From positions 1-36,440 of the forward strand of contig JAUSJM010000001.1 in the NCBI GenBank assembly GCA_030647265.1: 36,440 nt of DNA. Reading direction: 5' to 3'. Position numbers and translations under genes: made by a program. The notes under the pieces are model-generated. The model was not told the origin of the DNA. It ran no database searches and worked only from the letters and a program-made list of their open reading frames with translations. Source of the stretch: a bacterium (GTDB taxonomy: Bacteria > Patescibacteriota > Microgenomatia > Daviesbacterales > UBA10151). Positions 1 through 36,440 of the stretch are shown piece after piece (the first letter of the stretch is position 1; every line of letters begins with the position of its first letter).

Positions 1-89
1 CTGTATAATCATGGCAGAAACATCTCAAAAGATGACGGAATTGGTGCTCAGAAAGGTGTGAACGTTTTAGATATTTGTTATACATTGTC

Positions 90-253
90 CAGACAAGCTA
101 TTCTAGCACTTTAGTAGTGCGTTAACTTATCTAGACCCTAAACAATCTCTTTCTGCCATATAACTTTCTTTCATAACACAAAAGTTAATTTACTTAACAT
201 ATAAATTACAATGCTGATTACCAGACGTCAATAGGCAAAATAGGAAAATACTT
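90..253. other. left-edge non-coding stretch with small stem-loops
   Basis: No convincing gene lies in positions 1-253. TTGTC/GACAA (85-89 with 92-96) and GCACT/AGTGC (106-110 with 116-120) are perfect inverted repeats, and TCTAG (102-106) can pair with CTAGA (131-135) around the second one. GTTAA/TTAAC (184-188 with 194-198) read on the minus strand is followed by TTTT and could be a weak terminator for the gene ending at 254. Only very short ORFs (about 15 codons) occur. A structured RNA or plain intergenic DNA are both possible. Confidence 0.25.
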
Positions 254-1519
254 TTACTTAGGTCTTTTAGGTTCAAACAAATCCTCTGCAAAATCCTTAA
301 CCCATTCCCTCGCCTCTTCTGGAGTCAACGTAACACTAACAATATGAGATGCAGATTCTTTGCCTGTTGAGGATTGTTTTAATTTCACTATTTTTTTAAT
401 TTCCGACTCAGAAACGTCTCCCACTCGACCAAGGAAAGGCTTAAGCTTTTCTTCAAAGGCAATTAAGTCAGTAGTATGTTGGTCTACTGCTTCCTCTCTA
501 CATATGTCCAAAAAATTATAGAAGAGATCGAGATAAAAAGACCTTAGAGCGTTTGGGGGTAAATCCCAAACGCAACTTTGGGGAAGAAAATCATTTTTAA
601 ACCTTTTATCAGCACTACGGAAAAATCCTGGTTGATTAAAATTACCAAAATTTATAGCGGAAACCCCTAATAATGCCGCACCCTTATCTTCGGTGATAAG
701 GGGAAATTCTTTAAATGGTGTCTGTTCACCAATATATTCCCATTCCATAGTCGCTTCAATTTCAGCCTTTTTTGAAGCTTGAAACCTACTTCCTCCTCTT
801 GTGTCAACAGCTAATATAGGAGTTACTTTACAGTTAAGAGCAGCAAAGGAAGAAACGATATCTCTAGCTGCTCTTCCGGAAATTACCGTATCAATCAATA
901 CTATCTCTGCACCATCTCCCTTTTTATAATTTTTTAGATCTGAAACAATATTTTTTGGACGTAAACTCGGGGGATCTTGAGGGTCTTCTCTCATCTTACC
1001 CATCAAGAAATAGTACCAAGCCAAATCTTCGGGATATTCATTTCCTTTAAAAACCAACTCACAAAAAGCCTTAGCACACGACTCTCTTAACCGACGAGCC
1101 AGCCATTCTTCCCCTTTAGTCTCTAAAGAAATATCAGCTGTAAAGGGATATAAAATTACATCCGCCCCCGGGCCCCCAGAGTCTCCCCCCAAGCTTTTGC
1201 TAAATGCAGATTGGGCAATACTATTACGAGATAGTAATTCAAAAATTCCGCTGGGGTAATAATCAACTTTATTAGGATCAAGTAAGAAGTGATTTGGATC
1301 TAATCCCTTTAAAGCTTGGTGGGCTAAAAGAAAAATCGGGACAGCTCCTCGGGAAGGTATCAGGATTACTGGTTTTTTCCCCTTAGCCCGAATATTTTCC
1401 ACAACACTATGAAGACCTAAGGCGACTTCGGTACAACCTTCAACATATTTTCTAAATGATTCGTGAGAAAAATCGGTTTCTCTATCACCAAATTCACCAT
1501 TCCCTTGTTCTATCGACAT
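254..1519 (-). CDS. phosphoribosyltransferase-like protein, function unknown
   Basis: 421 aa. Residues 205-217 (EIVLIDTVISGRA) resemble the PRPP-binding loop of type I phosphoribosyltransferases, two hydrophobic strand residues then acidic and small residues. Residues 50-63 (PVILIPSRGAVPIF) resemble the first strand and loop of the same fold. The usual second acidic residue of the loop is not clear: D210 is followed by T, not D or E. The protein is about twice the length of a simple PRTase, with an extra segment near residues 75-190 and a C-terminal tail of about 150 residues that I do not recognise. The substrate cannot be named. It is the last minus-strand gene before the window edge and has its own promoter directly upstream. 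Confidence 0.5.
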   Translation of the reverse strand: MSIEQGNGEFGDRETDFSHESFRKYVEGCTEVALGLHSVVENIRAKGKKPVILIPSRGAVPIFLLAHQALKGLDPNHFLLDPNKVDYYPSGIFELLSRNSIAQSAFSKSLGGDSGGPGADVILYPFTADISLETKGEEWLARRLRESCAKAFCELVFKGNEYPEDLAWYYFLMGKMREDPQDPPSLRPKNIVSDLKNYKKGDGAEIVLIDTVISGRAARDIVSSFAALNCKVTPILAVDTRGGSRFQASKKAEIEATMEWEYIGEQTPFKEFPLITEDKGAALLGVSAINFGNFNQPGFFRSADKRFKNDFLPQSCVWDLPPNALRSFYLDLFYNFLDICREEAVDQHTTDLIAFEEKLKPFLGRVGDVSESEIKKIVKLKQSSTGKESASHIVSVTLTPEEAREWVKDFAEDLFEPKRPK

Positions 1520-1528
1520 AGCCTATAG

Positions 1529-1537
1529 ATTATAACA
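1529..1537 (-). promoter_or_regulatory. extended -10 promoter, leaderless start
   Basis: On the minus strand TGT-TATAAT (extended -10) ends 9 nt before the ATG at 1519. No good -35 is seen. The expected transcription start falls at or next to the start codon, so the mRNA would lack a Shine-Dalgarno leader. Confidence 0.6.
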
Positions 1538-1548
1538 CAAAAAAAACC

Positions 1549-1968
1549 CTATCCACCTACTCCTTTTCTGATCTCTGTTTTTCTTTGGGCTTCAGCTACT
1601 TGTTGAACCTGCTGTCTTTTTTGTTGTTTTTCAAAAGTCTCAAACTGTTTTACTTTCTTCTTTTCCTCTTCTTCATTCCTTTTCCCCATCTCTTTTTGTT
1701 GTTGTTCCTGTCTCACTCTAGCCTGAGCTTCCTGTAATTTTTTATTCCATTCTATAACCCTTAAAGCCCACTGTTTTCTTTGAGCTTCATCAGTCTTTTT
1801 CTTTTGTTCTGCCTGAGGATCCACTTTTACAGCAAACTGCCCTGTTCCTGCTACTGCCTGAGCCCCTTCCTCAATAGCTTTCCCCACCTCATCTACCACA
1901 GGTTTGACTACTGCTTCCTGAATCTCTCCCACCATTTGGCCTATGCCTGATCTTCCACCATCACTCAT
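1549..1968 (-). CDS. charged coiled-coil hypothetical protein
   Basis: 139 aa. Residues 1-50 are mixed and contain a small, Ala/Val-rich segment. Residues about 50-135 are very rich in Gln, Lys, Glu and Arg with almost no hydrophobic core other than regularly spaced Val, Phe and Ile, typical of a long solvent-exposed helix or coiled coil. No signal peptide, membrane segment or Cys. Its ATG overlaps the stop of the upstream M16 peptidase gene by 4 nt (ATGA), so the two are translationally coupled and may work together. I do not recognise a family. Confidence 0.7.
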   Translation of the reverse strand: MSDGGRSGIGQMVGEIQEAVVKPVVDEVGKAIEEGAQAVAGTGQFAVKVDPQAEQKKKTDEAQRKQWALRVIEWNKKLQEAQARVRQEQQQKEMGKRNEEEEKKKVKQFETFEKQQKRQQVQQVAEAQRKTEIRKGVGG

Positions 1969-3266
1969 GGTAAAACTTCCAGAATCCTTTCATAGTGATT
2001 TTTTACTTCAGGAGTGTCCTCAATAGGTCCCTGAACAGTTAAACTAAGCTTAGCAAAATCCCATTGAGTTTGCATGACCTCTTTGATATCGGAAGTTGTC
2101 ATATCAGAAACCATCTTAATATAGTCTTCCGGCAACCTGATAGCATCATTCCACATCAGATCATTTTCAATCCACCCGGCAATAGCCGAAGGATGGTCAA
2201 AGGCCATCAGCCACTGGTTAGAAAGATAGTTTTTGACAAACTTTAACTCCTCTTCCGTGGGACCATCCGCCACATAAGCTTTTAGCTCGGAAAGAGTTAA
2301 GGTCACGACCTCTTCCAGACGTACCGGAGTAACCTCCGAGGTAATATAGACATAGCCTAAGTTCGGAAGTAAGCTTGCTCCGGCATGAACTCCATAAACC
2401 AACCCCTTCTGGTATCTTAAAAGCTTAAACAACCTGCTGTTTCTTAACCCTCCCAAAATTACCAGTGCCAGGTTCTGTTTTAACCTGGTTGGCAAGTTAT
2501 CAGACAGACTCAGGGAAGGAAAAGTTAAATCTATGTAATTTGCTCCCAACTTAGGATCAGTTCTGATATAAACTCCCCGCTGGGAAAAATCTTTATCACT
2601 TAGATGAGGATAACCCGGGAAAGGAATTTTCCCGTTACCCTTCAGAAAATATTGTTCCAGGAGGGCCCTCAATTTGTTCTCCTCAAACCTTCCTGAAACT
2701 AAAAGATAAGCATTTTGCGGTATAAAGTATTTCTGCCAAAAATCTACTAAATCCTGGCGTTTAAGTTTGCTGACCGTTTCTACAGTCCCCCCCGGATCTA
2801 AAGTTAAAGGATGGCGAGGTAAAAAACGGTTGTGGCGGAAAAATTTGGAAATTTCGAAGTAGTGAGAATCCATGTTTTGTTTAAGCTCTTCAATCACTGC
2901 CCGCCTTTCTTTTTCCAAAGCAGCCTCGACAAATAAAGGTTCAAAGAAAACCTCGCTGGAAATTCTGACCGCGTCTTCCAAGTGTGTTGCCGGCACGGTG
3001 ATATTAAAAGCAATCAGGAGTCTTTCAGTATAAGCTCCGTAATTTCCTGCCAAGCTTTCTACAAAAGAAGAAAATTCCTCAGCGTTAGGTAAAGAGGGGG
3101 TACCTTGCACCAACATATGCTCCATAAAGTGGGCTACTCCGTTTTTAGAAGCCTTCTCCACCAAAGAACCTCCTTTGGCAATAATGCGAAGATGCACGGA
3201 ACGGAGGCTGGGAAGATCAAAAGTAGCTACCTGAAGACCGTTTTTAAGTTGAAAATTTTTAAGCAC
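1965..3266 (-). CDS. M16 family zinc peptidase (insulinase/processing-peptidase type)
   Basis: 433 aa. The inverted zinc motif HxxEH is seen as H46-F-M-E49-H50, and the third ligand is expected about 76 residues later, where E126 sits in AVIEEL. The C-terminal half carries the conserved Arg/Tyr region (RYQKGLVYGVHAG, about residues 283-296) of the second M16 domain. Length fits a two-domain single-chain M16B protein that dimerises or folds into a clamshell to degrade short peptides. No signal peptide, so probably cytoplasmic. The start is GTG, immediately after the recR stop (TAAGTG). It overlaps the coiled-coil gene downstream by 4 nt. Physiological substrates cannot be inferred. Confidence 0.93.
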   Translation of the reverse strand: MLKNFQLKNGLQVATFDLPSLRSVHLRIIAKGGSLVEKASKNGVAHFMEHMLVQGTPSLPNAEEFSSFVESLAGNYGAYTERLLIAFNITVPATHLEDAVRISSEVFFEPLFVEAALEKERRAVIEELKQNMDSHYFEISKFFRHNRFLPRHPLTLDPGGTVETVSKLKRQDLVDFWQKYFIPQNAYLLVSGRFEENKLRALLEQYFLKGNGKIPFPGYPHLSDKDFSQRGVYIRTDPKLGANYIDLTFPSLSLSDNLPTRLKQNLALVILGGLRNSRLFKLLRYQKGLVYGVHAGASLLPNLGYVYITSEVTPVRLEEVVTLTLSELKAYVADGPTEEELKFVKNYLSNQWLMAFDHPSAIAGWIENDLMWNDAIRLPEDYIKMVSDMTTSDIKEVMQTQWDFAKLSLTVQGPIEDTPEVKNHYERILEVLP

Positions 3267-3863
3267 TTAATATTCTTTTCTTCCTTCCAAGGCCCGATTT
3301 AAAGTTGTCTCATCAGCATATTCTATATCTCCTCCCACCGGAAGGCCCCGGGCAATCCGTGTCACCTTTACTCCCAAAGGAGAAATAAGTCTGTCAATAT
3401 ACATCGCTGTAGCTTCCCCTTCCATAGTGGGATTGGTTGCCAAAATAATTTCCTTGACAGTTCCGTCTTTCAACCTGGGTAAAAGTTCCCTGATTCTTAG
3501 TTCTTCCGGGCCAATGTTTTCCAAAGGAGAGATTGATCCATGTAAGACATGATAAAGACCTTTAAAACCTGCTTTTTCTAAAGCCAAGGCATCCAAAGGG
3601 TCTTCTACTACAGCCACAATTGATCTTTCCCGGGAGAGATCGGAACAAATCTCACAGGGGCTTTTCTCCGAGATATTAAAACAGACTTCACAAAGGACAG
3701 TTTTTTCTTTTAAATCTAAAGCGGCATGGGCTAAGGCTGCTGCCTCTTCTTTGGGAGCATGAAGGAGATGATATGTTAATCTTTGGGCAGTTTTAGGTCC
3801 AATTCCGGGAAGCCTTTCAAAAGCCTCAATTAAATCTTTTACCACCTTGGGAATGGTAGCCAT
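3267..3863 (-). CDS. recR: recombination mediator protein RecR
   Basis: 198 aa, the normal RecR length. An N-terminal helix-hairpin-helix (about residues 1-35, RLPGIGPKTAQRL) is followed by a four-Cys zinc finger (C58, C61, C70, C73) and a Toprim domain starting near SIVAVVEDPLD (residues 81-91). RecR loads RecA on gapped DNA together with RecO and sometimes RecF. The gene keeps the widespread association with ybaB and dnaX, although here folD and glyA lie between ybaB and dnaX. No unusual residues seen. Confidence 0.97.
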   Translation of the reverse strand: MATIPKVVKDLIEAFERLPGIGPKTAQRLTYHLLHAPKEEAAALAHAALDLKEKTVLCEVCFNISEKSPCEICSDLSRERSIVAVVEDPLDALALEKAGFKGLYHVLHGSISPLENIGPEELRIRELLPRLKDGTVKEIILATNPTMEGEATAMYIDRLISPLGVKVTRIARGLPVGGDIEYADETTLNRALEGRKEY

Positions 3864-3928
3864 AATAAGGTATATTCTAACAAATTACAGGCTCAAATAA
3901 TAGGATTTATATTACTTTTAAAGGTAAC

Positions 3929-4207
3929 TTACGTTCCGGGAAGACCCATACCACCCATCAAGCCTTTCATCTCTTCAGCAGCTACTTTTTGGGATTGTTT
4001 TAAAGCTTCATTCACAGCTTCTGTAACTTTTTCCAGATCAGACTCTCCAGAAATGGAGATCACTTTTTGATCAGCAGTCATCACTACCACCACTCCTTTG
4101 TGTTCCACAGTAATCTTAATACCACTAAGCCTTTTTTGGACCTCCATGGCCTGATCCCTCATCTTCTTCAAATCACCCAGTTGTTTTAGATTATCCATGA
4201 AACCCAT
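3929..4207 (-). CDS. ybaB: YbaB/EbfC family nucleoid-associated protein
   Basis: 92 aa, slightly short for the family. The N-terminal helix (about residues 4-32, rich in Lys, Met and Leu) is followed by the conserved central strand region (ITVEHKGVVVVMTADQKVISI) and a C-terminal Gly/Met-rich tail. YbaB dimers bind DNA and compact the nucleoid. Located between folD (5 nt upstream) and recR (65 nt downstream), as in many bacteria where it neighbours dnaX-recR. Confidence 0.92.
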   Translation of the reverse strand: MGFMDNLKQLGDLKKMRDQAMEVQKRLSGIKITVEHKGVVVVMTADQKVISISGESDLEKVTEAVNEALKQSQKVAAEEMKGLMGGMGLPGT

Positions 4208-4212
4208 AGAAT

Positions 4213-5028
4213 TTATTCCTTCTCTTTTGCTAATTTTATCATGTTTTCCATCAAAGTCACTACCGTCATTGGTCCTACTCCACCCGGAACCGGAGTAATT
4301 TTAGAGGCTTTGGGATAAACAGATTGGAATTCCACATCTCCTACTATTTTTCCATCAACCTTTTCAGCCCCAATATCTATTACCACCACCTCATCCTTTA
4401 CCATCTGTCCAGTAATTAATCCCGGAACCCCGGTAGCAGAAACTAGGATATCAGCACTTAAAGTCACATCCTTCAAATTTTCTGTTTTACTGTCACAAAT
4501 CTCCACCATAGCTCCCAGCTTTTCTAACTCAAAAGCTGCAGGTTTCCCTACTAAATCAGAAGCTCCTACCACTACTGCCTTTTTCCCAGCCACTTCTATT
4601 CCCTCATCTCTTAACAGAGATAAAATAGCTCCCACAGCAGCAGGAGGAAAAGAGCCTTTTCCCGTTAGCCCATCAATATCTTTTTTGGGATCAATAATTC
4701 CAGTTAATTCTTCTGATTGATGTTCCCCTAAAAATTCCTGAGGCAAGGGGAGTTGAATCATCAAACCATCAACTTCAGTATTTAATCTATTGATAGTTTT
4801 TAAAACTTCAGAAAAAGAAGTACCTTTAGAAAACCTTAATGTTTTAAAATCAAGCCCTAAACTTTGGGCCTTATTTTCTTTGATCCTGGTATATAAAACA
4901 GAAGAAGGTTCATCTCCCACCAAAATATTCACTGCCTGAGGTGTCATATTTAACTTTTCTATCTCTCTCCTAAGGTTTTCCTCATGAATTTTAGCCCATT
5001 TCCTACCATCAATAATCTTTTGATCCAT
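4213..5028 (-). CDS. folD: bifunctional methylenetetrahydrofolate dehydrogenase/cyclohydrolase FolD
   Basis: 271 aa, a little shorter than the usual 280-300. Visible signatures: YTRIKENKA (residues 46-54) with the catalytic Lys, DGLMIQLPLP (about 88-97), the PKKDIDGLTG motif, and C-terminal TPVPGGVGPMTVVTLMEN. It interconverts 5,10-methylene-THF, methenyl-THF and 10-formyl-THF in the cytoplasm. With glyA immediately upstream it forms a one-carbon folate pair that would feed ThyA and formyl-Met-tRNA. It has its own TATAAT box, so it need not depend on glyA transcription. Confidence 0.97.
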   Translation of the reverse strand: MDQKIIDGRKWAKIHEENLRREIEKLNMTPQAVNILVGDEPSSVLYTRIKENKAQSLGLDFKTLRFSKGTSFSEVLKTINRLNTEVDGLMIQLPLPQEFLGEHQSEELTGIIDPKKDIDGLTGKGSFPPAAVGAILSLLRDEGIEVAGKKAVVVGASDLVGKPAAFELEKLGAMVEICDSKTENLKDVTLSADILVSATGVPGLITGQMVKDEVVVIDIGAEKVDGKIVGDVEFQSVYPKASKITPVPGGVGPMTVVTLMENMIKLAKEKE

Positions 5029-5036
5029 AGAAAGTA

Positions 5037-5042
5037 ATTATA
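5037..5042 (-). promoter_or_regulatory. folD -10 box, leaderless start
   Basis: A perfect TATAAT on the minus strand ends 8 nt before the folD ATG at 5028. The -35 is weak. Spacing predicts a transcript starting at the start codon. Confidence 0.55.
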
Positions 5043-5089
5043 CTAGATTTAATTCTTCAAAGTAGTTATCCCAAAAAATGCCAACCTCA

Positions 5090-5168
5090 GACCTCAAAAG
5101 GCCTGGCTCGCCTCGCTTCGCGCCTGCGTCGACGCAAGTCACGGGCGAAGCGGGCCTTTAAGGGGTGT
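5090..5168. repeat. GC-rich palindromic element between glyA and folD
   Basis: AAAGGCC (5097-5103) pairs with GGCCTTT (5153-5159); inside, CGCTTCG pairs with CGAAGCG, and the centre holds the perfect 12-bp palindrome TGCGTCGACGCA. The flanks (ACCTC and GGGGTGT) continue the pairing imperfectly. The element is far richer in G+C than the surrounding intergenic DNA. It could serve as a bidirectional terminator for glyA, but lacks a clear T-run, and it resembles the GC-rich insertion inside topA in composition and in the GTCGAC core. Confidence 0.65.
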
Positions 5169-5172
5169 CCCT

Positions 5173-6462
5173 TTATTTAATTCCTGGGACTGGGTATTTG
5201 GAGGCAAATTTAGAGATCTCTTTCCTAATCTTTTTAAGCTTGGGGTTTTCCTTCATCTTAGCTTTAACTTTTTTGATAAACTCTTTTCTTGCCTCCTGTT
5301 CTTTGGGCAAATCATAACCTCTTATCTCTTCCAAAGCTTCTTTGATCCATCCAGCAATCTTGATCATCTCTTTTTCCTTCATTCCTCTGGAAGTTAAAGC
5401 TGGTGTTCCCAATCTTATCCCTGACGGATAAAATGGAGAAACAGGCTCTCCAGGAATAGTATTTTTATTGACAGTAATTCCAGCAGCTTCCAGAGCTGCC
5501 TGGGCCTGATAACCCATACCAAAACCATAATCATTTAAGCTCAAAAGAATAAGATGATTTTCTGAAACAGTTCCCAGTTCTTTTGCCAAAACGGCAGCAT
5601 TCTTAGCTACCTGCTCAGCATACTTTTTAAAGACAGGTTTGGAGGCTTCTTCCAAGGCTACAGCTATGGCTGCTGTTTGATGGTTATGTGGGCCACCCTG
5701 AAGCCCAGGGATAATAGCCTTCTCAATCTTCCCTTTAATCTCAGGATCTTTTTTATATCCTCTCTCAGTCACTAAAATCATTGCCCCTCTTGGGCCTCTT
5801 AAAGTCTTATGAGTCGTGGTGGTAATTAAATCTACATATTTTACCGGAGAGGGATGAACTCCTCCCACAATCAAACCGGAAATATGAGAGATATCAGCTA
5901 CTAACCATGCTCCTACCAAATCGGCAATTTTTCTAAATTTAGAATAATCCAGTTTAAAGGGATAAGCTGTGGTTCCAACCCAAATCATTTTGGGTTTATG
6001 TTTTTTAGCCAGAGCCTCCAGCTCTGCAAAGTTAATTTGCCAATCTTTCCCTACTGTATAATTGACTGCTTTATAAAAGATGCTGGAAAAAGAAAGGTTA
6101 GCTCCATGGGTTAAATGCCCCCCAGAAGAAAGGGCTAGTCCCATCACTACATCACCAGGGTTACAGACAGCCATGGTGGCAGCAAAATTAGCTGGGGACC
6201 CGGAATATGGCTGAACGCAGGCAAATTTAGTACCAAATAATTTATTAGCTAAATCTTGGGCATAAATTTCGATCTCATCAATAACTTCATTCCCCCCGTA
6301 ATACCTGGCATGAGGAAACCCCTCTGAATATTTATTAGTAAGAATTGATCCCAAAGCCTTCAAGACATCTTCTGAAACATAGTTTTCTGAAGGGATCATC
6401 TCCAAACCCGTAACCTGACGGACTTTTTCTTTATCAATTAATTTAAAAACTTTAGAAGACAT
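5173..6462 (-). CDS. glyA: serine hydroxymethyltransferase GlyA
   Basis: 429 aa, normal length. PLP enzyme that moves the serine side-chain carbon to tetrahydrofolate, giving glycine and methylene-THF. Signatures: MIPSENYVS near residue 22, NKYSEGFPHARYYGG (about 43-57), the PLP lysine in TTTTHKTLRGPRG (about 214-226), and PGLQGGPHNHQTAAIA. The usual bacterial S-x-H-K context is present as TTHK. Followed by a palindromic element and then folD, its metabolic partner. A probable promoter lies just upstream. Confidence 0.97.
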   Translation of the reverse strand: MSSKVFKLIDKEKVRQVTGLEMIPSENYVSEDVLKALGSILTNKYSEGFPHARYYGGNEVIDEIEIYAQDLANKLFGTKFACVQPYSGSPANFAATMAVCNPGDVVMGLALSSGGHLTHGANLSFSSIFYKAVNYTVGKDWQINFAELEALAKKHKPKMIWVGTTAYPFKLDYSKFRKIADLVGAWLVADISHISGLIVGGVHPSPVKYVDLITTTTHKTLRGPRGAMILVTERGYKKDPEIKGKIEKAIIPGLQGGPHNHQTAAIAVALEEASKPVFKKYAEQVAKNAAVLAKELGTVSENHLILLSLNDYGFGMGYQAQAALEAAGITVNKNTIPGEPVSPFYPSGIRLGTPALTSRGMKEKEMIKIAGWIKEALEEIRGYDLPKEQEARKEFIKKVKAKMKENPKLKKIRKEISKFASKYPVPGIK

Positions 6463-6468
6463 GTGCCT

Positions 6469-6498
6469 AGATTAATAGAACCAACAGGGACTAGTCAA
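6469..6498 (-). promoter_or_regulatory. glyA promoter, leaderless start
   Basis: Minus strand: TTGACT (-35), 18-nt spacer, TAATCT (-10), then 6 nt to the glyA ATG at 6462. The -10 is imperfect (4 of 6), the -35 good. Confidence 0.5.
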
Positions 6499-6508
6499 GA
6501 CGGTAAAA

Positions 6509-8068
6509 TCAGTTCACCTGATCGGAGTTGAAGATTTCTGAGGCAATTCTTACGATCTCATCATCAGCAGCTACCTCAATATTTTGTAGCTCCTCCCTGT
6601 TTTGGGGTCTTTGTCCTAAAACTGTAGAAATCTTTAGGGACCTCCCTAAAATATCAGCAAAGATAGATTCTAAAAGGTCTCTTGATTTGGGAGCTTCCAA
6701 AATCCTCTGGTGGAAAGAGTAAGGCACCTCCATAATTATCTGAGACTGGTTACACTCCACCAGTTTGGCAGTACGGAGCAAGGCTTCCAGGGAATAGTTA
6801 AACTGCCTGACAGTCTCCAAAACATAGCTCCATTTATCTATAATCTTTTTAATATCCGGATCCTGGGAGGGATCTTTTGGAGAGGATAAGGTATTCACCT
6901 TTTCCATTATCTCACCTTTACTGTCCATTGCAACTTGGGGTATAACTACTTCCTTTTCTTTTTTCACTTCATCAGCCCCCTCCTCATTCTTAACTCTCCC
7001 CCTGCAGCTTTCCACCACTGCCAGCTCCAAAGGCAGGGAAGAGATGGAAACAAACCTCCCATACTCCAAACTTTTTTGGAAATGATGAACCATCTCTAAA
7101 AGCTTCTCCAACTCAAATTTTTCTGCCAGCTTAGCCAGCCCCTGATACTTTTCTTCTCCAATCTCCACCTTGACTAGCTGTTCTCCTAAACCATTTTTAA
7201 TAAGTATCAACTCTCTTAAAGTATCTAAAATAGAAAGGGTGAGCTCCTTAGTTTGGGCTCCCTGATCTATCTGCCTTAAAAGTTTTTTCAGAGCTTCCGG
7301 AGCATCTGCCTTGGCAACGCTTTCTAAAAGCAGCAAAATTCCTTCTGAAAAACCTGTCCCCAAGTTTTTTTCCACCAACTCCACATCTATTTTCCCCAAA
7401 TTAGACAGCTGATCCAAAAATTTAATGCCGTCCCTAAAGCTCCCCTGAGCTTTTTTAGCTAAACTTATAAGAGCCTCATCACTAACAACAATCTTTTCTG
7501 CTTCCGCTACCCTTTTTAGGGCCTCCTTCAATTCTTCCGCACTGGCCAACTTAAAATCCAGCCGGGAAACCCGGGAAAGGATGGTGGGGGGAATTTTTTG
7601 GACCTCGGTGGTGGCTAAAACAAATAAGACATGGGAAGGGGGTTCCTCCAAAGTCTTTAAGAAAGCATTAAAAGCATCCCCGGATAACATATGAACCTCG
7701 TCAATAATATAGACCTTCTTTTTGGATGAAGAGGGAGCAAGTTTTATATTCTCCCGTAAATTTCTGATGTCCTCAATACCGCGGTTGGAGGCAGCGTCCA
7801 TCTCCACCACATCTAAACTTGAACTGTCAGAGATAGCCAGACAGGAAGAACATTGATTGCAGGGCAACTGATCTATTTGACCCTCACAGTTGACCATCTT
7901 GGCCAAAATTCTGGCGGTAGAAGTTTTCCCAGTTCCCCGGGGACCGCAAAATAGATAGGCATGGGAAAGTTTACCGGAAGCCAAGGCTGCTTTTAAGGCC
8001 TGTTTTACCTGATCCTGGCCGACTAAGGCATCCAAGGTTTGGGGACGGTGCTTGCGATACAAAACCAT
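6509..8068 (-). CDS. dnaX: DNA polymerase III subunit gamma/tau DnaX
   Basis: 519 aa. AAA+ clamp-loader ATPase. Walker A is GPRGTGKTS (residues 42-50), zinc-binding Cys are C61, C70, C73 and C76, Walker B is DEVHML (123-128), and sensor/SRC-like region reads TILSRVSRLDF, with V in place of the usual Cys of the SRC box. Residues about 230-360 fit domain III, after which a charged linker and a C-terminal domain (about 395-519) give a tau-like form. It loads the sliding clamp and couples the replisome. No obvious slippery A-run of the E. coli kind was noticed. The 71-nt gap upstream contains a TAACTAG/CTAGTTA inverted repeat. Confidence 0.95.
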   Translation of the reverse strand: MVLYRKHRPQTLDALVGQDQVKQALKAALASGKLSHAYLFCGPRGTGKTSTARILAKMVNCEGQIDQLPCNQCSSCLAISDSSSLDVVEMDAASNRGIEDIRNLRENIKLAPSSSKKKVYIIDEVHMLSGDAFNAFLKTLEEPPSHVLFVLATTEVQKIPPTILSRVSRLDFKLASAEELKEALKRVAEAEKIVVSDEALISLAKKAQGSFRDGIKFLDQLSNLGKIDVELVEKNLGTGFSEGILLLLESVAKADAPEALKKLLRQIDQGAQTKELTLSILDTLRELILIKNGLGEQLVKVEIGEEKYQGLAKLAEKFELEKLLEMVHHFQKSLEYGRFVSISSLPLELAVVESCRGRVKNEEGADEVKKEKEVVIPQVAMDSKGEIMEKVNTLSSPKDPSQDPDIKKIIDKWSYVLETVRQFNYSLEALLRTAKLVECNQSQIIMEVPYSFHQRILEAPKSRDLLESIFADILGRSLKISTVLGQRPQNREELQNIEVAADDEIVRIASEIFNSDQVN

Positions 8069-8139
8069 AAAGTTACTCTTTGTTCAGTTAACTAGAAACA
8101 GCCTAAAAAAGCAACTAGTTATCTCACACTTTTACCTTC

Positions 8140-8553
8140 TTAGCCGTGGTGAAAACCGAGGAGATGATTAATGCCGTGGTCTACCAAAAAAACAATTTCC
8201 TCTTCTACTGATTTACCATCGTCCAAAGCATCAACTACTGCCTGAGGGTAAGAGATACAGATTAAACCCAGACGAAGCATATGGTCGGGAGAAGCTATAA
8301 AACCCACCCGAGACATCTCGTGGGCATTTTGAGGATTTGGATCTTCCAGGGCAAAGGTTAGGATATCAGTTGTATAGTCTAAATTACGGTACTTTTTATT
8401 TAGATCATGCATCTTTCGATCACCTATAATATTAATCTCCATCTCCACCTGACCTTTTAGGCCATGACTTTCTAAAGACTTTACCGCAGTATTGAGAAGC
8501 ACAGTTTTATTAACCTGATAACGCGAATCTGAGGAGATTATAACACTAAACAT
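8140..8553 (-). CDS. ybeY: endoribonuclease YbeY, C-terminally short
   Basis: 137 aa. Single-strand endoribonuclease of rRNA maturation and ribosome quality control. The metal motif HGxxHxxGxxH is present as HGINHLLGFHH at the extreme C terminus, so all three His ligands exist, but the usual Asp before the last His is replaced by His and the chain stops one residue later (HHG-stop). Most YbeY proteins continue 15-30 residues. Other family features (NKKYRNLDYTTDILTFAL) are intact. It follows yqeY with one base between stop and start. A truncated but still active enzyme is plausible. Confidence 0.9.
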   Translation of the reverse strand: MFSVIISSDSRYQVNKTVLLNTAVKSLESHGLKGQVEMEINIIGDRKMHDLNKKYRNLDYTTDILTFALEDPNPQNAHEMSRVGFIASPDHMLRLGLICISYPQAVVDALDDGKSVEEEIVFLVDHGINHLLGFHHG

Positions 8554-8554
8554 C

Positions 8555-9001
8555 TTAACCCTTACCTAACCTCTCCTTTACTAAAACACTCACTCTTGCT
8601 CCCTCTGCCCTTCCTGCCACCTTACCCATGACGACCCCAATGACTTTTCCCATCTCTGTTATAGAGGTAGCCCCACTACTTGCCACTGCTTCATCAACAA
8701 TCTTTTGAAGCTCCTCATCAGAAAGCTGCTCCGGCAAATATTCTGCCAGGATCTTTGCTTCTGCTTCTTCTTTTTGAGCCTGCTCCTCCCGCCCTCCCTG
8801 GCGAAAACCGGAGGCTGCCTCCCGCCTTTTTTTAAGCTCCCGGGCTACCACAGTTTCCACCTCCGTATCGGAAAGCTCCCCGCCTTTGGAAATTTGGGCA
8901 TAACTTATCTCTGATAAAAGCAGCCGCAGAGTTGAGACCTTCATCTCTTCCTTTTTCAGCTGGGCTTGTTGTAAATCGGAACGGATTTTTTCTGAAAGCA
9001 T
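8555..9001 (-). CDS. yqeY: YqeY/GatB-like domain protein
   Basis: 148 aa, the normal length of the stand-alone GatB/YqeY family. Conserved opening (KEEMKVSTLRLLLSEI, about residues 17-32), charged middle helix, then YLPEQLSDEEL and the C-terminal four-helix part with GKVIGVVMGK and GRAEGARVS. The domain resembles the tRNA-contacting tail of the amidotransferase GatB, but the role of free YqeY is not settled. Its ATG overlaps the rpsU stop by one base (TAATG), the common rpsU-yqeY arrangement. Confidence 0.93.
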   Translation of the reverse strand: MLSEKIRSDLQQAQLKKEEMKVSTLRLLLSEISYAQISKGGELSDTEVETVVARELKKRREAASGFRQGGREEQAQKEEAEAKILAEYLPEQLSDEELQKIVDEAVASSGATSITEMGKVIGVVMGKVAGRAEGARVSVLVKERLGKG

Positions 9002-9201
9002 TAATTGTTGTTGTACATTCGGGCTCTCATGATCTTTCTCATTCTGGCCGCCCGTCTTTCCTGACGTTTTTCTGATTGAGTTTTATGATATTCCCGATCA
9101 CGATATTCTTGAACAACATTTTCTAAAGCAACTTTTTTCTGAAATTTTCTGATTACAGCATCAGTGCTGTCGTTTGGCCCACGTTTGATAACGATGGACA
9201 T
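9001..9201 (-). CDS. rpsU: 30S ribosomal protein bS21
   Basis: 66 aa, basic, with the bS21 pattern: short N-terminal strand (SIVIKRGPNDSTDAVIRKFQKK), then a long Arg/Lys-rich helix ending in MRARMYNNN. Part of the small-subunit platform near the anti-Shine-Dalgarno region. The start is supported by the strongest Shine-Dalgarno in the window (AGGGGAGGTG, about 6 nt before ATG). A TGG-TACAAT extended -10 lies upstream at 9228-9236, so it can be transcribed independently of tig. Confidence 0.96.
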   Translation of the reverse strand: MSIVIKRGPNDSTDAVIRKFQKKVALENVVQEYRDREYHKTQSEKRQERRAARMRKIMRARMYNNN

Positions 9202-9227
9202 ATAATTACACCTCCCCTTTTACTGGT

Positions 9228-9236
9228 ATTGTACCA
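9228..9236 (-). promoter_or_regulatory. possible extended -10 promoter for rpsU
   Basis: Minus strand TGG-TACAAT directly after the tig stop, followed by about 20 nt with a strong Shine-Dalgarno before rpsU. Unlike most promoters here it would give a conventional leader. No -35 recognised. Confidence 0.4.
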
Positions 9237-9238
9237 CT

Positions 9239-10372
9239 TTAGGCAGTTTTGGTGATAGTTTTGAGGAAATCGAGGGTTCTGATCTGTCTTAAAGAGTGTC
9301 GAAGGTGAAGTCGCGGTTCCTGTTGTTCAAACTGAGCGCGCAGTTTAGCATCCTGGATCTTGTCAATCTCCACCTGCAATTCAGCCTCGGCAATATCAAT
9401 CTTTTCCTGGCGGGCAATATCAGCCAGCCCCAATTCCATCCTGACATTCTTTTCTGCCTGTGGTTTCCATTCAGCCTTTAAACCATCTAAAGTTTTATTC
9501 TGGCTTTTTAGATATTCGTCAAATAAAAGCCCCATATCAGAGACCCTTCTTTGTAGTTGCACTAACATCCGGGACAGCTCATCTTCAATTAAGATCTCGG
9601 GAATATCTACTGTGGTCAACTTTTCCACTTCCTGTAAAATTAGCTCTTCATAATCCAACTCATTGTTATATTTGGCTTCATTCTCTAAATCAGCCTTTAT
9701 CTTGGCTTTTAAGTCCACTAGATTTTGAGCTCCCATGGCTTTAGCAAAGTTATCATCAGGCCTGTCCGCCGAAGCTGCAGCGGAGGCAGAGATATCATTT
9801 ACAGCCGGAGCAGGGCTAGCAGGCTGGTTGAAAGTAAGTGAGCCACCAGCACCGGGCGTAGTTTGTGATCCGTCACCACCGGGTTGTTGAGCAGCTGGAG
9901 CAGGTGTTCCGCCCCGGGCTTTCCATCTTTTAAAAAGGTCATCAATTATTTTATTGACATCTTCGTCGGTGATGGTTTTTTGGGGAGGACGGGTCACAGC
10001 GATATTGTGGTAATCTGTTACAGTAACTGCAGGGCGTTCCGTAACTGTAGCTGTAAAAGAGATAGGCTGTCCCTTACTAAATGAGACAAGTTGGTACTTT
10101 GGGTAATCAATAGGAACAATGTTGCTACCCTGTAAGGCATCCACTAAAGCTTGGGGCATAACTGCTTTTAAAAACTCATCCTGAAGTTTTTGCCCTAAGT
10201 TTTGTTCAGCCATCTGAAGAGGCACCTGGCCTTTTCTAAACCCCGGGAGTTCCAGATCCGAAGAGAGCTTTTGGAGGACCTCATTCCATTTATTTTGGAT
10301 ATCCTCCCAAGGCACAGTCACAGAAACTTCCACTATAGCTTTGGGCTGCTTGACAATATTTTTGGTTACCAT
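9239..10372 (-). CDS. tig: trigger factor lacking the FKBP/PPIase domain
   Basis: 377 aa against the usual 420-450. The N-terminal ribosome-binding domain is clear (residues 1-115) with the signature GFRKGQVP at 44-51. The C-terminal chaperone domain is recognisable from about residue 207 (DDNFAKAMGAQNLVDLKAKI onward). Between them the peptidyl-prolyl isomerase domain is missing: residues about 152-206 are a low-complexity Ala/Pro/Gly/Ser/Gln linker, and no FKBP motif is seen. It would hold nascent chains at the ribosome exit without isomerising prolines. The linker DNA is more GC-rich than the rest of the gene. Confidence 0.9.
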   Translation of the reverse strand: MVTKNIVKQPKAIVEVSVTVPWEDIQNKWNEVLQKLSSDLELPGFRKGQVPLQMAEQNLGQKLQDEFLKAVMPQALVDALQGSNIVPIDYPKYQLVSFSKGQPISFTATVTERPAVTVTDYHNIAVTRPPQKTITDEDVNKIIDDLFKRWKARGGTPAPAAQQPGGDGSQTTPGAGGSLTFNQPASPAPAVNDISASAAASADRPDDNFAKAMGAQNLVDLKAKIKADLENEAKYNNELDYEELILQEVEKLTTVDIPEILIEDELSRMLVQLQRRVSDMGLLFDEYLKSQNKTLDGLKAEWKPQAEKNVRMELGLADIARQEKIDIAEAELQVEIDKIQDAKLRAQFEQQEPRLHLRHSLRQIRTLDFLKTITKTA

Positions 10373-10381
10373 AACTTTAGT

Positions 10382-10410
10382 AATTTACCAGAAACCCAGG
10401 ATAAAATCAA
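10382..10410 (-). promoter_or_regulatory. tig promoter, leaderless start
   Basis: Minus strand: TTGATT, 17-nt spacer, TAAATT, then 9 nt to the tig ATG at 10372. The -35 lies over the proS stop codon. Confidence 0.55.
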
Positions 10411-11657
10411 TGAGAGAGTTGTTTTAGAAGTTCTTCCACAGTAACAAAAGCAGTTGTTTTCTCATTTCTTTTTTTCACCTCAAGCTGTTCCTCTGTTCTT
10501 TTGGAAACAACCACTCTGTAGGGAATACCAATTAAATCTGCATCAGCAAACTTTTCTCCAGCTGACACTCCTTCCTTATCATCAAACAATACCTCCACCC
10601 CCTCTGCTTGAAGCTGTTTATAAACTTTTTCAGCCCTTTCCATAACTTCCTTGTTATCCAGATCCAACCCCACTAAGTGAACTTTAAAAGGAGCTACAGC
10701 CTCCGGCCAAACAATCCCCTTCTCGTCATGAAATTTTTCCACCAACACTCCTACCAACCTACTGACTCCAATGCCATAACTTCCAAACCAAAGATCCTGC
10801 TTTTTACCATGTTCGTCCAAGAAAAACACTCCCATGTTTTTTGAGTACTTGGTCCCTAGAGTAAAAATATGCCCTACTTCGATAGCTTTAACCATCTTTA
10901 TCTTCCCCCCACAGCGTGGGCATTTTTCTCCCTCTTTTACCTGGGATACTTCAATATTAGTCGCAAAATCACAACTTTCACAAACTAAAATACTGTCTTC
11001 ACCAACTGGAGATATGACCTGAAATTCTTGGGTAAAACCCTCAGTAAATACCCCACCTGAAGCATCAACCACTCTTGTCTCTAGTTTCATTCTGTTAAAA
11101 ATTTTCAGGTAAGCTTCTCTTACCTGCTGAAAATACTGTTGCAAATCTTCTTTCGAGACATGAGCACTATAAAGGTCCTTCATTAAAAATTCCCGGCCAC
11201 GCAAAATTCCTGATTTAGCCCGCGGTTCATTCCTAAATTTAGTGGAAAAGTGGTAGATTTTTATAGGCAAATCTTTATATGAACGGACGTACTTGCCAAG
11301 TAAATTCATGACAATCTCCTCATGAGTAAAAGAGAGCCCTAACTCTTTTCCGCGGATATCTTTAAACTGATACATAATTTCCTTAACATCCGGATCCGAC
11401 CATCGTCCTGTTTGATCCCAAATATCACGGGGATGCAAAAGAGGCATTAACATCTCTTGAGCCTCCGTAGAGTTCAGCTCTCCGCGAATAATATCGTTAA
11501 TTTTGGAGATTACCCTAAAACCTAAAGGCAACAGCGTCCAAGACCCGGCCATTAGCTGGTCAATAAACCCCGCCCGCACTAAAAGCTGGTGGTTAACAGA
11601 TTCTGCTCCTGCAGGAGCTTGTTTGATGGTCTTAGGAAAAAGCTGGGAATATCTCAT
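10407..11657 (-). CDS. proS: prolyl-tRNA synthetase, short form without editing insertion
   Basis: 416 aa; full bacterial ProRS is about 570. Class II motifs: motif 1 near LPLGFRVISKINDIIR, motif 2 TKFRNEPRAKSGILRGREF, motif 3 GSYGIGVSRLVG. The large INS (prolyl-Ala editing) domain between motifs 2 and 3 is absent; that span is short and includes a four-Cys cluster (CESC and CPRC) preceding the VEVGHIF-like region. The C-terminal anticodon-binding domain (VHLVGLDLDN onward) is present. It charges tRNA-Pro; without INS, mischarged Ala-tRNA-Pro must be tolerated or cleared by a free-standing editor not seen here. Confidence 0.95.
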   Translation of the reverse strand: MRYSQLFPKTIKQAPAGAESVNHQLLVRAGFIDQLMAGSWTLLPLGFRVISKINDIIRGELNSTEAQEMLMPLLHPRDIWDQTGRWSDPDVKEIMYQFKDIRGKELGLSFTHEEIVMNLLGKYVRSYKDLPIKIYHFSTKFRNEPRAKSGILRGREFLMKDLYSAHVSKEDLQQYFQQVREAYLKIFNRMKLETRVVDASGGVFTEGFTQEFQVISPVGEDSILVCESCDFATNIEVSQVKEGEKCPRCGGKIKMVKAIEVGHIFTLGTKYSKNMGVFFLDEHGKKQDLWFGSYGIGVSRLVGVLVEKFHDEKGIVWPEAVAPFKVHLVGLDLDNKEVMERAEKVYKQLQAEGVEVLFDDKEGVSAGEKFADADLIGIPYRVVVSKRTEEQLEVKKRNEKTTAFVTVEELLKQLSH

Positions 11658-11666
11658 TACCTATAA

Positions 11667-11695
11667 ATTGTACTTTCTGGAGCCTAAGAAGACAA
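11667..11695 (-). promoter_or_regulatory. proS promoter, leaderless start
   Basis: Minus strand: TTGTCT, exactly 17 nt, TACAAT, then 9 nt to the proS ATG at 11657. One of the clearest promoters in the window. Confidence 0.65.
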
Positions 11696-11716
11696 GGTAT
11701 ATTTACGGTAGTTTGC

Positions 11717-12025
11717 TTAGAAAGAGGCAGCGTCGGAATCGTTTTGGGAAAGTTCCTGATCCATGGCATTGATGTCAGTGTTGTCCAAGTCTGTTAACAC
11801 TTTCTGTAAGTCCTGACCGCTTTTAATTTCTATCTCACCTTTCTTAGCAACCTGGCCAGGAACAGTTTTTTGAGATTGGCTAACCTCTTTCTTCTTAGAA
11901 GCGGCATCGGAGAAGAAATCTGTATTTTGTTGCACCAGATAAACCCCTACCGCAATTCCTACCAGAATCAACACAATAATTAATATTTGGGCGATACCTT
12001 TTTGTTCCTTATTTTGTTCCATCAT
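11717..12025 (-). CDS. single-pass membrane protein with disordered tail
   Basis: 102 aa. Residues 10-31 (GIAQILIIVLILVGIAVGVY plus LV) form one transmembrane helix close to the N terminus, followed by a polar tail of about 70 residues rich in Lys, Gln, Asp and Ser with no Cys and no recognisable domain. Anchors of the form G-V-Y-L-V-Q-Q after a hydrophobic run are, from memory, common at the start of Microgenomates surface proteins. The start overlaps the upstream secreted-protein gene by 4 nt (ATGA), so the two are probably made together. Function unknown. Confidence 0.75.
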   Translation of the reverse strand: MMEQNKEQKGIAQILIIVLILVGIAVGVYLVQQNTDFFSDAASKKKEVSQSQKTVPGQVAKKGEIEIKSGQDLQKVLTDLDNTDINAMDQELSQNDSDAASF

Positions 12026-12711
12026 TGTCCCGCCTCACTTCCTTGAGTTGTTGTTGGCACTCCTGCCCCTTTACCTTTGGCACCCGGGGTAATAGTAGCT
12101 TTCCTAGTCTGGCCCTGACCAGGAGTTATAGAAGGCCTTCCCCCACCACTTTCAGCGCTGTTTTCAGCTCCCGTTACCGAGTGTACAGCCACAATCAAGT
12201 TCCTCACAGAAGTACGAAAGTCCTTTAAGGCCGTTTTTACTGCTTGCATATCTTTCCGGAAAGCAGTCATCTGATCCCTGGGAGTTCCGCTGGTACAACT
12301 AAAGGCAGCTGCATCGTTTTTCGCTGTTTGTAGGGCTGCCTGAGCTGATGCCTGTTTGTTCTGTATATCAGCTACGAGGGTATCATAATTTTCTACTGTC
12401 TGTCCGCCCGGTACAACTTTATTGGTATAGAAATTCTGAACTCTTCCGGAGATGCTGCTAAACTTTGTCAGCATATTATCCATCATCCCGACAATTTTAG
12501 CGGAACGGTTTTTGACAACCGCTTCCCTGGCCTGGCAGGCTTTTAACTTTCCGGGAGCGGTGGCTTGCTTACCTACTGTATTAACTCCGGGAGTTATAGT
12601 AGCTCTTCCGGCTCCTGCTCCGGTAATATCAGGCTTAACGGCTAATACAGAAGTAACACTCAGAAGAAGAGTAGCCACACCTAAGGAAAGAGCAACCGGT
12701 ATTTTTTTCAT
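12022..12711 (-). CDS. secreted helical protein with TITPG repeats, unknown
   Basis: 229 aa. Residues 1-24 form a signal peptide (MKK, hydrophobic core, SVLA before a likely cleavage). The body (about 55-185) is helical and contains two Cys (CQAREAV and FSCTSG). Both ends are low complexity with repeated ATITPG and SITPG segments (near residues 37-42, 193-197 and 205-210), suggesting flexible Pro/Gly/Thr linkers on either side of the helical domain. Exported, perhaps surface exposed. Translationally coupled to the membrane protein downstream. I do not recognise a family. Confidence 0.75.
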   Translation of the reverse strand: MKKIPVALSLGVATLLLSVTSVLAVKPDITGAGAGRATITPGVNTVGKQATAPGKLKACQAREAVVKNRSAKIVGMMDNMLTKFSSISGRVQNFYTNKVVPGGQTVENYDTLVADIQNKQASAQAALQTAKNDAAAFSCTSGTPRDQMTAFRKDMQAVKTALKDFRTSVRNLIVAVHSVTGAENSAESGGGRPSITPGQGQTRKATITPGAKGKGAGVPTTTQGSEAGQ

Positions 12712-12723
12712 AATTCTTTATTT

Positions 12724-12753
12724 AGTCTAAAACACTTTTTCAATCTTTGTCAA
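12724..12753 (-). promoter_or_regulatory. promoter of the secreted-protein pair
   Basis: Minus strand: perfect TTGACA, 18-nt spacer, TAGACT, then 12 nt to the ATG at 12711. The leader would be about 5 nt at most. Confidence 0.5.
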
Positions 12754-12768
12754 GTGCTCAAAAAGTAA

Positions 12769-13845
12769 TCAAAAGAAAAACTTCCTTAAATCAGAATAGG
12801 TAATTATTAAAATCAAAGTTAAAAGTATGGCCATACCGATGGTATGAATAATCCTCTCTACTTCAGGATTTACTCTTTTGCCAAAAGCTCCCTCTATAAG
12901 AAGAAAGAGAGCTCTTCCCCCATCTAGGGCTGGGAAGGGCAAAATATTAATTGCTGCCAGAGAAAGAGAGATAAGCCCCATAAACCACAAATATAAGGCC
13001 ACATCACCGGTACTAACAATATTATTAGTGGCTACAGCCAGTCCGACCGGCCCTGTAACAGACTGGGAAGCTTTACCAAAATCTTGATGTGCCAACTCGG
13101 AAATGGTTGTAGCCAAACCTTTAAAGGTCAGTTTAATCAAATCCCAGGAGTAAGAAGGAGCAGAAAGGATCTTCTCTGGTAAAGTGGTGTACTGCTTAAA
13201 GGGAATAATGGAGAAACCTACCCCAATCCTACCCTGACCCGGTGAAATTTCCTTGGGAGTAACCGTTATTTGCCTTTGTTTTTGGGTATCAACATTAGCC
13301 AGAGTGATGGTTAAAGGAACATTCGGCTTGCTTTTAATAAAGCTGCTGGTTCCCTCAATACTCTCGACAGGCTTATTGTCTATGGCCACAAACTGATCCC
13401 CGGGTTTGATTCCTGAAAACTGGGCAGGAGAACCATTTTCCACATCAGCCACATAAACTCCGGGCTGTAGTACCGGATAAAGGATTTTGAAACCCTGCAG
13501 GCCTAAGACTGCATAAAATAATCCCCAGGCCAAAATCATATTCATGGCCACCCCGGCAACGACGATCACCAACCTTTGCCAAACGGATTTGACCGCAAAG
13601 GAGTCTTTTTTAAACAAGACCTTTTTATCAACCTCATCCTCCCCCAAAAGCCTTACAAAACCACCCAAAGGCAGCCAGTTTAAGGAATAGATCGTTCCTC
13701 CAATTTTTTTACCCCAAGCCCGGGGAGGAATACCAAAACCAAACTCCAAAACCTTGACCCCAAATTTTCTGGCACTGATAAAATGCCCAAACTCATGGGA
13801 AACAACCAAAATCAATAAGGTGATAAGGAAAATAATTACAAACAT
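12769..13845 (-). CDS. rseP: site-2 intramembrane metalloprotease RseP family
   Basis: 358 aa. Zinc motif HEFGH at residues 17-21 inside the first membrane helix, a single PDZ domain around 120-200 (VADVENGSPAQFSGIKPGD), and the second active-site segment with N-x-L-P-x-P-A-L-D-G-G-R near residues 299-310, where Asp is the third zinc ligand. Three to four membrane helices. It cuts membrane-anchored substrates such as anti-sigma factors and remnant signal peptides. It sits 6 nt after frr, whereas many bacteria have pyrH, uppS, cdsA and dxr in this neighbourhood. Confidence 0.95.
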   Translation of the reverse strand: MFVIIFLITLLILVVSHEFGHFISARKFGVKVLEFGFGIPPRAWGKKIGGTIYSLNWLPLGGFVRLLGEDEVDKKVLFKKDSFAVKSVWQRLVIVVAGVAMNMILAWGLFYAVLGLQGFKILYPVLQPGVYVADVENGSPAQFSGIKPGDQFVAIDNKPVESIEGTSSFIKSKPNVPLTITLANVDTQKQRQITVTPKEISPGQGRIGVGFSIIPFKQYTTLPEKILSAPSYSWDLIKLTFKGLATTISELAHQDFGKASQSVTGPVGLAVATNNIVSTGDVALYLWFMGLISLSLAAINILPFPALDGGRALFLLIEGAFGKRVNPEVERIIHTIGMAILLTLILIITYSDLRKFFF

Positions 13846-13851
13846 ACCAAC

Positions 13852-14406
13852 CTATACCTGGCTTAACTCTTCTTCTTTTGTCTTACCCAACTCCTCAATT
13901 TCTGTCACCGCTTTGTCCACCAGACCTTGCAGTAGCTTACTTCTTCTTTCAAACTCATCCTCTCCAAACTCTCCTCCTTCTTGAGACTTTTCCCAACCTT
14001 CCCTAATATCTTGTCTGATCTGCCTAATCTCTACCCTTCCCTGTTCCATCTTTTGGTGAGCCAACTTTATAAACTCCTCTCTTCTCTCTGCAGTCAGAGG
14101 AGGGATGGGAAGTCTGATGACCTGCCCTTCAGCAGCAGGGTTTAGTCCTAAGTTTGCCTCCTGTAAAGCCTTGATGACATCACGAACTAAACTTACATCC
14201 CAAACCTGGACAGTTAAAAGGGTGGGTTGGGGAGCAGAGATTGTTCCTACTTCCACCAGCTTCATTTTTGCTCCATAAGCTGTCACTGGAACATTTTCAA
14301 TCAGGGTGGGATTAGCTCTGCCGGCCCTGATAGTAGAAAGCTCTTGTTTAAAATGAGCCAGAGCTGCTTGGATTCTTTGATTTGTTTCTGTAAGGACTGG
14401 ATCCAT
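13852..14406 (-). CDS. frr: ribosome recycling factor
   Basis: 184 aa, normal length. Three-helix bundle pattern with the opening FKQELSTIRAGRANP (about residues 19-33), the hinge domain (VPVTAYGAKMKL through VWDVSLVRDVIKAL) and PPLTAERREEFIKLAH. With EF-G it splits post-termination ribosomes. Its ATG overlaps the tsf stop by one base (TAATG). The pyrH gene normally between tsf and frr is not here. Confidence 0.97.
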   Translation of the reverse strand: MDPVLTETNQRIQAALAHFKQELSTIRAGRANPTLIENVPVTAYGAKMKLVEVGTISAPQPTLLTVQVWDVSLVRDVIKALQEANLGLNPAAEGQVIRLPIPPLTAERREEFIKLAHQKMEQGRVEIRQIRQDIREGWEKSQEGGEFGEDEFERRSKLLQGLVDKAVTEIEELGKTKEEELSQV

Positions 14407-14861
14407 TACTCTCCTAGCTTTATTCTAGCAAACTTTCCTACCTGAATGTTTTCCCCTAATTTTCCGATGACCGATTTAATGAGTTGCTCCACTGTTTGGG
14501 AATTATCCCTGATATACTCTTGGGATAGCAGTTCTTCCAGTGAAGAAGGGTTCATGGAAGCAATTTGTAGGCTCAGTTCATGGGCTAAGTTTTTAAAATC
14601 TTCAGTTTTAACTACAAAATCTGTTTCACAAAGGACTTCCACAATTACTCCCACTCTTCCACCATGGGAATAAGTTTCTATGAGACCTGCCTTAACCTCT
14701 CTGTCTGATTTCTTAGCAGCTTTGTCTAAACCCTTCTGTTTTAACCACTCCTTAGCTTTACCAACATCGTTATTTAATATACTGAGTGCCTCTTTACAAT
14801 CGGCAATTCCCGCCCCAGTTTCTTCTCTTAGTTTCTTTAAATCTTTAATATTAATGGCCAT
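14406..14861 (-). CDS. tsf: elongation factor Ts, minimal form
   Basis: 151 aa; typical bacterial EF-Ts is 195-290. N-terminal UBA-like domain (LKKLREETGAGIADCKEALS, residues 8-27) and the first core subdomain with the TDFV motif (VLCETDFVVKTEDF) are present. The second core subdomain and coiled coil are missing; only a short C-terminal segment (QLIKSVIGKLGENIQVGKF) remains. It exchanges GDP on EF-Tu. Overlaps both neighbours by one base, giving a rpsB-tsf-frr translational chain. Confidence 0.95.
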   Translation of the reverse strand: MAINIKDLKKLREETGAGIADCKEALSILNNDVGKAKEWLKQKGLDKAAKKSDREVKAGLIETYSHGGRVGVIVEVLCETDFVVKTEDFKNLAHELSLQIASMNPSSLEELLSQEYIRDNSQTVEQLIKSVIGKLGENIQVGKFARIKLGE

Positions 14862-15709
14862 TAAACAACTCTTTCTGATTCTGCCACAACCTCTTTTTCT
14901 ACCTCTTCTTCAGCAGCAGCCACATCGGGACTGACTGCTTCTTCCGCAATCTTTTTTAACTCATCAGTTTCCTCTTCTTTTTTAGGCTTTTCCTCTGAGA
15001 CCGTTACTGTGATATGCCCACCTTCTTTTAAACCCTCCCCGTAAGCTTTGGCAATGGTCTCTACTATAATCTTAATGGATTTGGTGGCATCGTCGTTACT
15101 GGGGATAGGATAAGCCATCATCATGGGATCGGAGTTAGTGTCAGCAACCCCGATAACGGGAATTTTCATCCTGGCTGCCTCCATTAGAGCTGTTTTTTCC
15201 GTGACACAATCCACCACAAACAAGGCCTCAGGAAGCTTCCCCATCTGGGCAATCCCTCCTAAGCTTTTATCAAACTTTTCCAGCTTCCGGGAAATTAACA
15301 GCTGTTCTTTTTTAGTGTACCTGGAAAGCTCACCCTTGCCCTTTTTTTCATTCAGATCAGTAAGTTTTTTAATATTCTTTTTAATTTCATCAAAGTTGGT
15401 GAGAGTTCCTCCCACCCATTTATAGATAACATATGGCGCTCCCACCTTTTTAACAGCTTCCTCAATAATAGGCTGAGCCTGTTTTTTAGTACCCACAAAA
15501 AGAATTACTTTACCCTCTTTACCCAGGTTATAAGCAAATTCAGCAGCCTGTTGAAGTAATTTTTCAGAGAACTCTAAGTCAATAATGTGGACACCTTCCC
15601 TCACTCCAAAGATGTACTCCCTCATATGGGGATTGCCACGACGAACCTGGTGTCCAAAATGAACACCTGCTTCCAACAGATCCTGCATGGAAGGAATGGT
15701 AATCTTCAT
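14861..15709 (-). CDS. rpsB: 30S ribosomal protein uS2
   Basis: 282 aa from the ATG at 15709. A TTG at 15721 would add four residues, but AAGGA lies between the two and is better read as the Shine-Dalgarno of the ATG. Core uS2 motifs: LLEAGVHFGHQ, FVGTKKQAQPIIEEA, WVGGTLTNFD, PVIGVADTNSDPMMMAYPIP. After the core (about residue 230) there is an acidic Glu/Val tail of about 50 residues. First gene of the rpsB-tsf-frr-rseP unit, with a longer leader than most genes here. Confidence 0.96.
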   Translation of the reverse strand: MKITIPSMQDLLEAGVHFGHQVRRGNPHMREYIFGVREGVHIIDLEFSEKLLQQAAEFAYNLGKEGKVILFVGTKKQAQPIIEEAVKKVGAPYVIYKWVGGTLTNFDEIKKNIKKLTDLNEKKGKGELSRYTKKEQLLISRKLEKFDKSLGGIAQMGKLPEALFVVDCVTEKTALMEAARMKIPVIGVADTNSDPMMMAYPIPSNDDATKSIKIIVETIAKAYGEGLKEGGHITVTVSEEKPKKEEETDELKKIAEEAVSPDVAAAEEEVEKEVVAESERVV

Positions 15710-15733
15710 GTTTTCCTTCAACTTCTCTACCGT

Positions 15734-15808
15734 CTGGAGCTCCAGGAAAACTAAAACAGTAGATGTTTGATGAAAACTATTTTAACAGAAGCAGGGTAGA
15801 CAAATCAA
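15734..15808 (-). promoter_or_regulatory. rpsB promoter and 5' leader with palindrome
   Basis: Minus strand: TTGATT (15808-15803), 18 nt, TAAAAT (15784-15779), then a leader of about 65 nt to the rpsB ATG. The leader contains the perfect 12-nt palindrome CTGGAGCTCCAG (15745-15734), about 25 nt before the start codon. This could be a uS2 autoregulatory site, as known for rpsB leaders in other bacteria, but no match to a described structure can be claimed. Confidence 0.45.
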
Positions 15809-15822
15809 GACCAAAATAGAAA

Positions 15823-16371
15823 TTACTTCCTTAAACTATTCAAGCGTCTGTTAAAAGGACCAATAAGAGCTGCTGCCTTGTAATATCTTGCCTTTAAGTC
15901 AGGATGTAATTCCCCATTAAGTCCGTAAGCTGTTCTTCTTAACAAGTTATTGACTGTAATCATTCCTCTTATTTGAACTATTCTAAACCTGGGATCTGCA
16001 GTAATAGGATAGTTATCCATTAAAAATTGCACCAAAGCTACAGGATCACCCCGCTCTGTGCCAGGTTGCCCTATTTTTGCCAGATAAGCTTGAACATCAT
16101 CTCCTTCAGGATCATATCCAAGGAATGCAGCAGTCTTTTTGGCATCTAGGTCAGCGTGCTCCCCCTCACAACAAACTCTGAACAAGTTATGAGGATCATT
16201 TACAACTGTTATAAAAGGATGGTCAATCCCTTTTTTCCTCTCAGCTTCCGAACCGGTAACACAAAGTGGAATATAGTGGTCAAGAGTGCCCCTGTCTTTA
16301 CCATCCAGTACTTGCCCGCACTGGATACACACAGATGGTGCTTCATAATGTTTTCTTGCCCACTGTTCCAT
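15823..16371 (-). CDS. HNH-type nuclease domain protein
   Basis: 182 aa from the ATG at 16371, preceded by AGGGA at Shine-Dalgarno distance. Longer readings start with ATG at 16413 or TTG at 16446, but that TTG is a -35 box. The N-terminal half shows CIQC, then TLDHYIPL about 12 residues later, then NDPHNLFRVCCEGEHADLDAKK: a CxxC zinc knuckle with the D-H, N and H positions of HNH/McrA-type nucleases. The C-terminal half (about 90-182) is unassigned. It stands alone, divergent from ndk, with no methylase or phage gene nearby, so its role (defence, DNA processing, or RNA) is open. Confidence 0.6.
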   Translation of the reverse strand: MEQWARKHYEAPSVCIQCGQVLDGKDRGTLDHYIPLCVTGSEAERKKGIDHPFITVVNDPHNLFRVCCEGEHADLDAKKTAAFLGYDPEGDDVQAYLAKIGQPGTERGDPVALVQFLMDNYPITADPRFRIVQIRGMITVNNLLRRTAYGLNGELHPDLKARYYKAAALIGPFNRRLNSLRK

Positions 16372-16416
16372 AATAATCCCTACAAAAAATCTGCCCACGG
16401 CAGATAAATACATTCT

Positions 16417-16446
16417 AAAATAACAATTCTTACAGTTTCTCGTCAA
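16417..16446 (-). promoter_or_regulatory. promoter of the HNH gene
   Basis: Minus strand: TTGACG, 18 nt, TATTTT. The start codon with a Shine-Dalgarno lies about 45 nt downstream at 16371. Confidence 0.4.
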
Positions 16447-16488
16447 GCCCCTAAAATTTAACTACAAGATATAACTCTAATAAAACTA

Positions 16489-16516
16489 TTGACTAATAAA
16501 TTTGAAAGAATATAAT
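16489..16516 (+). promoter_or_regulatory. ndk promoter, leaderless start
   Basis: TTGACT, 16 nt, perfect TATAAT, then 8 nt to the ATG at 16525. Divergent from the HNH promoter. Confidence 0.7.
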
Positions 16517-16524
16517 TAGTTCAA

Positions 16525-17277
16525 ATGTCAGCTGAAACTTCAATTTTACGTGATTTGCAAACTCCCGATTGTTTCTCTAGTCGGACAGAAGCTTGGAAAA
16601 CGATAACACAATGGAGAACGTGTGGCTTATCTCCCGTTAGCACTTCAGACCGGCAAAAAATTGTTGATATAATCACTGCTCTTTCCTCTGAGGAAGTAAA
16701 TCAAATGGTTACAGTAGGAAAATTAACCATCGGGCTGATAAAACCCAATGCTCATGAAGGCAAAGATTTACCCCCAACTGACGAACAAGCAGCAGAAGCT
16801 ATTTTGGGTATGGTTGGCCGGGAGAGGCTTGCTTACCATCTACACTTTGGTCTAGGTAAAACCGAAGCAGGACTTTTTTATGCTCCCCTGAGAGAAGAAT
16901 ATCAAGACAAAGTTATGCCACAAAAAAATCATTACAATAATTTTGGGGAATTTTGTTTGTTTGACACTATGGTCCGTTTTACCGCTTCTGGCCCTTTAAC
17001 TGTTTTGTTTATAGAGGGAAAAGATGCTGTAGCTAACTGGAGAGAAACCATGGGCAAAACAAACCCGGAGCAAGCTGGCCCCAACTCTATCAGAGGAAAA
17101 CATGGATTGCTGGATATTATGCCAAACAGCCTGGTCCATGGAAGTGATTCTGTTGAATCGGCCCAAAGAGAAAAAAGAGTTCTCACTGAGGCACTAATGA
17201 GATTTTACATATCAACTGTGATCCGTCCTGATCAGATACCTGACTCTAAACCTGTTGTTCTACCTCATGGGGGGTGA
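16525..17277 (+). CDS. ndk: nucleoside diphosphate kinase, long form
   Basis: 250 aa; classical NDK is about 140-150. NDK motifs start at TIGLIKPNA (residues 67-75; the usual KPDA has N for D). Further on come GPLTVLFIEG, WRETMGKTNP, NSIRGKHG and the phosphohistidine segment PNSLVHGSDSVESA. The catalytic His and the supporting Lys, Arg, Thr and Asn positions are all present. Extra parts: an N-terminal extension of about 65 residues and an insertion around REEYQDKVMPQKNHYNNFG between the Tyr-containing helix and the GP motif. It equalises NTP and dNTP pools. The 3' end overlaps the converging dcd-like gene by 32 bp. Confidence 0.88.
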   Translation: MSAETSILRDLQTPDCFSSRTEAWKTITQWRTCGLSPVSTSDRQKIVDIITALSSEEVNQMVTVGKLTIGLIKPNAHEGKDLPPTDEQAAEAILGMVGRERLAYHLHFGLGKTEAGLFYAPLREEYQDKVMPQKNHYNNFGEFCLFDTMVRFTASGPLTVLFIEGKDAVANWRETMGKTNPEQAGPNSIRGKHGLLDIMPNSLVHGSDSVESAQREKRVLTEALMRFYISTVIRPDQIPDSKPVVLPHGG

Positions 17278-17815
17278 CCCTCCCACCTTGATGCTGACCT
17301 CTGTAGTTCACTGTTTTCCCTTCTATCTTATAAAAGACCATATTACAAATTCTGGCTCCCATCTGAAGTTTCACATCAAACTCACTTAAGTTTTTGAGTC
17401 CCATGGTTAAAGATCCTTTATAACCTGGATCTGTTTTGGAATTTAATAGAAGTAGACCAGCTCTAAATAAGCTGCTTCTGGGATAAATCATGGGCATCAC
17501 ATCTTCTGGAGTATTAACTGTTTCCAAAGTCTGAACTAAATAATAATCTCCTGGTTTAATAATTACCTCTTCTTGGGTTTTAGAATCTTCTTTGTACTCA
17601 GCCAGAACCTCTGTTTTAACCCCTTTTCTTAAACCTAATCCAGCACTACTATCACACTCAATAAAAGCCCCACCCTCTATTATTTTAAAAACTTTTCCTA
17701 AACGAAGGTCCATCCCCACACCTTCAGGGTTATATAACTCCCGGTCTCCCAAATTCTCCAGGAGAGCTTCTTCCTTCACTCTTCTTAAAACTTCATCTAA
17801 ACCAAGCACTGCCAT
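17246..17815 (-). CDS. Dcd/dUTPase-family protein, deaminase Glu absent
   Basis: 189 aa from the ATG at 17815. Family motifs: PRSSLFRAGLLLLNSKTDPG (substrate loop), Y-K-G-S-L-T-M-G-L-K-N, and C-terminal YRGQHQGGR typical of dCTP deaminases. Where Dcd enzymes have the catalytic Glu (T-L-E-L) this protein has T-M-G-L, so deamination is doubtful and a dUTPase-like pyrophosphatase is more likely. The reading frame stays open and protein-like for 34 codons upstream of the ATG (to 17917, just after TAG), with no ATG, GTG or TTG and no Shine-Dalgarno before the ATG at 17815, so the true N terminus may be longer and use a rare start. Next to folA-thyA. Confidence 0.85.
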   Translation of the reverse strand: MAVLGLDEVLRRVKEEALLENLGDRELYNPEGVGMDLRLGKVFKIIEGGAFIECDSSAGLGLRKGVKTEVLAEYKEDSKTQEEVIIKPGDYYLVQTLETVNTPEDVMPMIYPRSSLFRAGLLLLNSKTDPGYKGSLTMGLKNLSEFDVKLQMGARICNMVFYKIEGKTVNYRGQHQGGRVTPHEVEQQV

Positions 17816-17921
17816 AGCATGGTAGATGGTAAATGGTTGGTCGCTATTAGTAAAGAGGTATTTATCCAGATCAAAATTCTCCGGCTTCGCAAGAGGACGT
17901 CTTGGAGCCTCAGGAATCTAT

Positions 17922-18413
17922 TTACTTCTCTAGTTCTAAGAATTTGAATTTAAACCCAGCATCTTCTCCGAGAGTTTCAGAAACTAACTTTTTAAAATCA
18001 GAATAATCAGGGAAAAAGGTGTCTGCCTCCGGAAAATCACCTTCTACTAGAGTTAAATAAAGCTTGTCTGCTAAAGACAGGGCTTGTTCATAAATTTGTC
18101 CCCCACCAATAATGAAAATTTCATTGTTGCCCGGAGCTGACGAAGCGAGTCGAAGGGCTTCCTCCAAAGAATGAACCACCTCTACTCCTTCGGCTTTAAA
18201 ATTTTTATCCTGAGTAATAACAATATTGGTTCTTCCGGGGAGTGCTTTCCCAATAGATTCATGGGTTTTCCTACCCATAATAATAGGATGACCCATGGTG
18301 ATCTCCTTGAACCTCTTTAACTCAGCGGGAATATGCCAAAGCAGCCCATTGCTGCTGCCAATGGCCCTGTTATTCCCCATAGCCACAATGATACTAAGCT
18401 TAGAACTATTCAT
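17922..18413 (-). CDS. folA: dihydrofolate reductase
   Basis: 163 aa, normal length. NADPH-dependent reduction of dihydrofolate made by ThyA. Signatures: IVAMGNNRAIGSSNGLLWHI (residues 9-28), FKEITMGHPIIMGRKTHESI, LPGRTNIVIT and IIGGGQIYEQAL. The segment LRLASSAPGNN (about residues 87-97), just before IFIIGGG, is encoded by a GC-rich patch related to palindromic repeats. The ATG overlaps the thyA stop by 4 nt, so FolA and ThyA are translationally coupled. Confidence 0.96.
   Translation of the reverse strand: MNSSKLSIIVAMGNNRAIGSSNGLLWHIPAELKRFKEITMGHPIIMGRKTHESIGKALPGRTNIVITQDKNFKAEGVEVVHSLEEALRLASSAPGNNEIFIIGGGQIYEQALSLADKLYLTLVEGDFPEADTFFPDYSDFKKLVSETLGEDAGFKFKFLELEK
18127..18162. repeat. 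short GC-rich palindrome-like patch inside folA
   Basis: Plus strand 18130-18160 contains GAAGCGAGTCGAAGGGC flanked by GCCCGG, so GCCC and GGGC ends can pair around it. The composition and the CGAAGCGAG core resemble the elements at 5090-5168 and in topA. It lies in a surface-loop region of FolA and keeps the frame. It may be an eroded repeat copy. Confidence 0.35.
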
Positions 18414-19399
18414 GCAGAAAGAGGAGGTCTGACCTTTTTACCAGCAATAAAACCACCTACTACTGAAAGTTCTCCCTTTAGAGGTGGATGAGAATCATAA
18501 TTTTCTAAGGTCACAAACTCCGGTTTAAAATCATCAATATCTTTGACTGAAGGATCGATAGTAATGGTCGGAAAAAGTTTAGGCTTTCTTTTAATCTGTT
18601 CTCTGACCTGATCAAAGTGGTTATCATAAATATGTGCATCACCAAAAGTATGAATAAATTCCCCTGGTTTATACCCCAAAATCTGAGCCAGAAGAATGGT
18701 TAAAAGTGCATAACTGGCAATATTGAAGGGCACACCTAAAAACATATCCGCCGTTCTTTGATAAAGCTGCAAATTAAGCTTCCCCCCTTTAACGCTGACT
18801 TGATAGAGAATATGGCAGAGAGGAAATCTCACCGCCTCATCCGGATTAGGAGCCATGTTATACATATATTCCGGATTCCAGACATTAACCACCGCGTTTC
18901 TGGCATAAGGGTCGGCCTTAATCTCATTAATGAGCCACCTTAGCTGATCAATGGTTTTTCCCGAAGTTCTAGTTGGCCAATGACGCCAAAAATCCCCATA
19001 AACATGATATAGATGTCCATATTTATCAGCAAATACCTCATCCTCAGCAATTTTTTGCACAAACTCTTCCTTAGTCATCTCCGAAACTTCCCCTTTAGCT
19101 ACCTTCTCTTTATAGATTTTGTAAGGATAATCATCCCAGATATGAACATTTTGATCCACCAGATACTTAATGTTAGTTTGCCCGGAGATAAACCAATAAA
19201 GCTCCTGTAAAACACCTTTCCAGTAAACTTTTTTAGTGGTCAGAAGTGGAAATCCTTCTGAAAGATCAAACCTAATTTGCCTGCCAAAAACACTGAGAGT
19301 CCTGGCTCCCGTTCCCTCATCGATATTCTCTACTCCACTCTTGAGAATTTCTTTTAATAAATCTAGATATTGGTATTCAGGGTGTTTTTGTTTAGCCAT
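18410..19399 (-). CDS. thyA: thymidylate synthase
   Basis: 329 aa from the ATG at 19399, which has GAGGA 7 nt upstream; a longer reading to 19564 only runs through the end of the upstream dcd gene and is rejected. Converts dUMP to dTMP with methylene-THF. The catalytic Cys is in FPLCHILYQVSV, followed by LNLQLYQRTADMFLGVPFNI and the folate/dUMP-binding FGDAHIYDNH. Other features: GARTLSVFGRQIRFDL near the start and an insertion of about 25 residues around KIYKEKVAKGEVSEMTKEEF. Operon order dcd-thyA-folA places dUMP supply, methylation and folate recycling together. Confidence 0.96.
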   Translation of the reverse strand: MAKQKHPEYQYLDLLKEILKSGVENIDEGTGARTLSVFGRQIRFDLSEGFPLLTTKKVYWKGVLQELYWFISGQTNIKYLVDQNVHIWDDYPYKIYKEKVAKGEVSEMTKEEFVQKIAEDEVFADKYGHLYHVYGDFWRHWPTRTSGKTIDQLRWLINEIKADPYARNAVVNVWNPEYMYNMAPNPDEAVRFPLCHILYQVSVKGGKLNLQLYQRTADMFLGVPFNIASYALLTILLAQILGYKPGEFIHTFGDAHIYDNHFDQVREQIKRKPKLFPTITIDPSVKDIDDFKPEFVTLENYDSHPPLKGELSVVGGFIAGKKVRPPLSA

Positions 19400-19409
19400 A
19401 AATTTATCC

Positions 19410-20156
19410 TCAGTTTTTGGCATGTTTGTCCATAGTTTGTCTGGAGAAACTGGATACCTCTGGCCTATCACTACGTGTATAGGGATGGAGGTTTTCGGCA
19501 ACACCTCGATCAGTTGGATAAGCCATCCTCTCAAAGGAAAAAGCACAAATAGAGCTTCCCTCATAGATCACAATCTTCTTACCCTTCAAAAAAGTCCCAA
19601 ACTCCAAAACTGGACAACCATCCCAACCTGGGTCAAAGCGAGCTGCAGTTGAATGAACTACTACTCCAATTCTGGCTAAACTGCTTTTACCATGAAGCTG
19701 ACCAACAATATCTTTCGGCAGACTTAATCTTTCTTTAGTGGTAGCAATCACAAACTCATTTTCTGTTAGCACAAAAGGCTGGCCGGGTTTAAGTACCACC
19801 AACCTCATCATTTGTTCCATCTCTTCTTTGGTGGTATAACGTGTATCGATAGTATTTAAACCATCGTTAGTAAAAACTCGAAGCTTGTTGCCCAAATGAA
19901 AATCAATGGAAACCTCATCTACACAACTCTCCCAATCTTCCGGGAGAGGGTCAATTTTAATAATTCCTTTCCCTATATATTCCTTCAGGGCCCAATCAGG
20001 AAGAGTTCCGGTTAAGCTAAAGGGGTCAGGCTTTCCCTCATTTTTTGCCTCTCCATTTACCTGATATTGGGATCGTAAAAATTGATGGAAACTTTCTTCC
20101 AGTTGTTTGATGAGTTGAGGATCTTGATGATGAGAATTTAGCTTTGGCCTTGGCAT
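19410..20156 (-). CDS. dcd: dCTP deaminase
   Basis: 248 aa from the ATG at 20156 (a TTG at 20207 would overlap pyrG). The Dcd core begins near residue 60 (LPDWALKEYIGKGIIKIDPL), so there is a Dcd-free N-terminal extension of about 55 residues. Active-site segments: GKSSLARIGVVVHSTAARFD, PGWDG, and the Glu-containing C-P-V-L-E-F strand, all as in deaminating enzymes. It converts dCTP to dUTP, or to dUMP if bifunctional. It is the likely active deaminase of the two family members here, one gene away from pyrG, which makes CTP. Confidence 0.93.
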   Translation of the reverse strand: MPRPKLNSHHQDPQLIKQLEESFHQFLRSQYQVNGEAKNEGKPDPFSLTGTLPDWALKEYIGKGIIKIDPLPEDWESCVDEVSIDFHLGNKLRVFTNDGLNTIDTRYTTKEEMEQMMRLVVLKPGQPFVLTENEFVIATTKERLSLPKDIVGQLHGKSSLARIGVVVHSTAARFDPGWDGCPVLEFGTFLKGKKIVIYEGSSICAFSFERMAYPTDRGVAENLHPYTRSDRPEVSSFSRQTMDKHAKN

Positions 20157-20162
20157 ATGTGG

Positions 20163-20190
20163 ATTTGACACTACTTTACCAACATCCCAA
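20163..20190 (-). promoter_or_regulatory. possible dcd promoter, leaderless start
   Basis: Minus strand, inside the pyrG-dcd junction: TTGGGA, 16 nt, TCAAAT, then 6 nt to the ATG at 20156. Both boxes match 4 of 6 positions. It supports the ATG over the upstream TTG. Confidence 0.35.
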
Positions 20191-20196
20191 AATTTT

Positions 20197-21837
20197 TCAA
20201 GTACCAATTTGAACTTTTGCTGCTGCTTTGATAAAGCCTAAAAATAATGGGTGAGGTTCTAAGGGCCTGGATTTTAACTCTGGGTGAAACTGAGTTCCTA
20301 CAAAAAATGGATGATTTTTTAACTCTATTATTTCTACCAGTTTCCCATCAGGGCTGGTACCAGCAATCCTTAAACCATTGGTTAAAAATTTTCCCATAAA
20401 CTCATTATTAAACTCATATCTGTGTCTGTGTCTTTCAGAAATTGTAGTTTTACCTGCACTGAGCTTGCCGAATGTGCCATATAACTCTCTTACTAAAGTA
20501 TTCTCTTTTAGAGAACACACCCAAGCTCCCAACCTCATTGTTCCTCCATAATCTTTTTCTAAAAGCTTTTTTTGCTGATCAGACATAATATGAATCACTG
20601 GATATCTCGTTTTAGCATCCACCTCAGTAGTGTTAGCTCCATCAAGTCCTAAAACATTCCTGGCATATTCCACTACTGCCAACTGCATTCCATAACAAAG
20701 TCCAAAATAGGGAATTTTATTCTCCCTACAATATTTAATAGCCTCAATTTTGCCTTCGATATCCCGAGATCCAAAACCCCCGGGAACAATAATCCCCTGA
20801 TAATCTTTTAATTGGTTAATATCTTCCAGAAGTTTCCCTGAATCAATCCAATCAATTTCTGGCTTCAAGCCCAAAGAGTAGGCAGCATGTTTTAGAGCCT
20901 CAATGACCGAGATATAGGAGTCAACTAAAACCCCTGCCCCGCTAGTAAAGTATTTCCCCACAATGCCGATCTTCACTTTAGTTTTAGCAGATTCTACCTG
21001 GCTCACAAACTTTCTCCACTCTTTCAGATCTTTATTTTTTCTCTTCAGTTTTAATTTTTCCAAAATCCTATTTGTTAAGTTACTACTTTCATAAAGTAAA
21101 GGAATCTCGTAGATATTGTTCACATCAGGGGCTGGAATAATATCTTCCGGTTCAATACCGGTATTAAAGGACAACCTTTTGGCCCGGGGGGCATCAATAG
21201 AAAGAGGAGACCTGGCCAGTAGTATATCGGGTTGGATACCAGCAGAGTTTAAATCTTTGACTGACATCTGAGCTGGCTTACTCTTCATCTCCCCCAGGAA
21301 GGATGGGACAGGCAAGTAAGTTACATGAATATGAATAACATCATCATGCTTTTTCAACTTGAGCAGTCTGTTAGCTTCTAAAAAGAGGAGGTTTTGATAC
21401 TCACCCGCTGTACCTCCAATTTCCACTAAAACAATGTCAGCATTTCTGGATTTTCCTGCCTCATTAATTCGTTCCAAAATCTCCTGAGTAACGTTATGGA
21501 TATCTACATAATCACCGTCATATTCCAGGTTTCTTTCCTTTTGGATCACAGAAAGGTAAATGCTGCCCTGAGTAGCAATATTAGTAGAGTTTAAACTTTC
21601 TCCTAAAAACCTTTCATAATGTCCTAAATCCTGATCTGTCTCCCTACCATCATCTAAAACAAAAGTTTCCCCATGAGCCAAAGGGTTCATGGTCCCAGCA
21701 TCAACATTTAAATAGGGGTCCATCTTTAGGGGGGCTACTTTATAGCCAGCAGATTTTAGGAGGAGGGCAATGGAGGCAGTGGCAATGCCTTTACCGATAC
21801 CAGAAATAACTCCACCAGAAACAAAGATATACTTCAC
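20197..21837 (-). CDS. pyrG: CTP synthase
   Basis: 546 aa, normal length. Synthetase domain: VSGGVISGIGKGIATASIAL (residues 6-25), MDPYLNVDAGTMNPLAHGE, and GGTAGEYQNL. Glutaminase domain: PGGFGSRDIEGK, nucleophile Cys in YFGLCYGMQLAVVEYARNVL (usual GICLGMQ, here Leu replaced by Tyr), and GTQFHPELKSRP with the catalytic His and Glu. It makes CTP from UTP with glutamine. The start codon is GTG, with a TATAAT box 8 nt upstream. Confidence 0.97.
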   Translation of the reverse strand: MKYIFVSGGVISGIGKGIATASIALLLKSAGYKVAPLKMDPYLNVDAGTMNPLAHGETFVLDDGRETDQDLGHYERFLGESLNSTNIATQGSIYLSVIQKERNLEYDGDYVDIHNVTQEILERINEAGKSRNADIVLVEIGGTAGEYQNLLFLEANRLLKLKKHDDVIHIHVTYLPVPSFLGEMKSKPAQMSVKDLNSAGIQPDILLARSPLSIDAPRAKRLSFNTGIEPEDIIPAPDVNNIYEIPLLYESSNLTNRILEKLKLKRKNKDLKEWRKFVSQVESAKTKVKIGIVGKYFTSGAGVLVDSYISVIEALKHAAYSLGLKPEIDWIDSGKLLEDINQLKDYQGIIVPGGFGSRDIEGKIEAIKYCRENKIPYFGLCYGMQLAVVEYARNVLGLDGANTTEVDAKTRYPVIHIMSDQQKKLLEKDYGGTMRLGAWVCSLKENTLVRELYGTFGKLSAGKTTISERHRHRYEFNNEFMGKFLTNGLRIAGTSPDGKLVEIIELKNHPFFVGTQFHPELKSRPLEPHPLFLGFIKAAAKVQIGT

Positions 21838-21845
21838 CGTTTTTG

Positions 21846-21851
21846 ATTATA
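21846..21851 (-). promoter_or_regulatory. pyrG -10 box, leaderless GTG start
   Basis: Perfect TATAAT on the minus strand, 8 nt before the GTG at 21837. No good -35 found. Confidence 0.5.
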
Positions 21852-21934
21852 CCCTAAACTTTTGGGGGGAAGCGAGCAGAATCAGAGGCCCTCAATATAA
21901 TTACAAATTTAGGGAAGCTATGTCAATAGCCAGC

Positions 21935-22108
21935 TTATCCCAGGTAAGGTGGAGTCTTTTTGGCCTGAGGTAGTTTAGATAGTTCCACCACTTTAGGGCT
22001 CTTAGGAACCTGTTCAGCTTGTAAAAGTACTTCACCAGCATAGCCGTTAACCATATCAGGATCAACTATAATAACAACCACCCCTCCTTCATTTTGTTCT
22101 CTACTCAA
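21935..22108 (-). CDS. small protein, 57 aa, unknown
   Basis: This fills most of the 308-nt gap between topA and pyrG. Reading from TTG at 22108 gives 57 aa ending in TAA at 21935; AAAGGGGTGA, a strong Shine-Dalgarno, lies about 7 nt upstream. The sequence starts S-R-E-Q-N-E-G-G, then a short hydrophobic strand VVVIIVDPDMV, then a polar helix-like part with repeated P-K and ends KKTPPYLG. Codon choice looks like neighbouring genes. No family recognised. The rest of the gap (21838-21934) holds only the pyrG promoter. Confidence 0.5.
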   Translation of the reverse strand: MSREQNEGGVVVIIVDPDMVNGYAGEVLLQAEQVPKSPKVVELSKLPQAKKTPPYLG

Positions 22109-22145
22109 TTTAAATCACCCCTTTCTTCTATAAAAGAATCCTACA

Positions 22146-24251
22146 TTATTTTTTTGGTTTGGTCCAGGAGGCAAATTTGCAGTTTGGGTAATTTTTACAT
22201 CCATAAAAAGGCCTGCCTTTTTTAGTTTTTCTAAGGACTACCTCTCCCCCGCAATCGGGACAAGGGATATCCAGCTTTTCCTCCAAATTTTCCGTGTGTT
22301 TACATTCAGGGAAACCGGTACAAGCCAAGAACTTTCCAAACCTCCCATATTTAATTTGTAACTTTTTCCCACATTCAGGACAATCTCTATCCACCACCTC
22401 AGCTTCTATCTCTACTTTTCCTGCTGTCTCTTCCACCTCTTCCAGCTTTTTAGAAAAAGGCTCATAAAATTCTTTAATGGTGGGTCTCCATTCTCTTTCC
22501 CCCCGGGCTATCTCATCCAGCTCATCCTCCATTTGGGCTGTAAAATCATAATCCAAAATATTAGCAAAATTCTTCTCTAAAAAGAGAATCACTGCTATCC
22601 CCAAAGGAGTAGGAAAAAACCTTTTTTCTTGCCTTTCCACATAAAACCTATCTAAAATAGTAGCCAGGATGGAGGCATAAGTAGAAGGCCTGCCAATCCC
22701 CAGCTCTTCCAGTTTCTTAATCAAGGAAGCATCATTGAACCGGGGTGGTGGTTCGGTAAAATGCTGCCCGGGAATCAGCTTTAGAAGCTCCAGCAGCTCC
22801 CCAACTGTTAACTCCGGTAAAGCTTGCCCACCCTCTTCCTCACCTTCTTCCACCACCTTCCCATAAACCTTCAACCAACCTTCAAACTTAATGACACTAC
22901 CGGTAGCTCTAAAAGTATAAGAGTTAGCTGTCACATCCACTGTAGTTTGATCTGAGATTGCCTCCTTCACCTGGGAAGCCACCATCCTTTTCCAAATCAG
23001 GTCATAAACTCTTAGGTGTTCCCGAGTTAACCCTTCCAGATTTTTAAACTTCTCCGAGGTGAGTTGGATGTTGGTGGGCCTGATAGCCTCATGAGCCTCC
23101 TGGGCTACTTTGGATTTAGTTTTATAAAGCCTGGGAGAGGGAGGGAGGTAATTTTTTCCCAGGTTTTGTTCAATAAAACTTCTGGCTTGTTTTAAAGCCT
23201 GGTCAGATAAATTTACAGAATCAGTTCTCATATAGGTAATCAAGCCTCTCTCATATAAAACCTGGGCTATCATCATGGTTTTTTTAGCTGTTAAGCCCAA
23301 TCTGTTAGCAGCAGCCTGCTGGAGAGTAGAGGTGGTAAAAGGAGGGGCAGGATATTTTCTGACCTCTTTTTGGGTAACTTTAGAAACTTGATACTCTGCT
23401 TTTTCCAAAGCTTTGAGGTGTCCTTCTGCTTCAGCCGAGGTTTTAATAGCCAGCTTCTTGCCATCTTTTTCTACTAAATTAGCAACAAAGCTATTAGGAA
23501 GTAACTTCGCGAGGGGTGGCGCAGAGGAGAGATCTCGGGCGTCGACCGCAGCGAGCGAAAGCGAGCGAGGACGCACCTGAGATACCGAAGCGACAGGACC
23601 CCGAGCAGATATCAACTCCGCTTCGATACTCCAATATTCTACCGGTTTAAAAGCCTCAATCTCCCTTTCCCTTTCTACTATTAACCTCAAAGCTACAGAC
23701 TGTACCCTGCCGGCAGAAAGCCCACTTTTCACCTTTTTCCAAAGCAGGGGGGAAAGTTTATAACCTACCAACCTATCCAGAACTCTCCTGGCTTGTTGGG
23801 CGTCCACTAACTTAATATCCAAGTTTCTGGGATTATCAAAAGCCTCTTTAATAGCTTCTTCAGTAATCTCATGAAAAACCACTCGATGGATCTGGTTTGT
23901 AGTTTTTGGTTCATAGTTCATAGTTTTTTTCTTCTTACCAGAAACCCCGAACCCTGAACTAACTAACTCTTTTATATGCCAGGCTATGGCTTCTCCCTCC
24001 CGATCAGGGTCTGTGGCCAACCACAAAGTTTTAGCCCCCAAAGCTTCTTTTTTTAATTCATTAACCCTCTTAATTTTATCCCTGGGAATGATATATCTGG
24101 GATTAAAGTTGTTCTCCACATCAATCCCTAGATCAGCCTTAGGCAAATCCCTGACATGCCCCATCGATGCTTCTACCTGGTACTTGCTTCCCAAAAACTT
24201 GGAAAGGGTCCGAGCTTTAGTTGGTGATTCCACAATTACCAGGTTTTGCAT
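22146..24251 (-). CDS. topA: DNA topoisomerase I
   Basis: 701 aa type IA enzyme relaxing negative supercoils. Toprim domain at the N terminus (LVIVESPTKARTL, residues 4-16; ATDPDREGEAIAWH about 79-92), RVQSVALRLIVERE, the catalytic Tyr in RGLITYMRTDSVNL, and two C-terminal four-Cys zinc ribbons (CPECGKK...CTGFPEC and CPDCGGE...CKNYPNC). Two extra segments interrupt the family pattern: residues about 98-119 (heptameric repeat DNA) and about 214-249 (GC-rich palindromic DNA). Both keep the frame and lie between conserved blocks, so the enzyme is probably active. Confidence 0.97.
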   Translation of the reverse strand: MQNLVIVESPTKARTLSKFLGSKYQVEASMGHVRDLPKADLGIDVENNFNPRYIIPRDKIKRVNELKKEALGAKTLWLATDPDREGEAIAWHIKELVSSGFGVSGKKKKTMNYEPKTTNQIHRVVFHEITEEAIKEAFDNPRNLDIKLVDAQQARRVLDRLVGYKLSPLLWKKVKSGLSAGRVQSVALRLIVEREREIEAFKPVEYWSIEAELISARGPVASVSQVRPRSLSLAAVDARDLSSAPPLAKLLPNSFVANLVEKDGKKLAIKTSAEAEGHLKALEKAEYQVSKVTQKEVRKYPAPPFTTSTLQQAAANRLGLTAKKTMMIAQVLYERGLITYMRTDSVNLSDQALKQARSFIEQNLGKNYLPPSPRLYKTKSKVAQEAHEAIRPTNIQLTSEKFKNLEGLTREHLRVYDLIWKRMVASQVKEAISDQTTVDVTANSYTFRATGSVIKFEGWLKVYGKVVEEGEEEGGQALPELTVGELLELLKLIPGQHFTEPPPRFNDASLIKKLEELGIGRPSTYASILATILDRFYVERQEKRFFPTPLGIAVILFLEKNFANILDYDFTAQMEDELDEIARGEREWRPTIKEFYEPFSKKLEEVEETAGKVEIEAEVVDRDCPECGKKLQIKYGRFGKFLACTGFPECKHTENLEEKLDIPCPDCGGEVVLRKTKKGRPFYGCKNYPNCKFASWTKPKK
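23505..23612. repeat. GC-rich palindromic insertion inside topA
   Basis: About 108 nt, coding for residues about 214-249 of TopA. ATCTCGGGCGTC near 23542 pairs with GACGCACCTGAGAT near 23580 with small bulges; the outer arms (CGAGGGG and CCCCGAG) also pair roughly. The loop holds a mirror repeat GCGAGCGAAAGCGAGCG. G+C is visibly far above the rest of topA. It contains GTCGAC like the element at 5090-5168. Behaviour resembles palindromic elements that insert in frame into Rickettsia genes. Confidence 0.6.
23897..23959. repeat. degenerate 7-nt tandem repeat inside topA
   Basis: Nine successive heptamers on the plus strand: TTGTAGT, TTTTGGT, TCATAGT, TCATAGT, TTTTTTC, TTCTTAC, CAGAAAC, CCCGAAC, CCTGAAC. 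Total 63 nt, which is both 9 x 7 and 21 codons. It encodes the Lys-rich stretch between AIAWHIKEL and HRVVFHEIT of TopA, where other TopA proteins are shorter. Confidence 0.6.
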
Positions 24252-24259
24252 ATTAGATA

Positions 24260-24288
24260 ACGCTAATGTAGTGTAGCAGCCTTGTCAA
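24260..24288 (-). promoter_or_regulatory. topA promoter, leaderless start
   Basis: Minus strand: perfect TTGACA, 17 nt, TAGCGT (weak -10), then 8 nt to the topA ATG at 24251. Confidence 0.5.
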
Positions 24289-24305
24289 GACTAACTAAGT
24301 GTGGA

Positions 24306-24764
24306 TTAAATAGCAGCTGATCTACGAACTGAGGGTTCAAGAGCAGACAACTTAGGACCAAAAAGTCTTCTGTAAACTTCAAGGTATTTAGCTATAGTCA
24401 TTTCTACAACATCATGAGGAAGCTCGGGAGCAGGAGGCTGTTTATCCCAACCTGTAGCAGCAGCCCAGTCACGGACATATTGCTTATCAAAGCTTGGCTG
24501 AGATCTACCTGGTTGGTATCCTTCTAACGGCCAAAATCTGGAGGAATCAGGGGTCAAAAATTCATCTGCTAAAACGAGGGTTCCATCAGGCCTAAGACCA
24601 AACTCAAATTTTGTGTCAGCAATAATAATCCCTTTTTCTAATGCAAGTTTATTTGCTCGGAGATAAAGCGCCATTGAGAGATCTCTTAACATTTCCGCCA
24701 AAGTAGGGGCATCCATATCAGGAAGTTCTCGGCGGAGTAATTCAGTCATCTGTCCAAAAGTCAA
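24306..24764 (-). pseudogene. purC: purC (SAICAR synthetase) C-terminal half, 5' truncated
   Basis: The open frame holds about 150 residues that match the second half of SAICAR synthetase: IIIADTKFEFGL, LADEFLTPDSSRFWP, GRSQPSFDKQYVRDW, PPAPELPHDVVE. The ATP/CAIR-binding first half (about 150 residues) is absent from the window. In frame upstream of the first usable codon the triplets still read H-H-D-T-N-L-T-F-G-Q-M, like the region before this point in intact enzymes, and then hit TAA at 24782-24780. So coding ancestry runs past the last possible start (ATG 24749 or TTG 24764), which argues for a broken gene. No other purine gene is nearby. Confidence 0.7.
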
Positions 24765-24802
24765 ATTAGTGTCATGATGTTAAGCGAAATTTAAATTTGC
24801 TC

Positions 24803-24831
24803 TTGACAAAGAAAGATAGTTTAAATAAAGT
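24803..24831 (+). promoter_or_regulatory. promoter of the 131-aa gene, leaderless start
   Basis: Perfect TTGACA, 17 nt, TAAAGT, then 9 nt to the ATG at 24841. Confidence 0.6.
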
Positions 24832-24840
24832 AATGAGAAC

Positions 24841-25236
24841 ATGGCTTCTCTAGAAGTTAGGGAAACGCTTCACCAGCTCCCTGCTTCTTTTCCTTCTGAG
24901 CTTATTATTAGAAGAACCATCCCTGGCGGTATAAATGGAAACGATGGAACTTTTCAAGTTGATGTCCCATGTAATAGTGATTTTTGTGTCCCTCAGGAAA
25001 ATCCAGCTTTTAACACAGTATCAACTATCATTCGCTGTATAGGATGTAAATATGAATTCCCGGTGGAATTCAGTCCTAATCAAAAAAGTTTATCACCTCT
25101 ACCTTGCCCCTTTCGAGAAAGAGTGTTGGTAGTAGTCGTCTTAAATAATGTTCGTGATTCTATTCTAAGAAATCCTGACCTAGACCCGGAATATCGGGAT
25201 CAACTACTAACCAGTAGTAGCTTAATTAGGGGGTAA
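24841..25236 (+). CDS. Cys-containing hypothetical protein
   Basis: 131 aa. Five Cys at residues 44, 49, 66, 69 and 89; C-N-S-D-F-C, C-I-G-C and a lone C-P suggest a small zinc site. The N-terminal 40 residues are mixed, and residues 95-131 look helical and polar. No signal peptide or membrane helix. Its 3' end overlaps the converging membrane-protein gene by 11 bp. It lies at the breakpoint of the truncated purC and may have come in with the event that broke it. No family recognised. Confidence 0.65.
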   Translation: MASLEVRETLHQLPASFPSELIIRRTIPGGINGNDGTFQVDVPCNSDFCVPQENPAFNTVSTIIRCIGCKYEFPVEFSPNQKSLSPLPCPFRERVLVVVVLNNVRDSILRNPDLDPEYRDQLLTSSSLIRG

Positions 25237-25909
25237 GTTCAATTCTGTATTGTAAAGAACGGCTTTCAGTAACCCTGCTGGATCCTATATGTCCTGCTAA
25301 ACATTCTAAGACCCCAGAACCTTCATAAGTACCCAGATCTTTCTTTGGGTTTATGTAAAGCCGATCATAAACAATCAAACCCCAAGATCTAGGACCCTTA
25401 GATTTAGTAAAACCCCCTGAAGAATTAAAGAAACCATCACTTTGTACTCCATTAAGATATCTCACCTGCCATCCATAAGAACCATCGGGGCACTCTGCAA
25501 GCTGTAGCCAATCACCAAAGACCAAGCCATTTACAGCTTTCCCTCGAGATAAAGTCGCTTCAACAACAAGAGGTTTCCTACCAGCAACAGGAGTAGGTTC
25601 CAACATCCCACGTCTAATGTAGTCCAACTCTTGGGTGGGAGTGGGAGCAGGAATTTGAACCACTCTTGGTTTTTCCGAGGCAGAAGTAGCTAATATTGGA
25701 CCAGGTCTGGACTCGAAAAGCGGCAAAGAAGCAAGGGTCATAAACCCAACTACACCAGTTAACGCCACAACACTCATCGCTACCGCAGTCCTTACTCCGC
25801 AGCTGCCAACTTCAGAACTTACCCACCGGGCTCGGCCCCTAAACTTTCTTAAAACATTTTTAACAGTCTCGAGACCGTTCTCTCTATTGCTTGTTTCACC
25901 CTCAACCAT
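25226..25909 (-). CDS. single-pass membrane protein with extracytoplasmic domain
   Basis: 227 aa from the ATG at 25909; a TTG at 25945 would add 12 residues but is a -35 box (see promoter). Residues 1-36 are polar and basic, residues about 38-62 form one membrane helix (TAVAMSVVALTGVVGFMTLA), then a Pro/Thr-rich linker (about 70-95) and a C-terminal domain of about 130 residues with Trp and Gly and two Cys, ending in strand-like segments. Topology suggests the domain is outside. The domain may be a small beta fold, possibly SH3-like (VNGLVFGDWLQLAECPDGSY), but this is only a shape impression. Function unknown. Confidence 0.65.
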   Translation of the reverse strand: MVEGETSNRENGLETVKNVLRKFRGRARWVSSEVGSCGVRTAVAMSVVALTGVVGFMTLASLPLFESRPGPILATSASEKPRVVQIPAPTPTQELDYIRRGMLEPTPVAGRKPLVVEATLSRGKAVNGLVFGDWLQLAECPDGSYGWQVRYLNGVQSDGFFNSSGGFTKSKGPRSWGLIVYDRLYINPKKDLGTYEGSGVLECLAGHIGSSRVTESRSLQYRIELTP

Positions 25910-25916
25910 GCCTAGT

Positions 25917-25945
25917 ATTTTAGCCTTTCTCTGTCTTAAAGTCAA
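25917..25945 (-). promoter_or_regulatory. promoter of the membrane-protein gene, leaderless start
   Basis: Minus strand: TTGACT, exactly 17 nt, TAAAAT, then 7 nt to the ATG at 25909. It shows that the apparent TTG start is the -35 hexamer. Confidence 0.65.
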
Positions 25946-25948
25946 AAA

Positions 25949-28468
25949 CTATGAGTTAAGGAGCTGCTGGGAAGCGATAAACTTTTCTCCTTTGGGAAGT
26001 TTGTTTTCCAAAATCATCACCGATAACCTGGCTTCCAAAGTGTCCTGAATTAACCTTCTTAAAGGTCTGGCCCCTAAAACCGGATCATAGCCTTTTTGGG
26101 CTAAAGCTTGAATTAGTCCTGAATCAAAATCCACCTCAAAACCCTGTTCCTTTAACTGTTTTTGTAACCCTGCCAGTTTTATCTGGACTACCTGCTGGAG
26201 ATCAGAAGGTGAAAGAGGTTTAAAGAGAACTACATCATCAAACCGATTTATTAACTCCGGCTTAAAGATAGTTAGCAGCTCCCCGCTCACCTGCTTCTTT
26301 AAAGCCTCATAACTCATTCCAGTCCCCAACCCCTTTGCGATGGTTAAGCTGGCAGCATTGGAGGTAGCGATAATAATAGTGTTGGTAAAATCCACCGTTC
26401 TCCCTGAACCTGAGGTTAACCTCCCATCATCTAATACCTGAAGGAAAAGAGTAAGAATTTTAGAATCAGCTTTTTCAAACTCGTCTAAAAGGATTAAAGT
26501 GTATGGCTTATTCCTCACCTCTTGGGTTAGCAGCCCTTCATTGTTAGTATCTCCAATTAACCTGGAAATGGCTTCAGCCGTTTGATATTCTGACATATCC
26601 AAACGGTAAAAGTTACCTCTGCCCTGGAAGTAGGTTTGGGCCAAAATTTTTGCCAACTCTGTCTTTCCAACTCCGGTGGGTCCCACAAAAAGGAAGGAGC
26701 CAATGGGCCTGTTTTTATCTCTGAGCTGGGCAGCTGATCTTCTTAAGGCCTTGGCCACCGCCTCCACTGCCTCCACCTGATCCACCATAGTTTGATGGAT
26801 AATCCTTTCCAGGTTCAGAAGCTGGGTCTTTTGTTGTCCCTCCACCTCACCGATAGGGACATTAACCCTTTCTTTGACCACCTTTTCCACCACCGGGCGG
26901 TTAATCCAGCCATCTTGTGCCACTGCCAAACACTCTTCAAAAACCTGCAACGCTGCATCCGGCATCACCCTTTCATGAAGGTACTCCTTAGCAAGATGGG
27001 CCATCTCTTTAATGGCCAGCAGGGTAGTTTTCACCTTTCGATACCTCTCATGGATAATGGCCTGGTTTTTTAAGATATCTACCGTTTCTATTTCCGTGGC
27101 CGGGGGAAGCTCTATCTTAGTAAAGAGTCTTACTAAAGCCCCATTTTTTTCTAAAATCCTGGTAAAATTACTCGGCTCGGTAGTAGCTAAAAACTGGAAA
27201 TCCTCCGATTCAATGTAGGGCAGCATTAAGGAGTAGAGGTTAAAAGAAGTTGCAGCCTCTCCGATCCCCATATCCTGGATTTCATCTACAAAGACAATGA
27301 TGTTTCCGGAGAATGATGCTTCCTCAAAGACCTCCTTGACCTTGGCCGCCAACTCCCCCTGAGTTTGGACCCCGGTAAGCAGCTTGGTTAAATCCAGTCT
27401 CATCAGCCTTTTGGTAGCCAAAGCTTGGGGAGCATCACCGGAAACAATGACCTTAGCCAGATAATTTACCAAAGCACTTCTCCCTGCTCCCGGTTCTCCC
27501 ACCAACACTACATTCCTCCCTTTTTCCATGGATAAGATGCTCATCACTTGGGCCACTTCGTGGGTTCTGCCCACAAAATCAGGAATATATTCCCCGGCAG
27601 CTTTCCTGGTCAGGTCTTCGGAGACAGAATCTAAGCCAGGGGTAGGAACCCCCAACCACCCCCGGTTCACCCCCCGAAGGTGTTTGACCCGGAAATCCTC
27701 ATCCCATAAAGGCACCATCCTCCATTCCCTCGTTCTTCTCTGGAAAAAATCCACCGTATCCACAAAATCCTCCACCTGTAACCCCAGCTTCTCCAGCTGC
27801 CCCTCGATACCGGGAGTAGACATCAAGGTTGCCACAAAGAAATGTTCAGGCTTAAGATAGGGCACTTTCAAGTTTCTTCCCAGCTCCCAAACCTTTTGCA
27901 GCACCTCTTTTTCCGGACACTGCAGGGAAAGCTTATTTAAGCCTTCCAGAGTTTGTTCCAGATAAAGGGCCAGATTTTTTACCCCTTCAGATTTCAGAAG
28001 CTTCTCTGCTTTTAAATCAGACCGTTTTACAAAACTGGCTTGCCAGACCCCTTCCACCTTTTTCACCTGCCAGATTTTTTTATGGGGGTGGGAAAGGAGG
28101 TGGTTTACAAAAAGCACTACTCCTGAAAAGATCAGGCCCTGGGAAAGAAGTGCCAAATAATCTTTGAGGAAAAAGACTAAAACAGGAAGCAGAAACCAAT
28201 ATAAACCCACTATAAAAATGAAGATGGTGGTAAAAATAAAGGCAAAGCCTCCCATCACAATCCGTGAGCCCCGGAAGAAGAAACTTAACATCCTTCCGGT
28301 GATCGTAGAGTCATGAAAAAGAGGGGCAAAAAGAAGTTTGAACATTAAACCTACTGCCAAATCCTCTTCTAAATATTGGAGGGAATTTCTCCAGACCCGC
28401 AAAAATACCACCAGGCTTTCCGGATACCAAAATCTTATTAAATGGACAGGTATGGACAGGTATTTCAT
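25949..28468 (-). CDS. membrane-anchored two-domain Clp-type AAA+ ATPase
   Basis: 839 aa. Residues about 72-123 hold two membrane helices close together, which soluble ClpA/B/C lack. A degenerate Clp-N-like helical region follows (about 160-245). First AAA+ domain: VGRTHEV at 299-305, Walker A G324-EPGAGR330-S with Arg in place of the essential Lys, Walker B FVDEIQDM. Second domain: GPTGVGKTE at 596-604, Walker B LLDEFEKAD, sensor region IIIATSNAAS, FKPELINRFDDVV and GARPLRRLIQDTL. The loop that carries IGF/LGF for ClpP docking appears deleted. The first domain may not hydrolyse ATP. It sits TAG-ATG behind a 120-aa membrane protein and probably acts as a membrane unfoldase or disaggregase. 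Confidence 0.9.
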   Translation of the reverse strand: MKYLSIPVHLIRFWYPESLVVFLRVWRNSLQYLEEDLAVGLMFKLLFAPLFHDSTITGRMLSFFFRGSRIVMGGFAFIFTTIFIFIVGLYWFLLPVLVFFLKDYLALLSQGLIFSGVVLFVNHLLSHPHKKIWQVKKVEGVWQASFVKRSDLKAEKLLKSEGVKNLALYLEQTLEGLNKLSLQCPEKEVLQKVWELGRNLKVPYLKPEHFFVATLMSTPGIEGQLEKLGLQVEDFVDTVDFFQRRTREWRMVPLWDEDFRVKHLRGVNRGWLGVPTPGLDSVSEDLTRKAAGEYIPDFVGRTHEVAQVMSILSMEKGRNVVLVGEPGAGRSALVNYLAKVIVSGDAPQALATKRLMRLDLTKLLTGVQTQGELAAKVKEVFEEASFSGNIIVFVDEIQDMGIGEAATSFNLYSLMLPYIESEDFQFLATTEPSNFTRILEKNGALVRLFTKIELPPATEIETVDILKNQAIIHERYRKVKTTLLAIKEMAHLAKEYLHERVMPDAALQVFEECLAVAQDGWINRPVVEKVVKERVNVPIGEVEGQQKTQLLNLERIIHQTMVDQVEAVEAVAKALRRSAAQLRDKNRPIGSFLFVGPTGVGKTELAKILAQTYFQGRGNFYRLDMSEYQTAEAISRLIGDTNNEGLLTQEVRNKPYTLILLDEFEKADSKILTLFLQVLDDGRLTSGSGRTVDFTNTIIIATSNAASLTIAKGLGTGMSYEALKKQVSGELLTIFKPELINRFDDVVLFKPLSPSDLQQVVQIKLAGLQKQLKEQGFEVDFDSGLIQALAQKGYDPVLGARPLRRLIQDTLEARLSVMILENKLPKGEKFIASQQLLNS
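28443..28462. repeat. 10-bp perfect tandem duplication at the Clp gene start
   Basis: ATGGACAGGT occurs twice in direct succession on the plus strand, covering codons 3-9 of the Clp-type ATPase (Y-L-S-I-P-V-H). Ten is not a multiple of three, so gaining one copy would have shifted the frame; the start codon or upstream sequence must have adjusted. Confidence 0.5.
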
Positions 28469-28831
28469 CTATTTTGCTCTCACAACATTTCCTTTCAGAT
28501 CCAGTTCTACAAAGTGTCGGGCCCGGCCTTCCTGGAAAGCCACACATTGGTTTTCCGGTAAATCATCAACGGGCTGGCGGGGACTGTGGACCAAATCCGC
28601 GACCCACCCCGGCATCAGATCGTTGGACAAACACGGTCCGGTAGATAAATCCACTCCTTCAGTAACCCTTCTTTGATAAACCAACTGGGCTACCGCTACC
28701 GCCCGATCTCCTTCCTCAGAGACACCCTTCTTATACCCTTCAGGTTTTTTGCTCAAAATAGTCACTAAAAAGGCGGTAGTTAGAACAACAATTAAGCTCA
28801 GTAAAAAGAGTTTCTCTCTTTTGGTTATCAT
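28469..28831 (-). CDS. small membrane-anchored protein with two Cys, upstream of Clp
   Basis: 120 aa. Residues 8-27 form an N-terminal membrane helix or uncleaved signal (LFLLSLIVVLTTAFLVTIL). The rest is a compact domain of about 85 residues with GPCLSNDL (C67), a WVADLVHSPRQPVDDLPENQ block and C96, then FVELDLKGNVVRA. The two Cys may form a disulfide outside the cell. I recall similar short proteins in Microgenomates but cannot name a family. The stop abuts the ATG of the membrane Clp ATPase (TAGATG), so the two are co-translated and may form one membrane machine. Confidence 0.75.
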   Translation of the reverse strand: MITKREKLFLLSLIVVLTTAFLVTILSKKPEGYKKGVSEEGDRAVAVAQLVYQRRVTEGVDLSTGPCLSNDLMPGWVADLVHSPRQPVDDLPENQCVAFQEGRARHFVELDLKGNVVRAK

Positions 28832-28848
28832 TTTATATTACCTTTATC

Positions 28849-29949
28849 TTAGCAAACTCTGACATAATTTCCTCCACCCAAATTTTTTACCACTCCGAAA
28901 ATTTCCATCTTAATCAAGGCAGCGGAAACCTGAGCAGCACCAAGACCCAGCTCCCTACAGATCTCATCAATGTGTTTTGTTTCTCTTTGTAAACACTCCA
29001 CAATTCCTCTCTCTGCTTCTGTAAGTTTCACCTCATTTTTCACTCTTAACTCTGCACTCTGCACTCTTTCTAGTCCCAGCTCTTCCAAAATCTCCTCAGC
29101 TTTAGTGACAAGTCTTGCTCCCTGCTTGATTAATACTGAAGGGCCTTGGGACAAATCAGAGGTTATGGGACCGGGAACAGCAAAAACTTCCCTTCCTTGC
29201 TCCAGGGCACACTTGGCAGTAATAAGTGATCCTGAATCTTCTGCTGCTTCCGTCACCAGGGTTCCCAAAGAGAGCCCGGAAATAACTCTGTTTCGGGCAG
29301 GAAAATTACCGGGCAATGAGGGATGGTCAGGAGGAAACTCACTAATCACTGCTCCCTGACCTTGGGCAATAAGCCTTGCTAGCTCAGTATTTTCCGGGGG
29401 AAAGATATGTTTTAAACCTCCTCCTAAAACAGCCAGGGTCCGGCCCTTATTTTCTAAAGTTGTTTTATGGGCCTGGCTATCCACTCCTCTGGCTAAACCT
29501 GAGATGATGGTTAAACCAGCCAAGGAGAGTTCCTGAGTAAATTTTTCTGTCACCAGTCTGCCGTAAGAGGTCATCTTCCTTGTTCCCACTACTGCCAAGG
29601 CTCTCTCATCCCGGGGTAAGATCTCACCCCAGTAATACAAAACTGAGGGAGGGTCGTAGATCTCTTTTAAAAGCCTGGGATATCCTTCATCAAAAATGGT
29701 TAAGACTTTGATACCAGCCTTTTCCATTTCCTGGGCATATTTCTCTGGGTCCAACTTCTTCCTGGTTTCCAGAAACAGCTCCACCACTGGCTGAGGAACT
29801 CCCAAACTTTTAATCTCTTTTTCTGAAGCTTCCCACACCAGTTTGGGATCTCCAAAATGGTCCAGCAAAGCCTTAAGTCTCACTGGTCCTAAACCATTAA
29901 CAGAATGTAAAGCCAATAAATATTCAATATTTTTCATCTTCATTTTCAT
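28849..29949 (-). CDS. dprA: DNA processing protein DprA
   Basis: 366 aa. An N-terminal helix-hairpin-helix/SAM-like part (LHSVNGLGPVRLKALLDHFG) is followed by the Rossmann-like domain: VVGTRKMTSYG, IISGLARGVDSQAH, LGGGLKHIFPPEN, FPARNRVISGLS, EDSGSLITAKCALEQGREVF. A C-terminal winged helix follows (about 305-366). It loads RecA on incoming single-stranded DNA. The linker before the winged helix carries a 42-nt heptameric repeat. The start is one of three ATGs in ATGAAAATGAAGATG; the Shine-Dalgarno AGGTG lies in a hairpin supplied by the neighbouring transposase end. Confidence 0.96.
   Translation of the reverse strand: MKMKMKNIEYLLALHSVNGLGPVRLKALLDHFGDPKLVWEASEKEIKSLGVPQPVVELFLETRKKLDPEKYAQEMEKAGIKVLTIFDEGYPRLLKEIYDPPSVLYYWGEILPRDERALAVVGTRKMTSYGRLVTEKFTQELSLAGLTIISGLARGVDSQAHKTTLENKGRTLAVLGGGLKHIFPPENTELARLIAQGQGAVISEFPPDHPSLPGNFPARNRVISGLSLGTLVTEAAEDSGSLITAKCALEQGREVFAVPGPITSDLSQGPSVLIKQGARLVTKAEEILEELGLERVQSAELRVKNEVKLTEAERGIVECLQRETKHIDEICRELGLGAAQVSAALIKMEIFGVVKNLGGGNYVRVC
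29032..29073. repeat. degenerate 7-nt tandem repeat inside dprA
   Basis: Plus strand heptamers CTCATTT, TTCACTC, TTAACTC, TGCACTC, TGCACTC, TTTCTAG. Total 42 nt, 6 x 7 and 14 codons. It encodes the polar linker (V-Q-S-A-E-L-R-V-K-N-E) between the Rossmann domain and the winged helix. Confidence 0.55.
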
Positions 29950-29954
29950 GCCTT

Positions 29955-29984
29955 CACCTCTCAGGTGGTTTATGCCTACACCTG
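29955..29984. repeat. left inverted end of the transposase element, overlapping dprA leader
   Basis: TTTATGCCTACACCTG (29969-29984) is an exact 16-bp inverted copy of 30696-30711 on the other side of the transposase gene. CACCT-ctc-AGGTG (29955-29967) and CAGGTG/CACCTG (29962-29967 with 29979-29984) are two hairpins that share a strand. On the minus strand GTAG, a tetranucleotide known to precede REP hairpins in other systems, lies inside the repeat. Confidence 0.7.
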
Positions 29985-29997
29985 GTTCTTATTCGCA

Positions 29998-30645
29998 TTA
30001 TTCTGATTCCACCAAAGCTCGTTCTAGATATTTAATTGATCTTCCATAGTCTTCTTGATCTAACACAAATCGCTGATATTCTCCCATCCCTGTAAATTGA
30101 CCTAGAATAGGATGACTTTGACAAAAACCCTCTTTCAGTCCAACAAACTCTGGATATGAGGAAAACTTATAACGAGTTAGATCTTTAGTTAAATAATCTA
30201 CCAAGGGATTTAGGTGAATATAACGAGATAGATGAAGTAGTTGCTCATCATCTTCAATCCTTTTAGCTTTAAAAGCACCCTGAAAGAGAGGCCCAACTCG
30301 CACATGTCTGGTATTAAAGTATTTCGTGTAACTATTTACAAGTTTGCTGATAAATTTAGAAATTCCACCTTCATCAACCTGTCTTAAAAGAAAATGAAAA
30401 TGGTTTGGCATTAAACTGAAACAGACAATCTCTACTAAAATAGCTTCGTCTTTAACTCGTTGCTTTAAAGAAGGACTGTTCCTGGTAGAAAATTTAGAGG
30501 GAGGATTTTTAAAACGGTAGTAATCAATGGTATGTAAAAAACGCTGGTAATCTCTATCTGTAAGAAATATGCTTCTTTTTTCGACACCCCGATTATAAAC
30601 ATGGTAAAACTCACCATTAGCAAAAACTGCCTGATTATAGGGCAT
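29998..30645 (-). CDS. REP-associated tyrosine transposase (Y1, HUH type)
   Basis: 215 aa. HUH single-strand transposase of the IS200/RAYT group. N-terminal FYHVYNRGVEKRSIF, the metal-binding H-x-H in LMPNHFHFLLR (H82, H84), the catalytic Tyr helix with NSYTKYFNTRHVRVG (Y106 most likely), LFQGAFKAKRI and RYIHLNPL are all intact. It stands alone with 16-bp inverted flanking repeats and nested hairpins, between mrdA and dprA, all on the same strand. Members usually process REP hairpins; here it may have acted on the local palindromic elements. It looks active rather than decayed. Confidence 0.95.
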   Translation of the reverse strand: MPYNQAVFANGEFYHVYNRGVEKRSIFLTDRDYQRFLHTIDYYRFKNPPSKFSTRNSPSLKQRVKDEAILVEIVCFSLMPNHFHFLLRQVDEGGISKFISKLVNSYTKYFNTRHVRVGPLFQGAFKAKRIEDDEQLLHLSRYIHLNPLVDYLTKDLTRYKFSSYPEFVGLKEGFCQSHPILGQFTGMGEYQRFVLDQEDYGRSIKYLERALVESE

Positions 30646-30651
30646 ATCTTG

Positions 30652-30680
30652 AGGTTATCTACTTATACAAGAGGTGTCAA
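30652..30680 (-). promoter_or_regulatory. transposase promoter, leaderless start
   Basis: Minus strand: perfect TTGACA, 17 nt, TAACCT (weak), then 6 nt to the ATG at 30645. It lies just inside the right inverted repeat. Confidence 0.45.
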
Positions 30681-30688
30681 TAGCTCTC

Positions 30689-30711
30689 CACCTTTCAGGT
30701 GTAGGCATAAA
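30689..30711. repeat. right inverted end of the transposase element
   Basis: CAGGTGTAGGCATAAA (30696-30711) is the exact reverse complement of the left end. CACCT-ttc-AGGTG (30689-30701) is a hairpin beside it. The repeat stops 5 bases before the mrdA stop codon at 30719-30717. Confidence 0.7.
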
Positions 30712-30716
30712 TACCT

Positions 30717-32573
30717 CTATTCTCCTAAGCTTTTACCTGAACCAGTAGCTTGCTGGTTTGGATCCAAACTTTTAAGGTTATTTTTATCAGGGTTAAAGTA
30801 CCAGATATAAACCTCTTTAGTAATGGGGGCAGCCACGCTTGAACCTTCACCTCCGGCTTCCACTAAAACTGTCATGGCAATTTGGGGGTAAGGCAAAGGG
30901 GCATAAGAAGTATACCAGGCATGGGTGGCATTTTTAGGATCACCAAACTCAGCGGTTCCGGTTTTCCCGGCGGTAGGAATAGAAAAGGTAAAGAAGGGCC
31001 AGGCTGTTCCACCTGTCTTTGGAACCTCAGTTAATCCTTGTTGTATCAGCTGGACATCCTCTTTTTTGAAAACATTCTTTTCCAAAGGACCAAAGTGAAA
31101 CTCCTTGGTCTGGTTCCCCCAAGGATCGGTAATTTTAGTAGCCAGATGGGGAATGTTCACCACTCCGTCAGCAGCTGCGAAAGCTGTCTCCCCCAAAATC
31201 TGCATCGGGGTAGTAAGCAAAAATCCCTGGCCGATGGCCATATGCAGAGTATCTCCCGGATACCACCCTTCCCCATAATTTTCTCTTTTCCAGGCATCAT
31301 CGGGAACCAGTCCTTTAGCCTCACCGGGTAAATCTATCCCCGATTTTTCCCCAAAACCCAACTTTTTAGCAGTTTCCCCCAAAGCTTCCACTCCCACCCA
31401 CTCACCTACTTTATAAAAAAAGATGTCATTGGAACGCTGGAGAGCTTTTACTAAATCTACCACCCCTTCTTTTCTGCCATACTGGGTAAAGTACCAGTTG
31501 GCAAACTGGTAGGGGCCCAAAGATATTACACCGGTGTCTTCAATCTTCGTCTGGCTGTTAATCTTACCGGAAGCAAGCCCGGCTAAGGAAGTGGTAATTT
31601 TAAAGGTCGAACCGGGAGGATAAGTCCCGGATATAACCCGGTTTAAAAGCGGAGAGGAAGGGTCTTGAAAATAGGAGCTCACTTCCTCGTTTCTTTTAGG
31701 GTCAGTAAAAGCATTACTGTCAAAAGAGGGCCAGGAAACAAGGGCCAAGATTTCCCCGTTACGGGGATTTTCCGCTACCAGTGCTCCGCAACAGGATTTT
31801 GCCTTCTCTACCCCGTTTTTCAAAGCGGTAAAGGTAATTTTTTGCAGATCCCCGTCAAGTGATAAATAAATGCTGTGTCCGGGAATGGGATCTATGCGCC
31901 GAAGAGTCTGAAGTTTTTTCCCTGAGGCATCAACCTCCACAATCTCGGCCCCGTCTTTACCCCGCAGAGTGCTTTCATAAACTTGCTCAATACCTGCCCG
32001 TCCGATCCTGTCCCCTAACCGATAATCCCGGTACTGATCGTTTTTTAACTCTGTTTCGGAAATTTGACCCACATATCCTAAAACATGAGCGGTAACAGAC
32101 CCTAAGGGGTAGAAACGGATAGCGTCAACCTCCAACTCCTCAAAATTGGGATCATCTTTGGCCTCCAAAGCCAAAGCCTCATCTCGACTAATAAAGTGAT
32201 CTTTAAATCTAAAGCCGGGATTATTTTCCGCCAAGACCTTGCCGTTGCGGTCATAAATTACTCCCCGCGGAGCATGGATGACCCTCATCTGAATCCGGTT
32301 GTAATCTGCCAACTGCCTGTTGTGAGCGCCGGTAACAATCTGTAAGCTGAAAAGTTTTAAAAAGAGAGCGAAAAAGACAAACAAGAAAAGGCAAGATATC
32401 ACTACCAGTCTCCAGGCAGAGGCCGGGGCAGAAAATTCCGAGGGTTGAAAGTTGGGCAATAAGTTGTCAGCCCATTCAGAAGTCCTGATCTTTTTCCCGG
32501 TTCCCGAGTCACTGTTGACTTTTAGCAAGTTATCAGAAAAAGCCAGTCCCAGTCTCTTTCTTTTGTACTTCAT
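30717..32573 (-). CDS. mrdA: penicillin-binding protein 2 (elongasome transpeptidase)
   Basis: 618 aa class B PBP. Membrane helix at about residues 56-79, dimerisation domain beginning at RVIHAPRGVIYDRNGKVLAE, transpeptidase domain with the serine motif G321-S322-T-F-K325, S381-N-D, and AGKTGTAEF near residue 535. It cross-links peptidoglycan during elongation with RodA and MreC. It overlaps mreD by 4 nt, the usual mreC-mreD-mrdA order; mreB and rodA are not adjacent. An N-terminal cytoplasmic segment of about 50 residues is longer than in E. coli. Confidence 0.96.
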   Translation of the reverse strand: MKYKRKRLGLAFSDNLLKVNSDSGTGKKIRTSEWADNLLPNFQPSEFSAPASAWRLVVISCLFLFVFFALFLKLFSLQIVTGAHNRQLADYNRIQMRVIHAPRGVIYDRNGKVLAENNPGFRFKDHFISRDEALALEAKDDPNFEELEVDAIRFYPLGSVTAHVLGYVGQISETELKNDQYRDYRLGDRIGRAGIEQVYESTLRGKDGAEIVEVDASGKKLQTLRRIDPIPGHSIYLSLDGDLQKITFTALKNGVEKAKSCCGALVAENPRNGEILALVSWPSFDSNAFTDPKRNEEVSSYFQDPSSPLLNRVISGTYPPGSTFKITTSLAGLASGKINSQTKIEDTGVISLGPYQFANWYFTQYGRKEGVVDLVKALQRSNDIFFYKVGEWVGVEALGETAKKLGFGEKSGIDLPGEAKGLVPDDAWKRENYGEGWYPGDTLHMAIGQGFLLTTPMQILGETAFAAADGVVNIPHLATKITDPWGNQTKEFHFGPLEKNVFKKEDVQLIQQGLTEVPKTGGTAWPFFTFSIPTAGKTGTAEFGDPKNATHAWYTSYAPLPYPQIAMTVLVEAGGEGSSVAAPITKEVYIWYFNPDKNNLKSLDPNQQATGSGKSLGE

Positions 32574-33010
32574 CTTCCTATCTTTAGTTTAATATCTTTT
32601 TTGGGGATAAATCTTTCTTCCCAAAAAAGCAGTAGCAGGTAGATAGGAAAGCTTAAAAGTGCTTGTAAGATGAGGGTTAAAAAATCAATGCCCGAACCGA
32701 AATTCCTCACCAATTGACCAAAAAGCAGAGCCCCAAAAGAAAGAGGAACAACCACTAAAAACTGGGAAGAAACTTGAGTCTTTCTCACCATCTCCACCAA
32801 AACTACCGCTAGAAGATAGACCAAACTTAAAATACCCAAAGGTAATCCCAGAAGGTAAGAAACCAGTATTCCGAAAGAAAATGCCAGCCAAAGATTTTGC
32901 CTGTCACCAACAATAAAACTTCGGCAGATTAAAACCACCAGTACTAAGTCCCAAGAGGTAAGGGTGGACTGTAAAAAACTTAAACCCAGTAAACTAATGA
33001 CCAGTAACAT
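32570..33010 (-). CDS. mreD: rod-shape protein MreD
   Basis: 146 aa, almost entirely hydrophobic with four to five membrane helices and a short basic C-terminal tail (EERFIPKKDIKLKIGR). Sequence conservation of MreD is low, so the call rests on topology, length and position between mreC and mrdA, with one-base and four-base overlaps. Polytopic component of the elongasome in the inner membrane. Confidence 0.85.
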   Translation of the reverse strand: MLLVISLLGLSFLQSTLTSWDLVLVVLICRSFIVGDRQNLWLAFSFGILVSYLLGLPLGILSLVYLLAVVLVEMVRKTQVSSQFLVVVPLSFGALLFGQLVRNFGSGIDFLTLILQALLSFPIYLLLLFWEERFIPKKDIKLKIGR

Positions 33011-33801
33011 TAAGGACTCCTTAAGATGAACACTGTATCCATATCAATAATCTGAAAAAGGGGTTCAACTTTGGCAGTTTTAAAAACCTCGTTCTGGCGT
33101 TCATCAACCGATACGACTTTTCCCATAATCAGTCCTTTTGGTAAAATTCCTTCTGTCCCTTCAGAATAAACCAGGTCTCCCACACCTATCTGTTCCTGGT
33201 GTAAGATCTTATCCATTAAGATTTCTGAACCAAACTGCCCTTCCAAAATCCCTTTGGCCCTGCCGGAAGGATCTTGGGAAAAAACAGCTATCTTAGAATC
33301 CGGATCAAAAGACAGCATCACCTCAGAAGTTTTAGGACTAACCCTCATTATTTTTCCCAAATAGTTATCTTTATAAACTACTGCCCAGGTTTCCTTTATT
33401 CCGTCATCAGAACCTTTATCTAAAGTTATAAACCTGCCGGCAGAGATTACTCTGGAAGGTAAAAGATCATAGGTTTGGGGGTTTAATTTAGCATATTGGT
33501 CCACTAAAGTTTCTTCTTCTGAAAGTTTCTGTCTTAAAGAGGCATTTTCTGTCATCATCTCTCCCAGCTGAATTTTTAAAGCCTTAAATTCTTGGGCAGA
33601 CTGCCTGAAAGAAAAGAGCAGTTCTGATTGTTTTTTAAAAGAGTTCCCGGATTGGTACAGACCATACTGGACAGGGACAGTTAAAGTCTGAACTAAAGAT
33701 TTAGGGAAATTTAAAGTTCCTAAAGAGTCCAAAAGGGTTAAAAACAAAGAGGTAAAGACTAAAAACAGCAGCAACTTTAAATCCTGGGGCACTACTTTCA
33801 T
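33010..33801 (-). CDS. mreC: rod-shape protein MreC
   Basis: 263 aa from the ATG at 33801 (a TTG one codon earlier is unlikely). One membrane helix near residues 8-26, a coiled coil at about 55-95 (QSAQEFKALKIQLGEMMTEN), then the beta-rich MreC domain with LPSRVISAGRFITLDKGSDD, GIKETWAVVYKDNYLGK and GDLVYSEGTEGILPKGLIMG. It organises PBP2 outside the membrane. First gene of the block. Confidence 0.95.
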   Translation of the reverse strand: MKVVPQDLKLLLFLVFTSLFLTLLDSLGTLNFPKSLVQTLTVPVQYGLYQSGNSFKKQSELLFSFRQSAQEFKALKIQLGEMMTENASLRQKLSEEETLVDQYAKLNPQTYDLLPSRVISAGRFITLDKGSDDGIKETWAVVYKDNYLGKIMRVSPKTSEVMLSFDPDSKIAVFSQDPSGRAKGILEGQFGSEILMDKILHQEQIGVGDLVYSEGTEGILPKGLIMGKVVSVDERQNEVFKTAKVEPLFQIIDMDTVFILRSP

Positions 33802-33808
33802 CAAGCTA

Positions 33809-33817
33809 TTTATACCA
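33809..33817 (-). promoter_or_regulatory. mreC extended -10 promoter, leaderless start
   Basis: Minus strand TGG-TATAAA followed by 7 nt and the mreC ATG at 33801. No clear -35. Divergent from the pyrE promoter. Confidence 0.5.
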
Positions 33818-33837
33818 TATTCTTTAGGTTGCCTGTA

Positions 33838-33867
33838 TTGACTAAATTAGCTCACATAAAGTATCTT
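33838..33867 (+). promoter_or_regulatory. pyrE promoter, leaderless start
   Basis: TTGACT, 18 nt, TATCTT, then 7 nt to the pyrE ATG at 33875. Confidence 0.5.
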
Positions 33868-33874
33868 CATAAAA

Positions 33875-34549
33875 ATGGAGAAAATTGCGGAACGGGCAGC
33901 CAGACTTATTATTCAGCCTCCTGATCACCCTGATAAACCGTTTTTCTTCATAGACACAGCGAATCCTCTAGTTTACACCTCAGGAACTAAACATCCAGTT
34001 TACAACCGCATAAGAGATATGCAGACTCCACCTCAAACAAGAAGAGAAATTGTTTCTTTAACATTACAAAAAATTGAGAAGATGCAAAAACTTGGTTTTG
34101 ATCTCCAAGCTGTTGCTCCTGTGCCTGACGGAGCGACTTGGCTGGGTAATATTGTTGCCTATCTTCTAGATATACCTTCAATTAAGCCACGTAAAGATAT
34201 AAAAGGTCATGGAATCCCCCGAGTTTTTGATGGAGCGATCATGGGAGGATTAAATTACCTCTTAGTAGAAGACGTTTTCAGTACTGGAGGGTCAACTATA
34301 GATACTGCTGAAAAAATTAGAAGAGCAGGAGGGGTAGTTACCGATGCTTTGAGTATTCTTAACTATGACTGGGAAGAGGCAAAAGTAAACTTTGCTCGGG
34401 CAGACATTAAACCTCACAGCTTAACAACAATCTCTGTGGTTTTAAGGGAAGCCAGAAAGTTAGGGTTGATAGATCCCAGACATGAGGCAGCACTTGAAGA
34501 CTGGCAAAGAGATCCTCTTACCTGGGCTCAAAGAAATAGAATAGTCTAA
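33875..34549 (+). CDS. pyrE: orotate phosphoribosyltransferase
   Basis: 224 aa. PRPP loop YLLVEDVFSTGGSTIDTAEK at about residues 129-148, preceded by IKPRKDIKGHGIPRVFDG, the mobile-loop Lys/His-Gly segment of OPRTases. N-terminal FFFIDTANPLVYTSGTKHPV resembles the orotate-binding start of the family. It joins orotate and PRPP to give OMP. Followed by a small CxxC gene and by pyrD, whose product makes orotate, so two sequential UMP-pathway steps sit together. OMP decarboxylase (pyrF) is not seen. Confidence 0.92.
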   Translation: MEKIAERAARLIIQPPDHPDKPFFFIDTANPLVYTSGTKHPVYNRIRDMQTPPQTRREIVSLTLQKIEKMQKLGFDLQAVAPVPDGATWLGNIVAYLLDIPSIKPRKDIKGHGIPRVFDGAIMGGLNYLLVEDVFSTGGSTIDTAEKIRRAGGVVTDALSILNYDWEEAKVNFARADIKPHSLTTISVVLREARKLGLIDPRHEAALEDWQRDPLTWAQRNRIV

Positions 34550-34558
34550 AAGCTGGTC

Positions 34559-34587
34559 TTGACAAAAAATCGCAACTTCAGTATTGT
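34559..34587 (+). promoter_or_regulatory. promoter of the small CxxC gene
   Basis: TTGACA, 17 nt, TATTGT, then 22 nt to the ATG at 34610. No Shine-Dalgarno in the short leader. The TTG at 34559 that opens the longest reading frame is the -35 box itself. Confidence 0.5.
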
Positions 34588-34609
34588 CACTATCATCTGT
34601 CCTCTAGTT

Positions 34610-34870
34610 ATGGCTGAAACAATAATTGATGCTGATAGTGTTTTGCAAGCTTTACAACCGTTAGAAGTAGATCTTGTCAGCTTAGCTGTGCTATGCAACC
34701 GAGGAAAAGTTAAGCCTGAAGACATTGGGTTCGGCTTAAGAGAGATTAATGCTTTATTGGAAATCTCTATGTCCACCTGGAAACCGGAAGAATGCCCGAA
34801 GTGTCAAGCAGGAATTCCCATCAATAGAAATATAGGGCATGGAAAAAATCTTCACGCTTCTCGTTCATAA
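34610..34870 (+). CDS. small CxxC protein, resembles a detached PyrE tail
   Basis: 86 aa from the ATG at 34610. Residues 1-58 look helical. The end reads WKPEECPKCQAGIPI, then R-N-I-G-H-G-K. From memory, many long orotate phosphoribosyltransferases finish with a similar P-E-E-C-P-x-C-x-x-G-I-P segment, while the PyrE encoded just upstream lacks it. The simplest reading is a PyrE tail encoded as its own gene, or an accessory zinc protein. Placement between pyrE and pyrD supports a pyrimidine link. Confidence 0.6.
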   Translation: MAETIIDADSVLQALQPLEVDLVSLAVLCNRGKVKPEDIGFGLREINALLEISMSTWKPEECPKCQAGIPINRNIGHGKNLHASRS

Positions 34871-34907
34871 AGCAATCTTAGTTCTGCCGAGAATTTTCAT
34901 ATAACTC

Positions 34908-36056
34908 ATGTATAAAGAAGTTGTTAGGCCTGGTTTAGATTTTTTAGATGCTCATGGAATCTTAGATTCTGAAGATGCCCATAATCTTGTAAAGCGTGGA
35001 CTTCATGCAGCTGAAGCACATCCCTTAACTCTAGCTCTTCTAGAGAGGTTTTTTGCTGATCAGGGAAAACGTTTTGCCCACCCCTGTTTGAGAGTTTGTG
35101 TTGGTGGCTTAGAATTGGAAAATCCGGTGATGATCGGGGCTGGATGGGATAAAGAAGGCAGATGTGTGAGAGCTTTGTGGCAGGTAGGGGCTGCTGCCAT
35201 TACTGTAGGAACTGTTCCTGAGTTCTCCCAACCAGGAAATCCCAAGAAAAGACAGTTTATTTTGGCCCCGGGGGTAGCTTTAAACAGATTGGGTTTTAAC
35301 AGCCCAGGAATGGGGGTAATTGACCATAATTTAAAAAAATACCAAGGCAGCGGTATTCCCACTGGTGTCAGTTTGGGAGTGAATAAAGAGGTTGTAGAGA
35401 CTCACCCTAAAAAGGCCCCAGAAGCTTACGCCGCGGTAACAGAATATCTTTATCACCATGCTGCTTATTTTGAAATTGATGTCTCCTCTCCCAATACCCC
35501 AAAATTAAGGCAACTTCAAAGTAAAGGACCTCTCACTGACATTGTCCAGGCAGTCAATCAAACGATGGATAGATTAGGTAGAAGAATACCATTAGGGATT
35601 AAGGTTGCTCCAGATTTAACACTGGGGGCAGTGGATGATGTAATGGAAACTGCTATTTCTAACCAGGTCCCCCTTCTTATCGTTGGTAACACTACTACTA
35701 GTGAAGAAATTAAAGCAAGATATGGAGAAAGGTGGAGACATGAAGCTGGTGGATTATCTGGGGACGATGAAGAGTTTCGCAGAATGTCAACAGTAATGAT
35801 TGCCCATATCCACCGACAAGCAGGACAACGGTTGGATATAATCGGGGTGGGTGGGATAAAGGATGGCTGGACAGCCATGGAAAAAATTATGGCTGGAGCA
35901 AAAGCTGTCCAAATAGTTACAGGACTCCGGGGGGAAGGTTTGTCTCTCCCGGGAAGGATAAACAGTAAACTGGCAGAGTGGGTTGGCATGAGCCGAGGCA
36001 AAGAAACCATTAATGATTTTGTGGGAATCAATGCTAAAAACCTGCCCGAGCCTTAA
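34908..36056 (+). CDS. pyrD: dihydroorotate dehydrogenase, class 2 type
   Basis: 382 aa. FMN enzyme oxidising dihydroorotate to orotate. The N-terminal helical part (RPGLDFLDAHGILDSEDAHN, AEAHPLTLALLERFF) matches the class 2 (quinone-linked) arrangement. Core motifs: LENPVMIGAGWDKEG, NRLGFNSPGMGV, the catalytic-Ser loop FEIDVSSPNTPKLRQLQ, GIKVAPDLT, LIVGNTTT and IIGVGGIKDGWTAMEKIMAG. The usual N-V-S-S-P-N-T-P has Asp for the first Asn. If this cell lacks a respiratory chain, the electron acceptor is a question. Only 37 nt separate it from the CxxC gene. Confidence 0.95.
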   Translation: MYKEVVRPGLDFLDAHGILDSEDAHNLVKRGLHAAEAHPLTLALLERFFADQGKRFAHPCLRVCVGGLELENPVMIGAGWDKEGRCVRALWQVGAAAITVGTVPEFSQPGNPKKRQFILAPGVALNRLGFNSPGMGVIDHNLKKYQGSGIPTGVSLGVNKEVVETHPKKAPEAYAAVTEYLYHHAAYFEIDVSSPNTPKLRQLQSKGPLTDIVQAVNQTMDRLGRRIPLGIKVAPDLTLGAVDDVMETAISNQVPLLIVGNTTTSEEIKARYGERWRHEAGGLSGDDEEFRRMSTVMIAHIHRQAGQRLDIIGVGGIKDGWTAMEKIMAGAKAVQIVTGLRGEGLSLPGRINSKLAEWVGMSRGKETINDFVGINAKNLPEP

Positions 36057-36076
36057 TCCTATTTCTTGTCTTTTTT

Positions 36077-36088
36077 ATGCGATCGCAT
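36077..36088. promoter_or_regulatory. perfect 12-bp palindrome upstream of the right-edge gene
   Basis: ATGCGATCGCAT lies about 80 nt before the next start codon. It could be an operator or methylation site. Only one copy is seen in the window. Confidence 0.3.
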
Positions 36089-36134
36089 TTGTTTGACAAG
36101 TATTACTGACTCCTTTTGAGACAGATAAGACAAA

Positions 36135-36162
36135 TTGTTTTTTCTTAACTTTCTGCTATTAT
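36135..36162 (+). promoter_or_regulatory. promoter of right-edge gene, leaderless start
   Basis: TTGTTT, 16 nt, TATTAT, then 6 nt to the ATG at 36169. Confidence 0.45.
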
Positions 36163-36168
36163 TGATTC

Positions 36169-36440
36169 ATGGCTTTAACTAAAAACGATATTGTTTTAAT
36201 CGGTGATGAGATGGTACGAGCTTTGGAACCAGTCTATAAAGATCTTGATGGGATGAAAAAAAATTTAAGTGGTCTTCGAAAAGATGTGACAGAGCTTAGA
36301 GAAGACGTTGACGCCGTAAGAGTTGATGTTATAGATCTCCAAAGTAAGGCTGGATCAATCAAGGATCAGCTAGTGGGTATTAACGAGAAATTAGACGAAA
36401 ATAGAAAAACTATCCGTCAAATTAAAAGGCATGTTGGCCT
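36169..36440 (+). CDS. coiled-coil hypothetical protein, 3' end outside window
   Basis: The frame is open from ATG 36169 to the last base, 90 full codons. The translation is polar with repeated leucine/valine spacing (LSGLRKDVTELREDVDAVRV, DVIDLQSKAGSIKDQL, INEKLDENRKTIRQIKR), a long coiled coil without membrane segments or Cys so far. No function can be given from this part. Confidence 0.7.
   Translation, partial: MALTKNDIVLIGDEMVRALEPVYKDLDGMKKNLSGLRKDVTELREDVDAVRVDVIDLQSKAGSIKDQLVGINEKLDENRKTIRQIKRHVG

Follow-up and report, generated by a model that had tools for sequence, protein, structure and literature searches.

The accepted view of Clp/HSP100 rings is that they thread their substrates, with aromatic pore loops as the grip. 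Torsin is a eukaryotic ER protein that forms a single AAA+ ring without an arginine finger of its own and is activated by a cofactor of the LAP1/LULL1 type. It is a relative of Clp/HSP100 proteins that acts at a membrane and has no aromatic pore loops (PMC5425593). The locus that we analyzed belongs to a genome that its named relatives place in Ca. Daviesbacteria (Patescibacteria) and lies in a stretch of 36,440 nucleotides, referred to here as the window. On the minus strand, an open reading frame for a small membrane protein with two cysteines (120 aa; the Cys protein) is followed with zero gap, at the junction AAA TAG ATG, by one for a Clp-type ATPase of 839 aa, as described in the initial annotation. 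We found no paper describing this ATPase family in the open-licence literature, and the text of the Southlakia Tn-seq paper does not mention Clp. The features of the locus are collected in Table 1.

Table 1. Features of the locus and its conserved neighbours, with positions in the window.
Feature	Position	Strand	Basis
PBP2, mreD and mreC (elongasome genes), conserved upstream neighbours	30717..33804	-	Pfam, synteny
dprA, part of the conserved Daviesbacteria order	28849..29949	-	Pfam, synteny
Cys protein, 120 aa, with one membrane pass and two invariant Cys; lineage-specific neighbour	28469..28831	-	ORF, homologue alignment
Membrane-anchored, pore-loop-less Clp-type AAA+ ATPase, 839 aa	25949..28468	-	ORF; Pfam AAA_2 and ClpB_D2-small; orthologues; best fold match ClpC
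Membrane-anchor domain at the N-terminus, aa 1-130; encoded separately upstream in other Patescibacteria	28079..28468	-	conserved block, split form
Two predicted membrane helices, aa 67-125	28094..28270	-	hydropathy; AF2 helices 56-97 and 104-126
Clp N-domain-like region, about aa 150-250	27719..28021	-	hhalign against canonical Clp N-domains
Conserved linker preceding D1, HLRGVNRGWLGVPTPGLD, aa 263-280	27629..27682	-	residues invariant in same-family relatives
D1 Walker A, GEPGAGRS, Arg replacing Lys	27476..27499	-	alignment
D1 pore-loop site, GVQTQGE; KYRG aromatic missing	27353..27373	-	alignment
D1 Walker B, NIIVFVDEI; intact in this protein but degenerate in many others of the family	27278..27304	-	alignment
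D2 Walker A, GPTGVGKT	26660..26683	-	Lys 99/99
D2 pore-loop site, GDTNNEGLLT; PPGYVGY deleted	26525..26554	-	gap against ClpB/ClpC
D2 Walker B, TLILLDE	26480..26500	-	Glu 99/99
D2 arginine finger, NR of LINRFD	26243..26248	-	Arg 98/99, one gap
D2 sensor 2, GARPLRR	26054..26074	-	Arg 97/99, two gaps
topA, conserved downstream neighbour	22146..24251	-	profile match, synteny

The ATPase family and its membrane anchor

The Pfam domains AAA_2 and ClpB_D2-small were present in all 39 family members tested, the solved structures nearest to the ATPase by sequence are ClpB, ClpE and ClpC (PDB), and its AF2 monomer model (pLDDT 83.5) has a ClpC-like fold, with ClpC as the best match. It is the sole protein in its 785-kb genome that exceeds the AAA_2 cut-off, and it scores far under the NCBIfam cut-offs for ClpB (TIGR03346, 455 of 1232 bits) and ClpA (TIGR02639, 431 of 993 bits) as well as under that of the ClpV/TssH family (352 of 885 bits). 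A Pfam domain search found no M41 peptidase domain in it. The N region of the family is homologous to canonical Clp N-domains (hhalign probability 98.8%, E 6e-16), and the linker that precedes D1 carries the motif NRGW here and motifs of the NRAWTA and DKAMTA types elsewhere in the wide family, none of which occurs in a canonical control. To place the family, we used a single alignment of 99 members, comprising the window protein, 22 proteins from the same bacterial family and 76 from other Patescibacteria, together with 12 canonical Clp proteins as controls, of which ten come from Patescibacteria and the other two are E. coli ClpA and ClpB. A tree built on 549 AAA+ columns, none of them from the pore loops, separated the 99 members from the 12 controls with a support of 1.0, E. 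coli ClpA and ClpB falling on the control side, and the family is apparently a large, undescribed clade of Patescibacteria apart from ClpA, ClpB and ClpC. ClpP was not found in the ATPase's own genome, an absence that is tentative at 92% completeness, and it was found in 3 of the 57 genomes searched, leaving 54 without it. The clade and the near-general lack of ClpP both agree with the earlier description of a membrane-anchored Clp-type ATPase distinct from ClpAP and ClpCP.

The two membrane helices that had been proposed ahead of the AAA+ domains were recovered by hydropathy. The N-terminal domain has a conserved block of residues (F13 W14, E34 E35 D36, P49 L50 H52 D53, G58 and R66) and no Pfam match. 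A profile built from the first 150 residues of the ATPase picks up fused proteins of about 850 aa and numerous short ORFs (about 107-170 aa), the latter being the split form found in other Patescibacteria, where a small anchor gene stands directly before the gene for a same-family ATPase of ~900 aa. The next same-strand gene was the family ATPase in the first 20 split loci, two of which were cut by contig ends. A second sample, picked by the anchor profile alone, contributed a further 23 loci in which both genes were called, always adjacent; the rest consisted of seven fused genes, seven ATPases without a called anchor ORF, one locus at a contig end and one in which nothing was called. The anchor is therefore directly upstream and on the same strand in 43/43 split loci, and the constant partner of the ATPase is a membrane domain, separate or fused, and not the Cys protein. 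At the N-terminus of many split-type ATPases there is a zinc-ribbon-like motif, CxxC...CxxC (16 cases), ahead of membrane segments of their own; this start was seen in loci L172-L187, L220 and L241-L243 and is missing from the fused Daviesbacteria form.

At a threshold of E <= 0.001, the anchor profile matches 207 of 380 Patescibacteria genomes, that is, over half of those sampled; the weakest matches are partial, and nearly all the weak ones sampled also adjoin an ATPase. By hand count, a long match of at least 580 bits to the ATPase profile is present in 67 of 116 genomes, although this score is an imperfect discriminator because a Chloroflexota protein whose loops are normal scores 651 bits. 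Among the 41 Chloroflexota searched, the best readable ATPase matches have normal PGYVG or PGYIG loops, and a profile search of eight genomes outside Patescibacteria, run with no positive control, returned no anchor. The ATPase is missing from some Daviesbacteria, including the near-complete single-contig genome G003 (probably the same record as L083), so it is not universally essential.

Loss of both pore loops with retention of the D2 motor

At the level of sequence, the alignment demonstrates the loss of both substrate-gripping pore loops with the D2 motor kept, a combination that the initial annotation had missed. An aromatic residue or His occupies the D1 pore position in 0/99 family members and in 12/12 controls. 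The D2 position, which is Tyr in canonical Clp, is aromatic or His in 4/99 against 12/12, and is a gap in 51 of the 99 members; in the alignments with PDB structures, the gap of the ATPase falls exactly at the GYVG of ClpB, ClpE and ClpC. The D2 exceptions are three members with Tyr and one with His at or near the position, and a few retain the loop length. The D2 catalytic site is near invariant, the few departures from the counts in Table 1 being gaps. D1 is more variable, with its Walker B Glu kept in 54 members and its second finger Arg in 3 of the 99. The name unfoldase, given to the protein earlier, does not suit these data, as the aromatic pore loops required for threading are gone from both rings.

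Two further traits had been singled out in the annotation. The Walker A motifs read as stated, with Arg in the first and a normal second one, but the Arg does not define the family: the residue is Lys in 82 members and Arg in a minority of 17, which rules it out as a signature. Similarly, we found no [ILV]G[FL] loop between the sensor-1 and arginine-finger regions of D2 in the ATPase, and no IGF/LGF ClpP-docking loop in 78/78 readable family members. The loop is thus missing as claimed, but canonical Clp proteins of the same phylum are likewise without it, so its absence does not distinguish the ATPase and was discarded as a distinctive trait.

The Cys protein and the gene neighbourhood

The Cys protein has one membrane segment by hydropathy (aa 5-29), and Cys67, Trp76, Asp79, Pro84, Arg85, Asp89 and Cys96, among other residues, are invariant in 27 homologues, which bears out its description as a small membrane protein with two cysteines. 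Its AF2 model is confident (pLDDT 94.5); the fold has no PDB match below E 0.001, and the protein has no Pfam family. The domain belongs to a wider unnamed family, represented in Chloroflexi (loci L107, L109, L111, L113 and L124) and also in L115, L116, L127, L129 and L138, with the motif GPCL...W..D..H.PR...D....NQC...HFVELD..G and, in several Patescibacteria, lipobox-type N-termini.

The 34 genomes of the same bacterial family comprise 27 with both genes, three where the ATPase occurs alone (one of these lies at a contig edge), two with the Cys gene alone and two with neither. In the 27 Daviesbacteria genomes that have both, the genes are adjacent in 26 and 4 kb apart in one, and adjacency holds also where dprA is missing (L040, L044, L046, L055 and L060). 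The Cys gene was kept and the ATPase lost in G003 and G008 (see also L083 and L106), and the ATPase was kept and the Cys gene lost in G006 and G020. Outside the bacterial family, the homologues of the Cys protein are short proteins without a signal peptide in Chloroflexi and lipoproteins or single-pass proteins in other Patescibacteria, and an ATPase of the family was never found in the DNA retrieved around them. Since each gene occurs alone and the outside homologues have no ATPase nearby, the pairing is a real synteny of one lineage and not an obligate complex, a possibility that these data rule out. The co-occurrence and adjacency expected of a dedicated partner thus hold within Daviesbacteria but are not kept elsewhere, and the Cys protein is a syntenic neighbour, maybe helpful in Daviesbacteria, instead of a required subunit.

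The gene order in Daviesbacteria is mreC-mreD-PBP2-(dprA)-cys-ATPase-topA-pyrG. In the window, a Y1_Tnp gene (REP-associated tyrosine transposase-like, 29998-30645, minus strand) breaks this order between dprA and PBP2. Directly downstream of the ATPase, a gene at 25226-25945 (minus strand) codes for a protein of 239 aa with one membrane pass that matches nothing in Pfam or NCBIfam and was found at the same place in only two related loci (L034 and L035). At 24306-24764 (minus strand), just the C-terminal part of purC is open (152 aa from a TTG start, matching the last 92 Pfam positions), so that this SAICAR synthetase (PurC) gene looks truncated or interrupted.

Elsewhere the context differs. 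In split-type loci, the pair is often preceded by mraZ, rsmH and an FtsL/DivIC-like gene and followed by a glycosyltransferase-4 gene of the MraY/WecA type, which puts it in a division/cell-wall cluster. In one fused group, the neighbours of the ATPase are prfB, ftsK or ftsEX, along with a gene resembling that of a signal peptidase; the names ftsE, ftsX and TasA-like were assigned by eye from the sequence, with no profile match. In the fused-type loci L191, L194, L195, L197-L201 and L204, the genes ahead of the ATPase encode a small secreted 'AAFTDKGKVLGSTFSVGSA' protein, judged TasA-like by eye, and a protein resembling signal peptidase; the group could possibly be a secreted-fibre locus. Genes for pili or secretion do not recur in the neighbourhoods examined, which speaks against the pilus-type or secretion work envisaged earlier. 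The frequent presence of division and cell-wall genes (mraZ-rsmH-ftsL, ftsEX, ftsK, mreCD-PBP2) is suggestive of a link with the envelope. However, of the 76 loci only about 9 showed a context of the dcw type and 16 had prfB, and as the neighbours vary by lineage, the association could reflect general operon structure. The architecture of the family, meaning its Clp membership, membrane segments, loop loss, D2 conservation, split or fused anchor and gene context, is well supported.

Candidate mechanisms and comparison with known systems

A motor that is kept while the pulling loops are lost implies that the ATPase probably works differently from its relatives, and the disappearance of the gripping loops from both rings makes a non-threading action most likely. 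The precedent of torsin, together with lost loops and D2 hydrolysis, favours a remodelling motor tethered to the membrane. Our best reading, which we hold with about even confidence, is that the protein is a membrane-tethered, non-threading Clp/HSP100 motor that would remodel envelope or division complexes. The ATPase would be tethered to the cytoplasmic membrane by its dedicated anchor domain and, by homology, would form a two-tiered hexamer, in which D2, with all catalytic residues conserved, would bind and hydrolyse ATP and D1 would be mainly a structural or regulatory ring. Most likely no polypeptide would be threaded; changes of ring shape driven by D2 would be transmitted via the Clp N-domain and the membrane anchor, and this motion would assemble, disassemble or reposition membrane partners, most likely the cell-wall and division machinery. 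The hexamer, the non-threading action and the envelope role are what we infer here. A broader proposal, which we make tentatively and regard as somewhat doubtful, is that of a phylum-wide class of double-ring membrane Clp proteins that would have given up threading in parallel with torsins and would drive the assembly or remodelling of the cell wall and division apparatus of Patescibacteria.

The ATPase could still thread its substrates, as an unfoldase that pulls proteins out of the membrane and grips them by non-aromatic residues or by another part of the ring. A full double ring, an intact D2 motor, a Clp N-domain and the membrane location would all fit, and a few members retain long loops or a Tyr; nevertheless, the loop residue that is invariant in the controls is missing or changed in 95/99 members in D2 and in 99/99 in D1, often by deletion. 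Moreover, FtsH is a separate gene in the same genome and is present in 31 of the 32 genomes searched, so that membrane-protein extraction is already served by a machine, and we consider this explanation unlikely. A nucleotide-switched scaffold, a hexamer that organises envelope proteins and in which ATP hydrolysis merely resets the assembly with no mechanical remodelling, would account for the frequent catalytic degeneration of D1, the constant anchor and the envelope-gene context. It accords poorly with the almost exceptionless Walker A, Walker B, arginine finger and sensor 2 of D2, a conservation beyond the obvious need of a slow switch, and seems to us fairly improbable.

The model of the initial annotation, a single membrane complex of ATPase and Cys protein engaged in extraction, secretion or pilus-type work, draws on the adjacency of the two genes in Daviesbacteria, which persists without dprA. 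Against it stand the survival of each gene where the other is lost, the Cys homologues with no ATPase nearby in Chloroflexi and other Patescibacteria, and the lack of recurrent pilus or secretion genes, and we judge it very improbable. Least probable is that we are looking at a decaying Clp gene of little function: the missing pore loops and D1 motifs would suit decay, yet a D2 site strictly conserved over 99 sequences, the long open frames and the breadth of the anchor's occurrence leave that reading strongly disfavoured.

The family is of wider interest as a conserved machine, uncharacterised so far, that occurs in over half of the Patescibacteria sampled, a huge and uncultivated phylum. It often sits beside division and cell-wall genes, in tiny cells where envelope building is little known. 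As a widespread bacterial family with the motor kept, the grip lost and a membrane location set by its own anchor gene, it offers a bacterial setting in which the work of such a motor without threading can be tested directly.

Finally, the family can be set against the systems to which it is closest. It shares with ClpC, ClpB and ClpA (class I Clp/HSP100) a Clp N-like domain, two AAA+ domains, the D2-small domain and a ClpC-like predicted fold, and differs from them in its membrane anchor, the loss of the aromatic pore loops, a changed D1 finger, the lack of a ClpP loop and its separate clade. Like ClpV/TssH, the ATPase of type VI secretion, it is of the Clp family and works without ClpP, but it scores below that family's cut-off, is membrane-anchored and has lost the pore loops. 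FtsH is likewise a membrane-tethered AAA+ ring in bacteria, whereas the ATPase has no peptidase domain and is a double ring of the Clp type. With torsin it has in common that it is a membrane Clp relative without aromatic pore loops; unlike torsin, it is bacterial, has two AAA+ rings, its own D2 arginine finger (98/99) and a membrane-spanning anchor, and the two have no sequence link beyond their common Clp ancestry.
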